This document shows, piece by piece, positions 1-64,000 of a stretch of DNA of 64,000 bases (the stretch's first letter is position 1; every line of letters starts with the position of its first letter). The position numbers and the translations under genes were made by a program. Under the pieces are notes generated by a model. The model ran no database searches. It saw only the letters and a program-made list of their open reading frames with translations, and was not told the DNA's origin. This DNA comes from Thauera sp. JM12B12. GTDB taxonomy: Bacteria > Pseudomonadota > Gammaproteobacteria > Burkholderiales > Rhodocyclaceae. The DNA lies in assembly GCF_039614725.1 (NCBI RefSeq), contig NZ_CP154859.1, forward strand, positions 3,162,001-3,226,000, given 5' to 3'.

Positions 1-228
1 CAGCCCGATGGTGCGCCCGCTGCCGTCGCCGACGCGCAGCACGCCCACCACACCGGTGACGGCGATGCCGGTGTGCACCTCGTAGCCCCAGGCGCGCAGC
101 CGCTCGGCCACCAGCGCGCTGGTGGCGTGCTCCTCGAAGCCGAGCTCCGGGTTGCGGTGGATGGCATGGCGCCACACCTTCATCTGCTCGGTATCGATCT
201 CGGGCGCAACAGCTGCTTGGGTGCTCAT
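1..228 (-). CDS. M20-family amidohydrolase (hippurate-hydrolase-like), N-terminal part
   Basis: The first 76 codons are seen; the rest runs off the left edge of the window. The start is ATG at 226-228, preceded by a GGTGAG-type ribosome-binding site. The segment RHAIHRNPELGFEEHATS followed by a VTGVVGVLR stretch is the typical N-terminus of M20D amidohydrolases (hippurate hydrolase, IAA-amino acid hydrolase, carboxypeptidase Ss1 family), zinc enzymes that cleave N-acyl amino acids. The metal-ligand region is outside the window, so substrate cannot be judged. It is divergent from the LysR gene at 336, which is a natural candidate for its regulator. Confidence 0.85.
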   Translation of the reverse strand, partial: MSTQAAVAPEIDTEQMKVWRHAIHRNPELGFEEHATSALVAERLRAWGYEVHTGIAVTGVVGVLRVGDGSGRTIGL

Positions 229-335
229 CTGGCTCACCAATAGAATTAGTTCATGTCCAGATATTAAGAACTTGATGCGAACACCGTAAGGCGATATTTT
301 TTCGTGGATGACAACCAGGAGAGTTCATTAAGCCC

Positions 336-1250
336 ATGAAGGACCACCAGTTGCGAGCGCTCGTGCAGGTGGCGGATAGCGGCTCGATCCGCGCCGCGGC
401 GCGGGCGATGAACCTGAGCCAGAGCGCCTTGACCAAGGCGCTGCGCGAGCTGGAGGAGGATGTCGGCGCCGAGCTGCTGCAACGTAGCTACAAGGGCATC
501 GGCTTCACGCCCGAAGGCACCGCACTGCTGATTCGTGCCCGCCTCGTGCTGGCGACGATCGAGAAAGCACGCGCCGAGATCCGCCAGATGCGCGGCGGCG
601 CGGGCGCACACGTCAAGGCGGCGATCACCCCGCTGGTCACGGCAACCGTGATGCCACGGGTACTGGCCGCGTTCCGCAAGGCGCAGCCGGAAGCCGAACT
701 CACCTTCCACGAGGGGCTGCTGGTGACGGCCCTGCCCGGGCTGATCGAGGGCACCCTCGATTTCGCGGTCGCGCTCGCCTCGCCTCAGGATCTGCCCTAC
801 GAGATCGAGTTCGAACCGCTGACCGACATCGAGGCCATCCCCTTCGTGAACCTCGGCCATCCCCTTGCCGAGGCGCGCGACTGGGCGGCGGTCGCCGGCG
901 CCGAATGGGTGCTGAACCTGAGCGCCGGGAGCCAGAGCATGAACCTGGTCGGCTGGCTCGAACAGCATGGCCTGCCGGCGCCGAGCCGCATCCTGCACTG
1001 CTCGTCGCCCTTCCTGATCCTCGAGCTCGCCCGCCGCAACGAGCTGATCGGCTACGGGCCAAAGGTGCTGATCACCGATCCGCAGGTCGGCGTCGGCCTG
1101 CGCCCGCTGCCGCTTCAGCCGCTGCCGCCCACCATGCCGCTTGGCCTGCTGACCCAGCGCGGGGTGCCGCTCGGCAGCGCGGCGAAGAAGCTCGCCAACC
1201 TGTTCCGCCGCGAACTCGAAGCCCGGCGACCGGCCGCGACACAGCCCTGA
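336..1250 (+). CDS. LysR-family transcriptional regulator
   Basis: This 304-residue protein has the LysR plan: an N-terminal winged helix-turn-helix (about residues 1-60; GSIRAAARAMNLSQSALTKAL) and a C-terminal periplasmic-binding-like effector domain (about 90-295). A GGAGAG ribosome-binding site lies upstream of the ATG. It is transcribed away from the M20 amidohydrolase with a 107-bp shared promoter region, the usual arrangement for a LysR regulator and its target. The effector is unknown. The 107-bp gap is AT-richer than the flanks, but I could not pick a convincing T-N11-A box. Confidence 0.9.
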   Translation: MKDHQLRALVQVADSGSIRAAARAMNLSQSALTKALRELEEDVGAELLQRSYKGIGFTPEGTALLIRARLVLATIEKARAEIRQMRGGAGAHVKAAITPLVTATVMPRVLAAFRKAQPEAELTFHEGLLVTALPGLIEGTLDFAVALASPQDLPYEIEFEPLTDIEAIPFVNLGHPLAEARDWAAVAGAEWVLNLSAGSQSMNLVGWLEQHGLPAPSRILHCSSPFLILELARRNELIGYGPKVLITDPQVGVGLRPLPLQPLPPTMPLGLLTQRGVPLGSAAKKLANLFRRELEARRPAATQP

Positions 1251-1272
1251 ACCGCCCCCCGCACGCCCAGCC

Positions 1273-2178
1273 TCAGCCCTCCCAGTAGCCCTCGCGCTGG
1301 TAGATCGCCTTCAGGTGGTCGATGAAGCGGCGCACCTTGGCCGGCAGGTGGCGCTGCTGCGGATACACCGCCTGGATGTCGTAGCTCGGTACCGCGAACT
1401 CGTCGAGCACGGTGACCAGCTCGCCGCGCTTGAGCTCGGCTTGGATCTCCCAGGTCGAGCGCCAGCCCACGCCCAAGCCCTGCTTCACCCAGCCATAGAG
1501 CAGTTCGCCGTCGTTGCAGGCGAGGTCGCCCTCGACGCGCACCGCGAACAGCTTGCCCTCGCGCAGGAAGGACCAGCCGCGCTGCTGGCCGCCGGCGAGG
1601 TTGAAGGCGAGGCAGTTGTGGCGGACCAGGTCCTCGGGCTGGCGCGGGATGCCGTGGCGCTCGAAATAGTCGGGCGTGCCGCACACCACGCGGCGGTTGG
1701 GGAACAGGCGCACGGCGACGTAGTTGGGGTCGGTGACCTCGCCGATGCGGATCGCCATGTCGTAGCCCTCGCGCACCAGATCGACCACGCTGTCGGTGAA
1801 GTTGAACGACATGCGCAGCTCGGGATGCTGGGCCCTGAACGCAGTCGCGTGCGGGGCAACGTGGCGGCGGCCGAAGGCGGCCGGCGCGGAGACGACGAGG
1901 TGGCCGCGCACCAGGTCGCGCCCGGCGCTGACCGCACGCTCGATCTCGTCGAATTCGCGCAGCAGGCTGCGGCTCTGGTCGAGGAACTGCTCGCCCAGCT
2001 CGGTGAGGGTGAGGCCGCGCGTCGAGCGGTGCATCAGCTTGACCCCCAGCCGACGCTCGAGCGCGTCCAGCCGGCGTCCCATGACGACCGGCGTCACCCC
2101 TTCGACCAGCGCGGCCGCGGCAAAGCTGCCCTTCTCGGCGACGAGGGTGAAACTGCGGATTTCGGTGTAGCGGTCCAT
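1273..2178 (-). CDS. LysR-family transcriptional regulator
   Basis: 301 residues starting at MDRYTEIRSF (ATG at 2176-2178). An in-frame extension upstream has no ribosome-binding site and an arginine/alanine-rich composition, so it was rejected. The HTH is at residues 1-60 (KGSFAAAALVEGVTPVVMGRRL) and the substrate domain follows (VSAPAAFGRRHVAPH, then a FNFTDSVVDLVREGYDMAIRIG block). This N-terminal subfamily (CrgA/DmlR/YafC type) usually represses a neighbouring metabolic gene. It is convergent with the LysR at 336 and follows the deaminase on the same strand after an 80-bp gap, so it may be read from the deaminase transcript. Confidence 0.9.
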   Translation of the reverse strand: MDRYTEIRSFTLVAEKGSFAAAALVEGVTPVVMGRRLDALERRLGVKLMHRSTRGLTLTELGEQFLDQSRSLLREFDEIERAVSAGRDLVRGHLVVSAPAAFGRRHVAPHATAFRAQHPELRMSFNFTDSVVDLVREGYDMAIRIGEVTDPNYVAVRLFPNRRVVCGTPDYFERHGIPRQPEDLVRHNCLAFNLAGGQQRGWSFLREGKLFAVRVEGDLACNDGELLYGWVKQGLGVGWRSTWEIQAELKRGELVTVLDEFAVPSYDIQAVYPQQRHLPAKVRRFIDHLKAIYQREGYWEG

Positions 2179-2258
2179 CGCGTCCTCCGGCGTAGGCCCG
2201 ATGTTAGCCGCTGGCACCGGCGCGCGCGATCGAGCGGCACGCGCGGGCGCGCCGGCCC

Positions 2259-2726
2259 CTAGGCGGTAAAGACGCTCGCGGCCTCGTCCTCGAGCGCCGG
2301 CCCGTCGACCTCCACCTTGCGCTTGCCGTGCGCGAGCACCTCGCGGCACCCCAGCCGCAACTCATCGTTCGAGGGCGGCAGCAAGGCGTAGTTGCGCTCG
2401 CTGCCGAGTGCATACACGAGCCGCCGGACGCCGCTCCAGAACACGGCCCCGGCGCACATCGCGCAGGGTTCGGCGCTCGCATAGAGGGTGGCGCCGGCCA
2501 ACGTGGCGGCATCGAATCGCTCGCTGGCGACCCGCACCAGGTTCGTCTCGGCATGGCCGGTGCTGTCGCGGCCGGTGACCTGATCGTTCTCCGCCTCGGC
2601 CAGCACCCGCCCATCTGCGTGGACGAGGACCGCACCGTAGGCGCCGTTGCCCTTTGCACGCGCCTGGCGCGACAGCTCGATCGCCCTGCGCAGATATCGA
2701 ATGTCGTCCTGATCGATCTTGCTCAT
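2259..2726 (-). CDS. Nucleoside deaminase (cytidine/deoxycytidylate deaminase fold)
   Basis: 155 residues from ATG at 2726, with GGGGAG eight bases upstream. The zinc-binding signature is intact: HAE (GHAETNLVR) and PCAMCAG later in the chain, as in tRNA-adenosine deaminase TadA and guanine deaminase GuaD of the CDA superfamily. The catalytic Glu is in HAE. The SAEPCAMC followed by VRRLVYALG pattern resembles TadA/GuaD-type enzymes acting on free purines or nucleosides, but the substrate is not assignable. The promoter region is shared with gcl, which runs the other way. Confidence 0.85.
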   Translation of the reverse strand: MSKIDQDDIRYLRRAIELSRQARAKGNGAYGAVLVHADGRVLAEAENDQVTGRDSTGHAETNLVRVASERFDAATLAGATLYASAEPCAMCAGAVFWSGVRRLVYALGSERNYALLPPSNDELRLGCREVLAHGKRKVEVDGPALEDEAASVFTA

Positions 2727-2837
2727 TCTCAAGCTCCCCGTATCGAAACACGGGCGCCGGCCGCCCCGACTGCGTGCCGCGGCGGCTCGCCCGCCCCGCC
2801 GATTCTAGGCTCTGATCCGGCGCGGGCCATTCGCATC

Positions 2838-2856
2838 GCTGATATTGCATATCAGC
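2838..2856. promoter_or_regulatory. Perfect inverted repeat, candidate operator between deaminase gene and gcl
   Basis: GCTGATATTGCATATCAGC consists of two perfect 8-bp arms separated by TGC. It lies 112 bp upstream of the deaminase start and about 150 bp upstream of gcl in a 282-bp divergent intergenic region. A weaker repeat (TCGATAC-N5-GTACCGA, one mismatched pair) follows at 2901-2919, closer to the gcl promoter. Length and symmetry suit a dimeric helix-turn-helix regulator; no family is assigned. Confidence 0.5.
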
Positions 2857-2940
2857 CCGGCAGATCGCGATCACGCCCAGCTGCGGCAAAACCATCCCGT
2901 TCGATACCTGAAGTACCGATAGAAGCGACGAATGCTGGGA

Positions 2941-2969
2941 TTCTTGTATGCCGGCTGCGCGCCTAATCT
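2941..2969 (+). promoter_or_regulatory. Predicted promoter of the gcl operon
   Basis: A weak -35 (TTCTTG, 2941-2946) and a -10 (TAATCT, 2964-2969) are spaced 17 nt apart, placing transcription start near 2976, about 33 nt before the gcl ATG. The poor -35 fits activator-dependent expression. The imperfect repeat at 2901-2919 would lie at about -57 to -75. Confidence 0.4.
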
Positions 2970-3008
2970 TGCGCCATCCCCCAACCAAACCTGGCACTGG
3001 AGACAAAG

Positions 3009-4784
<1,776 letters not shown>

Positions 4785-4856
4785 GCGCAGCCCGGGGGCG
4801 GCACGTCCGCTCCCGCAGGCCGCCCTCGCCCGCAACAGAAAACCGGAGAAACCGAC

Positions 4857-5636
4857 ATGCCGAAGTTCAACGCCAACCTCACCATGCTGTTCAACGAAGT
4901 CCCCTTCCTCGACCGCTTTCAGGCGGCGGCGGAGGCCGGCTTCAAGGGCGTGGAGTACCTCTTCCCCTACGCCTTCGACAAGGACGCGCTCGCCGAGCGC
5001 CTGGTCAAGCACGGCCTGGTGCAGGTGCTGCACAACCTGCCGGCGGGCAACTGGGAAGGTGGCGAACGCGGCATCGCCTGCCATCCGGACCGCGTCGGCG
5101 AGTTCCAGGACGGCGTCGGGCGTGCGATCGAATACGCCACCGCACTCGGCTGCAAGCAGGTGAACTGCCTCGCCGGCATCGCTCCGGCCAATGTCGATGC
5201 GGACACGGTGCACGCGACCTTCGTCGCCAACCTGCGCTTCGCCGCCGCCAAGCTCAAGGAAGCAGGCATCCGCCTGCTCGTCGAGCCGATCAACACCTGG
5301 GACATCCCGGGCTTCTACCTCAACCGCACGGCGCAGGCGATCGCGCTGATCGAGGAAGTCGGATCAAGCAACCTGTACCTGCAGCACGACATCTATCACA
5401 TGCAGCGCATGGAGGGCGAGCTCGCCAACACCATCGCCAAGCACCTGCCGAAGATCGCGCACATGCAGATCGCCGACAACCCGGGGCGCAACGAGCCCGG
5501 CACCGGCGAGATCAACTACGCCTGGCTGTTCCGCTTCATCGACCAGCTCGGCTACGACGGCTGGATCGGCTGCGAATACAAGCCCGCCGCCGGCACCCGC
5601 GAGGGCCTGGGCTGGATCAAGGCGCTCGCCGGCTGA
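4857..5636 (+). CDS. hyi: Hydroxypyruvate isomerase
   Basis: This 259-residue TIM-barrel protein of the xylose-isomerase-like AP-endonuclease superfamily interconverts hydroxypyruvate and tartronate semialdehyde. The N-terminus (PKFNANLTMLFNEVPFLDRF) and the VEPINTWDIPGFYL and LQHDIYHMQRMEG blocks carry the conserved metal-ligand Glu, Asp and His residues of Hyi/OtnI proteins. The ATG is preceded by CCGGAGAAA. It sits 72 bp behind gcl, in the usual gcl-hyi-glxR order. OtnI (2-oxo-tetronate isomerase) is a close relative, but the context points to hydroxypyruvate. Confidence 0.93.
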   Translation: MPKFNANLTMLFNEVPFLDRFQAAAEAGFKGVEYLFPYAFDKDALAERLVKHGLVQVLHNLPAGNWEGGERGIACHPDRVGEFQDGVGRAIEYATALGCKQVNCLAGIAPANVDADTVHATFVANLRFAAAKLKEAGIRLLVEPINTWDIPGFYLNRTAQAIALIEEVGSSNLYLQHDIYHMQRMEGELANTIAKHLPKIAHMQIADNPGRNEPGTGEINYAWLFRFIDQLGYDGWIGCEYKPAAGTREGLGWIKALAG

Positions 5637-5644
5637 GCGCTTCG

Positions 5645-5671
5645 GATCAATGGGGTCAGACCCCATTGATC
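5645..5671. repeat. Perfect 27-bp palindrome between hyi and glxR (REP-like)
   Basis: Two perfect 13-bp arms (GATCAATGGGGTC and its reverse complement) flank a single A. It lies eight bases after the hyi stop and 38 bp before glxR. No U-tract follows, so it is not a standard terminator. The TGGGGTCAGACCCCA core is familiar to me as a dispersed intergenic palindrome of proteobacteria, of the kind linked to REP-associated tyrosine transposases. It may also form a processing or stability hairpin inside the operon mRNA. Confidence 0.7.
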
Positions 5672-5709
5672 TTCTTTCATCGATTTCGAAGACATCAGGA
5701 GACAGCAAC

Positions 5710-6594
5710 ATGGCAAACATCGGATTCATCGGCCTCGGCATCATGGGCGCCCCCATGGCGGGCCATCTGCTGAAGGGCGGACACAGCGTGTTCACCTACA
5801 CCCATGGTGACACCCCGGCCACCTTGCTCGAGGCTGGCGCCCAGCCCTGCGCCAACGGCGCCGAGGTCGCGCGCAAGGCGGACATCATCATCACCATGGT
5901 GCCGGACACGCCGCACGTCGAGGACGCGCTGTTCAACCCCGAAGGCGTCGCCGCCGGCCTGTCGAAGGGCAAGATCGTGGTGGACATGAGCTCGATCTCG
6001 CCGGTCGCCACCAAGGAATTCGCCAAGCGCATCAACGCGCTCGGCTGCGAGTACCTCGATGCGCCGGTGTCTGGTGGCGAGGTCGGCGCCAAGGCCGCCA
6101 GCCTGACCATCATGGTCGGCGGCAGCGAGGCCGCCTTCGACAAGGTGAAGCCGCTCTTCGAGCTGATGGGCAAGAACATCACGCTCGTGGGCGGCAACGG
6201 CGACGGCCAGATCACCAAGGTCGCCAACCAGATCATCGTCGCCCTCAACATCGAGGCCGTCGGCGAGGCCCTGCTGCTCGCCGCCAAGGCCGGCGCCGAC
6301 CCGGCCAAGGTGCGCCAGGCGCTGATGGGCGGCTTCGCCAACTCGCGCATCCTCGAGGTGCACGGCGAGCGCATGGTCAAGCGCACCTTCGACCCGGGTT
6401 TCCGCATCGAGCTGCACCAGAAGGACCTCAACCTCGCGCTCACCACCGCACGCCAGCTCGGCGTGTCGCTGCCCAACACCGCCACCGCGCAGGAACTGTT
6501 CAACGCCTGCAGCGCGCACGGCGGCTCGAAGTGGGACCACTCGGCGATGGTGCGTGCGCTCGAGAAGATGGCCAACTTCGAGATCGGGCAATGA
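5710..6594 (+). CDS. glxR: Tartronate semialdehyde reductase (2-hydroxy-3-oxopropionate reductase)
   Basis: 294 residues from ATG at 5710, with AGGAG nine bases upstream. An in-frame upstream extension runs through the palindrome and was rejected. The beta-hydroxyacid dehydrogenase signature GFIGLGIMGAPMAGHL is the Rossmann dinucleotide-binding site, DAPVSGGEVGA is the substrate loop, and TKVANQIIVALNIEA carries the catalytic lysine. It reduces tartronate semialdehyde to D-glycerate with NAD(P)H. It is the third step of the operon after gcl and hyi, and its length is typical of GarR/GlxR (292-296). Confidence 0.95.
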   Translation: MANIGFIGLGIMGAPMAGHLLKGGHSVFTYTHGDTPATLLEAGAQPCANGAEVARKADIIITMVPDTPHVEDALFNPEGVAAGLSKGKIVVDMSSISPVATKEFAKRINALGCEYLDAPVSGGEVGAKAASLTIMVGGSEAAFDKVKPLFELMGKNITLVGGNGDGQITKVANQIIVALNIEAVGEALLLAAKAGADPAKVRQALMGGFANSRILEVHGERMVKRTFDPGFRIELHQKDLNLALTTARQLGVSLPNTATAQELFNACSAHGGSKWDHSAMVRALEKMANFEIGQ

Positions 6595-6775
6595 GCGGTC
6601 GCTGAGCGACCAGCCCGATCGAGTTCCGAGCCGTTCGTCCAGGCCGGCGCGTCGCGTCCCCGGGGCCGCGCGCCGGCCACCCCACCCCCAGAGCAGAAAG
6701 CGCCGGCAACGACCGGCGCACCCCCCGGGCGGCACGTTCTCCCCGACGTGCCGCCCACCCACGAAGGAGTTCACG

Positions 6776-7198
6776 ATGCGTCATCTCGCCATCGAAGTCG
6801 GTTCGTTCCGCTTTGTCGCCCGCATGGAGCAGGCCGCCGCGCCCAAGACCTGTGCAGCCTTTCTCGAGCTGCTCCCGTTCTCGAACCAGGTGATCCATTC
6901 GCGCTGGAGCGGCGAGGCGGTGTGGGTGCCGCTCGGCGAGTTCGACACCGGGCTCGGCTTCGAGAACCACACCAGCCATCCCTCGCGCGGCGACATCCTG
7001 CTCTATCCGGGCGGCTTCTCCGAGACCGAAATCCTGTTCGCCTACGGGAGCAGCTGCTTCGCCAGCAAGATGGGCCAGCTCGCCGGCAACCACTTCCTGA
7101 CCGTCGTGGAAGGCGCCGATCAGCTCTACGAGATGGGCCGCACGGTACTGTGGAAGGGCGCGCAATGGATCCGCTTCACCGACCTCGGCGAACGCTGA
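6776..7198 (+). CDS. DUF3830 family protein (cyclophilin-like fold)
   Basis: 140 residues from ATG at 6776, behind AAGGAG. No signal peptide or membrane segment is seen. The pattern (RMEQAAAPKTCAAFLELLPF, then HSRWSGEAVWVPLG and a YPGGFSETEILFAYG block) matches the DUF3830 family, related to TM1367-like cyclophilin-fold proteins. Function is unknown. It sits between glxR (181 bp upstream) and a GlcG-like gene, the place where other organisms often carry a glycerate kinase, so a role in handling a C2/C3 acid is possible but only inferred. Confidence 0.8.
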   Translation: MRHLAIEVGSFRFVARMEQAAAPKTCAAFLELLPFSNQVIHSRWSGEAVWVPLGEFDTGLGFENHTSHPSRGDILLYPGGFSETEILFAYGSSCFASKMGQLAGNHFLTVVEGADQLYEMGRTVLWKGAQWIRFTDLGER

Positions 7199-7240
7199 GC
7201 GGCGAAGTCCTGCCTTGAGAGAACGTTGGAGAGACAGCAC

Positions 7241-7654
7241 ATGAAACCCACTCAAGCACTCACGCTCGCCGATGTACGGCGCGCCGCCGAAGCGGCGGAA
7301 GCCGAGGCGCGCGCCAATGGCTGGGCGGTCAGCATCGCGATCTGCGACGCCGGCGGCCACGCGCTGTGGCTGCAGCGCATGGACGGCGCGCCGCTGATGA
7401 GCGCCGCCGTCGCCCCCGAGAAGGCGCGCACCTGCGTGCTCAGCGGCAAGCCGAGCAAGGCCTTCGAGGACATGGTCAACAACGGCCGCATCGCCGCGCT
7501 GGCGATGCCGGTGGTGCCGCTCGAGGGCGGCGAGCCGATCGTCGTCGACGGCTGCGTGATCGGCGCGGTGGGCGTATCCGGCGTCAAGGCCGGCGAGGAC
7601 GCCCAGGTGGCGCGCGCCGGCGTGACCGCGCTGCTTGCTTTCGCGAACGCCTGA
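7241..7654 (+). CDS. GlcG/HbpS-family heme-binding-like protein
   Basis: 137 residues from ATG at 7241, with GGAGAGA upstream. It is a single GlcG/HbpS (PF03928) domain: LTLADVRRAAEAAEAEARANG, a WAVSIAICDAGGHAL strand, AAVAPEKARTCV, and the C-terminal IGAVGVSGVKAGEDAQVARAG signature. Members are found in glycolate, propanediol and glyoxylate operons; some bind heme or small ligands. No enzyme activity is established for this type. It is 42 bp downstream of DUF3830 and 17 bp upstream of pyk, so clearly in the operon. Confidence 0.88.
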   Translation: MKPTQALTLADVRRAAEAAEAEARANGWAVSIAICDAGGHALWLQRMDGAPLMSAAVAPEKARTCVLSGKPSKAFEDMVNNGRIAALAMPVVPLEGGEPIVVDGCVIGAVGVSGVKAGEDAQVARAGVTALLAFANA

Positions 7655-7671
7655 CCCGAGGAGACCCGCAC

Positions 7672-9090
7672 ATGAAACGCGAACGCAGCGCCCGCATTCT
7701 CGCCACCCTGGGGCCGGCGAGCTCGACCCGAGAACAGATTCGTGCGCTGGCCGAAGCCGGCGCAGATGTCTTCCGCCTCAACTTCAGCCATGGCAGCCAC
7801 GAGGACCACGCCGAGCGCTACCGCCTGATCCGCGAGATCGAGGTCGAGATCGGCCGACCGATCGGCGTGCTGATGGACCTCCAGGGCCCCAAGCTGCGCG
7901 TGGGCCGCTTCGCCGAAGGCAAGGTGACGCTCGCCCCCGGTGCGCGCTTCCGCCTCGATCTCGACCCTGAGGCCGGCGACGCCAGCCGCGCCAACCTGCC
8001 CCATCCCGAGATCTTCGCCGCGCTCGAGACCGGCACCGAGCTGCTGCTCGACGACGGCAAGCTGCGCCTGCGGGTGGACGCCTTCGGCAGCGACTTTGCC
8101 GACACCACGGTGCTGGTGGGCGGCCCGCTGTCGGACCGCAAGGGGGTGAACGTGCCCGGCGTGGTGCTGCCGATCTCGCCCCTGACCGCGAAGGACCGCG
8201 CCGACCTCGACTTCGGGCTGTCACTCGGTGTGGACTGGGTCGCGCTGTCCTTCGTGCAACGTCCCGACGACCTGCGCGAGGCCCGCGAGCTGATCGGTGA
8301 CCGCGCCTGGATCATGGCCAAGCTCGAAAAGCCCGCCGCCATCGACGAGCTCGAGCCGATCGTCGCGCTTGCCGACGGCATCATGGTGGCGCGCGGCGAC
8401 CTCGGCGTGGAGCTGCCGCCGCAGCAGGTGCCCGTGCTGCAGCGCCGGATCGTGCGCGCCGCGCGCGCCGCCGGCAAGCCGGTGGTGGTGGCCACGCAGA
8501 TGCTGGAGTCGATGATCACCGCCCCGGTGCCCACCCGCGCCGAGGCCTCCGACGTCGCCACCGCGATCTACGACGGCGCCGATGCGGTGATGCTTTCGGC
8601 CGAATCGGCCTCGGGCCAGTACCCGATCGAGGCGGTGTCGATCATGCACAGCATCATCTGCGAGGTCGAGCGCGACCCGGCCTGGCGTGCCGGTCTCGAA
8701 GCCAGCCACACCCCCGCCGCGGCCAACACACCCGATGCCATCTGCTGCGCGCTGCGCCGCGTCGCCGGTCTGCTCGAGCCCGCGGCCACGGTGGCCTACA
8801 CCAGCTCGGGGTTCAGCGCCTTGCGCGCAAGCCGCGAGCGCCCGCAGGCGCCGATCCTGGCCCTGACCCCGCAGGCCACGACCGCGCGCCGGCTGGCACT
8901 GGCGTGGGGCGTGCATCCGGTGCCCTTCGAGGAGGTGCACGATGTCGTCGAGATGGTGGATCACGCGGGCAGATCCGCGGTCAGCCATGGCTTCGCCGGT
9001 CCCGGCGACGTCCTGGTCGTGATCGGTGGCCTGCCCTTCGGCAAGAGCGGCAGCACCAACCTGCTGCACGTGGCCCGCATCCCGGGCTGA
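7672..9090 (+). CDS. pyk: Pyruvate kinase
   Basis: 472 residues from ATG at 7672 behind GAGGAGA. It converts phosphoenolpyruvate and ADP to pyruvate and ATP. The N-terminus RSARILATLGPASS and the FRLNFSHGSHEDH block are ATP/PEP-site elements. MAKLEKPAAID carries the catalytic lysine, and VARGDLGVELP is the metal-ligand motif. The C-terminal regulatory domain ends GSTNLLHVARI. Its place at the end of the gcl operon suggests a dedicated isozyme for the glycerate route (glycerate to 2-phosphoglycerate to PEP to pyruvate), as in other beta-proteobacterial gcl clusters. Confidence 0.95.
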   Translation: MKRERSARILATLGPASSTREQIRALAEAGADVFRLNFSHGSHEDHAERYRLIREIEVEIGRPIGVLMDLQGPKLRVGRFAEGKVTLAPGARFRLDLDPEAGDASRANLPHPEIFAALETGTELLLDDGKLRLRVDAFGSDFADTTVLVGGPLSDRKGVNVPGVVLPISPLTAKDRADLDFGLSLGVDWVALSFVQRPDDLREARELIGDRAWIMAKLEKPAAIDELEPIVALADGIMVARGDLGVELPPQQVPVLQRRIVRAARAAGKPVVVATQMLESMITAPVPTRAEASDVATAIYDGADAVMLSAESASGQYPIEAVSIMHSIICEVERDPAWRAGLEASHTPAAANTPDAICCALRRVAGLLEPAATVAYTSSGFSALRASRERPQAPILALTPQATTARRLALAWGVHPVPFEEVHDVVEMVDHAGRSAVSHGFAGPGDVLVVIGGLPFGKSGSTNLLHVARIPG

Positions 9091-9123
9091 CGACGCTGCC
9101 CCCTTCAGCCATGTCGTCGAAAA

Positions 9124-9150
9124 AAAAGGCCCGCGGATAGCGGGCCTTTT
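9124..9150. terminator. Bidirectional intrinsic terminator between pyk and ppa
   Basis: AAAAGGCCCGC and GCGGGCCTTTT form perfect 11-bp arms around a GGATA loop, with A-rich and T-rich flanks. It lies between convergent genes and would stop transcripts from both sides. Confidence 0.92.
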
Positions 9151-9176
9151 GCGTTCAGGCGATGCGCTCGCCCGTG

Positions 9177-9704
9177 TTACTTCTTCCCGGCGGCGAGGCC
9201 GTTGACGATCTCCTGCTTGGCGTCCTCGACCGTGCCCCAGCCGAGCACCTTGACCCACTTGCCCGGCTCGAGATCCTTGTAGTGCTCGAAGAAGTGCACC
9301 GTCTGCTTCATCAGCAGTTCGGGCAGATCGTCGGTGGTCTGCACCTTGTCGTAGAGCGGGGTCAGCTTGGAGACCGGCACGGCGACGACCTTGGCATCGA
9401 CGCCACCATCGTCTTCCATCTTCAGCACGCCGACCGGACGGCAGCGGATGACCACGCCCGGCTGCAGCGGGAAGGGCGTCACCACCAGCACGTCGACCGG
9501 GTCGCCGTCGCCGGCGATCGTGTGCGGCACGTAGCCGTAGTTGAGCGGGTAACGCATCGAGGTGCCCATGAAGCGATCGACGAAGACTGCGCCGCTGTCC
9601 TTGTCCACCTCGAACTTGATCGGATCGCCCTGAGCGGAGATCTCGATGATGACGTTGATGTCGTTCGGCACGTCCTTGCCGGCGCTGACCAGATCGAAAC
9701 CCAT
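9177..9704 (-). CDS. ppa: Inorganic pyrophosphatase
   Basis: 175 residues from ATG at 9702-9704, with GGGAGGG upstream. This cytoplasmic family I enzyme hydrolyses pyrophosphate to phosphate. The signature [10 protein letters not shown] carries the metal-binding aspartates, preceded by [30 protein letters not shown] and [17 protein letters not shown] complete the active site. Length equals E. coli Ppa. It is monocistronic, with the terminator at 9124-9150 just past its stop. Confidence 0.97.
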
Positions 9705-9787
9705 ACATCCCTCCCGTGGAAAAATTGTGCGCGGATTATAGGGGGAAACCACAATGTCTTGCACTGCACCCCCGCCCGCAGGCGCCG

Positions 9788-9997
9788 TCAGGCCGGCGCG
9801 TCGAACCCGGCGTCCTCCACGGCCGCGCGCAAGGCCTCGACCGAAATCCGTGCCGGATCGAAACGCACGGTCGCACTGCCCTGCTCCAGCGACACCTGCG
9901 CGTCCTCGACACCGGGCAGCGCCTTCAGCACCCCGGTCACGTTCCTGACGCAGCCGCCGCAGCTCATCCCCTCGACCTTGATCGTCACTTCGCTCAT
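9788..9997 (-). CDS. copZ: Heavy-metal-associated (CopZ-like) metallochaperone
   Basis: A 69-residue single HMA domain with the metal-binding GMSCGGC motif (CxxC) near residue 13, a [16 protein letters not shown] middle and an AVEDAGFDA end. It is a soluble ferredoxin-fold copper carrier by family. GAGGAG precedes the ATG at 9995-9997. It follows the TauE/SafE gene by 44 bp on the same strand, in the neighbourhood of hemN, fnr and the cbb3 cluster. Copper supply to the oxidase or CcoI is a reasonable inference. Another metal cannot be excluded. Confidence 0.87.
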
Positions 9998-10041
9998 GCA
10001 CCACTCCTCGTCGATGATTCGAACCCCGGTCCGCCGGGGCC

Positions 10042-10752
10042 TCAGGTCACGCACACCACCCCGTTCCACAGATCGCCGCCGAGCGTGGGCGCGTGGTAGA
10101 GCCCGAACAGCCCGAAGCCGAGCACGAGCAGCCCCGATGCGATCCGCACCTTGCGGTTGCGGGTGAAGTCGCGGAAACGCTTGAACAGCATGCCGGCCAG
10201 CAGCAGATTGGGCAGAGTGCCCAGGCCGAAGGCGAGCATCAGGCCGGCGCCGCGCGCGCCCGAACCGGTGACGAGCGCGGTAGCGAGGATCGAATAGGTC
10301 AGCCCGCAGGGAATGAAGCCCCACAGCATGCCGAGCGGCAGGGCCTGCCTGACCGAGCGCGCGGGGAGGAAATGGCGCGTCGCGGGCTGGATGCGGCGCC
10401 AAAGCACGTGACCGACGCGCTCGATCGGCGCCAGCAGACGCGTGAAGCCGGTCAGGTAGAGCCCGAGCGCGACCAGCATCAGGTTGGCAAGCACATAGAG
10501 CGTCATCTGCACCGGCAGCATGCCGTCGTAGAGCAGCCCGACCGAGCCGAGGAAGCCCACCCCCGCGCCGAGCGCGGTATAGGTGCCGATGCGGCCGAGG
10601 TTGTAGGCGAGGTGCAGCGGCCACTGCGGCTTGCCGCCGGGTGTCTGCACCTGCATGGTGAGCGCACCGACGATGCCGCCGCACATCGACACGCAATGCG
10701 TCCCGCCCAGCAGGCCGATGAGGAAGACGGCGAGATAACCGGTTTCAGGCAT
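10042..10752 (-). CDS. TauE/SafE-family (DsbD_2-like) membrane protein
   Basis: 236 residues with about six to seven membrane segments. Two conserved cysteine motifs are seen: [11 protein letters not shown] in the first helix and [11 protein letters not shown] later, a pattern of the DsbD_2/'sulfite exporter TauE/SafE' proteins found next to hemN, fnr and ccoGHIS in cbb3-containing proteobacteria. A role in thiol/copper handling for oxidase assembly is inferred from this context; 'sulfite exporter' is only a family label. A CopZ-like gene follows. It lies 60 bp downstream of hemN. Confidence 0.82.
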
Positions 10753-10812
10753 TGAAAAACGAGGCCCCGCTGAAGATGCGAGGCCTCATTCTACGCTCGT
10801 GAGCCGCGGTCT

Positions 10813-12204
10813 TCAGATCACGCGCGAGTAGCGCTGGCGCTCGCGGTCGGCGCGCAGATAGCGGTCGAACACCATCGCGATGCCGCGCACGAGCAGGCGG
10901 CCGCCGGGCTGCACGCTGATCCAGTCGCCTTCGATCTTCACCAGCCCCGCCTTCTCCATCTCCGCGAGGTCGGCAAGCTCTTCCGCAAAGTATTCGCGGA
11001 AGTTGATCAGGTGGGCGATCTCGATCGACTGCATCGACAGCTCGAAGTGGCACATCAGCGCCTGGATGATCGCGCGCCGCAACAGGTCGTCGGCGGTGAG
11101 CTCGATGCCGCGCAGCACCGGCAGCTCGTCGCGGTCGAGCGCATCGTAGTACTCGTCCAGGGTCTTCACGTTCTGCGCATACACCGGCCCGATCTTGCCG
11201 ATCGCCGACACGCCGAAGGCGAGCAGGTCGCACTCGGCCTGGGTGGAGTAGCCCTGGAAGTTGCGATGCAGCCGACCCTGGCGCTGGGCGACGGTGAGCT
11301 CGTCGTCGGGCTTGGCGAAATGGTCCATGCCGATGTAGACGTAGCCGGCCTCGGTGAGGCGGCGGATGCCGAGCTGCAGCAGCTGCAGCTTGGTGTCGGC
11401 GGTGGGCATGTCGCCGCTGTTGATGCGGCGCTGGGGCTTGAAGAGGCCGGGCAGGTGCGCGTAGCTGTAGAGCGAGATGCGATCGGGCGAGATCGCGAGC
11501 ACCTGCTCCAGCGTGCGGTTGAAGCTGATCACGTTCTGCTTGGGCAGGCCGTAGATCAGGTCCATGCTCACCGACTTGAAGCCGGTCGCGCGCGCCGCAT
11601 CGATGACGAGCTTGGTCTCGTCGTAGCTCTGGATGCGATTGACCGCCGCCTGCACGTCCTCGGCAAAGTCCTGCACGCCCACGCTCATGCGGTTGAAGCC
11701 GAGATCGGCGAGCAGCTTGACGGTGTCGAAATCGACCTTGCGCGGATCGACCTCGATCGAATACTCGCCGTTGGGGACCAGCGTGAAGTGCTCGCGCACC
11801 GAGGCCATCAGCTCGCGCATCTCGTCGTGCGACAGGAAGGTCGGCGTCCCGCCGCCGAGATGCAACTGCGTGACCTGGCGGCTTCCCTCCAGGCAAGCCG
11901 CTTGCATCGCAATCTCTTTCGCCAGATATTTCAGGTACTTGGCGGAGCGCCCATGATCCTTGGTGATGATCTTGTTGCAGGCGCAGTAGTAGCAGATCGT
12001 GTTGCAGAACGGGATGTGGAAGTATAATGAGAGCGGTTTGCTTACGCCGCCCACGGCTCGTTTGGCGAGCCAGGACTTCAGCGCCTCGGCATTGAAGGCC
12101 TCGACGAAGCGATCCGCCGTCGGATAGGAAGTGTACCGCGGTCCGTTGATGTCGAATCTACGGATGAGTTGCGGATCGAAGATGAGTTCGTTCTGGCTTT
12201 TCAT
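10813..12204 (-). CDS. hemN: Oxygen-independent coproporphyrinogen III oxidase
   Basis: This 463-residue radical-SAM enzyme makes protoporphyrinogen IX in heme synthesis without O2. FHIPFCNTICYYCACNK holds the CX3CX2C [4Fe-4S]/SAM motif with the fourth HemN cysteine, LHLGGGTPTFL follows, and IYGLPKQN and QGYSTQAECDLLAFGVSAIG are HemN-specific. The start ATG at 12202-12204 (MKSQNELIFDP) was chosen over a long upstream extension that would run through the regulatory region. It is divergent from fnr, with a perfect Fnr-type box in the shared spacer (12259-12272), as expected for an anaerobically induced gene. Confidence 0.96.
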   Translation of the reverse strand: MKSQNELIFDPQLIRRFDINGPRYTSYPTADRFVEAFNAEALKSWLAKRAVGGVSKPLSLYFHIPFCNTICYYCACNKIITKDHGRSAKYLKYLAKEIAMQAACLEGSRQVTQLHLGGGTPTFLSHDEMRELMASVREHFTLVPNGEYSIEVDPRKVDFDTVKLLADLGFNRMSVGVQDFAEDVQAAVNRIQSYDETKLVIDAARATGFKSVSMDLIYGLPKQNVISFNRTLEQVLAISPDRISLYSYAHLPGLFKPQRRINSGDMPTADTKLQLLQLGIRRLTEAGYVYIGMDHFAKPDDELTVAQRQGRLHRNFQGYSTQAECDLLAFGVSAIGKIGPVYAQNVKTLDEYYDALDRDELPVLRGIELTADDLLRRAIIQALMCHFELSMQSIEIAHLINFREYFAEELADLAEMEKAGLVKIEGDWISVQPGGRLLVRGIAMVFDRYLRADRERQRYSRVI

Positions 12205-12258
12205 GATCTTGCTGCGGCAGTGTGTGCCGAACAATGGCAGAACACCGTATTTTTTTGG

Positions 12259-12272
12259 TTGACGTGGGTCAA
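12259..12272. promoter_or_regulatory. Fnr/Dnr-type box between hemN and fnr
   Basis: TTGACGTGGGTCAA is a perfect TTGAC-N4-GTCAA inverted repeat, close to the Fnr consensus TTGAT-N4-ATCAA. Reading toward hemN, a CATTGT hexamer starts 22 nt past the box, giving a position near -42 for class II activation. No good -10 is seen toward fnr, where the box could act as an autoregulatory site. Confidence 0.8.
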
Positions 12273-12343
12273 CGGGCATGACTTGAAAGTCCGCTCGCGC
12301 CCATGTCGGCGTCTTTCGTCGGGGAAGCAGGATTATCGTGCAG

Positions 12344-13084
12344 ATGAGGGCAACCGTGCCAATTACCGTGAACGGGTTGAAGACTGCCTGTTCGCAGTGC
12401 AACCTGGTCGAGCTTTGCCTGCCCTTCGGCATGTCCGACAGCGAGTTGAGCCGTCTCGACGAGCTCGTGGGCGCGCGGCGCAAGGTCAAGCGCCAGCAGA
12501 ACCTCTACCGGGCAGGCGACCCCTTCGAGGCGATCTACGCGATCCGTGCGGGCTCGTTCAAGACCGACGTGCTGCTGGAGGACGGCCGGGAGCAGGTCAC
12601 CGGCTTCCAGATGACCGGCGAGATCCTCGGCCTCGACGGCATCAGCACCGAGGCCCACAGCTGCAATGCCGTCGCCCTCGAAGACAGCGAGGTGTGCGTG
12701 ATCGCATACGACAAGCTCGAGCAGCTCTCGCACGAGATCGACGGACTGCAGCTCCAGTTCCACAAGGTCATGAGCCGCGAGATCGTGCGCGACCACGGCG
12801 TGATGATGCTGCTCGGCTCGATGCGCGCCGAGGAGCGCCTGGCCGCCTTCCTGCTCAACATGTCGCAGCGCTTCAACGCGCGCGGCTTCTCGTCGCAGGA
12901 GTTCAACCTGCGCATGACGCGCGAGGAGATCGGCTCCTATCTCGGGCTCAAGCTCGAGACCGTGTCGCGCGCGTTCTCGCGCTTCCAGGAAGACGGGCTC
13001 ATCTCGGTTCAGCAGAAGCACGTGCTGCTGCTCGACCCTGCCGGACTGAAGAGGCTGATCCAGCACCAGCAGGGCGTGCGCTGA
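12344..13084 (+). CDS. fnr: Fnr-type oxygen-sensing transcriptional regulator
   Basis: 246 residues from ATG at 12344; a GTG two codons upstream (12338) is an alternative start. The four cluster-ligand cysteines of Fnr are present: C16, C19 and C25 (ACSQCNLVELC) plus C118 (SEVCVIAYD), so an O2-labile [4Fe-4S] sensor is expected. A cyclic-nucleotide-type beta-roll (about 40-120), a dimer helix and a Crp HTH with the ETVSR recognition helix follow. ETVSR is the Fnr specificity signature for TTGAT half-sites. The boxes at 12259, 15745, 21835 and 22180 are obvious targets. Confidence 0.95.
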   Translation: MRATVPITVNGLKTACSQCNLVELCLPFGMSDSELSRLDELVGARRKVKRQQNLYRAGDPFEAIYAIRAGSFKTDVLLEDGREQVTGFQMTGEILGLDGISTEAHSCNAVALEDSEVCVIAYDKLEQLSHEIDGLQLQFHKVMSREIVRDHGVMMLLGSMRAEERLAAFLLNMSQRFNARGFSSQEFNLRMTREEIGSYLGLKLETVSRAFSRFQEDGLISVQQKHVLLLDPAGLKRLIQHQQGVR

Positions 13085-13098
13085 GATCGGTGGCCGCC

Positions 13099-13479
13099 TC
13101 AGGCCAGGAAGCCGGCGACCTGCTTGGTGAAGGCCACCGAGACGATCCACGCATAGACGAGCAGCGCCGCGGTGAAGGCGGTGATGCGCATGCCCATGGT
13201 GCGCCCGCGCTTGAGGGCGAGGGTACCGAGCAGGATGTAGGCAAGCAGACCGAGAACCTTTGCGGTGACCCAGCCGGCCGCAAACGGGTACTGCTGGATC
13301 ATCACGGCGAGCGTGATCGCAGACAGCAGCAGCAGGCTGTCGATGACGTGCGGCAGCACCCGGGTCAGGCGGTGCTGCAGCAGCGGGCTGCCGGTCATCA
13401 TCCACAAGCCGCGCAGCAGGAAGCCTGCCGCACTGAGGGCGACGCAGGTGACGTGAAGGTGCTTGATCGCGTAATACAT
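13099..13479 (-). CDS. SirB2-family inner-membrane protein
   Basis: 126 residues with four predicted membrane helices, starting MYYAIKHLHVTCVALSAAGF, which matches SirB (invasion gene expression up-regulator) family proteins. GAGAGGAGAACGA gives a strong ribosome-binding site. The biochemical role is unknown. It is convergent with fnr (14-bp gap) and divergent from the Dnr-like gene. Confidence 0.85.
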   Translation of the reverse strand: MYYAIKHLHVTCVALSAAGFLLRGLWMMTGSPLLQHRLTRVLPHVIDSLLLLSAITLAVMIQQYPFAAGWVTAKVLGLLAYILLGTLALKRGRTMGMRITAFTAALLVYAWIVSVAFTKQVAGFLA

Positions 13480-13573
13480 TCGTTCTCCTCTCGATAGCCG
13501 GCCCGAGAGCCGGGAGCAGCCGGCAGCGAGCCGGCTCGATTAAAATTGCGACGCCTTACGGAGAGTCCATTCG

Positions 13574-14257
13574 ATGCCCCCCCACGCCCAGCTCGACATT
13601 CCGTCCCTGCTCAAGCGCATTCCGCTCTTCAGCGAGCTTTCGGACGCCGACATCCAGCGCGTCACCCGCTACACCCGCGACCGTCACGTCGCGCGCGGCG
13701 AGGTCTTGTTCCAGCGCGGAGACCAGCCGCACGGCTTTTACTTCGTCGTCTCCGGACAGGTCAAGCTCGCGTTCTCCTCGCCTCAGGGCACGGAGAAGGT
13801 CGTCGAGATCGTCGGTCCGATGCAGAGCTTCGGTGAGGCGGTGATGTTCATGAACCATCCCTACCCGGTGTTTGCCGAGGCACTCAGCGAGACCGTCCTC
13901 GTTCACGTCGGCCAGGCGGTGGTGAGCGAGCTCATCGATCAGGACTCCACCTTCGCCCATAAGTTGCTCGCCGGCATGGCGATCCGCCTCCATGGTCTGA
14001 TCCAGGACGTCGAGACCTACTCCCTGCGCTCGAGCACCCAGCGCGTGATCGGCTACCTGCTGCAGGTGGCCGACAGCGACACGCCGTGCGAGATTGCCCT
14101 GCCCACCAGCAAGCAGGTGATCGCCTCGCGCCTCAACCTGACGCCCGAGACCCTGTCACGGATCTTTCACGACCTCAGCGAGGCCGGCCTCATCAGCGTG
14201 GCGGGCAAACGCATCACCTTGCGCGATCCCGCGCGGTTGTCGCGCTACAACGCTTGA
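13574..14257 (+). CDS. Crp/Fnr-family regulator, Dnr-like
   Basis: 227 residues with a cNMP-type sensor domain (about 15-130) and a C-terminal Crp HTH (about 150-220) with TPETLSRIFHDL. The ETLSR motif predicts recognition of the same TTGA half-sites as Fnr. The N-terminal cysteine cluster of Fnr is missing, so it is not an Fe-S sensor. The size and KRIPLFSELSDADIQRV start fit the Dnr/NnrR group, which respond to nitric oxide, usually through heme. A TAAAAT -10-like hexamer is at 13541-13546. The NO-sensing role is inferred; no denitrification genes are in the window. Confidence 0.85.
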   Translation: MPPHAQLDIPSLLKRIPLFSELSDADIQRVTRYTRDRHVARGEVLFQRGDQPHGFYFVVSGQVKLAFSSPQGTEKVVEIVGPMQSFGEAVMFMNHPYPVFAEALSETVLVHVGQAVVSELIDQDSTFAHKLLAGMAIRLHGLIQDVETYSLRSSTQRVIGYLLQVADSDTPCEIALPTSKQVIASRLNLTPETLSRIFHDLSEAGLISVAGKRITLRDPARLSRYNA

Positions 14258-14285
14258 CCGACCGGCCGGAACGCATCCCGGCCGC

Positions 14286-15695
14286 TCAGGACAGGACAGA
14301 AGACACGCCTGGCGCGGCGACCTCGACGCCGCGCCAGCCGAGATCGCGCTCGATGCACCCGGCTAGGGCAGCGGCCGCGGTCGGCTCGCCATGCACCACG
14401 AAGGTACGCCGGGGCGGTCGGCGGAAACCGCGCAGCCAGCTGAGGATCGCCGGCTGATCCGCATGCGCGGACAAGCCGCCGATGGTGTGAATGCGCGCGC
14501 GCACCGGAATGCGCTCGCCGAACAGGGTCACCTGACGGGCGCCGTCCACCAGGCGCCGACCGAGCGTGCCCGCCGCCTGGAAACCCGCGATCACGATCGC
14601 GCACTCGCGCCGGCCGATGTTGTGGCGAAGGTGGTGCTTGATCCGCCCGGCATCGCACATCCCGCTTGCCGAGATGATCACCAGTCCCCCGCGCACGCTG
14701 TTGAGCGCCATCGACTCCTCGACATCCTGGACGAAGCGGAGATTGAAGCGGTCGGCGTGCTGCCGGCTCCAGGCAAACAGTTCGCGCGTCTCGTCGTCCC
14801 ACAGGTCGTCATGGCGAACCGTGAGTTCGGTGACTGCCAGCGCCATGGGCGAGTCGACCACGACGTCGAGCCGAGCGATGCGCCCTGCCCGCACCAGGTC
14901 CGCGAGCACGAAAAGCAGCTCCTGCGTCCGCCCGACTGCGAACGCGGGGATGATCACGTTGCCCCCCTGCACCTCGAGCGTGCGCCGCAACACCTCGGCC
15001 AGCTCGTCACAGGTCTCGGCGAAGGAGCGGTGCGCTCGGTTGCCGTAGGTCGATTCCACGCAAAGATAATCGGCCTCGGGGATGGGCACGGGATCCTGAA
15101 GGACCGGGCGCATCGGCTGCCCAAGGTCACCGGACACGACCAGGCGACGGGTATGCCCCCGCTCCTCGACGTCGATCTCGATGATCGAGGAGCCGAGGAT
15201 GTGGCCTGCGTTGCGAAATCGGCAATGTACGCCGGCACCAGGCGCAATCATCTCGTCGAAGGCGGCGTGGCGCAGCCGTCCAAGGCTGGCGCGTGCCTGC
15301 TCGACCGTATACAGCGGCGCGAGCTCGCCGGCGCGGCCCGCCCTGCGCGCGCGCCGGCTACGCAACGCCCACTCGGCTTCCTTCTCCTGGATGTGCGCGG
15401 AATCCATCAGCATCACGCCGAGCAGATCGACGGTCGCCGCGGTGGCGAAGATCCGCCCCTTGTAGCCGAGCGCCACCAGCCTCGGCACGAGCCCGGTGTG
15501 ATCGAGGTGCGCATGCGTCAGGAGAACGAAGGCGATGTCGCGTAGCTCGAAACTCAGGGCTTCGCGATTCTTGCGGTGGGCCTCCCGCCCGCCCTGGAAC
15601 AGCCCGCAGTCCACGAGGAAACTGCCGCGCTCGTGATCGACTCGCAGACAGGAGCCGGTGACCTCACCCGCCGCACCCAAAAAAGTCAGCTTCAT
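14286..15695 (-). CDS. MBL-fold beta-CASP metallo-hydrolase (RNA-specificity domain protein)
   Basis: 469 residues from ATG at 15693-15695 (MKLTFLGAAGEVTGSC). The zinc motif HAHLDHTG, the beta-CASP insert (AFAVGRTQELLF, SPMALAVTELT) and the C-terminal RMMBL segment (IHTIGGLSAHADQPAILSWL) are all present. It belongs to the YsH1/CPSF73-like RNA-cleaving hydrolases of bacteria; its targets are unknown. It is divergent from a universal stress protein gene, with a perfect Fnr box between them, so expression is probably linked to low oxygen. An upstream extension that would run over the Fnr box was rejected. Confidence 0.9.
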   Translation of the reverse strand: MKLTFLGAAGEVTGSCLRVDHERGSFLVDCGLFQGGREAHRKNREALSFELRDIAFVLLTHAHLDHTGLVPRLVALGYKGRIFATAATVDLLGVMLMDSAHIQEKEAEWALRSRRARRAGRAGELAPLYTVEQARASLGRLRHAAFDEMIAPGAGVHCRFRNAGHILGSSIIEIDVEERGHTRRLVVSGDLGQPMRPVLQDPVPIPEADYLCVESTYGNRAHRSFAETCDELAEVLRRTLEVQGGNVIIPAFAVGRTQELLFVLADLVRAGRIARLDVVVDSPMALAVTELTVRHDDLWDDETRELFAWSRQHADRFNLRFVQDVEESMALNSVRGGLVIISASGMCDAGRIKHHLRHNIGRRECAIVIAGFQAAGTLGRRLVDGARQVTLFGERIPVRARIHTIGGLSAHADQPAILSWLRGFRRPPRRTFVVHGEPTAAAALAGCIERDLGWRGVEVAAPGVSSVLS

Positions 15696-15744
15696 GGCAC
15701 GCCTCCGAGGAAACTGCGCACGCCCGCCGAGAATCGGCGTCTGT

Positions 15745-15788
15745 TTGATCACGATCAATCATGGCCGGGCGCTTCACATCGCTATAAT
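15745..15788 (+). promoter_or_regulatory. Fnr box and -10 element upstream of the universal stress gene
   Basis: TTGATCACGATCAA (15745-15758) matches the Fnr consensus at every position. A perfect TATAAT (15783-15788) lies 24 nt further, which puts the box centre near -43 to -44 relative to a start at about 15795. This is a class II activation geometry, slightly stretched. The same box is 50 bp before the beta-CASP gene on the other strand. Confidence 0.85.
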
Positions 15789-15820
15789 CGAATCGTGACA
15801 CACAACAGGGAGCGTCCGTC

Positions 15821-16264
15821 ATGTTCAAGCACATTCTGGTTCCGACCGACGGGTCGGCACTGTCCGAAAGCACCGTTGCACGGGCAGTTTCCTTCGCCAA
15901 GGAAGCCGGGGCACGCATCACTTTCTTCTACGCCCAGCCCGACTTTCCGATGCCGATCTATGGCGAGGGCGCGCTCATCGATCCGACCACGCCCGAACAG
16001 TTCTCCAAGTCGGCGGCGGCCGAAGCGGAAGCAATCCTTGCCAAGGCAAGAGGCGCGGCCGAGGCGGCCGGAGTCGCATCGGACAGCGACACCACGGTGA
16101 ACGAGGTGCCTTACGAGGCGATCATCGACGCCGCAGACCGTCACGGCTGCGATCTCATCTTCATGGCTTCGCATGGCCGCCGCGGCATCGCCGGCCTTCT
16201 GCTCGGCAGCGAGACACAGAAGGTGCTCACGCACAGCAAGACGCCGGTTCTGGTCTACCGCTGA
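15821..16264 (+). CDS. uspA: Universal stress protein (UspA family)
   Basis: 147 residues, one Usp domain: MFKHILVPTDGSALSESTV at the N-terminus, DLIFMASHGRRGIAGLLLGSETQKVLTHSKTPVLVYR at the C-terminus in two blocks. The G-x2-G-x9-G-(S/T) ATP-binding pattern is met by GRRGIAGLLLGS. It is preceded by a perfect Fnr box and TATAAT and followed by a strong terminator, so it is a monocistronic gene probably induced under oxygen limitation, like E. coli and Pseudomonas usp genes under Fnr/Anr. Confidence 0.93.
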   Translation: MFKHILVPTDGSALSESTVARAVSFAKEAGARITFFYAQPDFPMPIYGEGALIDPTTPEQFSKSAAAEAEAILAKARGAAEAAGVASDSDTTVNEVPYEAIIDAADRHGCDLIFMASHGRRGIAGLLLGSETQKVLTHSKTPVLVYR

Positions 16265-16291
16265 ACGAGCGACGGCCTCAGCGCAGAACGA

Positions 16292-16319
16292 AAAACGGCC
16301 CGCGATCGCGGGCCGTTTT
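16292..16319. terminator. Intrinsic terminator after the universal stress gene
   Basis: AAAACGGCCCGC and GCGGGCCGTTTT are perfect 12-bp arms with a GATC loop. The T-run serves the plus-strand uspA transcript and the A-run the convergent cco-linked transcript. Confidence 0.92.
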
Positions 16320-16342
16320 CTTTCGCTGCCAATCCGGCCGGA

Positions 16343-16495
16343 TCAACCCTGGCCGCTCATTCCCGCCTTCCGCTCATCCTCGGCGATATGACGGCGCGCG
16401 AAGCGGTAAAGATACGCCGCCATAACGAGGATGAAGACGATCGTGAACAGGCTGAGCAGCCCGATATCACTGGTCAACAACAGTTCCCAGGCCAT
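16343..16495 (-). CDS. Small DUF3149-family membrane protein at the end of the cco assembly cluster
   Basis: A 50-residue protein, MAWELLLTSDIGLLSLFTIV at the start, one membrane helix (about 12-32) and a charged tail (RFARRHIAEDERK). The AGGAGGT ribosome-binding site is perfect, 5-6 nt before the ATG at 16493-16495. The MAWELLLTSD-type start is the DUF3149 pattern. It lies 23 bp behind fixH on the same strand and is likely co-transcribed. Function unknown; a small accessory subunit or assembly factor of the oxidase is a guess from position. Confidence 0.85.
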   Translation of the reverse strand: MAWELLLTSDIGLLSLFTIVFILVMAAYLYRFARRHIAEDERKAGMSGQG

Positions 16496-16518
16496 GACTT
16501 ACCTCCTCTCCAAAGAAA

Positions 16519-17034
16519 TCAGACATTCGGATCAATCGTGATCTCCATCTCTGCGGGGAGGAATGCGGACCCGTCCATGCGCCAGCTGCGGGCCTCGTCT
16601 TCTATGACAAACAGCCAGCGCCCGGTACTCAGGGGCGCCAGCGGGGTTTCATACACGCCGCCAGCCCCGGCGACGAGCAGTTCCTGGTCCAGCCCGCCGC
16701 GGGTGGGGTGGGCCACCGTCAGGCGGATGCTTTCGGGCAGGCTCTTGCCCTCGGCGGCCGAAAGCTCGATGCGCAGGGACTCGCTGCGCACCTTGAGCGC
16801 CGCGCGCAGACCCAGCTCACGCGCGTGCTCGACGCGTCCGATCGTCTGCACGATCGCCCGACCCTCCTTGTAGTAATCGTCCACCACCATGCCGTCGAAG
16901 GTGTTGATGGCAATCACCATGGTGATGATGCCACCCACGACCGCGGTCGCGGGGAAGGCAATCAGGAACCAGGGCCAGCCCTGGCGGTACCAGGGCTCGC
17001 GGGACTTCTCGCTGAGGGTCGAGCGCATGTTCAT
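16519..17034 (-). CDS. ccoH: FixH/CcoH family protein
   Basis: 171 residues with one N-terminal membrane helix (WPWFLIAFPATAVVGGIITMVIA region, split here) and a periplasmic domain containing DGMVVDDYYKEGRAI, typical of FixH, followed by the beta-sandwich found in CcoH. It is needed for maturation or stability of cbb3 oxidases. Its ATG overlaps the ccoG stop codon (ATGA, 17031-17034), which implies translational coupling. Confidence 0.9.
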   Translation of the reverse strand: MNMRSTLSEKSREPWYRQGWPWFLIAFPATAVVGGIITMVIAINTFDGMVVDDYYKEGRAIVQTIGRVEHARELGLRAALKVRSESLRIELSAAEGKSLPESIRLTVAHPTRGGLDQELLVAGAGGVYETPLAPLSTGRWLFVIEDEARSWRMDGSAFLPAEMEITIDPNV

Positions 17035-18464
17035 CGTGGTATCAGGAAGGTGGTTTCTTCCTTCAGGGTGAGCGCCGCGTCATCCTCGGCGGTCACCTGG
17101 AAGGCGATATTGTTGGCACCAGGCTGCCCCGAGTCGTAGGGCACCAGCACCTGCAGGGTCACCGTCTGGGTCGCGGCCGAGGCGACCTCGACTCGCTGTT
17201 CGCCGCCGATGCGCACCCCGGGCAGACCCGACACCTCGAGTCGGAAGGCGCGCGGCGCCTCGGTCATGTTCATGACCTGAAGCTGGTAGACGTTCTCGAT
17301 CAGCCCGCCCTCGACCTCGCGACCGAGCGAGGAGCGGTCGCGGATGACATCCACGCGCAGCGGCTCGCGCGCCGCCAGCCCCCATACGAATCCGACGCAG
17401 ATCAGGACCAGGACCGCGCCATAGACCAGCGTCCGCGGACGGAACACGTGCCCCAGGATCTCCTTGCTGCCCCAGTGCCGCTTCATCGCGTTCTCGGTCG
17501 AGTAACGGATCAGGCCGCGCGGGTAGTTCATCTTGTCCATGACCTGGTCGCAAGCGTCGATGCATGCGGCGCAGCCGATGCATTCGTACTGCAGACCGTC
17601 ACGAATGTCGATCCCGGTCGGACAAACCTGAACACAGATGCCGCAGTCGATGCAGTCACCCTTGCTCACCGTACGCGGATCGATGCCCTTCTTGCGCGTA
17701 CCGCGGGGTTCGCCGCGCTCCTCGTCGTAGGTGATGACGAGGGTATCGGGATCGAACATCACCGCCTGAAAGCGTGCGTAGGGGCACATGTACTTGCACA
17801 CCTGCTCGCGCAGGACGCCGGCGAACAGGTAGGTGAAGCCCGCGTAGAAGAGGATCCAGAAGGTTTCCCAAGGCCCGAAGGTGAGCCCGTTGAAGGAGGC
17901 GAGCAGTTCGTCGAGCGGCGAGAAGTAGGCAACGAAGGTGAAGCCGGTCCACAACGCGACCACGATCCACGCCAGATACTTGCCACCACGACGCAGCGCC
18001 TTCTCGGCACTCATTGGTGCCTGATCGAGCTTCTGGCGGCGCATGTGGTCACCTTCGATCTTCTGCTCGATCCACATGAAGATCTCGGTATACACCGTCT
18101 GAGGACAGGCGTAACCGCACCAGAGCCGACCCGCGATCGCGGTGAAGAAGAACAACGCGTACGCCGAGATGATCAGCAGCAGCGCGAGGAAGAACACGTC
18201 CTGTGGCCAGAAGACCCAGCCAAAGATGTAGAACTTGCGTTCAGTGAGATGGAACAGCACCGCCTGACGGTCGTTCCAGGTCAGCCAGGGGAGGCCGTAG
18301 TAGAGGATCTGGGTGAGCCACACCAGGATCCATCGCCAGTTGGCGAATACGCCGGTCACGGCACGGACGTACAGCTTCTTGCGTGCGGCGTAGAGCGTGT
18401 CCAGGGTGGAGGAGTCTTGGGGCTTGTTCGCCGGTTTCTGCGGCGAAGGGGATGGGCTGTTCAT
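17031..18464 (-). CDS. ccoG: Cytochrome oxidase accessory protein CcoG (polyferredoxin)
   Basis: 477 residues. Several membrane helices at the N-terminus (ILVWLTQILYYGLPWL, FFLALLLIISAYALFFF), a WCGYACPQTVYTE motif, then two [4Fe-4S] motifs in the cytoplasmic part (CIDCGICVQVCP and CIGCAACIDACD) and a C-terminal Ig-like periplasmic domain. CcoG (RdxA/FixG) is a copper reductase aiding CuB delivery in cbb3 assembly. The gene follows ccoP by 99 bp, with a strong hairpin in the gap, and overlaps ccoH at its 3' end. Confidence 0.95.
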   Translation of the reverse strand: MNSPSPSPQKPANKPQDSSTLDTLYAARKKLYVRAVTGVFANWRWILVWLTQILYYGLPWLTWNDRQAVLFHLTERKFYIFGWVFWPQDVFFLALLLIISAYALFFFTAIAGRLWCGYACPQTVYTEIFMWIEQKIEGDHMRRQKLDQAPMSAEKALRRGGKYLAWIVVALWTGFTFVAYFSPLDELLASFNGLTFGPWETFWILFYAGFTYLFAGVLREQVCKYMCPYARFQAVMFDPDTLVITYDEERGEPRGTRKKGIDPRTVSKGDCIDCGICVQVCPTGIDIRDGLQYECIGCAACIDACDQVMDKMNYPRGLIRYSTENAMKRHWGSKEILGHVFRPRTLVYGAVLVLICVGFVWGLAAREPLRVDVIRDRSSLGREVEGGLIENVYQLQVMNMTEAPRAFRLEVSGLPGVRIGGEQRVEVASAATQTVTLQVLVPYDSGQPGANNIAFQVTAEDDAALTLKEETTFLIPR

Positions 18465-18510
18465 GGCCTGTTTACCAATGACTTTTTGTTGTTCTTGTTA
18501 TTTTCGAAAC

Positions 18511-18535
18511 CCCGGGAGGACCCCCTCCTCCCGGG
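18511..18535 (-). terminator. GC-rich hairpin between ccoP and ccoG
   Basis: CCCGGGAGGA and TCCTCCCGGG form perfect 10-bp arms around a 5-nt loop. On the coding (minus) strand it is followed by GTTTCGAAAAT, which has too few U for a strong terminator. It may partly attenuate readthrough from ccoNOQP into ccoGH or protect the 3' end of the structural-gene mRNA. Confidence 0.5.
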
Positions 18536-18563
18536 ATGAGACTTCAGACTGCGGGCAAAACGC

Positions 18564-19454
18564 TTACTTCTTGCTCAGGCTCAGGACATAGGCTGCAAGG
18601 ATATGGACCTTGTCCTCGCCGAGGAACTCGCCGAACGCGGGCATCTTGTTGTTGCGACCGTGCGTGATGGTCTCGGTGATGGTGGCCTCCGACGAACCGT
18701 ACAGCCAGTTGTTGTCGGTAAGATTGGGCGCGCCCAGCATCGGATTGCCCTTCGCATCGGCGCCGTGGCAGGCGACGCAGTTGGACTCGAAGCCCTCCTT
18801 GCCGCGCTGCGCACGCACGGAGTCATGTGCAAGACCGTTGAGCGAGCGGACGTAGTTGGCGACGTCCTTCACGCCGTCGGCGCCGAGCGCGGGGCCGAAC
18901 GGCGGCATGATGCCATTGCGGCCGTTGGTGATGGTTTCCTTGATGTTCTCCGGAGCCCCACCCCACAGCCACTCGCTGTCCGTGAGGTTCGGGAAGCTCT
19001 TCGCACCCTGCGCGGCCGCACCGTGGCACTGCTGGCAGTAGGTGAGGAACATGCGCTGCCCCATCGCCACCGCCTCGGGGTCCGCTGCGACGGCCATCAC
19101 GTCCATGTCACGGTACTTGGCGAACACCGGACCGAAGCGCTCCTCGCCGGCCTTCATCTCGGCCTCGTACTGCGCCCATTGGCCGCGACCCTGGTTGAGG
19201 CTGCCAAAACCGGGATAGATCGCAAGGTAGGCGATGCCGAAGAAGATGGTGATCCAGAACAGATACATCCACCAACGCGGCAGCGGGTTGTTGTACTCGG
19301 CGAGCGTCTCGTCCCACACGTGGCCGTGCAGCTCGACCGGCCCCTTCTCGCGCTTGGTCATGTTCGACACCAGCACGAACACACAGAACAGGATGGAGAG
19401 GGCCACGAGGACCATCACATACATGTTCCAGAAACCGCTGATAAAGTCAGCCAT
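18564..19454 (-). CDS. ccoP: cbb3 oxidase subunit III, diheme cytochrome c
   Basis: 296 residues from ATG at 19452-19454. Two N-terminal membrane helices (YVMVLVALSILFCVFVLV and WWMYLFWITIFFGIAYLAI) are followed by two cytochrome c domains with CQQCHG and CVACHG. The NPLPRWW motif between helices is typical of CcoP. It passes electrons from bc1/cytochrome c toward CcoO and CcoN. It overlaps ccoQ by 8 bp. The second helix and the long periplasmic part agree with the long FixP/CcoP form. Confidence 0.96.
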   Translation of the reverse strand: MADFISGFWNMYVMVLVALSILFCVFVLVSNMTKREKGPVELHGHVWDETLAEYNNPLPRWWMYLFWITIFFGIAYLAIYPGFGSLNQGRGQWAQYEAEMKAGEERFGPVFAKYRDMDVMAVAADPEAVAMGQRMFLTYCQQCHGAAAQGAKSFPNLTDSEWLWGGAPENIKETITNGRNGIMPPFGPALGADGVKDVANYVRSLNGLAHDSVRAQRGKEGFESNCVACHGADAKGNPMLGAPNLTDNNWLYGSSEATITETITHGRNNKMPAFGEFLGEDKVHILAAYVLSLSKK

Positions 19455-19635
19455 TTGTTTTTCCCTCAAGGTCTTGCCGACCGCCCTGGGTCGGCAGGTC
19501 ATCATCGCTCAGAGGCAGACGCGCCGCTTCGTCGAAACCGGCCTTCGCATGCTTGCTGTACGCCCAGGCGCAGATGGCCAGGAAGCACACCAGGCCGAGC
19601 ACCGTGATCAGGCTCCGAAAGTCGTTGATATCCAC
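19447..19635 (-). CDS. ccoQ: cbb3 oxidase subunit CcoQ (FixQ)
   Basis: A 62-residue protein read from a GTG start at 19633-19635 (VDINDFRSLITVLGLVCFLA), with AAGGA about a dozen bases upstream. One membrane helix is followed by a charged cytoplasmic tail (KAGFDEAARLPLSDDD). CcoQ stabilises the oxidase complex. It sits between ccoO (14 bp upstream) and ccoP (8-bp overlap), in the standard NOQP order. Confidence 0.92.
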   Translation of the reverse strand: MDINDFRSLITVLGLVCFLAICAWAYSKHAKAGFDEAARLPLSDDDLPTQGGRQDLEGKTNG

Positions 19636-19649
19636 AGCGCGCCCCGTCC

Positions 19650-20285
19650 TTACCGGAAGTTCGAAATCGCCGTACCGAGGCCCTGGAGATAGGCCACGAT
19701 GGCGTCCAGCTCGGTCTTGCCCTCGAGCGCGGCCGGCGCGGCAGCGATCTCTTCCTCGCTGTACTTGTGCAGGCCGACCTTGTTGAGCGCACGCATCTTG
19801 TCCTGGATGTCGTCGGCCTTGACCGGACGATCGAGCCACGGGAATGCCGGCATGTTCGACTCCGGCACCACGTCACGCGGATTGAGCAGGTGCACGCGCT
19901 GCCACTCGTCCGAGTAGCGGCCTCCCACACGCGCCAGGTCGGGACCGGTACGCTTCGAGCCCCACTGGAAGGGGTGGTCGTAGATGAACTCGCCCGCCAC
20001 CGAGTAATGACCGTAGCGCTCGGTCTCGGCACGGAACGGACGGATCATCTGCGAATGGCAGTTGTAGCAGCCCTCGCGGACGTAGATGTCACGACCAACC
20101 AGACGCACCGGGTCGTAGGGCTTGACGTCGAGCGTATTGCCCTTGCCGTCGATCGGCGAGGTGGTCGAGTGCTGGAAGAACAGCGGCACGATTTCCACCA
20201 GACCGCCCACGCTCACGGTAAGCAGCGTGAGCACGATCATGAGGAATACGTTGCGTTCGACTTTTTCGTGTTTCGATTGAGCCAT
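19650..20285 (-). CDS. ccoO: cbb3 oxidase subunit II, monoheme cytochrome c
   Basis: 211 residues. An N-terminal membrane anchor ([20 protein letters not shown]) precedes a periplasmic cytochrome c domain with [15 protein letters not shown] (heme CYNCH). The [15 protein letters not shown] region near the C-terminus (here [11 protein letters not shown]) carries the axial methionine. It is the first c-heme donor to the binuclear centre in CcoN. The gene starts 15 bp after ccoN. Confidence 0.97.
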
Positions 20286-20300
20286 GTTCTTGTTCTCCGA

Positions 20301-21731
20301 TCAGGCGTGGGCAGCCGCAGGCGCGAGCACCGGGGCGTCGTAGGCCTTCTGGCCGGCGATGGTCTTCAGCATGTTGTAGAACATGATGAACATGCCGGTC
20401 AGGAACAGCGCGCCGCCGATGAAGCGGATGGTCCAGAACGGATAGCTGGCCTTGACGCTCTCGACGAAGGAGTAGGTCAGGGTGCCGTCCGGGTTGGTGG
20501 CGCGCCACATCAGGCCCTGCATCACGCCGGAAATCCACATCGAGGCGATGTAGAGCACGATGCCGATGGTGGCGATCCAGAAGTGGGCGTTGATCAGCTT
20601 GACGCTGTACATCTCGGTCCGGCCATAGAGGCGCGGCAGCAGGAAGTAGACCGAGCCGATCGAGATCATTGCCACCCAGCCCAGCGCGCCCGAGTGCACG
20701 TGACCGACCGTCCAGTCGGTGTAGTGCGACAGCGCATTGACCGTCTTGATCGACATCATCGGACCTTCGAAGGTCGACATGCCGTAGAAGGACAGGGAGG
20801 TGATCAGGAACTTGAGGATCGGGTCGGTACGCAGCTTATGCCACGCACCCGACAGGGTCAGCACGCCGTTGATCATGCCACCCCAGGACGGCGCGAGCAG
20901 GATCAGCGAGAACACCATGCCGACGGACTGCGTCCAGTCGGGCAGCGCGGTGTAGTGCAGATGGTGCGGGCCCGCCCACATGTAGGTGAAGATCAGCGCC
21001 CAGAAGTGCACCACCGACAGCCGGTAGGAATAGACCGGGCGGTCGGCCTGCTTGGGCACGAAGTAGTACATCATCCCGAGGAAGCCGGCGGTCAGGAAGA
21101 AGCCCACCGCATTGTGGCCGTACCACCACTGGATCATCGCGTCCTGCACGCCGGCATAGGCGGAGTAGGACTTCATCGAGGTCAGCGAGACCGGAATGGC
21201 TGCGCTGTTGACGATGTGAAGCAGCGCCACGGTGAGGATGAAGGCGCCGAAGAACCAGTTCGCGACGTAGATGTGCGAGACCTTGCGCTTGGCGATCGTG
21301 CCGAAGAAGACGACGGCGTAGGAGACCCACACGATCGCAATCAGGATGTCGATCGGCCACTCGAGCTCGGCGTACTCCTTGGAGGAGGTGTAGCCCAGCG
21401 GCAGCGTGATCGCCGCCAGCACGATGACCAGTTGCCAGCCCCAGAACGTGAAGGCCGCGAGGCCGGGGGCGAACAGCCGAGTGTGACAGGTGCGCTGCAC
21501 GACGTAATACGAGGTCGCGAACAGCGCGCAGCCACCGAACGCGAAGATCACGGCGTTGGTGTGCAGCGGACGGAGCCTGCCGAAATGCAGGAATTCGTGC
21601 ACGTTCAGTTCCGGCCATACGAGCTGTGCTGCGGCGATCACGCCGACCAGCATGCCCACAATGCCCCACACCACCGTCATGATGGCGAACTGCCGCACGA
21701 CTTTATAGTTATAAGTCGCTTGCGATTGCAT
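20301..21731 (-). CDS. ccoN: cbb3 oxidase catalytic subunit I
   Basis: 476 residues from ATG at 21729-21731, with AGAGGTGA upstream; a GTG three codons earlier is less well placed. About twelve membrane helices. The heme and CuB ligands of heme-copper oxidases are seen in [35 protein letters not shown] (paired His) and [14 protein letters not shown]. It reduces O2 to water with high affinity and pumps protons. First gene of ccoNOQP; an Fnr box and -10 lie 77-117 bp upstream. Confidence 0.97.
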
Positions 21732-21807
21732 GTGAGTCACCTCTTCGTTTTAGAAACCTTTCTTGCGCAGCAACCCTGAGGCGCCACGGATCTTGCCCAA
21801 CCCAGGG

Positions 21808-21848
21808 AGAATACCGGTGGCGCGAGTACGCAATTTGACACAGATCAA
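21808..21848 (-). promoter_or_regulatory. Fnr-dependent promoter of ccoNOQP
   Basis: Read on the minus strand, the box is TTGATCTGTGTCAA (21848-21835), one mismatch from a symmetric Fnr site. Exactly 21 nt further is TATTCT (21813-21808), a 4/6 match to the -10 consensus. The box centre is then at about -41.5 from a start near 21801, the classical class II position. Leader length to ccoN is about 70 nt. Confidence 0.85.
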
Positions 21849-22054
21849 CATTGTATTGCAGCACAGCAGGGGGCGGAAGCGAAAATTGGAAGATGTCCAG
21901 AAACACGCGCAAACCTGCGCCGTTATTGGGTTACAGCGATCCGGGCACTGACGCGGGAAACCGCGTCCGGACACTCGATGCGAATTCACGGACGGAATGC
22001 GCCATATTCGCAAAAAGACGCCTCAATCGAGGGGAAGGCGCGAATTCGAGGCGC

Positions 22055-22082
22055 AAAAAAAAGGGTGCGCATGAACGCACCC
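22055..22082 (-). terminator. Intrinsic terminator downstream of ccoS / end of the putative sRNA
   Basis: GGGTGCG and CGCACCC (22063-22082) form a 7-bp stem with a 6-nt loop, followed on the minus strand by eight consecutive T (22062-22055). It would end both readthrough from ccoIS and the shorter sRNA transcript. Confidence 0.9.
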
Positions 22083-22146
22083 CCAACCCCAACAGAGAGA
22101 CAAAAACCGGACTGACCACCGGCATGCCATGCCGGTCGATCAACAT
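22055..22146 (-). ncRNA. Putative Fnr-activated small RNA between ccoS and ccoN
   Basis: A transcript of about 92 nt is predicted from a start near 22146 to the U-tract at 22055. It has a short hairpin near the 5' end (perfect 9-bp arms ACCGGCATG/CATGCCGGT, 22118-22136), a single-stranded CU/GU-rich stretch (TTTTTGTCTCTCTGTT, 22091-22106), and a terminator hairpin followed by eight U. The upstream promoter has an Fnr box and a -10 with the same 21-nt spacing as ccoN. No convincing protein is encoded. This is a prediction; no family is recognised. Confidence 0.55.
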
Positions 22147-22152
22147 GCGTCC

Positions 22153-22193
22153 ATTCTGCCAACCGGCATCCCCGGCGTGTTGACATAGGTCAA
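22153..22193 (-). promoter_or_regulatory. Fnr box and -10 of the putative sRNA
   Basis: TTGACCTATGTCAA on the minus strand (22193-22180) is a perfect TTGAC-N4-GTCAA repeat. CAGAAT (22158-22153), a 4/6 -10 match, follows after exactly 21 nt. The next protein gene downstream is ccoN, more than 400 bp away and behind the terminator at 22055-22082, so this promoter does not serve a protein gene in any obvious way. Confidence 0.75.
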
Positions 22194-22212
22194 CCCAACG
22201 TCACATTGGCGA

Positions 22213-22443
22213 TCAGGAAGGCGCAGGTCCGTCCGTATCTCCCGCCTTCGTTTCGCCGCTGCGCTTCATCTCGCGCTCGGGCTCGCCCGCAGCATCCGGC
22301 TCGTCACGATCGTCCATCAGGAGCCGGTATGCAGGCCCCTCGAGATCGTCGAACTGGCCACTGCGCAAAGACCACCAGAACAACAGCCCGATCACGAACA
22401 CGAGCACGACCGAAAGCGGAATCAGCAGGTATAGGCTCTCCAT
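22213..22443 (-). CDS. ccoS: cbb3 oxidase maturation protein CcoS
   Basis: 76 residues from ATG at 22441-22443. The N-terminal helix (YLLIPLSVVLVFVIGLLFWW) is followed by SGQFDDLEGPAYRLLMDDD-type sequence (here GQFDDLEGPAYRLLMDD), the CcoS signature, and a charged tail. CcoS is needed for cofactor insertion into cbb3 oxidase. It is 20 bp downstream of ccoI, same operon. Confidence 0.95.
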   Translation of the reverse strand: MESLYLLIPLSVVLVFVIGLLFWWSLRSGQFDDLEGPAYRLLMDDRDEPDAAGEPEREMKRSGETKAGDTDGPAPS

Positions 22444-22463
22444 CGTCTTCTCCGCCGGTGCGC

Positions 22464-24953
22464 TCAGCGCTTTCCGGGAACGCCCTGCAGGCGCATTGCA
22501 TTGAGCACGACCAGCAGCGAGCTCGCCGCCATGCCGATGCCGGCCATCCACGGCGTCACCAGCCCGGCCATCGCCAGCGGCACCGATGTGAAGTTGTAGG
22601 CGAACGACCACCACAGGTTCTGGCGAATGATCCGCAGCGTCTTGCGCGCGAGATCGACGCCACGCCCGAGGCTGGCCAGGTTCTCGTTGAGCAGCACGAT
22701 GTCGGCCTGATTGCGCGCCAGGTCCGTGCCGCCCCCCATGGCGATCGACACATGCGCCTGAGCCAGCACCGGCGCGTCGTTTACGCCATCGCCGACCATC
22801 GCCACCACGGCGCCAGGATCCTGCTGCAGGCCGGAGATCGCCTGCTGCTTGCCCTGCGGGCTCAGTCCGCCATGTGCATCACGGATGCCGAGCATCGCTG
22901 CCATACCCTCGACCACCACCGGCGCATCTCCGGAGAGCACGCTCATGGGCACGCCCTCGCCTGCGAGGCGACGAGCCAGCGCCGGTGCCTCCGCACGCAA
23001 CTGATCCCCCAGTCGAAACAATCCGAGCCAGCCCGCCCGGCTCGCCAGCGCGATCACCGTCCCACCCTGGGCAGCGAACGACTCGAGCGCCGCCGGCGCG
23101 GCCAAGCCGGCCGCCGCTGCGACGAAATCCGGGCGACCGATCCACATCGCCTCGCCCTCGACCACGCCACTCATGCCTTCGCCGGTCTGTGCGACCAGGT
23201 CGATCGCCACCGGCAACGCCTGCTCACCCGCAGCGGCGCGCAAGCCCGTTGCCACCGGGTGCTCCGAGCCCTGCTCGATCGCGGCGGCAAGACGGATCAG
23301 CGCGTCGTCGCCGCGCTCGCCGAGGGCCAGCACCTCCTCGAGCTGCATGCGGCCGTGGGTGAGCGTACCGGTCTTGTCGAAAACGAAGTGATTCGCGCGC
23401 GCCAGGGTCTCGATCGCATGCCCGCGGGTAACCAGCACACCCATGCGCGCCAGCGCATCGGTCGCCACGGTGAGCGCAGTCGGCGTCGCGAGGGAAAGTG
23501 CGCAGGGGCAGGCCACCACCAGCACCGATACGAAGACCCAAAGTGCGCGATCGGGATCGATGACGTACCAGGCGATACCGGTCAACCCCGCGAGCACCAG
23601 CAAGGTCACGATGAAATACACCGCCACCCGGTCAGCCACCGTCGCAACGCGCGGCTTCTCGCCCGCCGCGCGTTCCATCAGGCGCCGGATCGCGGCCAGC
23701 CGGGTGGCGTCGCCCACTTGCTCGACACGCAGGAGCAGGGGCGAGGACACGTTGATGCTGCCGCCGGTAAGACGGTCGCCGACGCGCTTGGGCACCGGCA
23801 TGCTCTCGCCGGTGAGCAAGGCCTCGTTCGCCTCGCCAACGCCTTCGACGACCGTCCCATCGACCGGGATCACCTCGCCCGGACGCACGCGGACGACATC
23901 GCCCGGCACCAGCTCGGACGTCGGCACCCTATCCGCCGACGTCCGTTGCGGCCAGCCTGCGATGCGTTCGGCAAAGGACGGCAGCGCCTTGCCGAGTTCC
24001 TCCACCCCGCGCACCGCACGCTGACGCGCGATCATCTCGAGGTAGCGCCCGCCGAGCAGGAAGAACACGAACATGGTCACCGAGTCGAAATAGACCTCCG
24101 GCCCGTCGGTCAGCGTGGCCCACAGACTGGCGACGAAGGCGCTGCCCACGCCCACCGCGACCGGCACGTCCATGCCGAGCCGGCGCAGGCGCACGTCGCG
24201 CCAGGCACGCTGGAAGAACGGCGCGGCCGAGTACAGCACCACCGGCAGGGTGAGCAGCAGGCTGGCCCAGCGCAACAGCAGCTCGATGTCCCAGGTCATG
24301 TCGCCCTCGCCCGCCACGTAGGCCGGGAAGGCGTACATCATGACCTGCATCATGCCGAAGCCGGCGACGAACACGCGCCACAGCATCGAGCGCCGCTCGC
24401 GGTGGGCGACCTGCTCGGAGCGCTCGGCATCGTAGGGATAGGCGCGGTAGCCGATCGCCTGGATCGCCGCCAGGATGTCGGAGAGCTTGATGCTGCGCTC
24501 GTCCCAGCGCACGCGCGCACGCCGGGTGGCGTAGTTGATCTGGATCGCCGACACGCCGGGGAGGCGCGCGACGTGGTTCTCGTTGAGCCAGACGCAGGCA
24601 GCGCAGGTGATCCCCTCGAGGATCAGCGCTGCCTCGCGTTCGTGCTCGCCCACCGGACGGACGAAACTTTTCTGGAAATCGGGATGATCGAAGAGTCCGA
24701 GCTCCTGCAGCTCGGCCGGCATCGCCTCGCGCCGAGTCTCGGGCATGGCGTCGCGGTGGCGGTAGTAGTCGACCAGGCCGTTATCGACGATCGACTGGGC
24801 CACGGCCTCGCAGCCCGTGCAGCACATGCGGCGCCGGCGGCCATCGACGTTCACGTAGTGCCGCGTTTCCGACGGGATCGGCAGGCCGCAGTGATAGCAG
24901 TCGGCATCGGCTACGGCATCGGCCACGGAAACGGACGGGTCGGCTTGGGTCAT
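22464..24953 (-). CDS. ccoI: Copper-translocating P-type ATPase for cbb3 assembly
   Basis: 829 residues from ATG at 24951-24953. An N-terminal cysteine-rich metal-binding region (CYHCGLPIP, RMCCTGCEAV), an HMA domain with ITCAACVW, eight membrane helices with the CPC ion channel (VACPCALSL), the TGES actuator loop (LLTGESMP), the DKTGT phosphorylation site and the GDGVNDAP hinge. CcoI/FixI exports copper for CuB of the cbb3 oxidase. The N-terminal DUF2318-like cysteine region distinguishes it from CopA. No Fnr box is seen upstream of it. Confidence 0.96.
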   Translation of the reverse strand: MTQADPSVSVADAVADADCYHCGLPIPSETRHYVNVDGRRRRMCCTGCEAVAQSIVDNGLVDYYRHRDAMPETRREAMPAELQELGLFDHPDFQKSFVRPVGEHEREAALILEGITCAACVWLNENHVARLPGVSAIQINYATRRARVRWDERSIKLSDILAAIQAIGYRAYPYDAERSEQVAHRERRSMLWRVFVAGFGMMQVMMYAFPAYVAGEGDMTWDIELLLRWASLLLTLPVVLYSAAPFFQRAWRDVRLRRLGMDVPVAVGVGSAFVASLWATLTDGPEVYFDSVTMFVFFLLGGRYLEMIARQRAVRGVEELGKALPSFAERIAGWPQRTSADRVPTSELVPGDVVRVRPGEVIPVDGTVVEGVGEANEALLTGESMPVPKRVGDRLTGGSINVSSPLLLRVEQVGDATRLAAIRRLMERAAGEKPRVATVADRVAVYFIVTLLVLAGLTGIAWYVIDPDRALWVFVSVLVVACPCALSLATPTALTVATDALARMGVLVTRGHAIETLARANHFVFDKTGTLTHGRMQLEEVLALGERGDDALIRLAAAIEQGSEHPVATGLRAAAGEQALPVAIDLVAQTGEGMSGVVEGEAMWIGRPDFVAAAAGLAAPAALESFAAQGGTVIALASRAGWLGLFRLGDQLRAEAPALARRLAGEGVPMSVLSGDAPVVVEGMAAMLGIRDAHGGLSPQGKQQAISGLQQDPGAVVAMVGDGVNDAPVLAQAHVSIAMGGGTDLARNQADIVLLNENLASLGRGVDLARKTLRIIRQNLWWSFAYNFTSVPLAMAGLVTPWMAGIGMAASSLLVVLNAMRLQGVPGKR

Positions 24954-25095
24954 GGGCACAAACGCAGAGCCGCCCCGGACGGTCGGACCGTTCGAGGCGG
25001 AACGTGGGGAAGCCCGGGTTTTAGCACATTTCGCACCCCCGGGCTATTGCGCCGCAGCATCCGCCGACGGCAGGCGCCGCGGCGATCCGCCCGGA

Positions 25096-25863
25096 TTACT
25101 TGGCGGCCATGCGAATCGCGCCGTCGAGGCGGATCACCTCGCCGTTGAGGTAGGCATTCTCGACGATGTGACGCACCAGCGCAGCGAACTCGGCGGGCCT
25201 GCCGAGGCGCGAGGGGAACGGGACCATCTTGCCGAGAGAATCCTGCACCTCCTGCGGCATGCCGGTCAGCATCGGGGTTTCCATGATCCCCGGAGCGATC
25301 GCCATCACGCGGATGCCGTAACGCGCGAGCTCGCGCGCCACCGGCAGCGTCAGTCCGACCACGCCCGCTTTCGAGGATGCATAGCCAGCCTGGCCGATCT
25401 GACCGTCGAAGGCCGCGACCGAGGCGGTGTTGACGATCACGCCGCGCTCACCGCCGGCGTCGGGCTCGGCCTTGCTCATGACGTCCGCCGCCAGCCGCAG
25501 CATGTTGAAGGTACCGATCAGGTTGATCGACACCGTGCGCGCGAAGCTCTCGAGCCGGTGCGGCGCCTCGCGCCCCACCACCTTCTCGGCCGGCGCCACG
25601 CCGGCGCAGTTCACGAGGCCGTTGAGGCGGCCGAAACGGCTGACGGCGAGATCGATCGCAGCCTTGCCGCTTTCGGCGTCGGTCACGTCGGTCTGCGCAA
25701 ACACCGCTGCGGCACCGAGTTCGGCCGCCAGGGCCTCGCCTGCCTCACGGTTCACGTCGGCAAGCACCACGCTGCCGCCCGCCTCGACCAGCATGCGGGC
25801 GGTGGCGGCCCCCAGGCCCGATCCGCCCCCACTCACCACGAAAACGCCGTTCCGGATCTGCAT
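25096..25863 (-). CDS. Short-chain dehydrogenase, 3-hydroxyacyl-CoA dehydrogenase type-2-like
   Basis: 255 residues from ATG at 25861-25863 behind AGGAGAG. NAD-binding motif [16 protein letters not shown] in [11 protein letters not shown], catalytic Ser in [15 protein letters not shown] and the YASSK dyad ([11 protein letters not shown]). The sequence tail ([33 protein letters not shown]) is typical of the HSD17B10-like 3-hydroxy-2-methylbutyryl-CoA dehydrogenases. It probably oxidises a 3-hydroxyacyl-CoA in fatty acid or isoleucine breakdown. It stands alone, with a near-palindromic operator candidate at 25957-25968. Confidence 0.87.
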
Positions 25864-25956
25864 TCGCACTCTCTCCTATGACAAGTCGCCGACGCGCCGC
25901 CCGTGCCTGCCAATGGGAGCACGCCAGCCGCCGAATCGGAACGAACCTTAGTTCGC

Positions 25957-25968
25957 GTTAACGTAAAC
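25957..25968. promoter_or_regulatory. Near-palindromic site upstream of the short-chain dehydrogenase
   Basis: GTTAACGTAAAC has a central ACGT and arms that differ at one symmetric position; it is embedded in CGTTAACGTAAACGTCAAC. It is about 95 bp before the dehydrogenase start. The ACGT-centred TTTACGTAAA-like shape resembles, as I recall it, sites of the MerR-type regulator LiuR that controls branched-chain amino acid and fatty acid breakdown in beta-proteobacteria. The regulator assignment is an inference. Confidence 0.4.
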
Positions 25969-26021
25969 GTCAACTAGCCGTACGCAAGCGCGGCGCAGGG
26001 CGGCAACCGGCATCCCCCCGG

Positions 26022-26561
26022 TCAGGTCGAGCGCGACGCCCCGGAGGTGTCACCCAACACCAGATCCACCATCAGCTCGTTGGCGAGCGCTTCGAGATCC
26101 GCGCGGATCGCTCCCAGATCGGCGGCGGCTGGAAGGGCGAGCTCGGCCTTCGCGCGAAACAGTGCTTCGCCGCTCATCGAGGCGCTCTCGCAGGCGGTCT
26201 CGAGCGCCTCGATGCTGACCCCGTGGCGCGCAAGCACGGTCGAGATCTCGCGGACGATCCCGGGCCGATCGTGGCCGACCAGCTCGAGGCACGCCCGTCC
26301 CGCCTCGACCACCGCCCGCGCCCCGCCCCGTGCGACCGTCACATGCAGGCCCTCGGCCTCAAGCCCGCGTAACGCGGCCTCGAGCGCATCGACCGCTGTG
26401 GCGTCGGCCTCAAGCCTCACCACGCCGGCGAACTGCCCGGCAAGGTGAGCCATGCGGCTCTCCATCCAGTTGGCCCCGCACTGGCTCGCACGCGCGGAAA
26501 CCGCGCTGACCAGACCGGGGCGATCGGGGCCGACGAGGGTAAGGATGAGGGATGTCTTCAT
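26022..26561 (-). CDS. Tandem ACT-domain protein, GcvR-like
   Basis: 179 residues from ATG at 26559-26561, with GGGAG upstream. Two ACT domains: MKTSLILTLVGPDRPGLVSA at the N-terminus and CLELVGHDRPGIVREIS from about residue 90. The paired 'DRPG' signatures fit the glycine cleavage system repressor (GcvR) family, which modulates the LysR regulator GcvA, but no gcv gene is near. Alternatively a general amino-acid-sensing ACT protein. Confidence 0.82.
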   Translation of the reverse strand: MKTSLILTLVGPDRPGLVSAVSARASQCGANWMESRMAHLAGQFAGVVRLEADATAVDALEAALRGLEAEGLHVTVARGGARAVVEAGRACLELVGHDRPGIVREISTVLARHGVSIEALETACESASMSGEALFRAKAELALPAAADLGAIRADLEALANELMVDLVLGDTSGASRST

Positions 26562-26748
26562 GTACGCACTCCCGGTTGATCGCGCCGCAACCACAGGCAG
26601 ACGCGCATCGATCCACGCAGGATTCTGCGCGTGATCAAGGTTTGCCTACGGAAGCCTTGCGATAATTGAAACAGGCATGCACACGATAACCCACACTCCC
26701 CGCAGAGAGGGAGCCGATCGCCGTGATCCAGGCGCAGAGGAGGAGACC

Positions 26749-26985
26749 ATGAAACTGCCCCGCTTCCATACCGCAAAGGCCGACGGGCTCTATCAGCCCA
26801 TCCCCTTCCTGTTCGTGACCGAGCGCATGTGCGGCGAGATCCTCGCCGAGCGCGAGGCGCTGATGGCCGCCATGTCGAGTGCCACGCGCAAACGCCAGCA
26901 GGCGCTCTTCTCGCGCTACGATCCCGCGCTGAGTGCGGAAGCGTTCAGTGGACTGCTGCATCTCTTCGACAGCCACCCCGCCTGA
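26749..26985 (+). CDS. Small protein of unknown function
   Basis: 78 residues from ATG at 26749, preceded by an excellent AGGAGGAGA ribosome-binding site. No signal peptide or membrane helix. The sequence (KLPRFHTAKADGLYQPIPFLFVTERMCGEILAE, in parts) ends in an amphipathic stretch. I do not recognise the family. It is followed 27 bp later by a strong terminator, so it looks like a genuine monocistronic gene, divergent from the GcvR-like gene. Confidence 0.7.
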   Translation: MKLPRFHTAKADGLYQPIPFLFVTERMCGEILAEREALMAAMSSATRKRQQALFSRYDPALSAEAFSGLLHLFDSHPA

Positions 26986-27012
26986 ACGCGCTCGGGCGGA
27001 CACCGGAATTGC

Positions 27013-27042
27013 AAAAGGCCAGCCCGTGAGGGCTGGCCTTTT
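27013..27042. terminator. Bidirectional intrinsic terminator
   Basis: Perfect 13-bp arms (AAAAGGCCAGCCC and GGGCTGGCCTTTT) with a GTGA loop, between the small gene at 26749 and the tRNA gene on the opposite strand. Confidence 0.93.
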
Positions 27043-27054
27043 GACTTGAACGAC

Positions 27055-27130
27055 TGGTGCCGGAGAAGAGACTCGAACTCCCGACCTTCGCATTACGAAT
27101 GCGCTGCTCTACCAACTGAGCTACACCGGC
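27055..27130 (-). tRNA. tRNA-Thr (anticodon CGT)
   Basis: A 76-nt cloverleaf with encoded CCA (27055-27057). D-arm GCTC...GAGC, anticodon loop TTCGTAA giving CGT for codon ACG, 5-nt variable loop, T-arm GGGAG-TTCGAGT-CTCTT. It closely follows the E. coli thrW pattern in the anticodon region. The acceptor stem has one U6-U67 mismatch (GCCGGTG against CTCCGGC). Unprocessed transcript probably ends at the terminator 27013-27042. Confidence 0.95.
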
Positions 27131-27141
27131 TGAGGGCGCGG

Positions 27142-27171
27142 ATCATACCGCAGAGGCACGAAGCGCATCAA
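27142..27171 (-). promoter_or_regulatory. Promoter of the tRNA-Thr gene
   Basis: On the minus strand, TTGATG (27171-27166) and TATGAT (27147-27142) with an 18-nt spacer form a good sigma-70 promoter; the start near 27135 is only a few bases before the mature tRNA 5' end. A GC-rich CCGCGCCC discriminator follows the -10, as in stringently controlled stable-RNA promoters. Confidence 0.75.
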
Positions 27172-27411
27172 CCATCCGGGCGCGATTTCCGGGTGCGGCC
27201 CGCGGATAAGAAAAACTTTCAGGGCAATCTACTTTTTCGAAGAAGAGTCCATTAGAATGCGCGGCAATTCAGGGCGGAGGAGACAAGCCCGATTACAGAA
27301 CGCAGCGCCGCGGGAGATGCCCTCTCCCGCGGCAGCCGCGCCATCGCATGCCTCTCGCGCCAGCGTCGGTCCGCACGCTCCTGCGCCTTGCCCCTGAAAC
27401 CTCCCCCTCGC
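27172..27411 (+). other. Leader region before the TSUP transporter gene
   Basis: About 240 bp without a recognised gene. It contains a TAGAAT hexamer (27253-27258) that could be a -10, a strong ribosome-binding-like GGAGGAGA (27276-27283) with no start codon at the right distance, and a hairpin with perfect 9-bp arms (CCGCGGGAG/CTCCCGCGG, 27308-27332, 7-nt loop) without a U-tract. The following gene itself lacks a clear ribosome-binding site, so the leader may be structured. Confidence 0.4.
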
Positions 27412-28194
27412 ATGTTCGGCCTCGACCTTTTCGAAATCGCCCTCATCGGCGTCGCTGCATTCGCGGCCGGCGCGGTGAATTCGGTGGCGGGCGGCGGCAC
27501 CTTCTTCTCGTTCCCTGCACTGCTCGCCGTCGGCGTTCCGCCCGTGGTGGCGAACGCCAGCAACTCCGTCTCGCTGTGGCCCGGCAGCCTCGCCGGGGCG
27601 TGGGCGTTCCGGCGCGAACTCAAACGCTTTTCGCGCAGCCTGCCGATGCTCTCCGTGGTCGCCTTCGTCGGCGGTATCGCCGGTGGCCTGCTGCTGCTGG
27701 CGACCTCGAACGCCGCATTCGCCATGCTCATTCCCTGGCTGCTGCTCGTGGCCACGGTGCTGTTCGCGTTCAGCGCGCAGATCTCCACGCTGGTGAAGCG
27801 CTGGAAACCCGCCCCTGCGGGCACCGATGAGCGCCACATCGGTCCGGGCGGCTACCTGTTCCAGCTCGTGGTTTCCGTGTACGGCGGCTTCTTCGGCGCC
27901 GGCATGGGCATCCTGATGATCGCCGCGCTCGCCATACAGGGTTTCAAGGACGTGCATGAGATCAACGCGCTGAAGAACTGGCTGTCGGCGGTGATCTACA
28001 GCGTGGCGGTCGGCACCTTCGTGATCGCCAACGCGGTGTCGTGGCCTCATACGCTGGTCATGCTCGTCACCGCCACCCTCGGCGGCTATTGGGGTGCGGC
28101 GATGGCACGCAAGCTGCCGGCGGTCTGGCTGCGGCGCTTCATCATCGCGGTCGGCGGCCTGCTCACGCTGTACTACTTCGGCAAGACCCTCTGA
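27412..28194 (+). CDS. TSUP-family (TauE/SafE) membrane transporter
   Basis: 260 residues from ATG at 27412; a TTG eight codons upstream is an alternative. Seven to eight helices with the family's AGAVNSVAGGGTFFSFPALLA motif in the first repeat and VSVYGGFFGAGMGILMI in the second. TSUP proteins export sulfoacetate, sulfite or other small organic/sulfur anions; the substrate is not readable here. No ribosome-binding site is evident. The next gene begins six bases after its stop. Confidence 0.87.
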   Translation: MFGLDLFEIALIGVAAFAAGAVNSVAGGGTFFSFPALLAVGVPPVVANASNSVSLWPGSLAGAWAFRRELKRFSRSLPMLSVVAFVGGIAGGLLLLATSNAAFAMLIPWLLLVATVLFAFSAQISTLVKRWKPAPAGTDERHIGPGGYLFQLVVSVYGGFFGAGMGILMIAALAIQGFKDVHEINALKNWLSAVIYSVAVGTFVIANAVSWPHTLVMLVTATLGGYWGAAMARKLPAVWLRRFIIAVGGLLTLYYFGKTL

Positions 28195-28199
28195 ACGCC

Positions 28200-29168
28200 A
28201 TGCTCGCGGGCCTGTCCGCCGCGCTCGGCGCCGGGTTGCTGTGGGGCCTGGTGTTCCTGACCCCGCTGGTCCTCCATGACTATCCGGGCTTCATGCTTGC
28301 GGTCGGGCGCTATCTCGCCTTCGGCGTGCTGGCGCTCGGGCTGGCCTGGCTCGACCGTCGGGCGCTCGCCCGACTCGATCGCGCCGACTGGATCGAGGCC
28401 GCCAAGCTCGCGCTGATCGGCAACCTGCTCTACTACGCCACGCTGGCGAGCGCGATCCAGTTCGCCGGCGCGCCGGTGCCCACGCTGATCATCGGCACGC
28501 TGCCAGTGGTGATCGCGGTGAGCGCCAACCTGCTCGACCGCCGTCGCAGCGGCGAGGACAGCGTACCTTGGGTAAAGCTCGCCCTGCCGCTCGCCCTCAT
28601 CCTCGGCGGGCTGCTCGCCGTGCACGCGGACAACGCCGCTCCCCAAGGCGACGAAGCCGGCACCGACTACCTCGTCGGCCTCGGCTTCGCGCTCTGCGCG
28701 CTGGCGTGCTGGACCTGGTACCCGATCCGCAACAGCCGCTGGCTGCGTGCGCGCGGCCCCGGGCTCGCCCGCGCCTGGGCAACCGCCCAGGGCCTGGCGA
28801 CGCTGCCCGTTGCCGTCATCGCCGGGCTCGCCTATTGGGCGTGGGACGGTCAGCTCGCGAGCGCCGGCCTGCGCTTCGCCTGGCCGCTCGGCCCGCGGCC
28901 GATGCTCTTCGTAGCCATGTGTCTGCTGCTGGGGCTGGCCGCATCCTGGCTCGGTACGATGCTGTGGAACAAGGCCAGCCAGCTGCTGCCGGCTGCGCTC
29001 GTCGGCCAGCTGATCGTATTCGAGACCCTCGCCGCCCTGCTCTACGCGTTCATCTGGTACGGCCGCTGGCCCACGCTGGCCGAAGGCGGCGGCATCGCCC
29101 TGCTGATCCTGGGCGTGATCGGCGGCGTGCGCGTGTTCCGCCCCCAGGCCGCCCGCTCCACCGGCTGA
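28200..29168 (+). CDS. DMT-superfamily (EamA) transporter
   Basis: 322 residues from ATG at 28200, with ten predicted helices in two EamA repeats: SAALGAGLLWGLVFLTPL starts the first and YLVGLGFALCALACWTWYPI the second. ASWLGTMLWNKASQLLPAALVGQLIVFE near the C-terminus (two blocks) is typical of the drug/metabolite transporter superfamily. Substrate unknown. Five bases separate it from the TSUP gene, so both are read together. Confidence 0.88.
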   Translation: MLAGLSAALGAGLLWGLVFLTPLVLHDYPGFMLAVGRYLAFGVLALGLAWLDRRALARLDRADWIEAAKLALIGNLLYYATLASAIQFAGAPVPTLIIGTLPVVIAVSANLLDRRRSGEDSVPWVKLALPLALILGGLLAVHADNAAPQGDEAGTDYLVGLGFALCALACWTWYPIRNSRWLRARGPGLARAWATAQGLATLPVAVIAGLAYWAWDGQLASAGLRFAWPLGPRPMLFVAMCLLLGLAASWLGTMLWNKASQLLPAALVGQLIVFETLAALLYAFIWYGRWPTLAEGGGIALLILGVIGGVRVFRPQAARSTG

Positions 29169-29303
29169 GGCCGGCTGCGGCCGGGAATCGCCCCCCTTGT
29201 GGCGGCGAATGTCCCGCCGTCCCGCGCCGCGCCCTGCGCCGGCGCGCTATGATGCCGCCTGTTTTGCACAGCAACATCCGCGTTCTCGAGACCCAGCCGA
29301 ACC

Positions 29304-30239
29304 ATGGACCAGTTCACCGCAATCATCCTTCAGGCCGGCCGCTCTGGCGTGGAACTGGCGCTCTTCGTGCTGCTGCCGATCATGGTGGTGATGCTTTCTC
29401 TGATGCGTCTGCTCGAGGCACGCGGCGTGCTCGACTGGGTCGTCGCGCGCCTGGCCCCGCTGCTGCGACCGCTGGGGCTCAGCGGGCTGGGCGTGTTCGC
29501 CGCGCTGCAGATCAACCTCGTGAGCTTCGCCGCGCCGGTCGCCACGCTGACCATGATGGAAGGCCGCGGCGCCTCCGACCGCCATCTCGCCGCCACGCTG
29601 GCGATGGTGATGGCGATGGCGCAAGCCAATGTCACCTTCCCGATGGCGGCGATCGGGCTGGCCTTCGGCCCCGCGCTGCTGCTGTCGGTGATCGGCGGCC
29701 TGGTGGCGGCGGCAGTGACCTACCACGGCTTCGGCCGCGCGCTCTCCGCCGTGGAGGCACCGCTCGACGAGACCCTGCACCACCGCGTCGCCGACGACGC
29801 CAAGGGCGTGCTCGACGTCATCAACCGCGCCGGCGCCGAGGCTTTCAAGATCTCCGTCGGCGCGATTCCGATGCTGGTGCTGGCGCTGGTGGCGGTGATG
29901 GCGCTGCGTGCCAGCGGCGGCATCGATGCCCTCACCCAGCTGCTCACCCCGGCGCTGCGCGCCTTCGACCTCGACCCGGCGCTGATCCTGCTGACCTTGA
30001 CCAAGTACATCGCCGGCGGCACGGCGATGATGGGGGTGATGGACGAGATGCTGAAGGCGGGCACGACCACGGTGGATACGCTCAACGCCAGCGCCGGATT
30101 CCTGATCCATCCCTTCGACGTCGCCGGCGTCGCGGTGCTGATCTCCGCGGGACGACGCGTGGCCACGGTGTGGAAGCCGGCCGCGCTCGGCGCCGTGGTG
30201 GGCATCGCCGCACGCAGCATCGGGCACGGACTGCTGTGA
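29304..30239 (+). CDS. Nucleoside-recognition (Gate) domain membrane protein
   Basis: 311 residues, about eight helices, two Gate-type segments (for example FAALQINLVSFAAPVATLTMM and TKYIAGGTAMMGVMDEM). Proteins of this type are labelled 'nucleoside recognition' or SpmA/YjiH-like. The role is not established; transport or gating of a small solute is likely. It sits upstream of lrgA/lrgB on the same strand, with gaps of 76 bp, suggesting one transcript. Confidence 0.82.
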   Translation: MDQFTAIILQAGRSGVELALFVLLPIMVVMLSLMRLLEARGVLDWVVARLAPLLRPLGLSGLGVFAALQINLVSFAAPVATLTMMEGRGASDRHLAATLAMVMAMAQANVTFPMAAIGLAFGPALLLSVIGGLVAAAVTYHGFGRALSAVEAPLDETLHHRVADDAKGVLDVINRAGAEAFKISVGAIPMLVLALVAVMALRASGGIDALTQLLTPALRAFDLDPALILLTLTKYIAGGTAMMGVMDEMLKAGTTTVDTLNASAGFLIHPFDVAGVAVLISAGRRVATVWKPAALGAVVGIAARSIGHGLL

Positions 30240-30315
30240 GCGCGGATCGGCCCCACCGTCGCCGCGCCGCCCGCTACGACGGCAGCGGCGAGACCACTCT
30301 CCCAGGGAGCACTTC

Positions 30316-30684
30316 ATGATCGCCGCCCTCACCCTGCTTCTCGTCTTCCAGCTCGTCGGCGAGGTCATCGCCCGCGGCCTCGCCCTGCCCGTTCCCGGAC
30401 CGGTGATCGGGATGGCGCTTCTCTTCCTCGCCCTCATGCTGCGCGGCGGCCCGGGCGAGGATCTGCGCCAGACCGCCGGGTCGCTGCTGCAGCACCTGTC
30501 GCTGCTGTTCGTGCCTGCCGGCACCGGCATCGTGCTCTATGGCGACCGCATCGCGGCGGAGTGGCTGCCGCTGCTGGTTGCGCTCTTCCTCAGCACCTTC
30601 CTCGCCATCGCCGTGACCGCGCTCGCGCTTGCGGCGCTGACGCGCAGGCGACGGAACACCCCCACGGAGGAGCCCGGCCGATGA
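30316..30684 (+). CDS. lrgA: CidA/LrgA family holin-like protein
   Basis: 122 residues, four membrane helices: LVFQLVGEVIARGLALPVPGPVIGMALLF is the family signature (split here), and LLFVPAGTGIVLYGDRI follows. The basic tail RRRRNTPTEEPGR is cytoplasmic. LrgA/CidA proteins act with LrgB in murein hydrolase export control and, in several bacteria, in pyruvate or glycolate uptake. It overlaps lrgB by four bases (ATGA). The GGGAGCACTTC before the ATG is the ribosome-binding region. Confidence 0.92.
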   Translation: MIAALTLLLVFQLVGEVIARGLALPVPGPVIGMALLFLALMLRGGPGEDLRQTAGSLLQHLSLLFVPAGTGIVLYGDRIAAEWLPLLVALFLSTFLAIAVTALALAALTRRRRNTPTEEPGR

Positions 30685-31415
30685 CGCCGAACCTCGAGGA
30701 AATCTGGGTCTACCTGTCGACCACGCCGCTGCTCGGCCTGACCCTCACCCTGCTCGCCTACCAGGCTGCGTTCTGGCTCTACAAGCGCGCCGGCTTCCAT
30801 CCGATCGCCAACCCGGTGCTGATCAGCGTGGCCATCCTCGCCACGCTCCTCCTGGTCACCGGCACGCCTTACCAGACCTATTTCGACGGCGCGCAGTTCG
30901 TGCACTTCCTGCTCGGCCCGGCCACGGTGGCGCTGGCGATTCCGCTCCATGCGCAGTGGCCGCGACTCAAGGCGATGGCGGGCCCGCTGCTGCTGGCACT
31001 GGTCGCCGGGTCGCTGACCGCGGCGCTGTCGGCCTGGGGCATCGGCGCACTGCTCGGTGCCAGCCGCGAATCGCTGATGTCGCTCGCCCCCAAGAGCGTG
31101 ACCACGCCGATCGCCATGGGCGTGGCCGAGCGCCTGGGTGGCCTGCCCTCGCTGACCGCGGTGCTGGTGATCAGCGCCGGCATCATCGGCGCGGTGGCCG
31201 GCCGCACCGTGCTCAATCGCCTGCGCATCGACGACCACGCGGTGCGCGGCTTCGCGATCGGCCTCGCCTCGCATGGCATCGGCACCGCGCGCGCCTTCCA
31301 GGTCAGCGAGCAGGCGGGCGCATTCGCCGCGCTGGCGATGGGACTGAACGGCCTGCTGACCGCGCTGTCCCTGCCATGGATCATGCCTTGGGTGGAGCGC
31401 CTGTTCGCCGGCTGA
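30681..31415 (+). CDS. lrgB: LrgB/CidB family membrane protein
   Basis: 244 residues with seven to eight helices. FHPIANPVLISVAILATLL, FLLGPATVALAIPLH and the block APKSVTTPIAMGVAE are LrgB (PF04172) hallmarks, as is ASHGIGTARAF near the end. It is translationally coupled to lrgA. PlgG-type plant relatives export glycolate/glycerate, which is of interest since the window also carries a glyoxylate/glycerate operon, but the link is only suggestive. Confidence 0.93.
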   Translation: MTPNLEEIWVYLSTTPLLGLTLTLLAYQAAFWLYKRAGFHPIANPVLISVAILATLLLVTGTPYQTYFDGAQFVHFLLGPATVALAIPLHAQWPRLKAMAGPLLLALVAGSLTAALSAWGIGALLGASRESLMSLAPKSVTTPIAMGVAERLGGLPSLTAVLVISAGIIGAVAGRTVLNRLRIDDHAVRGFAIGLASHGIGTARAFQVSEQAGAFAALAMGLNGLLTALSLPWIMPWVERLFAG

Positions 31416-31488
31416 CGCCCGCCCCCGGGCGCGCGCGCTGCCGCAACCGCCAGAACCCGACCAGACCCGACGACGAGGGGCCGACCAA

Positions 31489-33114
31489 GTGCTGCACGCC
31501 ATCTACCGCTGGATCGACCGCAACCTGCTCGAGCTCGGCCGCGAGATGCGGCTCTCCTACCTGCCGCCGCTGATGGTGTATTGCGCGGCGGGGGTGTCCG
31601 GCCTCACCGGCATCGTCGGTACCTTCTTCGTCAAGGACTACCTCGGCCTGTCGGCCGCCTTCCTCGCCGCGCTCGGCTTCTGGGCCGGCATCCCGTGGGC
31701 GCTGAAGATGCCGATCGGCCACCTGGTCGACCTGATGTGGCGCTACAAGGCCGGGCTGGTCTATCTGGGCGCCAGCCTGATCGCCGCCAGCCTGCTGATC
31801 ATGATCGGGCTCATCGGCAGCCCGGACGCGATGCGCGCGGTGATGCCGATCGAGGCCTGGTTCGTGCTGTCGGTGCTGCTGTCGCCGGTCGGCTACGTGA
31901 TGCAGGACGCGGTGGCCGACGCGATGACGGTCGAGGCCGTGCCGCGGCTGGATGCGCGCGGCGCGCCGATCCCGCCCGACACCATCCGCCTGATGCACAC
32001 GACCATGCAGATGCTCGGCCGGGTGGCGATCATCGGCGGCACGGTGCTGGTCTCGCTGGCAAACGTGGCGATGTTCCAGGGCTCCGAGGCCCTGCCCGAG
32101 GCAGACAAGGTCGCGATCTACCTGCGCATCTACGAGCTCGCGCTGATCATTCCGGCGCTGTCGGTGAGTGGCGTGCTACTCGGTGGTTTCCTCAAGCGCC
32201 GCGAGGCCAGGCGACTGGCCGCGCTCGGACGCAGCCGCGCCGAGATCGACCGCCTGCTCCACGACCCGGAAGAGAAGACCCCGCCCAACTGGTGGATCCT
32301 CGGCGGCAGTGCGGTCTTCGTCGCGCTCACCATCGGCGTCGGGCTGTCGGGCTTCAGGTACGGGCAGGAGATCATCTTCGCGACCTCGTTCGCGATCATC
32401 GGCTTCATGATCAGCCGCCTGCTGCGCGAGCTCTCGCCCGAGGCCGCGCGCACCCTGCTCGGCACCGTGATCATCATCTTCGCCTTCCGCGCCCTGCCGG
32501 GCCCGGGCGCCGGGGCGAGCTGGTGGATGATCGACGAACTCGGCTTCGACCAGAGCTTCCTGTCGCGGCTGGACCTCATCACCAGCACGCTGACGCTCGC
32601 CGGGCTGTTCCTGTTCCGCCGCTTCATGGCCGAGAAGTCGATCGCGCAGATCGTGATCTTCCTCACCCTCGCCACCACCGCGCTGTCGCTGCCGATCATC
32701 GGCATGTTCCACGGCCTGCACGAATGGACGGCGGCGCACACCGGCGGCGTGGTGGATGCGCGCTTCATCGCCATCGCCAACACCGCGCTCGAGTCCCCGC
32801 TCGGCCAGGTGTCGATGGTGCCGATGCTGGCGTGGATCGCGAACTCGGCGCCAGCACACCTCAAGGCGACCTTCTTCGCGGTGATGGCCTCCTTCACCAA
32901 CCTCGCGCTGTCGGCCTCGCAGCTGGGCACCAAGTACCTGAACCAGCTCCACACGATCGCGCGCGAGGTCAAGGACCCCGCCACCGGGGCGATCACCACG
33001 CCGGCAGACTACAGCGAACTGGGCACGCTGCTGCTCACGGTGACGCTGATCGGGCTCGTGCTGCCGTTGCTGGCGATCCTGTTCACCCGCCGGGCAGGGC
33101 TGCGCAGCGCATGA
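31489..33114 (+). CDS. MFS-type transporter, folate/biopterin-transporter-like (BT1)
   Basis: 541 residues from GTG at 31489, behind GAGGGG. At least twelve membrane segments: LPPLMVYCAAGVSGLTGIVG, FWAGIPWALKMPIGHLVDLMW, GYVMQDAVADAMTVEAVPRL. The KMPIGHLVD and QDAVADAMTVE motifs are those of the BT1/FBT branch of the major facilitator superfamily. A long cytoplasmic loop (KRREARRLAALGRSRAEIDR) separates the halves. Substrate unknown. Follows lrgB by 73 bp. Confidence 0.78.
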   Translation: MLHAIYRWIDRNLLELGREMRLSYLPPLMVYCAAGVSGLTGIVGTFFVKDYLGLSAAFLAALGFWAGIPWALKMPIGHLVDLMWRYKAGLVYLGASLIAASLLIMIGLIGSPDAMRAVMPIEAWFVLSVLLSPVGYVMQDAVADAMTVEAVPRLDARGAPIPPDTIRLMHTTMQMLGRVAIIGGTVLVSLANVAMFQGSEALPEADKVAIYLRIYELALIIPALSVSGVLLGGFLKRREARRLAALGRSRAEIDRLLHDPEEKTPPNWWILGGSAVFVALTIGVGLSGFRYGQEIIFATSFAIIGFMISRLLRELSPEAARTLLGTVIIIFAFRALPGPGAGASWWMIDELGFDQSFLSRLDLITSTLTLAGLFLFRRFMAEKSIAQIVIFLTLATTALSLPIIGMFHGLHEWTAAHTGGVVDARFIAIANTALESPLGQVSMVPMLAWIANSAPAHLKATFFAVMASFTNLALSASQLGTKYLNQLHTIAREVKDPATGAITTPADYSELGTLLLTVTLIGLVLPLLAILFTRRAGLRSA

Positions 33115-33228
33115 GCGCGCCGCTCGTCAGTCGCCCGCCCCGATCGCCGCGCGGATTGACCTAACGCATTGCCTTCGCATCACGGCAGGCGGACACTTGA
33201 GGCCATTCAACCCTCAGCGAGGATCACC

Positions 33229-35286
33229 ATGACACCCAGCTCGGTACACGACATCCGCAACCTCGCCCTGCTCGGCCACGCCGGCGGCGGCAAGACGACG
33301 CTCGTCGAGGCCCTGCTCGCGGCTGCGGGCGAGATCGGCGCGGCAGGCAGCGTCGAGCGCGGCGACACCGTCGCCGACTTCGACCCGCAGGAAAAGGCGA
33401 TGGGCCATTCCCTGCACGCGGCGCTGGTGCATCTGGAGTGGGCGGGACACTGGATCAACCTGCTCGACACCCCGGGCCTGCCCGACCTCGCCGGCCGCGC
33501 CCTGCTCGCCCTGCCCGCCGCGGATACCGCCGCCGTGGTGATCAACGCCGCGGCCGGCATCGAGAGCGGCACCCGGCGCATGATGGACGCCGCGCGCGGC
33601 AAGTGCCGCATGATCGTGGTGAACAAGATCGACGCCGCCGCGGCCGACCTGGCCGGGCTGATGGACGCGATCGCCGCGACCTTCGGCCGCGAGTGCCTGC
33701 CGATCAACCTGCCGGCGCCCGATGGCGGCCGCGTGATCGACTGCTTCTTCGCCCCGGACGCTGCCGCCGCCACCGCGTTCTCGAGCGTGTCGGCCGCCCA
33801 CGATGCGATCGTCGACCAGATCGTCGAGCTCGACGAGGACCTGATGGCGAAGTACCTCGAGCAGGGCGAGTCGCTCGACCCCGAGCAGCTTCATGCCCCG
33901 TTCGAGCAGGCCCTGCGCGAAGGCCATCTGGTGCCGGTGTGCTTCGTCTCCGCGCGCACCGGTGCAGGCGTGCGCGAGCTGCTCGACATCCTCGGCAAGC
34001 TCGCCCCCGACCCCACCGAGGCCAACATGCCCGCCTTCCTGAAGGGCGAAGGGGCGGCGGCCGAGCCGGTCGAGGTCGCGCTCGACCCCGAGCGCCACGT
34101 CGTCGCCCACGTCTTCCAGATCGCCAACGACCCCTATCGCGGCAAGCTCGGGCTGTTCCGGGTGCACCAGGGCCAGGTCACGCCCAACTCGCAGCTCTAC
34201 GTCGGCGACGGTCGCAAGCCCTTCAAGGTCGCCCACCTGCTGCGCATGCAGGGCAAGAACGCGGTCGAGACCCCGCTCGCGGTGCCCGGCGACCTGTGCG
34301 CGGTGGCGCGCGTGGACGAAATCCAGCGCGACGCGGTGCTGCACGACTCGCACGACGAGGACTTCTACCATCTTGCGCCGACCCGATTCCCGCAGCCGGT
34401 TTTCGGCCTCGCGCTGATGACGCGCAAGCCGGCCGACGAGCAGAAGCTCTCGGAGGCGCTCGCCCGCCTGATGGAAGAGGATCCCTGCCTCGAAGTCAGC
34501 TTCGATGCGCGCCACCGCCGCACCGTCGTGCGCGGCCTGGGCGAGCAGCACCTGAAGATCGTGCTCGAGGAGCTGTCCGCACGCTGGAACCTCCAGCTCG
34601 ACACCGCGACTCCGAGCATTCCCTACCGCGAGACCATCACCGTCGTCGCCGAGGCACGCTACCGCCACAAGAAGCAGAGCGGTGGCGCGGGCCAGTTCGG
34701 CGAGGTGGCGTTGCGCGTCGAGCCGCTGCCGCGCGGTGCGGGCATCGAGCTGGGCGACGAGGTCAAGGGCGGCACCATCCCCACCAACTTCATGCCGGCA
34801 GTCGAGAAAGGCGTACGCCAGGCGCTCGCCGAGGGTGCGCTCGCCGGCTTCCCGCTCCAGGACATCCGGGTGGTGATCACCGACGGCAAGCACCATGCGG
34901 TGGACTCGAACGAGGTCTCCTTCGTCACTGCGGGTCGTCATGCGCTGATCGAGGCGGTGCTGGGCGCGCGACCGATCGTGCTCGAGCCGCTGCTCGACGT
35001 GCAGGTGAAGGTGGCGGACGCGCTGTTCGGCGAGGTGAGCGCCGAGCTCGCCGGACGGCGCGGACGGCTCACCGCGACCGACAGCCCGGCGCCGGGCTGG
35101 ACGCTGATCTCGGCGCGCGTGCCGATGGCGGCGCTCGAGGGCTTCGAGAGTCGGCTGAAGGCGATCTGCGCCGGCGAGAGCGAATTCGTGCTCGAGGCGG
35201 GCGGCCATGAACCGGCGCCTCAGGACGTACAATCCGAACTTGCCCGCATCCACGGCAGCGGTGGCAACGGCAACGGCGCGCACTGA
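33229..35286 (+). CDS. fusA2: Elongation factor G-like GTPase
   Basis: 685 residues from ATG at 33229, with GCGAGGA upstream. G1 GHAGGGKTTL, G3 DTPG and G4 NKID are present, but the switch-I RGIT motif of true EF-G is not (PQEKAMGHSL at that place). Domains II (HVVAHVFQIANDPYRGKLG), III (ARLMEEDPCLEV), IV and V (VEVALRVEPLP, GPLLDVQV-type region) are retained. This is the 'EF-G-like'/EF-G2 group, which binds GTP but generally does not support translocation. Role unclear; no ribosomal genes are adjacent. Confidence 0.92.
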   Translation: MTPSSVHDIRNLALLGHAGGGKTTLVEALLAAAGEIGAAGSVERGDTVADFDPQEKAMGHSLHAALVHLEWAGHWINLLDTPGLPDLAGRALLALPAADTAAVVINAAAGIESGTRRMMDAARGKCRMIVVNKIDAAAADLAGLMDAIAATFGRECLPINLPAPDGGRVIDCFFAPDAAAATAFSSVSAAHDAIVDQIVELDEDLMAKYLEQGESLDPEQLHAPFEQALREGHLVPVCFVSARTGAGVRELLDILGKLAPDPTEANMPAFLKGEGAAAEPVEVALDPERHVVAHVFQIANDPYRGKLGLFRVHQGQVTPNSQLYVGDGRKPFKVAHLLRMQGKNAVETPLAVPGDLCAVARVDEIQRDAVLHDSHDEDFYHLAPTRFPQPVFGLALMTRKPADEQKLSEALARLMEEDPCLEVSFDARHRRTVVRGLGEQHLKIVLEELSARWNLQLDTATPSIPYRETITVVAEARYRHKKQSGGAGQFGEVALRVEPLPRGAGIELGDEVKGGTIPTNFMPAVEKGVRQALAEGALAGFPLQDIRVVITDGKHHAVDSNEVSFVTAGRHALIEAVLGARPIVLEPLLDVQVKVADALFGEVSAELAGRRGRLTATDSPAPGWTLISARVPMAALEGFESRLKAICAGESEFVLEAGGHEPAPQDVQSELARIHGSGGNGNGAH

Positions 35287-35345
35287 CGAACGCCTCGCCG
35301 GTCCGGCCCTGCGCGGCCGGACCACCACCGCGCGCATTCACAGCG

Positions 35346-35606
35346 ATGAAGATCGACGAACGACAGCGCGCCTACTGGCGCCGCAACCTCGCCCTCACCC
35401 TGACGCTGCTCGGCGTCTGGTTCGGCGTGACCTTCGTCGGCGGCTATTTCGCCGCCGAGCTCAACGCCGTGAGCTTCCTGGGCTTTCCGCTCGGCTTCTA
35501 TCTGTTCGCCCAGGGCTCGTTGCTGATCTACCTGGTCATCATCGTGATCTACGTGTTCGTGATGAACCGCATGGACCGCCAGTACCGCTACGGCGCCAGA
35601 CGCTGA
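35346..35606 (+). CDS. DUF4212 protein (putative small subunit of a sodium/solute symporter), without its symporter
   Basis: 86 residues with two membrane helices: YWRRNLALTLTLLGVWFGVTF at the start, FLGFPLGFYLFAQGSLLIYLVII, and the positively charged end VMNRMDRQYRYGARR. The LGFPLGFYLFAQGS block identifies DUF4212. In most genomes this gene is directly upstream of an SSS-family symporter, but here a minus-strand gene follows. A second DUF4212 (38068-38322) does have its symporter. So this copy is orphaned. Confidence 0.88.
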   Translation: MKIDERQRAYWRRNLALTLTLLGVWFGVTFVGGYFAAELNAVSFLGFPLGFYLFAQGSLLIYLVIIVIYVFVMNRMDRQYRYGARR

Positions 35607-35666
35607 GCTACCGCGCCGTGCCCCGTCCGTTCCGATCCTGGGGGCGGGCGCAAGGATCCGTGCGTT

Positions 35667-36050
35667 TCATTTAGGCGCGGTCGGCTCCGCGTCTTCGAGC
35701 TTCTTTCGCTTCGGCACGATCGGGTGCGCGTGGCGGCTCAGGATGTAGTCGGCAAAGAACTTGAACCAGATCGTGACCCCGGCCGTCGCCGTCCAGGTGT
35801 CGAAGTCCATCGTCCCGGTCACGATGCCGAAAATGGTGAACAGCACCACCCCGCCACCGATGAGGTTGATCGCAAGGGTGTAGGGCGCAAAGCGCGCCGG
35901 ATCGGCCGGCGGCATTCCACGCTTGAGCGCCACCTCGGAAAAGTCGCGCCGGAACAGGATGCGCCATGCCCGCCGGAACCAGAAGAAGGCGATCGGGAAC
36001 AGGGCCAGGAAGAGGATCCAGTTCAGGGCGATGCTTGCGTTGAAGATCAT
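35667..36050 (-). CDS. Membrane protein of unknown function
   Basis: 127 residues, three membrane helices: ALNWILFLALFPIAFFWFRRA, LAINLIGGGVVLFTIFGIVTG, and a hydrophobic stretch around VTIWFKFFADYIL, with a basic C-terminus (VPKRKKLEDAEP). GGAGTAGCAC precedes the ATG at 36048-36050. I do not recognise the family. It lies 147 bp downstream of the symporter, beyond that gene's terminator, on the same strand. Confidence 0.75.
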   Translation of the reverse strand: MIFNASIALNWILFLALFPIAFFWFRRAWRILFRRDFSEVALKRGMPPADPARFAPYTLAINLIGGGVVLFTIFGIVTGTMDFDTWTATAGVTIWFKFFADYILSRHAHPIVPKRKKLEDAEPTAPK

Positions 36051-36102
36051 GTGCTACTCCGCTGCGTGCTGGTGGATGTTTGCCAGACAGGCAAGGTGCC
36101 AC

Positions 36103-36137
36103 AAAAAGAAAAGCCCCGCCAATGCTGCCGGCGGGGC
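36103..36137 (-). terminator. Intrinsic terminator of the DUF4212-symporter operon
   Basis: On the minus strand GCCCCGCC and GGCGGGGC pair across a 9-nt loop (36113-36137), followed by TTTTCTTTTT (36112-36103). It separates the symporter from the membrane protein gene at 35667. Confidence 0.88.
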
Positions 36138-36197
36138 CCCGGTCGCGTCGTCCGGCACTGGATGCCGGACGACGCTGCCCGTGTTTGACGCTAGCGC

Positions 36198-38054
36198 TTA
36201 GTGGGCGCCATCCACCATCTTCGAACCGCGCGGGATACGCACGGCTTCGACCATGTGCTGGATGTGCTCCGGCGGCTCCTTGGTGACCTTATCGACCACG
36301 AAGGCGACGATGAAGTTCACGATCGCGCCCACCGCACCGAAGGCTTCCGGCGTGATGCCGAAGAAGCTGTTCGCGCCACCGATCAGGTCGATGTACTCGG
36401 TGCCCTTCACGAAGAAGATGCCCTTGTGAGCGAACACGTAGAACAGCGTGATGAACAGGCCGGCCAGCATGCCCGCGATCGCGCCTTCCTTGTTCATCTT
36501 CTTGGAGAAGATGCCCATCATGATCGCCGGGAACAGCGAGGAAGCGGCGATACCGAAGGCCAGCGCAACCGTACCGGCGGCGAAGCCCGGCGGGTTCAGA
36601 CCGAGCCAGCCCGCGATCACGATGGCGACCGCCATCGAGATCTTGCCTGCGAGCAGTTCGTTCTTGTCGCTGATGTTCGGGTTGAACACGCCCTTGATCA
36701 GGTCATGCGAAACCGCGGACGAGATCGCCATCAGCAGGCCGGCAGCGGTCGACAGCGCCGCAGCCAGACCACCGGCAGCCACGAGCGCGATCACCCAGTT
36801 GGGCAGCAGCGCGATTTCCGGGTTCGCCATCACGAGGATGTCGGCGTTGACCGTCAGCTCGTTGCCCTTCCAGCCGGCGGCTTCGGCCTTGGCCTTGGCG
36901 TCGGCGTTGGCGGTCTTGTCGTTGTAGTACTGGATGCGACCGTCGCCGTTCTTGTCCTCGAACTTCAGCAGGCCGGTCTTTTCCCAGCGCTTCATCCAGT
37001 CAGGACGCTGCTCGTACTGCAGGCTGTTCTCGGCCGCATACAGGTCGGCGTTCGCCGTCACCTTCTCGGGATTCACGACCAGGTTGCCGGCAGCAGTGGT
37101 CTCGAGACCCACGCCCTGGTTCACCGTGGCGTGCAGGTTCAGCTTGGCCATCGCGGCAACAGCCGGCGCGGTGGTGTACAGCAGGGCGATGAAGACCAGC
37201 GCCCAACCCGCCGAGCTACGCGCGTCCTTCACCGTCGGGACGGTGAAGAATCGCATGATGACGTGCGGCAGGCCCGCGGTACCGATCATCAGCGACAAGG
37301 TGTACATGAACATGTTGAGCATGCTGCCCGGCATCGAAGTGGTGTACTCGTTGAAGCCGAGGTCCTTGACCACCAGGTCGAGCTTGGCCAGCAGCGTCAT
37401 GTCGGTACCCGAGATGTCCGAGCCGAGGCCGAGCTGCGGCAGCGGGTTGCCGGTGAGCTGCAGGGAGATGAAGATCGCCGGCACCAGGTAGGCCGAGATC
37501 AGCACTATGTACTGCGCGACCTGGGTGTAGGTGATGCCCTTCATGCCGCCGAACACCGCGTACATGAACACGATCGCCATACCGAGGTAGATGCCGGTTT
37601 CGCTCGACACGCCGAGGAAGCGCGAGAACGCCACGCCAACGCCGGTCATCTGGCCGATGATGTAGGTCAGCGACGCGGTCAGCAGGCAGATCACCGCCAC
37701 CGTCGAGGCCGTCTTCGAGTAGAAGCGGTCGCCGATGAACTGCGGCACGGTGAACTTGCCGAACTTGCGCAGGTACGGCGCCAGCAGCATCGCCAGCAGA
37801 ACGTAGCCGCCGGTCCAGCCCATCAGGAACAGGCCGCCGCCGTAGCCCATGTTGGCGATGAGGCCGGCCATGGAGATGAAGGACGCCGCCGACATCCAGT
37901 CGGCCGCGGTGGCCATGCCGTTGGTGATCGGGTGGACGCTGCCGCCCGCGGCATAGAACTCACTGGTGCTACCGGCGCGCGCCCAGATGGCGATGCCGAT
38001 GTACAGCGCGAAGGACGCGCCGACCACCAGGTAGGTGATGGTTTGAAGATCCAT
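36198..38054 (-). CDS. Sodium:solute symporter (ActP-like, VC_2705 subfamily)
   Basis: 618 residues, about thirteen membrane helices. SSS-family motifs: GMATAADWMSAASFISMAGLI, LLAPYLRKFGKFTVPQFIGDRFYS (split), FGGMKGITYTQVAQY. Paired with DUF4212 (13-bp gap), it belongs to the group found next to acetate metabolism genes, so uptake of acetate or another short monocarboxylate is likely. An inserted soluble loop (about 330-405) contains an EF-hand-like loop, DKNGDGRIQYYN at residues 367-378. The C-terminal part ends EHIQHMVEAVRIPRG. Confidence 0.92.
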   Translation of the reverse strand: MDLQTITYLVVGASFALYIGIAIWARAGSTSEFYAAGGSVHPITNGMATAADWMSAASFISMAGLIANMGYGGGLFLMGWTGGYVLLAMLLAPYLRKFGKFTVPQFIGDRFYSKTASTVAVICLLTASLTYIIGQMTGVGVAFSRFLGVSSETGIYLGMAIVFMYAVFGGMKGITYTQVAQYIVLISAYLVPAIFISLQLTGNPLPQLGLGSDISGTDMTLLAKLDLVVKDLGFNEYTTSMPGSMLNMFMYTLSLMIGTAGLPHVIMRFFTVPTVKDARSSAGWALVFIALLYTTAPAVAAMAKLNLHATVNQGVGLETTAAGNLVVNPEKVTANADLYAAENSLQYEQRPDWMKRWEKTGLLKFEDKNGDGRIQYYNDKTANADAKAKAEAAGWKGNELTVNADILVMANPEIALLPNWVIALVAAGGLAAALSTAAGLLMAISSAVSHDLIKGVFNPNISDKNELLAGKISMAVAIVIAGWLGLNPPGFAAGTVALAFGIAASSLFPAIMMGIFSKKMNKEGAIAGMLAGLFITLFYVFAHKGIFFVKGTEYIDLIGGANSFFGITPEAFGAVGAIVNFIVAFVVDKVTKEPPEHIQHMVEAVRIPRGSKMVDGAH

Positions 38055-38067
38055 GAGTCTCCCCTCG

Positions 38068-38322
38068 TTATTCTTCGTGAACGTCGAACTGACGGTCGAT
38101 GTCGCCCATCTTCTTCGCGTAATAGAAGATCAGCGCGATGAAGATGTAGATCGATCCCTGGTGGGCGAACCAGAACCCGAGCGGATAGCCACCCAACGAG
38201 ATGCTGTTGAGGGCTGGCGCGAAGAGGATCCCGGCACCGAACGAGACCACGAACCAGATGATCAGGATCTTGGTCAGCAGGCTCAGTACCGTTCCCCAGT
38301 ACGTCTTGCTGTTGTTTTCCAT
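38068..38322 (-). CDS. DUF4212 protein, small partner of the symporter
   Basis: 84 residues from the second of two adjacent ATG codons (38320-38322); GAGGAG is five bases before it, only two before the first ATG (38323-38325). Two membrane helices: TYWGTVLSLLTKILIIWFVV and ISLGGYPLGFWFAHQGSIYIFI, the latter being the DUF4212 signature. It is 13 bp upstream of the symporter and surely co-transcribed. Similar in plan to the orphan copy at 35346, but with a clearly different N-terminus. Confidence 0.9.
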   Translation of the reverse strand: MENNSKTYWGTVLSLLTKILIIWFVVSFGAGILFAPALNSISLGGYPLGFWFAHQGSIYIFIALIFYYAKKMGDIDRQFDVHEE

Positions 38323-38401
38323 CATGTCTCCTCGATATATGTGAAACACAGCCATCGCATGAGCGCGGACGAGGCGAACCCGGCCATGCAAAGGTGGAGC
38401 G

Positions 38402-38444
38402 ATTATAGAAAAATCAGTCTTACTTATCGCTTACAGCACCTTAC
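38402..38444 (-). promoter_or_regulatory. Promoter of the DUF4212-symporter operon with three phased CTTAC repeats
   Basis: On the minus strand a perfect TATAAT lies at 38407-38402. The -35 region has no consensus; instead CTTAC (GTAAG on the coding strand) occurs at 38419-38423, 38430-38434 and 38440-38444, spaced 11 and 10 bp. Helically phased direct repeats overlapping -35 fit a response-regulator binding array. The rest of the 245-bp gap to soxB shows nothing else clear. Confidence 0.6.
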
Positions 38445-38585
38445 AGAAAGCTGAAAAGTGCGCCTGCCGACCGCCACCGCCCCCGTCGCACAGACGAGCG
38501 ACGGCGCCCGCGACCGTGATCCTTCACGGCAGCGGGCGCGTCCAACTCAGGTATGCGGAAGTCGACGGGAGGGGGCGGATCGGAA

Positions 38586-40310
38586 TCAGATCGCCACGCC
38601 CGGGTTGCCGTCCATGCCCTTGAGCGTGGGCAGGTTGAGGGTGCGCTGGGTGACCACTTTCTGCGCGCGCAGGTAGCTGGCGACCACGTCCCAGATCGCC
38701 GGCCCCGAGTCCTTGGCCTCTTCCGACACCGGCGCCCAGCCGGCGACCTTGTAAGTCTTGCCGGCCTCGATCGGCTTGCCCTTCAACATCATGTTGTCGA
38801 TGCGCTTGCCCATCGCCGCGCTGGGGTCGCAGGTGTATTGCAGGCCGCCCACGCGCACCATGTCGCCGCCCTGCTGGTAGTAGGGGTCGGGGTTGAACAG
38901 GTTGTCGGCGACGTCCTCGAGGATGGTCTTGATCATCTCGCCGCTCATCTCGGTGAGCGTGGTCCACGGATAGGTGATCGCGGTCTGGTCGAGCAGGTGC
39001 TCCATGGTGATGGTGTCGCCCGGCAGCAGCGAGGTGCCCCAGCGGAAACCGGGCGAGAAGGCGATCTCGGCGTCCTTCTCGGCGATCAGCGCATCGACGA
39101 TGAGCTGGTCCCACGAGCCGTTGAAGTTACCGCGGCGGTAGAGCAGGCCCTCGGTGACGGCGAGCTTCTCGGTGAGCTTCTCGAGGAAGGGCGCGCGCGT
39201 CCTGTCGATGAAGGCGGCCATCTCGGGGTCGGCCGGCAGCAGGTTGGAGAACACCGGCAGCAGTTTGTAGCGGAAGTCGGCGACCTTGCCGTCCTTGACG
39301 TCGAAGTCCATCACGCCGAGGAACTTGCCATTGGAGCCGGCGTTGGTCACCAGCGTCTTGCCACCGGCGTTCTGGACCACGGTGGGCGCCGGCATGCCGT
39401 CATGGGTGTGGCCGCCGAAGATGGCGTCGATGCCGGTGACGCGGCTCGCCATCTTGAGGTCCACGTCCATGCCGTTGTGCGACAGCACGACCACCACCTG
39501 GGCGCCCTCTCCGCGCGCGGCGTCCACCGCCTGTTGCATGTCCTCGTCGCGGATGCCGAAGCTCCAGTCGGGCGTCTGCCAGCGCGGGTTGGCGATCGGG
39601 GTGTAGGGGAAGGCCTGGCCGACGATGGCCACCGGCACGCCGTTGATGTTCTTGATGACGTAGGGCTTGAAGACCGGATCCTCGAAGTCGGTGGTCTTCA
39701 CGTTCTGGGCGACGATGTCGATCTTGCCGGCGAAGTCCTTCTCCTCGATCTCCTTGACGCGCTCGGCGCCGTAGGTGGACTCCCAGTGCAGGGTCATGAC
39801 GTCCACGCCGAGCAGCTTGCAGGCGTCGACCATGTCCTGCGCGTCCGTCCACAGCGCGGTGCCCGAGCCCTGCCAGGTGTCGCCGCCGTCGAGCAGCAGC
39901 GCGCCGGGGCGACTGGCCTTCATCTTCTTGACCAGGGTGGCCAGGTGGGCGAAGCCGCCGACCTTGCCGTAGGTCTTCGCCGCCTCCACGAAGTCGAGGT
40001 AGGTGAAGGCGTGCGCCTCGATGCTGCCCGGCCTGATGCCGAAGTGCTTGAGGAAACCCTCGCCGACGATGTGCGGCGCGTTGCCGCGCATGCTGCCGAC
40101 GCCGAGGTTGACGTTGGGCTCGCGGAAATAGATCGGCAGTAGCTGCGCATGGCAGTCGGTCATGTGCAGCAGGCTGACGTTGCCGAAGGGCGGCAGGTCG
40201 TAGAGTGCCTCGGCGGCCTTTTCGGCACGCGCGAAGTTCGAATGCAGGCTCATGCCGCCGGCCGCCGCGACGGCGAGCAACTGCATGAATTCACGACGGT
40301 TCATCGACAT
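38586..40310 (-). CDS. soxB: Thiosulfohydrolase SoxB
   Basis: 574 residues from ATG at 40308-40310. A Tat signal peptide (NRREFMQLLAVAAAGG) directs export. The 5'-nucleotidase/metallophosphoesterase core has the two-metal motifs HMTDCHAQLLPIYFR, LLDGGDTWQGSG and FGGHTHDGMPAP. SoxB hydrolyses the terminal sulfate from SoxY-bound cysteine-S-thiosulfonate. It is the last gene of soxCDYZAXB, separated from soxX by 120 bp that contain a hairpin. Confidence 0.97.
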   Translation of the reverse strand: MSMNRREFMQLLAVAAAGGMSLHSNFARAEKAAEALYDLPPFGNVSLLHMTDCHAQLLPIYFREPNVNLGVGSMRGNAPHIVGEGFLKHFGIRPGSIEAHAFTYLDFVEAAKTYGKVGGFAHLATLVKKMKASRPGALLLDGGDTWQGSGTALWTDAQDMVDACKLLGVDVMTLHWESTYGAERVKEIEEKDFAGKIDIVAQNVKTTDFEDPVFKPYVIKNINGVPVAIVGQAFPYTPIANPRWQTPDWSFGIRDEDMQQAVDAARGEGAQVVVVLSHNGMDVDLKMASRVTGIDAIFGGHTHDGMPAPTVVQNAGGKTLVTNAGSNGKFLGVMDFDVKDGKVADFRYKLLPVFSNLLPADPEMAAFIDRTRAPFLEKLTEKLAVTEGLLYRRGNFNGSWDQLIVDALIAEKDAEIAFSPGFRWGTSLLPGDTITMEHLLDQTAITYPWTTLTEMSGEMIKTILEDVADNLFNPDPYYQQGGDMVRVGGLQYTCDPSAAMGKRIDNMMLKGKPIEAGKTYKVAGWAPVSEEAKDSGPAIWDVVASYLRAQKVVTQRTLNLPTLKGMDGNPGVAI

Positions 40311-40378
40311 GGCGATACCTTTGCATGCTGGGAGCGCGGACGCGGGAAGGCCTCCCCTCCGCACTCGGGATGAAAGAA

Positions 40379-40404
40379 GGGCCCGGGGCCGAGGCCGCGG
40401 GCCC
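40379..40404 (-). terminator. Hairpin between soxX and soxB
   Basis: GGGCCCG and CGGGCCC form 7-bp arms with a GC-rich 12-nt loop; the minus strand continues TTCTTTC. It could attenuate transcription into soxB or stabilise the upstream mRNA. The U-tract is broken, so termination would be partial. Confidence 0.4.
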
Positions 40405-40430
40405 GCTTCACGCGGCGCGCTGCGCGCGCT

Positions 40431-41030
40431 TTATTGATTGACCGGCGAGGCGGGATCGAACAGGTAGGCCATCACGTGGCGGATCTGCTCTTCGGTGAGG
40501 ATGCCCCCGAAGCCGTTGCGCGGCATGTCGCTGCATGCGTTGTAGGCCTTGGAGTTCCACAGCTTGCCCCAGGTGTACTTCACCACCTCTTCCGAGTTGC
40601 CGCGCAGTTTTGCGTAGCCCTCCAGACTGGGGCCGATGGTGCCTTCGGAGACTTCCTTCGGGTCCATCGCGTGGCAGTTGTAGCAGCCGCCGCCATTGTT
40701 GTCGGGCGTCTTGTCGGTCCAGGTCAGACCGCGGCCGCTGGCGGCGATCTTCTGCCCTTCCTTCCAGTCGCCACCGGTGAAGTTGCCGTCGGTCGGCCAC
40801 TTGATGGTGGCCATCTCGGCGGCCTCGAGCTTCTTCATGGTCTCGGCGTCGGGCGGCGTAGGGCTGGAGCAGGCCTTCTGCACCGCGTCCTGTTTCTGGC
40901 GATCGAGGCTGGCGATGCCGTTGGCCTTGAAGGAGCTCACCATCATCTGCTCGACCTTGGTCTGCAGCTCGTCGGCACTTGCGACGGAGACACCCAGCGC
41001 GAGCGGCAGGGCAAGGAACAGTTTCTTCAT
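40431..41030 (-). CDS. soxX: Sulfur-oxidising cytochrome SoxX
   Basis: 199 residues with a Sec signal peptide (LFLALPLALGVSVASA). One c-heme site, CYNCH (C116, C119, H120), and the distal Met region NACSDMPRNGFGG. It forms the SoxXA heterodimer that couples thiosulfate to SoxY. The N-terminal extension (residues 25-80) is longer than in the shortest SoxX proteins and resembles the long type. GAGGGGATGACCAC precedes the ATG. It starts 15 bp after soxA. Confidence 0.95.
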   Translation of the reverse strand: MKKLFLALPLALGVSVASADELQTKVEQMMVSSFKANGIASLDRQKQDAVQKACSSPTPPDAETMKKLEAAEMATIKWPTDGNFTGGDWKEGQKIAASGRGLTWTDKTPDNNGGGCYNCHAMDPKEVSEGTIGPSLEGYAKLRGNSEEVVKYTWGKLWNSKAYNACSDMPRNGFGGILTEEQIRHVMAYLFDPASPVNQ

Positions 41031-41045
41031 GTGGTCATCCCCCTC

Positions 41046-41849
41046 TCAGCGCTTCACGCCCGGCCACTTGGCCTCGGCGCCATTGCCCTTGCCCGCCATG
41101 AACACCGACAGCGCGATGGTCACGTCCGACGCAAACACCGGCTCGGCGGTGCGCTGCTGGCGGAAGCAATCCCACAGGCGGTGCTGCATGGTCCAGAACT
41201 GCGAGTTCGATACCCGGTAGGCCGGCCACGAACTCCAGCCTTCGGCCGCGCCTTCGGGCTTGGTGATGTTGGGCAGCCGGGTGGCGCGGATGCGCTTGTC
41301 GTCCTGGCTGTGGCAGGACGAACAGGCAAAGTCCATCACACCGGTGCGGTAGTAGAAGACGCGCTCGCCCATGTCGTACATCTCCTTCATCTTGGGATGC
41401 GAGAGATCGACCGCGACCGGCTTGCCCTTGGAATGGGTGACCACGTAGGCGACCAGCGCGGCGAGCTTGCCGCGCTCACCCTGCAGGAAGCGGCCGCCGA
41501 TGATCTCGGCCGACGGGATGCCCTGCTGGGTCTCCATGCAGTGCATCAGACGCGATTCGAGGTCCTGCACCTTGCCGGTGTCGGCGAAATAGCGCGGCAA
41601 CTGCGCAGCCGCGCCTTCGACCACGCCCGGGCCGAGGCCGAGGTCGCATTGCTCCAGGGTCGCGTTCTTGGGCCCGCGCGCGGTGCGCCAGAGCTCCTCG
41701 CCTTCCATCTCGTAGAGCTCGGCCGGGTTGCCGTCGGCCAGCATCTCGCGGTAGGCGTCGAAGTTCAGCTCGTCGTCCGCCGCGCTCGCCACCGGGCTCG
41801 TCAGCGCAATCGCGGCACTGACGGCCGTGAACAGTAGTTGTTTTTTCAT
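41046..41849 (-). CDS. soxA: Sulfur-oxidising cytochrome SoxA, monoheme type
   Basis: 267 residues with a Sec signal (TAVSAAIALTSPVASA). Only one heme motif, CSSCH (C176, C179, H180); the N-terminal domain keeps C68 and C104 but no CxxCH, as in monoheme SoxA proteins where these form a disulfide. C228 (RLWDCFRQQR) matches the catalytic cysteine ligand that becomes persulfurated. It joins thiosulfate to SoxYZ together with SoxX. A 101-bp gap with a strong hairpin separates it from soxZ. Confidence 0.95.
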   Translation of the reverse strand: MKKQLLFTAVSAAIALTSPVASAADDELNFDAYREMLADGNPAELYEMEGEELWRTARGPKNATLEQCDLGLGPGVVEGAAAQLPRYFADTGKVQDLESRLMHCMETQQGIPSAEIIGGRFLQGERGKLAALVAYVVTHSKGKPVAVDLSHPKMKEMYDMGERVFYYRTGVMDFACSSCHSQDDKRIRATRLPNITKPEGAAEGWSSWPAYRVSNSQFWTMQHRLWDCFRQQRTAEPVFASDVTIALSVFMAGKGNGAEAKWPGVKR

Positions 41850-41920
41850 CGTCTCTCCTCCAGGGTCGTACCCCTGCTACCTGCCTTCAAGGGGTGTCGG
41901 GCCAGCCGCACGGACTGCGG

Positions 41921-41944
41921 CCTGGCCGGCATGCGCCGGCCAGG
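41921..41944. other. Perfect 10-bp hairpin between soxZ and soxA
   Basis: CCTGGCCGGC and GCCGGCCAGG are separated by ATGC. Neither strand has a following U-tract. In the sox mRNA it would form a very stable stem between soxYZ and soxAXB, a place where differential stability or translation could be set. It could also be a small dispersed repeat. Confidence 0.6.
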
Positions 41945-41950
41945 CGGACG

Positions 41951-42262
41951 TCAGCCGATCTGCACCTCGTCGGTGCGGCTGTCGCCCTTGTTGTCCACCC
42001 AGCTCACGCTGAGCTTGTCACCCTTGGCGCCGCCGTTGAACTTGAAGGCGAGATAGGGATTGGTGGACACCGAGGGGCCGAACTCCGCGCTGAGCACGAC
42101 CTTGTCGTTGTGCTTGGCGGTGAGTTCGGTGATGAAGTGGGCCGGGATCACGGCGCCGGACGAATCCTTGCGCTGGCCGGTTTCCATGACGTGGGACATC
42201 AGCACGCGGACTTCGGTGACGCCATCCTTGGCGGCGGCGCGAATGCGCATCGGGCTTGCCAT
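41951..42262 (-). CDS. soxZ: Thiosulfate oxidation carrier complex protein SoxZ
   Basis: 103 residues; no signal peptide, as usual, since it is exported with SoxY. MRIRAAAKDGVTEVRVLMSHVMETGQRKD at the start (two blocks) and SVSTNPYLAFKFNG are SoxZ signatures of the Ig-like fold. SoxYZ carries the sulfur substrate through the cycle. GGAGAGAAAAGAT before the ATG is the ribosome-binding site. It is 30 bp downstream of soxY. Confidence 0.96.
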   Translation of the reverse strand: MASPMRIRAAAKDGVTEVRVLMSHVMETGQRKDSSGAVIPAHFITELTAKHNDKVVLSAEFGPSVSTNPYLAFKFNGGAKGDKLSVSWVDNKGDSRTDEVQIG

Positions 42263-42292
42263 ATCTTTTCTCTCCTTGCTCTGTGTTCCGGA

Positions 42293-42760
42293 TCAGCCGC
42301 CGCAGCCGCCGAGGGTGACCTTGACTTCCTTCTTGGCCATGTAGAACTTGCCGTCGGCCTTGACCATGGCATAGACGTCCGAGGTCTGCCCCATCTTCAC
42401 GCGCGTCTGCACGTCGGCAACCGTGCCTTCGGGCAGGGTGAAGGTGGCGGCGACCATGTTCGGGTTCTTCTCGATCATGATCACGATCTGCTCGGTCTTG
42501 GGCAGCTTGCTGACCACGCCCACCGGCACCACGGCGCCGTTCTCCGCGATGTCCGGGGCGGTGATCACCACGTCCGCGCTCTCGGCGGGTTTGCCGGCGC
42601 TGAAGGCGGCGAAGGCCGCATCCATGTTCTTGGCCTCGAACGCGGTCTTGTTCCATGCGGCCTGCGCCATTTCAGGCTTGATCATGCCGGCCGCGGCCAG
42701 CAGTCCGAGCACGCCCAGGCCACCGCCGGCCTTCAGGGTATCCCTGCGTTGATGGTTCAT
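42293..42760 (-). CDS. soxY: Thiosulfate oxidation carrier protein SoxY
   Basis: 155 residues with a Tat-type signal (QRRDTLKAGGGLGVLGLLAA) and the C-terminal GGCGG, whose cysteine on a flexible arm binds all sulfur intermediates. The central SoxY Ig-like domain includes VPVGVVSKLPKTEQIVIMIEKNP (two blocks). GGAGAGACGGG precedes the ATG. 22 bp downstream of soxD. Confidence 0.97.
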   Translation of the reverse strand: MNHQRRDTLKAGGGLGVLGLLAAAGMIKPEMAQAAWNKTAFEAKNMDAAFAAFSAGKPAESADVVITAPDIAENGAVVPVGVVSKLPKTEQIVIMIEKNPNMVAATFTLPEGTVADVQTRVKMGQTSDVYAMVKADGKFYMAKKEVKVTLGGCGG

Positions 42761-42782
42761 CCCGTCTCTCCTTGTTTAGGTG

Positions 42783-43892
42783 TTACTGCGCCTTCGCGCC
42801 TTCCAGAATCCACTTGACGAGTTGCGCCAGCTCCTCGTCCTTCACGTGCCCTTGCGGCGGCATCGGAACCGCCCCCCAGACACCCTGGCCGCCGCTCTTC
42901 ACCTTGGCGACGAGCTTGGCTTCGGCATCCGCCTGGCCCTGATACTTTTGTGCAATTTCATTGTACCCAGGACCGACGATCTTGTTCGCCACCCCATGAC
43001 AGGCCATGCAGCCCCTGGCATTGGCGAGCGCGAGCGTTGCCGCTGCGGAGGCTGCGCCCTCGGCGGAGGCCGCTCCGGATGCCGCCGCGCCGCCCTGGCC
43101 AGCGTCCTGCGCACCGCTCTCGGTCGTCGCAGCGGTCGGCTTGCCGCGCGTCTGCCCGACCGGACGGTTCTGCTCGGCGAGGTTGCCGTGCGCATCCTGC
43201 GCATACTCGGGCAAGGCGGACGCGATGACGACTTCCTTCTTGCAATCCTTCATGCAGGCGACGTTCTTGACGTCGGGCGTACCGCCGTTGCCGATCCCGC
43301 CCTTCGCCGCCGATGCGCCCGGCCACATGCCGTGGTCGGTGGTCATGCCGTTGCGGTTGGGCATGCGCTCCTGGACCTCGCGGATGTTCTCGTCGCTGAG
43401 CTCGAAATCGGCCGGCACCACCTCCGCCAGGTTCAGAAGGTAGGCGAGGATCGCATAAACCTCGTCCGGATTCAGCGACTTCGGCGCTGTCCATGGCATC
43501 GCGCGCTGGATGTAGTCGAACAGCGTCGAGATCGTCGGCACCTTCATCATCGTGGTGCGCTGCGGGAAGGAACCGGTCACGAGGGCTGCGACGCGCCCGG
43601 TCTCGATGTCCTTCTGCGTGGTACCGCCGACGATGGGCGTGAACACCTCGTTCGATTCGCCGAACACGCCGTGGCAGCTCGTGCAGTGCGTCTCCCACAG
43701 GGCCATGCCGTCATCGACGTTGCCGCGCCCTTTCGGAAGCCCGACGAGATCCGGACGCACGTCGATGTCCCACGCCTTCACCTCGGCAGGCGTGGCCTCG
43801 CGACCGATGCCGGGGTAGCGGTCCCAGGCCACGGCCGAGCCGGCCGCACCGGCGATCAGGAGCGCGATCAGCGTCTTAGAGAACCTGGACAT
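42783..43892 (-). CDS. soxD: Sulfane dehydrogenase cytochrome subunit SoxD
   Basis: 369 residues with a Sec signal (TLIALLIAGAAGSAVA). Two c-hemes: CTSCH (C70, C73, H74) and CMACH (C295, C298, H299), joined by a long Ala/Gly-rich linker (about residues 250-290). With SoxC it oxidises the SoxY-bound sulfane, so this is a complete Sox system that yields sulfate without sulfur globules. Its start overlaps the soxC end by 17 bp. Confidence 0.95.
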   Translation of the reverse strand: MSRFSKTLIALLIAGAAGSAVAWDRYPGIGREATPAEVKAWDIDVRPDLVGLPKGRGNVDDGMALWETHCTSCHGVFGESNEVFTPIVGGTTQKDIETGRVAALVTGSFPQRTTMMKVPTISTLFDYIQRAMPWTAPKSLNPDEVYAILAYLLNLAEVVPADFELSDENIREVQERMPNRNGMTTDHGMWPGASAAKGGIGNGGTPDVKNVACMKDCKKEVVIASALPEYAQDAHGNLAEQNRPVGQTRGKPTAATTESGAQDAGQGGAAASGAASAEGAASAAATLALANARGCMACHGVANKIVGPGYNEIAQKYQGQADAEAKLVAKVKSGGQGVWGAVPMPPQGHVKDEELAQLVKWILEGAKAQ

Positions 43893-45213
43893 TGCTCACC
43901 TCCCCGGACTCGACCACCTTCCAGGACTGGATGGCGTTGTTGTGATAGATCGACTTGGTGCCGCGCGCTGCGCGCAGCTGGCCGTAGCTCGGCTGCACGT
44001 AGCCGGTCTCGTCGACCGCGCGCGACTGCAGGATCGCGGGCTTGCCGTCCCACACCCAGTCGATGTTGAAGCGGGTCACCGCCTTCGACAGCACCGGCGT
44101 CTCGAGCCGCGCCTGGCGCCAGTTGATGCCGCCGTCGGTGGACACATCGACACGGGCGACCTTGCCCCGCCCCGACCAGGCCATGCCGGACACGTTGTAG
44201 AAGCCCTTGTCGAGCAACAGCTGGCCGCCCGAGGGTGTGGTGATGACCGACTTGCACTCCTGCACCGAGGTGTATTGGCGATGCAGGCCATCGGGCATGA
44301 GGTCGATGTAATGCACCGCCTCGTCCTTCGCCCCCCAGGGCTTGTCGCCCACCTCGATGCGGCGCAGCCACTTCACCCAGCTCACGCCCTGCACGCCCGG
44401 CACGACGAGGCGCAGCGGGTAGCCGTTCTCGGGGCGCAGCATCTCGCCGTTCATGCCGTAGGCGACGAGGACCTCGCCCGACTCGATCATCTCCATCGGG
44501 ATGGTGCGGGTCATCGACGAACCGTCGGCGCCCTCGGCCAGCACGAAACGGCCCTTCTTGTAGTCGGCGCCGCACATGTCGAGGATGTCCTTGAGCTGCA
44601 CGCCGGTGAACTCGGAACAGGACAGCATGCCGTGCGAGTACTGCACGGTGGGCACCGCGACGTTGCCCCACTCCATGCCGGTGTTGGCACCGCACTCGAT
44701 GAAGTGGATGCGCGAAACCGAGGGCAGCCGCATGATGTCGTCCATGGTGAACACGGCATTGGTCTTGACCATGCCGTTGATCATCAGGCGGTGCTTCGAC
44801 GGGTCGACGTCGTGCCAGCCCTGATGGTGGCGCTCGAAGTGCAGGCCCGAGGGGGTGATGATGCCGAACAGCCCCTGCAGCGGCGTGAATGCCACCGACG
44901 AGCCGCCGACGCGGGTCAGGCCCGGGCTCTCGCGCCGCTGCAGGCCGCGCTCGTACTTCGAGGGCATGCCGTAGGGATTGGCGGCGACCGGCAGTCCGAG
45001 CGTGGTGGACCACTGCGGCAGCTCCAGTATCGCCGGGTCGCCCTCCGCCGCTGCGCGCGCCACCGCAGGCGCCGCCATCGCCGCCGAAGCGGTAAGGAAT
45101 GCCTTGCGCAGAAAATCGCGCCGTCCGTCCTTGACCGCCGCGATCTGCTCGTCGGTCAGGAAGTTCTCCGGCGCAGGCCTGACCCGGCCGGGCCGGGCAT
45201 CGATCATCGCCAT
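43876..45213 (-). CDS. soxC: Sulfane dehydrogenase molybdenum subunit SoxC
   Basis: 445 residues from ATG at 45211-45213, with GGGGAGAGACAACGC upstream. A twin-arginine signal (GRRDFLRKAFLTASAAMAA) and a sulfite-oxidase-type molybdopterin domain follow, with the Mo-ligand cysteine C174 in HFIECGANTG. The C-terminal dimerisation domain contains WSGRGKVARVDVSTDGG. First structural gene of the cluster, 41 bp after soxR. Confidence 0.96.
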   Translation of the reverse strand: MAMIDARPGRVRPAPENFLTDEQIAAVKDGRRDFLRKAFLTASAAMAAPAVARAAAEGDPAILELPQWSTTLGLPVAANPYGMPSKYERGLQRRESPGLTRVGGSSVAFTPLQGLFGIITPSGLHFERHHQGWHDVDPSKHRLMINGMVKTNAVFTMDDIMRLPSVSRIHFIECGANTGMEWGNVAVPTVQYSHGMLSCSEFTGVQLKDILDMCGADYKKGRFVLAEGADGSSMTRTIPMEMIESGEVLVAYGMNGEMLRPENGYPLRLVVPGVQGVSWVKWLRRIEVGDKPWGAKDEAVHYIDLMPDGLHRQYTSVQECKSVITTPSGGQLLLDKGFYNVSGMAWSGRGKVARVDVSTDGGINWRQARLETPVLSKAVTRFNIDWVWDGKPAILQSRAVDETGYVQPSYGQLRAARGTKSIYHNNAIQSWKVVESGEVSNVQVL

Positions 45214-45254
45214 GCGTTGTCTCTCCCCTTGTTGTCTCTGTGCACGATGAAAAC

Positions 45255-45614
45255 TCACTCGTCGTTGTCCGCCGCGTCGTCCTCGAACTTCAGCAGGCCG
45301 GTGCGCTCAGGCGCGCTGAGGTGCTCGCGCGACGCAATCCGCACGCACACCGTCCGGCACAGCTCGGTGAAATCCGGGTCGATCAGCCGGTACATCACCT
45401 GCACCCCATCACGTCGTCGGCCGACCACGCCCGCGCGGTAGAGCATGTTGAGGTGGCGCGAGGCGTTGGCCTGGTTCAGACCCGAGGCCTCGACCACCTC
45501 GTTCACCGAACGCTCTCCGTCGCACAGGCAATGCATGATCTTCAGCCGCGACGGTTCCGACAGCAGGCTGAAATACTCGGCAGCGCTTTCGAAGACTTTC
45601 TCCAGCTCGTCCAT
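45255..45614 (-). CDS. soxR: ArsR-family repressor of the sox genes (SoxR)
   Basis: 119 residues with an ArsR winged HTH: FSLLSEPSRLKIMHCLCDGE, then the recognition region VEASGLNQANASRHLNMLYRAGVV. Cysteines at C29/C31 and near the C-terminus (CRTVCVRI) could form the thiol-redox switch known in SoxR/BigR/SqrR sulfur sensors. First gene of the sox operon, 41 bp before soxC, with its promoter and probable operator at 45655-45683. Confidence 0.92.
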   Translation of the reverse strand: MDELEKVFESAAEYFSLLSEPSRLKIMHCLCDGERSVNEVVEASGLNQANASRHLNMLYRAGVVGRRRDGVQVMYRLIDPDFTELCRTVCVRIASREHLSAPERTGLLKFEDDAADNDE

Positions 45615-45654
45615 ATCAGCCTCTTTGATGGGGTCATTTTTTTAACTTGAATCA

Positions 45655-45683
45655 AATCTAAAACCATATACTCATATAGTCAA
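45655..45683 (-). promoter_or_regulatory. soxR-sox promoter with operator-like repeat in the spacer
   Basis: On the minus strand TTGACT (45683-45678), a 17-nt spacer and TAGATT (45660-45655) form a near-consensus promoter. The spacer holds ATAT-N4-ATAT (45666-45677). An outer imperfect inverted repeat (CAAATCTAA/TTATATTTG, 45653-45697) encloses it and overlaps a TATATT (45689-45694) facing the cytochrome gene on the plus strand. The rest of the 258-bp intergenic region is a leader of about 170 nt for that gene. Confidence 0.65.
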
Positions 45684-45872
45684 GCGCTTATATTTGTGCC
45701 GTGCACCATGACCCACCCCTCAGCCCAGTCACTCGCCGCAGGACGCGCCTGGACGCCATCCGGGTCTCGGCTGCGGGCTATACTCGCCTCTCCCGCGCCG
45801 TTCAGGGCCGGAGCCGGCGCTGCCGGCCGCCATGGCCCGAACCGTTCCAGTTCCCCACCGAGGAGCACCACT

Positions 45873-46172
45873 GTGAAGCTGAAGATAGCGATCGCCGCGC
45901 TCGGCATCGTCGGCCTCGCCGGCCTTGCACATGCGCAGGACCCCAACCTCGCGCGCAACCTGGCGGCCACCTGCGCCAACTGTCATGGCACGAATGGCAA
46001 GAGCCTGGGTGGCATGGAGTCGCTCGCGGGCGAACCAAAGGAAAAACTGCTGCAGAAACTCAACGACTTCCGCTCCGGCGACAAGCCGGCGACGATCATG
46101 CACCAGATCGTTGCCGGCTATAGCGACGAGCAGCTCGCGCTGATCAGCGCCTGGTTTGCCGAGCAGAAATGA
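45873..46172 (+). CDS. Monoheme cytochrome c, flavocytochrome-associated
   Basis: 99 residues from GTG at 45873, with GAGGAG nine bases upstream; a longer N-terminal extension without signal features was rejected. A Sec signal (IAIAALGIVGLAGLAHAQ) precedes one heme site, CANCHG (C34, C37, H38), and the axial-Met region near the C-terminus (ATIMHQIVAGYSDEQ). Overlapping FccB by four bases, it is the likely cytochrome partner (FccA/SoxE type) passing sulfide electrons to the chain. Confidence 0.9.
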   Translation: MKLKIAIAALGIVGLAGLAHAQDPNLARNLAATCANCHGTNGKSLGGMESLAGEPKEKLLQKLNDFRSGDKPATIMHQIVAGYSDEQLALISAWFAEQK

Positions 46173-47470
46173 CGACGGAGACGAGCAAGATGCTGAAAAG
46201 ACGCGATTTCCTGAAGATGGCCGCAGTGGCCGCGGCTAGCGGCGGCACCCTCCCCGGCGCCATCGCCAGCGCCGCCGCGGCGACGGCCAAGGCACGCATG
46301 CACGTGGTCATCGTCGGTGGCGGCTTCGGCGGCGCCACCACGGCGAAGTACCTGCGCATGTGGGGCGAGGACGCGGTCGAGGTCACGCTGATCGAACGCA
46401 ATCCGGCCTTCGTCTCCTGCCCGATGTCGAACCTCGTCATCGGCGGCCTCAAGCAGCTCGAGGACATCACGGTCAGCTACGACAACCTGAAATCGAAGTG
46501 GGGCGTGAAGCTGATCACCGACGATGCGACCGCGATCGACGTCGCCAGGCGTACCGTCACCACCGCGCGCCACGGCACGATCGGCTATGACCGCCTCGTA
46601 CTGTCGCCCGGCATCGATTTCGTCGCCAGCCGCATCGGCGGCCTCGAAGGCAACCAGGAACGCATTCCCCACGCCTGGAAAGCGGGCCCGCAGACGACGC
46701 TGCTGCGCAAGCAGCTCGAGGACATGCCCGACGGCGGCGTGTTCGCGATGCACATCCCGCGTGCCCCATACCGCTGCCCCCCGGGCCCCTACGAGCGAGC
46801 CTGCCTGGTCGCCAACTACCTGCGCCAGGCGAAGCCGAAATCCAAGGTGCTCGTGCTCGATGCCAACGGCGAGATTCAATCGAAGAAGGGCCTCTTCACC
46901 CAGGCCTTCGAGCGCTATGGCGCGCTGATCGAGTACGTCCCCAACAGCGCGCTGCAAAGCGTCGATGCCGCCAGCCTCACCGCCGAGCTCGAGTTCGACT
47001 CGATCAAGGCGGACGTGCTCAACGTCATCCCGCCGATGCGCGCCGGCAACATCGCCACCACCGCCGGCCTGCAGCTGGTGAACGACGCCTGGGTCGATGT
47101 CGACTGGCTCACCCTCGAGGCCAAGGGCATGCCCGGCGTGCACGTCATCGGCGACGCACTGTTCCCGGCGCCGGCCATGCCGAAGTCGGGCCACATGGCG
47201 AACCAGCACGGCAAGGTGGTCGCCGCCGCCATCCTCAACCTCGCCGCCGGCCTGCCGCCGAACCCGGCGCCCGTGGTGATGAACACCTGCTACAGCTTCG
47301 TGGACGGCAAGAACGTGATCCACGTCGCCTCCGTGCATCAGTTCGACGCCGACAAGCGCCAGCCGATGCCGGTCAGCGGCGCCGGCGGACTGTCCGCAGC
47401 CGCCAACGAGATCGAAGGCAAGACCGCCCTCGCCTGGGCACGCAACATCTGGGCGGACATGCTGGCCTGA
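46169..47470 (+). CDS. fccB: Flavocytochrome c sulfide dehydrogenase, flavin subunit
   Basis: 433 residues; ATG at 46169 overlaps the preceding stop (ATGA), while ATG at 46190 with GGAG nine bases upstream is an alternative. A Tat signal (KRRDFLKMAAVAAASGG), the FAD-binding VVIVGGGFGGATTAKYL motif, the redox-active Cys regions FVSCPMSNLVIGG and RCPPGPYERAC and the C-terminal FGPPSCV-like domain (here TCYSFVDGKNVIHVAS) identify FccB/SoxF. It oxidises sulfide to sulfur in the periplasm. Confidence 0.94.
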   Translation: MTTETSKMLKRRDFLKMAAVAAASGGTLPGAIASAAAATAKARMHVVIVGGGFGGATTAKYLRMWGEDAVEVTLIERNPAFVSCPMSNLVIGGLKQLEDITVSYDNLKSKWGVKLITDDATAIDVARRTVTTARHGTIGYDRLVLSPGIDFVASRIGGLEGNQERIPHAWKAGPQTTLLRKQLEDMPDGGVFAMHIPRAPYRCPPGPYERACLVANYLRQAKPKSKVLVLDANGEIQSKKGLFTQAFERYGALIEYVPNSALQSVDAASLTAELEFDSIKADVLNVIPPMRAGNIATTAGLQLVNDAWVDVDWLTLEAKGMPGVHVIGDALFPAPAMPKSGHMANQHGKVVAAAILNLAAGLPPNPAPVVMNTCYSFVDGKNVIHVASVHQFDADKRQPMPVSGAGGLSAAANEIEGKTALAWARNIWADMLA

Positions 47471-47493
47471 GGCGGACGGCGCGCCGAAGCGCA

Positions 47494-47524
47494 GACGGGG
47501 TCCCGCGGGACCCCGTCGTTTTAT
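47494..47524 (+). terminator. Intrinsic terminator after fccB
   Basis: GACGGGGTCCC and GGGACCCCGTC (47494-47517) form perfect 11-bp arms, followed by GTTTTATT. The hairpin is nearly palindromic with a two-base GC centre. Confidence 0.88.
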
Positions 47525-47549
47525 TACCGCGCGCCTGCGGCCCCGCTGT

Positions 47550-48170
47550 TCAGTCGAGCGTGCTGATGTAGAGCGCCACCGCCTTCACCTCGAGCTCCGA
47601 GAGCTTCGAGGCGATCGAGTGCATGATCTCGTTGTCGTTGGTGCGCGCGCGGCTGTTGAAGGACTTCAGCTGCGCCTCGATGTAGCGCGGCACCTGCCCC
47701 GCCAGGCGCGGCAGCTGGTCGGTGCCGTGCCCCTGGTCGCCGTGACAGCCTGCACAGGCAGCGACACCCGAGTATTCGTTGCCGCGATGGAAGATGAAGC
47801 GCCCGACCGCAGCCAACTCCGCGTCTCGCGCCTCGCGCGGCTTGGTCGGCTTCTGCTCGAAATACACGCCGAGCGCCAGCATCTCGTCGGGGGTAAGGTC
47901 CTGCGCCATGCCGTTCATGGTGTCGCTCTTGCGCCGGCCCGACTGGAAGTCGCCGAGCTGCTTGGCGATGTACTGGTGGTGCTGGCCCGCGAGGCGTGGA
48001 TACAGCGGCGAGGAGCTGTCGCCGTCGGCGCCGTGGCAGAGCGCGCAACGTCCGGCGCTGATCTCGGCGGCACGCGCCAGGTCGACCTTCGGCAATTCCG
48101 CCGCCGCCACCGCCCACGGCACGCCGAGCCCCATCGCACCAAGAATCCAGAGCCTGCTCCACGCCTTCAT
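47550..48170 (-). CDS. Diheme cytochrome c4-like protein
   Basis: 206 residues from ATG at 48168-48170, with GGGAGG upstream. A Sec signal (LWILGAMGLGVPWAVAAA) and two heme domains: CALCHG and CAGCHG, each followed by YPRLAGQHHQYI or LPRLAGQVPRYIEAQL, the c4 repeat pattern. A periplasmic electron carrier, possibly between the Sox or Fcc cytochromes and the cbb3 oxidase. It is convergent with fccB and has a TATAAA hexamer upstream (48228-48233). Confidence 0.92.
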   Translation of the reverse strand: MKAWSRLWILGAMGLGVPWAVAAAELPKVDLARAAEISAGRCALCHGADGDSSSPLYPRLAGQHHQYIAKQLGDFQSGRRKSDTMNGMAQDLTPDEMLALGVYFEQKPTKPREARDAELAAVGRFIFHRGNEYSGVAACAGCHGDQGHGTDQLPRLAGQVPRYIEAQLKSFNSRARTNDNEIMHSIASKLSELEVKAVALYISTLD

Positions 48171-48336
48171 GCCCGCCTCCCTTGCGTCATCGTGTATGCG
48201 GGCATCCACCCGACGCCCGCGGCCGAGTTTATAAGACTTTGACGATAGACTGAACAGACGCGCGATCGTCGTACCCGCCGGCAGACCCGCCCGGCGCTCG
48301 ACGGGGGGCGCCGCTCATCGGAGGGGCGGCAAGATC

Positions 48337-48771
48337 TCAGGCACGGCTCGACCAGCCGAGCTCGAGCAGCCACGGCGATTCACCGGCGTCCAGCGCAGCG
48401 CGCACGTACCCGACCAGCGCCTCGGGCAGGCACTGGCGATCGTGCCAGTCCAGGCGATCGCACTTGTCCGGCTCGACGATGCGCGGCTCACCCGCGAAGC
48501 GCTCCGCGCGCACGAAGAAATCGATCCGGTTGGTATCCGAGAGTCGGTGCACCACACCGATGAGCCGCAAATCGGCCTCGGCCACCTCGAGCCCCGTCTC
48601 CTCGCGCAGTTCGCGCCGCGCAGCCATGCGGATCGACTCACCGGGTTCGACGTGCCCGCCAGGCAGGCTGTACAGGCCGTCGAAAAAGCCGGTACCGGCG
48701 CGACGCATCAGCAGCAGCCTTCCCTCGCGCTCGCAGAGCACATGCACGCCGGTTGGGATGCCAAGGTGCAT
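48337..48771 (-). CDS. Nudix hydrolase
   Basis: 144 residues from ATG at 48769-48771. The Nudix box is complete: GGHVEPGESIRMAARRELREETGL in parts (G-x5-E-x7-REL-x-EE-x-G). It follows dut with a four-base ATGA overlap, so the two house-cleaning enzymes are translationally coupled. The substrate is a nucleoside diphosphate derivative by family; CrcB-like or MutT-like specificity cannot be told. Confidence 0.93.
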   Translation of the reverse strand: MHLGIPTGVHVLCEREGRLLLMRRAGTGFFDGLYSLPGGHVEPGESIRMAARRELREETGLEVAEADLRLIGVVHRLSDTNRIDFFVRAERFAGEPRIVEPDKCDRLDWHDRQCLPEALVGYVRAALDAGESPWLLELGWSSRA

Positions 48772-49220
48772 CAGTGCTTCCCCGTACTGCCGAAACCGTC
48801 GGCACCGCGCGCGCTCGCATCGAAGCTGTCGACCAGGTTGAAGCCGACCTGCAGCACCGGCACCACCACGAGCTGGGCAATGCGCTCCATGGGCTGGATG
48901 GTGAAGCTCGCCCGACCGCGGTTCCACACCGAAACGAAGATCTGCCCCTGGTAGTCGGAGTCGATCAGCCCCACGAGATTGCCGAGCACGATGCCGTGCT
49001 TGTGACCGAGTCCCGAACGCGGCAACACCATCGCGGCCAGACCGGGGTCGGCAAGATGGATCGCCAGGCCGCTCGGCACCAGCGTGGTCTCGCCCGGATG
49101 GAGGGTGATCGGCCCCGGGAGACACGCGCGCAGGTCGAGACCCGCCGCACCTTCGGTGGCGTAGGCAGGCGGATGGGTCTTGAGGCGCTCGTCGAGCAGC
49201 TTCACGTCTATTCGGTGCAT
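48771..49220 (-). CDS. dut: dUTP pyrophosphatase
   Basis: 149 residues from ATG at 49218-49220, behind GGAGAGAGACGAG. The five trimeric dUTPase motifs are visible: [44 protein letters not shown] (in parts), [10 protein letters not shown] and [12 protein letters not shown]. It hydrolyses dUTP to dUMP, preventing uracil in DNA. It lies 73 bp behind coaBC, an arrangement conserved in many proteobacteria. Confidence 0.97.
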
Positions 49221-49293
49221 CTCGTCTCTCTCCTGCGCACCAGCCGCATGAGGCGACGAGGTGCGATTCGGGTCTGATCCAGGGCGGGCTGCC

Positions 49294-50481
49294 TCAGCCA
49301 GCCAGCAGTCGGGCAAGGTGGGCGACGATTCCGCGCGCCACCTCGGCCTTGGGCGCACGCGGCAGAGGGTGACGCCCGGCATCGTCGTAGAGGATCACGG
49401 TGTTGTCGTCCCCGCCCATGCCATCGCTGACCAGATTGCCTACCAACATCGGGAGGCGCTTGTTGCGCCGCTTGCCCTCGGCGTACGCGTCCAGATCGCG
49501 GCTCTCGGCGGCGAAGCCGACACAGAAGGGCGCATCCTCGCGCGCCGCAACCTCGGCAAGAATGTCCGGATTCGGGGTCAGCGACACGGTCATCGTATCC
49601 GCCGATTTTTTCAGCTTGTGTTCGGCCGTCGCCAGCGGGCGGTAGTCCGCCACCGCCGCCACCGCGATGAAGACCTGGGCGCCCGGCAGCGCGTCGAGCA
49701 CCGCGTCGCGCATCTGCAGCGCGCTCGAAACCGGCACGCAGCGCACACCGGCGGGCACCGGCAGACTGACCGGGCCGCTCACCAGCACCACCTCCGCGCC
49801 CGCCTGCGCACACGCGCGCGCCAGCGCGTACCCCATCTTCCCCGAACTGATATTGGTGATCCCGCGCACCGGATCGATCGCCTCGAAGGTCGGCCCCGCA
49901 GTCAGCACCACCTTGCGCCCGCCGAGCAGCTTGGGCACGAAGAAGCCCTCCAGGCGCTCGAGCAGTTCCTCGGGCTCGAGCATCCGGCCCATGCCGACCT
50001 CACCGCAGGCCTGGTCGCCTGCGCCGGGCCCGAACACCGTCACGCCGTCGCCACGGATGAGGGCGAGATTGCGCTGCGTCGGCGGGGACTCCCACATCTG
50101 GCGGTTCATCGCCGGCGCGACGACGAGCGGCACGTCGCGCGCCAGGCACAGCGTCGTGAGCAGGTCGTCCGCACGCCCCTGCGCCAAGCGGGCAAGGAAA
50201 TCCGCCGTCGCCGGCGCGACCACGATGGCATCGGCCTCGCGCCCGAGATCGATGTGCGCCATGTTGTTCGGCATGCGCGCATCCCACAGGTCGGTCCACA
50301 CCCTGTTGCCGGACAAGGCCTGAAAGGTGACGGGGGTGACGAAATGCGCCCCGCCTTCGCTCAGGACGACGTGCACGTCGCCCCCCCCCTTGACCAGCAG
50401 GCGGACCAACTCTGCCGCCTTGTAGGCCGCGATGCCGCCACTGACCCCGAGAACGATTCTGCGACCCTTCAAAATGCTCAT
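49294..50481 (-). CDS. coaBC: Bifunctional phosphopantothenoylcysteine decarboxylase/synthetase
   Basis: 395 residues from ATG at 50479-50481; a GTG three codons upstream is possible. The N-terminal CoaC flavoprotein part has [28 protein letters not shown] and the PAMNRQMW active-site motif; the C-terminal CoaB part begins [21 protein letters not shown] (in parts) and has the [12 protein letters not shown] motif. Both steps lead to coenzyme A. Divergent from radC, with a 78-bp gap. Confidence 0.97.
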
Positions 50482-50559
50482 GACATTCACTTATACTTTC
50501 GGCATTTCATGCCTTGTGGTCAAGGCGCCCACCCTGCATCCCCAGGAGTCCGAAACGCA

Positions 50560-51237
50560 ATGGCGATCACCGACTGGCCCGCGGACGAGCGCCCGCGTGA
50601 GAAACTGCTGGCACGCGGCCCCGCTGCGCTCTCCGATGCGGAACTGCTGGCAATCTTCCTGCGCGTCGGCATCCGCGGCCAGAGCGCGGTCGATCTTGCA
50701 CGCACGCTGCTCGCGCGCTTCGGCAGCCTTACCCGCATGTGCACCGCCGGGGCGCAGGAATTCTCGGCGGTCCCCGGCATGGGACTGGCCAAGTATGCCC
50801 AACTGCAGGCGGTCATGGAACTGTCGCGACGGGCGCTGTTCGAGACCCTGCGCGCACGGCCGCTCTTCGACTCGCCGCAGGTCGTGCGCGACTGGCTGCG
50901 CCTGCGCCTTGGCCACCTGCCGCACGAAACCTTCTGCATCCTGCTGCTCGACGCCCGTCACTGCCTGATCGAGGCCGTCGATCTCTTTCGCGGGACGCTC
51001 ACCCAGACCTCGGTCTATCCCCGCGAGGTGGTGAAGCTCGCCCTCGCCCATAATGCCGCCGCAGTCATCCTTGCACACAACCACCCCTCGGGCGCAGCAG
51101 AGCCGAGCACTGCCGACGAACTCCTCACCCGCGCCCTCAAGGAGGCACTCAGCCTTGTCGATGTGCGCGTGCTCGACCATTTCGTGGTCCCGGCACACGG
51201 TTCTCCGGTATCATTCGCCGAACGCGGGCTGCTCTGA
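50560..51237 (+). CDS. radC: DNA repair protein RadC homolog (JAB/MPN domain)
   Basis: 225 residues from ATG at 50560, with CCAGGAG upstream; a very long in-frame upstream extension is antisense to coaBC and was rejected. An N-terminal UPF0758 helix-hairpin-helix part ([21 protein letters not shown] in two blocks, [14 protein letters not shown]) and a C-terminal MPN domain with [11 protein letters not shown] (metal ligands) are seen. Function in repair is uncertain for this family. Next to rpmB, as often found. Confidence 0.93.
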
Positions 51238-51308
51238 CGTGTCGCTGCCCGATCACCTGGCGCGGCACCCCCGACTGCCGAGCGCACGCGCATTTTCCGG
51301 CGCGGGGC

Positions 51309-51337
51309 TTGCCTTGACCGCTGCCCTTGCATTATCC
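51309..51337 (+). promoter_or_regulatory. Promoter of rpmB-rpmG
   Basis: TTGCCT (51309-51314) and TTATCC (51332-51337) with a 17-nt spacer lie 40 bp before rpmB. Start would be near 51344, leaving a 33-nt leader with CTGGAG as ribosome-binding site. Confidence 0.5.
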
Positions 51338-51376
51338 TCGCACGTTTTCCGAAATCCGAATTCCCTGGAGCATCGT

Positions 51377-51613
51377 ATGGCTCGCGTCTGCCAAGTGACC
51401 GGTAAAGCACCGATGGTGGGAAATAACGTTTCCCACGCAAACAACAAGACCAAGCGTCGTTTCCTGCCCAACCTGCAGAGCCGCCGCTTCTGGAGCGAAG
51501 GCGAGAACCGCTGGATTCGCCTGCGCGTTTCCAACGCGGGTCTGCGCACGATCGACAAGAAAGGCATCGACGTCGTCCTTGCCGAGCTTCGCGCCCGCGG
51601 CGAGAAGCTGTAA
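51377..51613 (+). CDS. rpmB: Ribosomal protein bL28
   Basis: 78 residues from ATG at 51377 (CTGGAG upstream). [20 protein letters not shown] and [14 protein letters not shown] are the bL28 signatures. No zinc-type cysteine pairs beyond the single C. Followed by rpmG, 25 bp away. Confidence 0.98.
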
Positions 51614-51638
51614 GCAACCGAACTGAACGGAGAACGCC

Positions 51639-51806
51639 ATGGCCAAGGGCATCCGCGAAAAGATCAAGCTGGAGTCGACCGCAGGTACCGGTCACTTCTA
51701 CACCACCTCGAAGAACAAGCGCACCACGCCTGAGAAACTCGAGTTCAACAAGTACGACCCGGTCGCGCGCAAGCACGTCCCGTACAAGGAAGTGAAGCTG
51801 AAGTAA
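51639..51806 (+). CDS. rpmG: Ribosomal protein bL33
   Basis: 55 residues, [20 protein letters not shown] at the start, [20 protein letters not shown] in the middle. CGGAGAACGCC gives the ribosome-binding site. It is the cysteine-free (C-minus) form of bL33, so no zinc is bound. Second gene of the rpmB-rpmG operon, before a strong terminator. Confidence 0.97.
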
Positions 51807-51864
51807 TCCGTCTCGGCAGACGCTCCGCGCGTCTCGGCCGAAACGAAGCTGCTCCAGAAAACAC

Positions 51865-51900
51865 GAAGGGCCATCGGATTTTCCGATGGCCCTTCCGCTT
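51865..51900 (+). terminator. Intrinsic terminator after rpmG
   Basis: Perfect 14-bp arms (51865-51878 and 51882-51895, GAAGGGCCATCGGA and its complement) with a TTT loop, then CGCTTTT. Convergent with the cold-shock gene. Confidence 0.88.
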
Positions 51901-51951
51901 TTCATCCACCACCGGCGAGCGACAGCGGATGCGACTACAAGCGTTACGGGA

Positions 51952-52155
51952 TCACGCGCGCTGGATGTTCGACGCCTGCTTGCCCTTGGGACCCTGGGTC
52001 ACCTCGAAGGACACTTTCTCGCCTTCTTTGAGGCTCTTGAAACCGCTCATGTTGATGGCGGAGAAATGTGCGAACAGGTCCTCGCTTCCATCATCGGGCG
52101 TGATGAAACCGAAACCCTTGGAATCGTTGAACCACTTCACGGTACCAGTTGCCAT
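51952..52155 (-). CDS. Cold-shock-domain protein (CspA family)
   Basis: 67 residues from ATG at 52153-52155. RNP1 KGFGFITPD and RNP2-type DLFAHFSAI are present in a [16 protein letters not shown] context. An RNA/DNA chaperone. AAGGATCC is the ribosome-binding region. A near-consensus promoter 135-163 bp upstream gives a leader of about 128 nt, the long 5' UTR that is typical of cold-regulated csp genes. Confidence 0.95.
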
Positions 52156-52289
52156 ATTGCTTGGATCCTTCAAGGTTGCGTGTTACGCCATCCCGGCATG
52201 ACCGGAACGGTCGGTGTCGGCGCTGACGGGGACCAGACGACCCAACGGCAAACTGCTCGGGACCAAGCTCCAGCCGGCGCGTGTCCTAG

Positions 52290-52318
52290 CTTTTACGCAT
52301 TCGCCCATGCAGCGTCAA
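52290..52318 (-). promoter_or_regulatory. Promoter of the cold-shock gene with long leader
   Basis: Minus strand TTGACG (52318-52313), 17 nt, TAAAAG (52295-52290); start near 52283. This is inside the 390-bp gap 52156-52545 shared with clpS. The central part of that gap (about 52320-52510) shows nothing else I can support. Confidence 0.6.
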
Positions 52319-52511
52319 CGGTCTTTCCGCGCCCATTTTTGGCGCAGCGCAACAGCCTGAATGGCCGCAACAAGGGAGTTTCTGAATGAACTCCATATCT
52401 TGTGCGGCACACCTTCTTTGACGCAGCGCACGAAAGCGGATCGGTCTGTGCGCCGGACGCCACAGCACACCCCCCGCATGGAACCGCCACGAAGGTGTGA
52501 CCCGAGGCGTG

Positions 52512-52539
52512 TTGCACTCTGCTTCGGCATCGTTAGAAT
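52512..52539 (+). promoter_or_regulatory. Promoter of clpS-clpA
   Basis: TTGCAC (52512-52517), a 16-nt spacer and TAGAAT (52534-52539) precede clpS. The expected start (about 52546) falls on the clpS ATG itself, and no clear ribosome-binding site is present, which would make the mRNA leaderless if this is the true promoter. Confidence 0.5.
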
Positions 52540-52545
52540 GGATTT

Positions 52546-52854
52546 ATGGGCACCCGAAAACAAGATGATCTCGTTCTGGAAGCAAAGCGGACACGGACTC
52601 GTCCGCCACCTCTGTACAAGGTCCTGCTGCTTAACGACGATTACACGCCGATGGATTTCGTCATCGTCGTCCTGCAGAAATATTTCGGCATGGATCGCGA
52701 ACGTGCCACGCGAGTCATGCTCCAAGTCCACAGAGAGGGCATGGGGGTATGCGGCGTCTTTCCCAGGGACATCGCCACGACCAAGGTTGAGCAGGTCACC
52801 TCGTTTGCTCGTCAGCATCAACATCCGCTGGCATGCGTGATGGAGGAAAATTGA
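52546..52854 (+). CDS. clpS: ClpS adaptor for N-end rule degradation
   Basis: 102 residues. [20 protein letters not shown] carries the N-degron binding elements (Asn-Asp pair and the hydrophobic pocket Met), and [19 protein letters not shown] the conserved His. The flexible N-terminal arm (first 25 residues) enters ClpA. Stop and clpA ATG are adjacent (TGAATG). Delivers N-end rule substrates to ClpAP. Confidence 0.97.
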
Positions 52855-55128
52855 ATGATCGCGCAAGAGCTTGAAGTCAGCCTGCACATGGCTTTCGTAG
52901 AGGCACGTCAGAAGCGCCACGAGTTCATCACCGTGGAACACCTTCTGCTTGCCCTGCTGGACAATCCGTCCGCAGCCCAGGTCCTCAAGGCCTGCGCCGC
53001 CAACATCGACGAATTGCGTCGCGAGTTGACCAACTTCATCAACGAGCACACGCCGCGCATCGAAGGCACGGACGAGATCGACACGCAGCCGACGCTCGGT
53101 TTCCAGCGCGTCATCCAGCGTGCGATTCTGCACGTGCAGTCCTCGGGCAAGAAGGAGGTCACCGGCGCGAACGTACTGGTGGCGATCTTCGGCGAGAAGG
53201 ACTCGCACGCGGTGTATTTCCTCCAGAAACAGAACATCTCCCGTCTGGACGTGGTGAACTTCATCTCCCACGGCATCGCCAAGACGCCGCCACAGGGCGC
53301 CCAGCCGCAGGGTCGCGGCGAGTCGGAACAGGGCGAGCAGGAGCAGGAAGAGAAGTCTGCCGGCGGCGCGCTCGAGAACTACACCCAGAATCTCAACCAG
53401 CAGGCGCTGGTGGGGAAGATCGATCCGCTGATCGGACGCGAGAAGGAAGTCGAGCGTGTGATCCAGACCCTGTGCCGGCGGCGCAAGAACAATCCGCTGC
53501 TGGTCGGTGAGGCCGGCGTCGGCAAGACCGCGATCGCAGAAGGCCTCGCGCGCCGGATCGTCGAAGGGCGCGTGCCCGAGATCCTCGAGAACGCCCAGGT
53601 GTTCGCGCTCGACATGGGCGCCCTGCTCGCGGGCACCAAGTACAGGGGTGATTTCGAGCAACGCCTGAAGGCGGTGCTCAAGCAGCTGATCGAGAACCCG
53701 AACGCGATCCTCTTCATCGACGAGATCCACACCCTGATCGGCGCCGGCGCGGCGTCGGGGGGCACGCTCGATGCGTCGAATCTTCTCAAGCCGGCGCTGT
53801 CTTCCGGACAGCTCAAGTGCATTGGCGCGACCACCTACAACGAGTTCCGCCAGATCTTCGAGAAGGACCATGCGCTCTCGCGTCGCTTCCAGAAGATCGA
53901 CGTGATCGAGCCTTCGGTGGCCGAGACGGTCGAGATCCTCAAGGGGCTCAAGAGCCGCTTCGAGGAGCACCACGGCATCAAGTACAGCAACTCTGCGCTC
54001 TCCAGCGCCGCGGAGCTGTCGGCCAAGTACATCAATGACCGCCACCTGCCCGACAAGGCGATCGACGTCATCGACGAGGCCGGCGCCGCCCAGCGCATCC
54101 TGCCGAAGTCGAAGCAGAAGAAGACCATCGGCAAGAACGAGATCGAGGAGATCGTCGCCAAGATCGCCCGCATCCCGCCGCGCACCGTGTCCAACGACGA
54201 CAAGGCCGCCCTCAAGACGCTCGAGCGCGACCTCAAGAACGTCGTCTTCGGCCAGAACGCCGCGATCGAGGCCCTCGCCAAGGCGATCAAGATGTCGCGC
54301 TCCGGCCTCGGCAACCCGCAGAAGCCGATCGGCTCCTTCCTGTTCTCCGGCCCCACCGGCGTCGGCAAGACCGAGGTCGCGCGCCAGCTCGCCTACACGC
54401 TGGGCATCGAACTGGTGCGCTTCGACATGTCCGAGTACATGGAGCGCCACGCCGTCAGCCGCCTGATCGGCGCGCCGCCGGGCTACGTCGGCTTCGACCA
54501 AGGCGGCCTGCTCACCGAGCAGATCACCAAGAAGCCGCACTGCGTGCTGCTGCTCGACGAGATCGAGAAGGCGCATCCGGACATCTACAACATCCTGCTG
54601 CAGGTCATGGACCACGGCACACTGACCGACAACAACGGTCGCCAGGCGGACTTCCGCAACGTGATCATCATCATGACCACCAACGCCGGCGCCGAGTCGA
54701 TGCAGAAGGCGGTGATCGGCTTCTCCGCCAAGCGCGAGGCAGGCGACGAGATGGCCGACATCAAGCGCCTGTTCACGCCGGAGTTCCGCAACCGGCTCGA
54801 CGCGATGATCTCGTTCAAGGCGCTCGACAACGAGATCATCCTGCGCGTGGTCGACAAGTTCCTGATGCAGCTCGAGGCGCAACTGCACGAGAAGAAGGTG
54901 GAAGCCCACTTCAGCGACGAACTCAAGGCCTGGCTGGCGGAGAAGGGCTTCGATCCGCTGATGGGTGCGCGTCCGATGGCACGGCTGATTCAGGACACGA
55001 TCCGCGCCGCGCTCGCCGACGAGCTCCTGTTCGGGCGCCTGGTCAATGGTGGCAAGGTGACCATCGACCTCGACGAGGACGACAAGGTGAAGCTGGTGTT
55101 CGAGGAGACGGAAACGGCCGCGGCCTGA
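52855..55128 (+). CDS. clpA: ClpA ATPase subunit of the ClpAP protease
   Basis: 757 residues: a Clp-N domain (1-145), a Gln/Glu-rich linker (SEQGEQEQEEKSAGG, about 160-175), AAA1 with Walker A GEAGVGKTAIAEG and Walker B LFIDEIH, AAA2 with GPTGVGKTEVARQ and VLLLDEIEKAHPD, and the C-terminal IGL-like loop for ClpP docking (FSAKREAG region). Coupled to clpS. clpP is not in the window. Followed by a terminator at 55164-55198. Confidence 0.97.
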   Translation: MIAQELEVSLHMAFVEARQKRHEFITVEHLLLALLDNPSAAQVLKACAANIDELRRELTNFINEHTPRIEGTDEIDTQPTLGFQRVIQRAILHVQSSGKKEVTGANVLVAIFGEKDSHAVYFLQKQNISRLDVVNFISHGIAKTPPQGAQPQGRGESEQGEQEQEEKSAGGALENYTQNLNQQALVGKIDPLIGREKEVERVIQTLCRRRKNNPLLVGEAGVGKTAIAEGLARRIVEGRVPEILENAQVFALDMGALLAGTKYRGDFEQRLKAVLKQLIENPNAILFIDEIHTLIGAGAASGGTLDASNLLKPALSSGQLKCIGATTYNEFRQIFEKDHALSRRFQKIDVIEPSVAETVEILKGLKSRFEEHHGIKYSNSALSSAAELSAKYINDRHLPDKAIDVIDEAGAAQRILPKSKQKKTIGKNEIEEIVAKIARIPPRTVSNDDKAALKTLERDLKNVVFGQNAAIEALAKAIKMSRSGLGNPQKPIGSFLFSGPTGVGKTEVARQLAYTLGIELVRFDMSEYMERHAVSRLIGAPPGYVGFDQGGLLTEQITKKPHCVLLLDEIEKAHPDIYNILLQVMDHGTLTDNNGRQADFRNVIIIMTTNAGAESMQKAVIGFSAKREAGDEMADIKRLFTPEFRNRLDAMISFKALDNEIILRVVDKFLMQLEAQLHEKKVEAHFSDELKAWLAEKGFDPLMGARPMARLIQDTIRAALADELLFGRLVNGGKVTIDLDEDDKVKLVFEETETAAA

Positions 55129-55163
55129 ACGCTCTTCGCCGGGGCAAGCCCGGCGCATACGGG

Positions 55164-55198
55164 AAACGGCATGTACCCAGGGGGAACATGCCGTTTTT
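55164..55198 (+). terminator. Intrinsic terminator after clpA
   Basis: AAACGGCATGT (55164-55174) and ACATGCCGTTT (55186-55196) pair across an 11-nt loop, with five T at 55194-55198. Confidence 0.85.
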
Positions 55199-55228
55199 CA
55201 TTACGGTGACGCGTTCGCAGAATTTGCC

Positions 55229-55296
55229 GTGGGGGCGGGCTCGCCCGCGCAGAGGCGCCTCGTCGACGCCTCGTTCGCGGGCAAGCCCGCTCCCAC
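55229..55296. repeat. REP-like inverted element between clpA and rraA
   Basis: GTGGGGGCGGGCTCGCCCGCG (55229-55249, itself a hairpin) and its near reverse complement (55276-55296) face each other around a 26-bp centre. Two such GC palindromes in inverted orientation make a BIME-like unit. The GCGGGCTTGCCCGC-type core is common in dispersed elements of GC-rich proteobacteria. Confidence 0.7.
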
Positions 55297-55350
55297 ACCG
55301 GCCGCTCCCACACCAGCCACTCCCCCACCGGCCGCGCCCACACCGCCGCG
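55291..55350. repeat. Four imperfect 15-bp tandem repeats
   Basis: The units TCCCACACCGGCCGC, TCCCACACCAGCCAC, TCCCCCACCGGCCGC and GCCCACACCGCCGCG follow each other directly, starting in the outer end of the REP arm. They differ by one to three bases. They read as an Ala/Pro/Thr repeat in one frame, but no gene is supported there. Confidence 0.7.
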
Positions 55351-55432
55351 CTCGCAGCGCGGTCGTTTATCATGCGCGCTCCCTCGTCGGCCACCCGACG
55401 CACCGCCCCCCCCTTTCTTTCGAGGAGCCAGC

Positions 55433-55912
55433 ATGAACATCCAGACCGCCGACCTCTGCGACGCCCACGAAGACAAGCTCCTCGTCGTCGCCCCCATGTT
55501 TGCCAGCTACGGCGGCCGCCCGGCCTTCGGCGGACCGATGTCGACACTCAAGATCTTCGAAGACAATTCCTTCGTCCGCAAGGCCGTCGAAAGCCCGGGC
55601 AACGGCCGGGTGCTCGTCATCGACGGCGGCGCGTCGATGCGGTGCGCGCTCGTCGGCGACCAGCTCGCCGAGCTCGCAGTGAAGAACGGCTGGGCTGGCA
55701 TCATCGTCTATGGCTGCATCCGCGACTCGAGGGCGATCGGCGAGATGGACCTGGGTGTGTTCGCCCTCGGCACCCACCCCAAGAAGACCGTCAAGCGCAA
55801 CACCGGCGAGGTCGACATCCCGATCACCTTCGGCGGCGTCACCTTTCACCCCGGCCACCACGTCTATGCCGACGAGGACGGCGTCGTGGTGAGCGCCACG
55901 CCCCTGCTCTGA
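55433..55912 (+). CDS. rraA: RraA family protein (RNase E regulator / HMG-type aldolase)
   Basis: 159 residues from ATG at 55433 behind CGAGGAG. FASYGGRPAFGGPMSTLKIFEDN and WAGIIVYGCIRDSRAIGEMDLGVFALGTHPKK (in blocks) are RraA signatures. GQ/D and R of the (H)xCR-DD motif used by 4-hydroxy-4-methyl-2-oxoglutarate aldolases are seen (GCIRDS), so either RNase E inhibition or aldolase activity is possible. An upstream in-frame extension across the repeats was rejected. Confidence 0.9.
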   Translation: MNIQTADLCDAHEDKLLVVAPMFASYGGRPAFGGPMSTLKIFEDNSFVRKAVESPGNGRVLVIDGGASMRCALVGDQLAELAVKNGWAGIIVYGCIRDSRAIGEMDLGVFALGTHPKKTVKRNTGEVDIPITFGGVTFHPGHHVYADEDGVVVSATPLL

Positions 55913-56083
55913 CGGGCATACGTCAATCGCCCCCCACGCCCATGGATGAGGGCTTGCAATAGGACATGCAAGGCCCCACGCCGCTCGAGCGGAAATCGAT
56001 CGCAATGCAACAGGCGGGAGGGCGAAGTCCGTTTCATGGGACTCACTTTCATTTCACACTACAAAACAAAAAGCGCAAGGCAT

Positions 56084-56095
56084 TGTTTTAAAACA
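56084..56095. promoter_or_regulatory. 12-bp palindrome upstream of the aceA promoter
   Basis: TGTTTTAAAACA is a perfect palindrome in an AT-rich patch of the 359-bp region between rraA and aceA. With its centre near -75 it could be a second operator or simply AT-rich curved DNA. The upstream 140 bp (55913-56050) show nothing I can support. Confidence 0.35.
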
Positions 56096-56109
56096 TAAAG
56101 ATTTTTTCT

Positions 56110-56129
56110 TATGTCTTATATAAGACATA
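56110..56129. promoter_or_regulatory. Perfect 20-bp palindrome abutting the aceA -35 box
   Basis: TATGTCTTATATAAGACATA is symmetric at every position. It ends at 56129, immediately before the -35 element TTGCTG (56130-56135), so it occupies about -56 to -37. Its GTC...GAC dyad around an AT core suits a GntR/FCD-type or similar dimeric regulator. The regulator is not encoded in the window, as far as can be told. Confidence 0.75.
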
Positions 56130-56158
56130 TTGCTGCTGCGCGGAATGCCTCCTATACT
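56130..56158 (+). promoter_or_regulatory. aceA promoter
   Basis: TTGCTG (56130-56135) and TATACT (56153-56158), 17-nt spacer; start near 56165. The leader of about 107 nt contains an inverted repeat CTGCAGCG/CGCTGCAG (56169-56176 and 56194-56201), forming a stem-loop close to the 5' end of the mRNA. Confidence 0.7.
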
Positions 56159-56271
56159 CTCTTCCCATCTGCAGCGTTTTTCTCCCTCGAAACCGCTGCA
56201 GCCGGAACACCGCGACCGGTGCCTGAACCCGCCGCGATGGTTGACCCCTTCTGTACTGATAAGGACGCATC

Positions 56272-57585
56272 ATGACCATGACCCGCGAACAGCAAATCGC
56301 CGCTCTGGAAAAAGACTGGGCCGAGAACCCCCGTTGGAAAGGCATCAAGCGCGGCTACTCCGCCGCTGACGTCGTCCGCCTGCGTGGCAGCCTGCAGCCC
56401 GAGTACACCCTTGCCCAGCGCGGCGCGAAGCTGCTGTGGGAGCGCGTCAATGGCGCCGCCAAGAAGGGCTACGTGAACGCCTTCGGCGCGATCACCGCCG
56501 GTCAGGCGATGCAGCAGGCCAAGGCCGGCCTCGAGGCCGTGTATCTGTCGGGCTGGCAGGTCGCCGCCGACGGCAACACCTCCGAGACCATGTACCCCGA
56601 CCAGTCGCTGTACGCCTACGACTCGGTCCCGACCATGGTCCGCCGCATCAACAACACCTTCAAGCGCGCCGACGAGATCCAGTGGTCGCGCGGCATCAAC
56701 CCGGGCGACAAGGAATTCGTCGACTACTTCCTGCCGATCGTCGCTGACGCCGAGGCCGGTTTCGGTGGCGTGCTCAACGCCTTTGAACTGATGAAGAACA
56801 TGATCGCCGCCGGTGCCGCCGGTGTGCACTTCGAAGACCAGTTGGCTGCCGTGAAGAAGTGCGGCCACATGGGTGGCAAGGTCCTGGTGCCGACCCAGGA
56901 AGCCTGCGAGAAGCTGATCGCCGCCCGCTTTGCTGCCGACGTCATGGGCGTGCCGACCATCATCCTGGCCCGCACCGACGCCGAAGCCGCCAACCTGATC
57001 ACCTCCGACCACGACGCCAACGACAAGCCCTTCCTCACCGGTGAGCGCACCCAGGAAGGCTTCTACCGCGTCAAGAACGGCCTCGAGCAGGCCATCAGCC
57101 GCGGCGTCGCCTACGCGCCCTACGCCGACCTGGTGTGGTGCGAGACCGGCACGCCCGACCTGGGCTTCGCCCGCGAGTTCGCCCAGGCCGTGCATGCCGC
57201 CTGCCCGGGCAAGCTGCTGTCGTACAACTGCTCGCCGTCCTTCAACTGGAAGAAGAACCTGGACGACGCGACCATCGCCAAGTTCCAGGACGAGCTGTCG
57301 GCGCTGGGCTACAAGTACCAGTTCATCACCCTGGCCGGCATCCACATCAACTGGTTCAACACCTTCAAGTTCGCCCATGCCTATGCTCGTGGCGAAGGCA
57401 TGAAGCACTACACCGAAATGGTGCAGGAACCTGAATTCGCCGCACGCGAGCAGGGCTACACCTTCGTGTCGCACCAGCAGGAAGTGGGCGCCGGCTACTT
57501 CGACGACGTCACCACCGTGATCCAGGGCGGCTCGTCCTCGGTCAAGGCGCTGACCGGCTCGACCGAAGAAGAGCAGTTCCACTAA
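56272..57585 (+). CDS. aceA: Isocitrate lyase
   Basis: 437 residues from ATG at 56272, with TAAGGA upstream. It cleaves isocitrate to glyoxylate and succinate. The catalytic loop [13 protein letters not shown] carries the active-site cysteine; [23 protein letters not shown] ([11 protein letters not shown]) and [10 protein letters not shown] are substrate and metal sites. Length matches the short E. coli form. Needed for growth on acetate, agreeing with the acetate-type symporter at 36-38 kb. Monocistronic; malate synthase is not in the window. Confidence 0.97.
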
Positions 57586-57618
57586 GAGGCTGCTTCCCCG
57601 GTAACAGGGGAGGATACG

Positions 57619-57647
57619 AAAGGCCATCCTGCGGGATGGCCTTTTTT
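57619..57647 (+). terminator. Intrinsic terminator after aceA
   Basis: AAAGGCCATCC and GGATGGCCTTT are perfect 11-bp arms with a TGCG loop, continuing into TTTTTT (57642-57647). Confidence 0.93.
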
Positions 57648-57691
57648 CGTTCACCGCGTGTGGCCGCGGGGAGCACCTCGATGCGCGTCGC

Positions 57692-58249
57692 TCAGCCGCG
57701 ACCCGGTCCCATGCCGCTGCCGTCGCGCGGGCCGTCACCCATGCCACCGCGCATGCCGCGTTCGCCCTTGCCGCCGCGCGGCCCCATTTTCTGGAACTCG
57801 GCATCGAACACGGTCTTCTGCGCATCGCTCAACGTGCCATAGAAGGCCTCTACCGACTTGCGGGCGTCGGCCAGCTCGACCTGGCGCAGCTTGCTCATCT
57901 CCTCCATGCGCTGCATGCGCTCGATCGCGGTCTTCGGCGCATCCGCGGCGCGGCGTTCGGCCATGGTGGCCGCCATGCGCTCAGCGCGAGCCTTCATGTC
58001 GGCCTTGAAGGCTTCGAAGGCGGGCTTCTGCTCGGGGGCCAGCGCGAGCGCCAGCTCCAGCCGGGCCAGGTGCAGTTCGGCGCGCTCGGCCATCTTCGCC
58101 TTCATGCGCTCGGGTTCCATCTGCGACCAGCCGGCCTTGCCGCCGCGCGGGCCATCGCAATGCCCGCCCCAGGCCAGTGCGGCCGTGCTGCCGATGGCAC
58201 CGGTGGTGATGAGGGCGGCAGCGATCGAGGTCTTGATCCAGTTCTTCAT
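57692..58249 (-). CDS. Spy/CpxP-family periplasmic protein
   Basis: 185 residues from ATG at 58247-58249 behind GGAGAATC. A Sec signal (TSIAAALITTGAIGSTAALA) is followed by a helical LTxxQ-type domain: LALALAPEQKPAFEAFKADM and FYGTLSDAQKTVFDAEFQKM are the two LTxxQ-like motifs. The C-terminus is rich in Gly/Arg/Met (GGKGERGMRGGMGDG). Spy-type chaperones and CpxP-type sensors are alternatives. It is divergent from a two-component system, like cpxP with cpxRA. Confidence 0.87.
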   Translation of the reverse strand: MKNWIKTSIAAALITTGAIGSTAALAWGGHCDGPRGGKAGWSQMEPERMKAKMAERAELHLARLELALALAPEQKPAFEAFKADMKARAERMAATMAERRAADAPKTAIERMQRMEEMSKLRQVELADARKSVEAFYGTLSDAQKTVFDAEFQKMGPRGGKGERGMRGGMGDGPRDGSGMGPGRG

Positions 58250-58381
58250 GATGATTCTCCTGTCGGTTGGCACTTTGCCTGCCCGTCCGTTCGGGCGACG
58301 GAGCCATTACAGCACCGGGATGTAAGCCGGCTTTGTCTGCAACGGCCCGATTTGCAGCCTCGTGTCTCCGCAGCGGCGATT

Positions 58382-58396
58382 GATACGCTGGGATAC
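58382..58396. promoter_or_regulatory. GATAC direct repeat between the Spy-like gene and the response regulator
   Basis: GATACGCTGGGATAC has two GATAC units with a 10-bp period, the arrangement bound by OmpR-family regulators. A TTACA-N9-TGTAA inverted repeat (58307-58325) lies closer to the Spy-like gene. Both are in the 195-bp divergent region. Confidence 0.4.
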
Positions 58397-58444
58397 AAAC
58401 ACCCCCCGGGTGAGCCGTAAGATGCCGGCCATGGAGAAGCACGC

Positions 58445-59212
58445 ATGAACCACTCTTCCGACCACATCCTGATCGTCGACGACGACCGCGACATCCGCCA
58501 GTTGCTCGCCGACTACCTCGAGAAGCAGGGCCTGCGTTGCACCACCGCCGCCGACGGCCGCGAGATGAAGGCCGCCCTCGAGCAGTTCCGCATCGACCTC
58601 ATCGTGCTCGACGTCATGATGCCGGGCGAGGATGGCCTCACCCTGTGCCGCAACCTGCGCGCGAGCGGCAGCGGCCACGCGAACACGCCGATCCTGATGC
58701 TGACCGCGCGCGGCGAGGACATGGACCGCATCATCGGCCTCGAGATGGGCGCGGACGACTACCTAGCCAAGCCATTCGTCCCGCGCGAACTCTTCGCCCG
58801 CATCCGCGCGGTGCTGCGCCGCACGCGCGCGCTGCCACCCAACCTGGAGGCGGCGCCGCCGGCAAACGCACGCGAGCTGCACTTCGCCCGTTGGCGCCTC
58901 GACACCGTCAATCGCCACCTGGTCGCCGAGGACGGCAGCGTAGTCGCGCTCTCCGGCGCCGAGTACCGCATGCTGAGCGTGTTTCTGTCGCACCCGCAGA
59001 AGGTGCTGTCGCGCGATCAGCTGATGGAGCTCACCCAGGGCCGCGAAGCCGACGTTTTCGACCGCTCGATCGACCTGCTGGTGAGCCGGCTGCGCCAGCG
59101 CCTCGGCGACAATGCGCGCGAGTCGACGATCATCAAGACCGTGCGCAACGAAGGCTACGTGCTTGCCGCCGAGGTCAGCGTGGTCACACCGGACGGAAGC
59201 GCACCGCGATGA
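58445..59212 (+). CDS. OmpR-family response regulator
   Basis: 255 residues: receiver domain 6-122 with phospho-acceptor D56 (LIVLDVMMP), acidic pair in LIVDDDRD, K109 (YLAKPF), and a C-terminal winged helix (about 150-245, SGAEYRMLSVFLSHPQKVLSRDQLM in parts; FDRSIDLLVSRLRQRLGD). Paired with the kinase by a four-base overlap (ATGA). Given the Spy-like neighbour it probably answers envelope stress or metal. Confidence 0.94.
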   Translation: MNHSSDHILIVDDDRDIRQLLADYLEKQGLRCTTAADGREMKAALEQFRIDLIVLDVMMPGEDGLTLCRNLRASGSGHANTPILMLTARGEDMDRIIGLEMGADDYLAKPFVPRELFARIRAVLRRTRALPPNLEAAPPANARELHFARWRLDTVNRHLVAEDGSVVALSGAEYRMLSVFLSHPQKVLSRDQLMELTQGREADVFDRSIDLLVSRLRQRLGDNARESTIIKTVRNEGYVLAAEVSVVTPDGSAPR

Positions 59213-60525
59213 AGCTTCCCCTGCCGCGCAGCCTGTTCGCCCGCCTGATGCTGATCTGGCTGATCGGCATGGCGCTCGTGCTGGCGGTGAGCCTGGCGCT
59301 GTTCCTCGGCGAGCGCGAGCGCATCGGCCGCAGCGCGCTGTTCGAGGGCGTGGCACAAGAGATCGCCAGCGTCGCCGACCTGCTCGACAACATGTCGCCA
59401 CCGGAGCGCGAGCGCTGGATCGACGACATCGGCCGCCGCCGGCTGCGCCTCGCCCTGCGCCCGCCGCGCGAACACCTGCGCCCGCTCGGCGACGAGCATC
59501 CCCTGCAGGCGGCATTGCGCGCGGCAATGCCGCAGCGCCCAACGGCCCTCTACATGCATCCGCGCGACGACCGCCCCCACCCCGGCCTGCTGATCGTGCT
59601 TACGCTCGCCGATGGCACGCCGCTGCAGGTGCGCCTGCCCGGGATCCCGCCGGCGCCCGCGATCATGCTGCATCGGCCAGGGCCCTTTCTGGCCGCGCTC
59701 GCCGCGCTCGCGCTCGGCGTCGGACTGCTCACCTGGATCGCGGTGCGTATCGCCACCCGGCCGCTGTCGCGCATGGCCGACGCAGCACGCGCCCTCGGCG
59801 AGGATCCGACGCGCCCCCCCATTGATATCCGCGGCCCCACCGAGGTGGCCCGGGCCGCCATCGCCTTCAACCAGATGCAGCAGCGCATCGCCGAGCACGT
59901 CGCCGAGCGTACCCGCATCCTGGCGGCGATCTCTCACGACCTTCAGACCCCGATCACCCGCCTGCGCCTGCGCGCCGAACAGGTGGAGGACGAGGGTCTG
60001 CGCGGGCGCATCCAGTCCGACCTCGACGCCATGCAGGGACTGGTGAAGGAGGGGCTGGCCTACGCGCGCAGCCTGGACGAGCGTAGCCCGCCGCAGCCGA
60101 TCGAGCTCGGCCCGCTGCTGCACGCGCTCGGCGAAGACGCGCGCGACATGGGGTGGGCGGTGCGCGTACCGGAGGACGCGCGAGGGCGCATCAATGGCAG
60201 TCCGTCAGCCCTGCGCCGAGCCCTTTGGAACCTCGTCGAGAACGGCGTGAAGTTCGGCAGCGCGGTCGACATCGCGCTCGCCTGCACGGACGAGGCGTGC
60301 GAGATCCGCATCCGCGATCACGGCCCGGGTCTGGCGGAGGACGAGCTCGAGAAGGTGTTCGAGCCCTTCTACCGGACGGAGGCCTCGCGCAACCGCGAAA
60401 CCGGCGGCACCGGGCTGGGCCTGGCGATCACCCGCAACCTGCTGCACGCGCAGGGCGGCGAGGTCGCGCTACGCAATCACCCCGAGGGCGGGCTGGAGGC
60501 GGTGGTGCGGCTACGTGCACGGTAG
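59209..60525 (+). CDS. Sensor histidine kinase
   Basis: 438 residues from ATG at 59209. Two membrane helices (LFARLMLIWLIGMALVLAVSLALFL in parts and FLAALAALALGVGLLTWIAV) bracket a periplasmic sensor of about 130 residues. A HAMP segment, the H-box AAISHDLQTPITRLR, N-box NLVENGVKFG, and ATP-lid motifs DHGPGL, FEPFYR and GGTGLGLAI follow. It phosphorylates the regulator encoded upstream. Its 3' end overlaps glpD on the other strand by 49 bp. Confidence 0.95.
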   Translation: MKLPLPRSLFARLMLIWLIGMALVLAVSLALFLGERERIGRSALFEGVAQEIASVADLLDNMSPPERERWIDDIGRRRLRLALRPPREHLRPLGDEHPLQAALRAAMPQRPTALYMHPRDDRPHPGLLIVLTLADGTPLQVRLPGIPPAPAIMLHRPGPFLAALAALALGVGLLTWIAVRIATRPLSRMADAARALGEDPTRPPIDIRGPTEVARAAIAFNQMQQRIAEHVAERTRILAAISHDLQTPITRLRLRAEQVEDEGLRGRIQSDLDAMQGLVKEGLAYARSLDERSPPQPIELGPLLHALGEDARDMGWAVRVPEDARGRINGSPSALRRALWNLVENGVKFGSAVDIALACTDEACEIRIRDHGPGLAEDELEKVFEPFYRTEASRNRETGGTGLGLAITRNLLHAQGGEVALRNHPEGGLEAVVRLRAR

Positions 60526-62024
60526 CGGCCGGCGAGATCGAGGAAGGCGGCGAGCTCCGCTTCTCGCCGCTGCGCGCGCCAGCCGAGCTCCTCGGCCAGG
60601 ATGGCGGCGACCGCCGGCGCCACCCTCGCAGCGGCCTCGGCATCGAGAAACAGTGCCCGGCTGCGGCGCGCAAGTACGTCCTCGATGGTGAGGGCGAAGT
60701 CCTCGAGCAGCGCGCGCCGCACCGCTGCGGCAGTGGGGAGCAAGCCCGGCGGCAGTCCGGTCGGCGAACCCGGCAGCTGGCTCTCGCCCTTCTCCCCGTC
60801 GCGCCCCTCCCCGCTGCGCACGCCACAATCGAGCGCCAGTGTCGCGGTCGGTGAGTGCCGCCGCGCGAGCCCACCGACCGCCTCGGCTGCATCGACTGCC
60901 TCCTCGGCCATCGCGCGATAGGTCGTCCATTTGCCGCCGAGCACGCTCACGAGGCCTTGCGGCGACACCTCGACCCGATGCTCGCGCGAGAGCCGGCTGG
61001 TGGCACCGCCCTCCCGCGCGCCCTCGCCCTCCCCAAGCAGGGGCCGCAAGCCGACGAAGACGCTGCGCACCCCCTCGCGTGTCGGCGGACGACGCAACCA
61101 GCGCGCCGCGGCCGCGAGCAAGGCGTCCACCTCGCCCGCGAGCGGCTCGGGCTCCGCAGGCATGTCCGCGCGCGGGGTATCGGTGGTGCCGATCAGCACC
61201 TTCCCGCACCACGGGATCATGAACAGCACGCGGCCATCCGGGGTGTGCGGCACCAGCAGTGCATCGCCCCCCGGCAGGCAGTCGGCGTCGACCACCAGAT
61301 GCACGCCCTGGCTTGGACGCAGCAGCGCGCGCGCGGCAGGGTCGGCACGCCGGCGCAGCGCATCGCCCCACACCCCGGTGGCGTTGATCACCGCGCGCGC
61401 ACCGACCTGGTACGTGCGTCCGCTCTCGGCTTCGCACAGCACCACGCCGCACAGCCTGCCGGCCTCCAGCACCAGCTCGCGCGCCATGCAGTGGTTGATC
61501 AGCAACGCGCCATGGGCACTTGCGGTACGCGCGAGCGCGAGTGCCAGCCCGGCATCGTCGAACTGGGCATCCTGGAAGGCCACGCCGCCGCCCAGCCCCC
61601 GGCCGTCCACGCCGTCATCGCGCAGCCCCGGCAGCGCCCCCTGCAGAGCGGCGGCATCGAGCAACCTGCACCCCCCGAGCCCATCCGCGCCCGCGAGCGC
61701 CTCGTAGGCGCCGAGCCCGACCCGCAGCATGAGCCGCTCGGCAACATTGCGCGCAGGGACCACGAAGCGCAGCGGATGCACCAGCGCAGGCGCGTTGCGC
61801 AGCAGACGCCCGCGCTCGCGCAAGGCCTCGCGCACCAGGCCGATGCGGCCCTGCGCAAGGTAGCGCACGCCGCCATGGATCAGCTTGGTCGATCGCGAAC
61901 TGGTGCCGGCGGCAAAGTCGCGGGCTTCGACGAGCAGCACCGAATGGCCGCGCGCTGCGGCGTCCAGGGCGCAGCCCAGGCCGGTGGCCCCGCCCCCGAC
62001 CACGACCAGGTCGACCTGCCGCAT
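60477..62024 (-). CDS. glpD: FAD-dependent glycerol-3-phosphate dehydrogenase
   Basis: 515 residues from ATG at 62022-62024 (MRQVDLVVVGGGATGLGCAL), a start that fits the family N-terminus; in-frame codons further upstream would overlap glpK. FAD motif VVGGGATGLG, TSSRSTKLIHGGVRYL and GGKWTTYRAMAEEAVDAA are GlpD hallmarks. A membrane-associated enzyme passing electrons to quinone and giving DHAP. A low-complexity insert (GVRSGEGRDGEKGESQ) interrupts the C-terminal domain. Downstream of glpK by 80 bp. Confidence 0.94.
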   Translation of the reverse strand: MRQVDLVVVGGGATGLGCALDAAARGHSVLLVEARDFAAGTSSRSTKLIHGGVRYLAQGRIGLVREALRERGRLLRNAPALVHPLRFVVPARNVAERLMLRVGLGAYEALAGADGLGGCRLLDAAALQGALPGLRDDGVDGRGLGGGVAFQDAQFDDAGLALALARTASAHGALLINHCMARELVLEAGRLCGVVLCEAESGRTYQVGARAVINATGVWGDALRRRADPAARALLRPSQGVHLVVDADCLPGGDALLVPHTPDGRVLFMIPWCGKVLIGTTDTPRADMPAEPEPLAGEVDALLAAAARWLRRPPTREGVRSVFVGLRPLLGEGEGAREGGATSRLSREHRVEVSPQGLVSVLGGKWTTYRAMAEEAVDAAEAVGGLARRHSPTATLALDCGVRSGEGRDGEKGESQLPGSPTGLPPGLLPTAAAVRRALLEDFALTIEDVLARRSRALFLDAEAAARVAPAVAAILAEELGWRAQRREAELAAFLDLAGRYRARSRTTASSPPSG

Positions 62025-62104
62025 GTCGGCGAGGCGCCCCAGCAGGCGGCTGCGGGCATGCGGATGCGCACAGGCCACGGTGGAATCGATCACCTGCGGG
62101 GCGC

Positions 62105-63598
62105 TCAGTCGCGCACCCAGGCCCGCGCGCGCTCGACGGCTCGTGCCCACTGCGCGCGCGCTTCGTCCCGTCGCTCCGGCGCCCAGTTCGGCTCGAAGCG
62201 GCAATCGAGCTGCCAGTGGGTGGCGATCTCCTGCGGCCGCGTCCATAGTCCGCAGCCGAGCGCCGCCAGACACGCCGCACCGAAGGCGGTGGTCTCGAGC
62301 TGGCGCGGGCGCAGTACGGGCACGCCGAGCAGGTCGGCCTGCATCTGCATCAGCAGATCGTTGGCTGCGGCCCCACCGTCGACACGCAGCTCGGCAAGCG
62401 GCGCGGCGCCGTCGCGCGCCATCGCCTCCACGAGATCGACGCTCTGCATCGCGATCGCCTCCAGTGCTGCGCGCGCGATGTGCGCGGCCCCGCTGCCGCG
62501 CGACAGGCCGAGCAGGGTACCGCGCGCGTGCGGGTCCCAGTAGGGCGCACCGAGCCCGGTAAAGGCCGGCACCAGCGTCACCCCACCGCTGTCGGGCACG
62601 CTCGCCGCGAGCGCCTCGATCTCGGACGCGCGCTTGACCAGGCCGAGGCCGTCGCGCAGCCACTGCACCACCGCACCGCCCATGAACACGCTGCCCTCGA
62701 GGGCATAGGTGGACGCCCCCTCCACGCCGGACCACCCCAGCGTGGTCAGCAGACGGTTCGTCGAGGCCACCGCCGCATGGCCGGTGTTCATGAGCAGGAA
62801 GCAGCCGGTGCCGTAGGTGTTCTTCGCCATCCCCGGGGAGAGGCAGGCCTGACCGAAGGCCGCCGCCTGCTGGTCGCCCCCGATGCCCGCGATCGGGATC
62901 GCCGCACCGAACAGCGCGGGATCCGTCTCGCCACACACCCCGCTGCTCGCCACGACCTGCGGCAGCAGTGCGGACGGGATGCGGAAAAGCTCGAGCAGCG
63001 CGGGGTCCCACGCCAGGGTATGGAGGTTGAAGAGCGAAGTACGGGCGGCGTTGCCCGGATCGGTCACATGCAGCCGGCCGCCGCTGAGGTGCCAGATCAG
63101 CCAGCTGTCGATGGTGCCGAAGGCAAGCTCGCCGCGCTCGGCACGGGCGCGCGCATCCGGGACGTGATCGAGCAGCCAGGCGAGCTTGGTGGCGGAAAAG
63201 TACGGGTCGAGCTCCAGCCCGGTGCGCGCACGCACACTCTCGGCCCAGCCCGCTGCGCGCAGACGCGCGCACTCGGGCGCGGTACGTCGGTCCTGCCAGA
63301 CGATCGCGGGGGCGAGTGCGCGCCCGCTCGCACGCTCCCAGAGCACGGTGGTCTCGCGCTGGTTGGCGACGCCGATCGCCGCAACCTCACGCGCCGCCAC
63401 GCCGGCGTTGGCGAGCGCCTCGCGTGCGCAATCGAACTGGGTGCGCAGGATGTCCTGGGGGTCGTGCTCGACCCGGTCGGACGCCGGAAAGTGCTGGGCG
63501 AAAGCCTGCTGGGCGAGCCCGCGGACGCGCCCATCGGCATCGAACACGATGGCGCGCGAGCTGGTGGTGCCCTGGTCGAGGGCGAGCAGATAGGCCAT
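62105..63598 (-). CDS. glpK: Glycerol kinase
   Basis: 497 residues from ATG at 63596-63598, with CGGAG upstream. [17 protein letters not shown] is the FGGY ATP site, [26 protein letters not shown] and [24 protein letters not shown] (in parts) follow; [14 protein letters not shown] is the C-terminal signature. It phosphorylates glycerol to glycerol-3-phosphate, feeding GlpD. No glpF or GlpR is in view. Confidence 0.97.
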
Positions 63599-63722
63599 GG
63601 CGACTCCGAACAGGGGGCTGACCGCAGTGACATCAGCCTAGCGCCAGCGGCTGCGCACTGCCACCCCCGATACGGCCTGTTGTGGTTCAATGACAGCCTT
63701 TCGCTGCATCGCAACAAACACC

Positions 63723-64000
63723 ATGCCCGCCCTCTGGATGATCGCCTCCTGCTTCCTGTTCGCCTGCATGGGGGTGTGCGTGAAGCTGGCGTCGAGCACG
63801 TTCTCCACCGGGGAGATCGTCCTCGGGCGCGGCGTCGTGAGCATGGCGATGATGGCCGCGCTCGCGCTCACCCAGGGCATTGCGCTGCGCACGCCACACT
63901 GGCGCATGCACGTCTCTCGCAGCCTGTCCGGGTCGACCGCCCTGGGGTGCTATTTCTTCGCAATCGGCACGCTGCCGCTCGCCACCGCGGTCACGCTCAA
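63723..64000 (+). CDS. EamA/DMT-family transporter, N-terminal part
   Basis: 92 codons from ATG at 63723 to the window edge. WMIASCFLFACMGVCVKLAS and a FSTGEIVLGRGVVSMAMM block followed by YFFAIGTLPLATAVTL are the first helices of an EamA repeat. Divergent from glpK, with a 124-bp gap. Substrate unknown; the remainder lies beyond the window. Confidence 0.87.
   Translation, partial: MPALWMIASCFLFACMGVCVKLASSTFSTGEIVLGRGVVSMAMMAALALTQGIALRTPHWRMHVSRSLSGSTALGCYFFAIGTLPLATAVTL

Follow-up and report, generated by a model that had tools for sequence, protein, structure and literature searches.

A conserved candidate small RNA gene with an FNR-type promoter in the cbb3 oxidase locus of Rhodocyclales and its predicted targets

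We asked whether the gap between ccoS and ccoN in the cbb3 oxidase locus of Thauera sp. JM12B12 harbours an independent small RNA (sRNA) gene and, if so, what that RNA would control. A preliminary description of this DNA had proposed that an FNR box drives a short, terminator-ended transcript there. In the window (the whole 64-kb stretch of DNA analysed), the predicted sRNA of ~92 nt occupies 22055..22146 on the minus strand, with its 5' end estimated from the -10 hexamer and its 3' end placed at a T-run. It is flanked upstream by ccoS (22213..22443, minus strand, start inferred) and downstream by ccoN (20301..21740, minus strand). The FNR box, TTGACCTATGTCAA (22180..22193, minus strand), was identified as a match to the pattern TTGAC-N4-GTCAA. 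It had been called perfect, and it is indeed a perfect palindrome of TTGAC/GTCAA half-sites (22193-22180), but each half is one base off TTGAT-N4-ATCAA, the form quoted in PMC9765128. The -10 hexamer CAGAAT was located exactly 21 nt past the box, as described (22153..22158, minus strand), and the ccoN promoter shows the identical geometry claimed for it, with a separate FNR box at 21835..21848 (minus strand), a 21-nt spacer and TATTCT at 21813-21808. A scan for sigma-70 promoters between 20 and 26 kb found no consensus promoter, which fits a promoter that lacks a -35 element and depends on an activator.

From this start, the transcript would form a 5' hairpin (22112..22143, predicted by folding), run through a CU- and G-rich conserved pairing core, GUCUCUCUGUUGGGGUU (22085..22101, from the alignment of 48 sequences), and end in an intrinsic terminator stem-loop of 10 pairs (22061..22084) followed by eight T to 22055, all on the minus strand. 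Both the near-5' hairpin and the strong terminator about 92 nt from the start had been pointed out before. The fold of the 96-nt RNA 22150-22055 reached -37.6 kcal/mol (z -2.76 versus shuffles). The presumed activator, fnr, lies ~9 kb from the sRNA gene inside the 64-kb window (12338..13084, plus strand; NF008365, 248.5 bits against a cut-off of 228), and an Hfq gene is present in the genome. The FNR-box pattern TTGAYNNNNRTCAA occurs four times in the window versus 0.08 expected. Two further FNR-type boxes were seen, one at 12259-12272, immediately before fnr and inside a listed, divergently oriented HemN-like ORF, and one at 15745-15758, at the start of a minus-strand metallo-hydrolase-like ORF. 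The sole Rfam match at cut-off in the window was a tRNA gene (27058-27130, minus strand).

The preliminary description had judged the box unlikely to be chance and had named conservation in relatives as its own test. Locus BLAST matched 28 of 28 congeneric relatives (E 1.3e-12 or better). Of 249 genomes sampled across the family, 194, in 53 of 68 genera, had a match to a 62-base piece (E<=0.01). Both results bear out that judgement. Among 97 loci examined (four places were fetched twice), ccoS lies beside the sRNA on its upstream side in all 97, and ccoI is present in 96. The sRNA is on the same strand as ccoN and upstream of it in 91; ccoN is absent from the fetched DNA of the other six, two of which (L006 and L019) stop at a contig end. 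At L030 (G028:C1), ccoI and ccoS flank the sRNA and no ccoN was found in the fetched downstream DNA, though the contig goes on. The sRNA can be duplicated together with its oxidase operon, since one genome (G289) has the ccoS-sRNA-ccoN arrangement twice (L092 and L093).

This arrangement, which is compatible with FNR control, could also reflect a leader or attenuator of ccoNOQP, in which FNR-driven transcripts would mostly end at the terminator while a regulated fraction reads into ccoN. We consider this unlikely, because ccoN in this window is served by a separate FNR box and hexamer at an identical distance, because an attenuator has no need for an invariant pairing stretch, and because complementary sites occur at unrelated genes, as described below.

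An exact-pattern scan of named genomes returned at least 119 stretches. The genera among the matches listed were Thauera, Azoarcus, Aromatoleum, Zoogloea, Denitromonas, Uliginosibacterium, Sulfuritalea, Tepidiphilus and Hydrogenophilus; cco genes accompanied 118 of the 119 matches listed, and a box lay 50-210 nt upstream in 115. Two of the box-less matches listed (L164, L177) are cut by the fetched edge, and a third (L169) has a longer leader. The fourth (L226) is not the sRNA: read on the opposite strand, it is a target site ahead of a TusE/DsrC-like start (by translation reading). Across the order, 96 of 399 genomes matched model R1 at E<=0.001 under stricter filters; beyond family members, G440, G459 and G336, these matches scored below 32 bits, many spanning terminator positions only. 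Reading of 17 loci outside the family (L106, L107, L113-L127) revealed core, box and cco genes together in G440 and G459 only. The G336 match (E 1.7e-10) has neither core nor cco genes and was treated as chance.

We then compared the anatomy of the loci. A TTGA-N6-TCAA box is found upstream of the core in 97/97 loci and lies within 160 nt in 95; at L080 it is further up, at -198. At L069 (G080:C1) it stands at -735, ahead of an OmpW-like ORF (by translation reading) that ends with its stop codon right next to the core; here the sRNA would likely be a 3' UTR product of an FNR-driven OmpW-like ORF. A -10-like hexamer, (C/T)AnA(A/C/G)T, is placed 21 nt from the box in 42 of 90 distinct loci and 22 nt from it in 31, with none at 18-20 or 23-25 nt; the remaining 17 have it at neither 21 nor 22 nt. 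A distance of 21-22 nt in 73/90 loci suggests an FNR site placed to activate the promoter.

The alignment comprised 48 of 85 distinct cores, with duplicates dropped and L061 and L091-L093 left out where the core-extraction pattern failed. In these 48, UCUCUGUUGGGGUU is invariant, as are the GGGUG, the CACC and the T-run of the terminator, and TCTCTGTTGGGG is present in 97/97 loci; this invariance arises partly by selection, all loci having been recruited through similarity to that core. The 5' part and the flanks cannot be aligned, and their contrast with the invariant core is unaffected by locus selection. In the terminator stem, 98.4% of cells are paired and both sides changed in three of eight pairs. 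The hairpin is variable in sequence, and its folding propensity is kept: the 5' parts of 90 loci averaged z -2.06 versus shuffles, with 76% below -1. Averaged over the same 90 loci, the stretch described as CU-rich and single-stranded was so in part, with UGUU left exposed but CUC tending to pair with GGG. The loci read thus retain the box and its distance to the -10, the tendency to form a 5' hairpin, the core, the terminator and the place next to ccoS, so the candidate passes the conservation test that the preliminary description had set.

These patterns bear on two other accounts. The stem followed by the longest T-run among eight terminator-like sites between 20 and 26 kb is that of the sRNA, and it might be a mere strong terminator closing the ccoGHIS side, with a box that serves ccoN or nothing and conserved letters that are the terminator's own. 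Fourteen invariant bases outside the stem and a -10 at sharply fixed spacing from the box make this very unlikely. Alternatively, the transcript could be a small-protein gene or a dual-function RNA, given an ATG at the estimated start in this genome, where a 71-aa ORF starting at 22146 continues through the terminator; of 95 transcripts, 49 have an ATG-opened frame that crosses it. The other 46 have no such frame. Conservation is lacking in the 5' part, and species differ in reading frame through a one-base indel in the G-run; we find a coding role very improbable.

Because the core is invariant outside the terminator stem, we searched for its complement. The query was the 20-mer complement of 22081..22100 (minus strand; the core plus the first bases of the terminator 5' arm), with up to three mismatches, in 29 congeneric genomes. 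This yielded 20 non-self sites versus one for the reversed pattern. A scramble that kept the Shine-Dalgarno-like AGAGAGA end gave 29 matches, namely the sRNA gene itself in a shifted register (28) and one other, and the scramble's own reversed pattern gave six sites. An ATG-opened frame of at least 60 codons on the same strand began 20-59 nt downstream of 18 of the 20 sites versus 20% of random positions in the same loci, although placement near starts is partly expected for sites that hold a Shine-Dalgarno-like AGAGAG. The two exceptions were a sodB cut by a contig end and a site past the stop codon of an IcmF-like gene. In all, ~12 genes share the 20 sites, which are not independent, since sodB (five species) and one amidohydrolase, an Amidohydro_2 protein (five species), account for five each. 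Single sites belong to IspH, PaaN, a flavin reductase, a quinone reductase, a metallo-beta-lactamase-fold protein and unnamed others, and the site in this genome belongs to a protein with a urate oxidase N-terminal domain.

The 20-mer search and its AGAGAG-keeping scramble replaced a 12-mer test with a weak control. There, a start lay downstream of 46 of 80 real sites versus 9 of 28 control places and 26% of random positions, a modest gap; mismatches of the control, CACCACAGAGAG, fell in the AGAGAG part, and it supplied only 28 control places from 30 loci fetched. The 12-mer count leaves out two places, L268 and L371, although L268 is a real amidohydrolase site. The 12-mer sites add methanethiol oxidase MtoX (this genome and G027), IspH (seven species), one reductase (five species), catechol 2,3-dioxygenase and PaaK. 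In the 64-kb window, the 11-mer complement was no commoner than chance (13 versus 14.6 expected). As for the names, IspH, MtoX, both catechol 2,3-dioxygenases, TusE/DsrC and the quinone reductase score above curated cut-offs, as do, by Pfam, urate oxidase N, Amidohydro_2 and SBP56. Those of sodB (308 of 348 bits), the flavin reductase, the five-species reductase and the glutathione peroxidase fall below cut-off and were given by reading; the best NCBIfam matches of the five-species reductase are flavohemoprotein and PaaE, far under cut-off. PaaN, PaaK and a bd-oxidase subunit are cut by the edge of the fetched DNA.

The sodB gene was examined further. It is present in 29 of 29 congeneric genomes, and 27 leaders were readable (25 distinct); they were compared with 49 other leaders, a set that excludes loci chosen for their sites. 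At the ribosome-binding site, GAGAGAC occurred in 10/27 sodB leaders versus 1/49 others; an upstream C-rich site was present in 12/27 versus 0/49. With the same patterns applied to both sets, either complementary site was present in 22/27 versus 1/49; five sodB leaders have neither. Duplex energies were likewise stronger for sodB leaders (-31.5 versus -26.2 kcal/mol; p 1e-5). In this genome, the net co-fold energy was -21.9 kcal/mol for sodB, -25.6 for methanethiol oxidase and -33.7 for urate oxidase.

We also compared 30 sRNA-bearing genomes of the family from other genera, hand-chosen from the 194, with 20 genomes without a match, those listed of 55. The 20-mer search detected 26 non-self sites in the former versus two in the latter (binomial p 1e-4, uncorrected for kinship), and the reversed pattern gave five and three. 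At least one site was present in 16 of 30 sRNA-bearing genomes versus 2 of 20 without it (p 0.002, again uncorrected for kinship). A mechanical ATG test was passed by 17 of 25 counted sites in other genera (26 sites, with L542 left out); both sites of sRNA-less genomes pass it as well, and their frames look spurious. The sites in other genera belong to genes for catechol 2,3-dioxygenase, a glutathione-peroxidase-like protein, a bd-oxidase subunit, IspH, TusE/DsrC (two genera), an FAD monooxygenase and glutathione transferases, several of them named by reading. Others lie on NifB- and ferredoxin-like proteins, which are not obviously aerobic. Base pairing of the sRNA with several mRNAs is thus predicted, with computational support.

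We next compared the candidate with known sRNAs. In Escherichia coli, FnrS is activated by FNR and represses functions dispensable without oxygen (PMC8139620), and its targets include SodB (PMC8595263). The likeness to FnrS suggested before gains independent support from sodB, which is among the predicted targets here. The candidate differs from FnrS in its locus, in its pairing core and in having aromatic catabolism among its predicted targets; FnrS is absent from the eight Rfam matches up to E 10 at the locus, its cut-off not being reached. AniS of Neisseria meningitidis, an FNR-controlled betaproteobacterial sRNA with an inferred Hfq role (PMC4423775), has a similar layout, but its model RF02274 scored 17.7 bits (E 0.44) against a cut-off of 50. 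The closest Rfam resemblance was to SorY of Rhodobacter (RF02651; 33.0 bits, E 1.5e-5, cut-off 111), with SorX, also of Rhodobacter (RF02784), at 17.6 bits against a cut-off of 46.6. A common CUCYCUGUUGG and the hairpin-core-terminator layout make up this likeness, which may reflect either common descent or convergence. SorY and SorX are under RpoE/RpoHI/RpoHII stress control and target transporter mRNAs (PMC8307010). SicX of Pseudomonas aeruginosa is likewise under low-oxygen control, in its case through Anr, and activates ubiUVT; it is reported only in P. aeruginosa (PMC10247376), and homology to it was compared through Rfam alone. The earlier statement that the RNA belongs to no recognised sequence family therefore holds at Rfam cut-offs, with a weak SorY resemblance. 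By its sequence, the candidate would represent a new sRNA family of a known functional kind, to which FnrS and AniS are not recognisably related.

S17/bdhR1 is a terminator-ended betaproteobacterial sRNA with an ultra-conserved core, and PaaN is a listed S17 target (PMC11722255). PaaN also carries a complementary site for the present sRNA in one genome, but the cores differ. RF02278 has no match at the sRNA locus (gathering score 50 bits), and identity with S17 was rejected given the different core and separate loci. Two RF02278 genes above the Rfam cut-off, with the core TCTCCTCCACCCTCCTCC, were located elsewhere in this genome, at G000:C1:3234103-3234168, ~8 kb past the window end, and at G000:C1:3338159-3338227 (loci L257 and L258). 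The G-rich core of our candidate and the presence of these two copies could point to a sponge for other sRNAs, for instance for these CU-rich RNAs of the Betaproteobacteria toxic sRNA type. However, the co-fold gain was ~3 kcal/mol with either copy versus 22-34 kcal/mol for the four mRNA leaders tried; on this energy a sponge for RF02278 RNAs was rejected, and we give a sponge role in general very little credence.

We consider it probable that the locus encodes an independent sRNA gene whose product is an FNR-activated, trans-acting repressor of aerobic functions that works like FnrS. Under low oxygen, FNR would bind the box centred near -41 and activate transcription, and the transcript would stop at the terminator after ~92 nt and accumulate. 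The core, probably helped by Hfq, would then pair over up to ~20 nt with 5' leaders and ribosome-binding sites, and this pairing would block translation or speed decay of mRNAs for aerobic functions. What the sequences show is that the gene is conserved, that its promoter has a set geometry and that genomes carrying it are enriched in complementary sites close to gene starts; expression of the sRNA, its dependence on FNR, binding to Hfq and repression as the direction of control are what we infer. The targets of such a repressor would be sodB, urate oxidase, methanethiol oxidase and oxygenase-linked aromatic catabolism, as well as IspH, the glutathione-peroxidase-like protein and TusE/DsrC. 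For IspH and TusE it is not obvious that anoxic cells could do without them, which counts against the reading as a repressor of aerobic functions.

Members of the Rhodocyclales, Thauera, Azoarcus and Aromatoleum among them, break down aromatics both aerobically and anaerobically. A broader reading, on which we are evenly divided, is that the sRNA is a family-wide master regulator of the oxic-anoxic switch in Rhodocyclales, in which a single invariant core with a fixed place in the cbb3 oxidase locus evolves together with its sites at dozens of mRNAs. It would shut off oxidative defence and oxygenase-dependent aromatic catabolism on the change to anaerobic pathways, and in L069 the core would be the 3' UTR of an FNR-driven OmpW-type gene. 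The open-licence literature yielded no description of an sRNA between ccoS and ccoN in Rhodocyclales, which does not prove its absence, and no paper assigning an RNA-based shut-off of aerobic aromatic routes in this order. The proposal is directly testable with a single, easily deleted 92-nt gene and its predicted targets. If true, one more lineage would have reached FNR-driven RNA control of aerobic functions, with the sodB target in common with FnrS.

Two further arrangements of sites were observed. At L363 (G016:C103), a single cluster has two target-type sites, before a flavin reductase (12/12) and before a ferredoxin-reductase-like protein (11/12). In three genomes of two genera (L441, L544, L546), the 20-mer site lies right after the stop codon of an IcmF-like mutase (by reading) and before a terminator-like repeat; this 3' UTR site is possibly a sponge for the sRNA.
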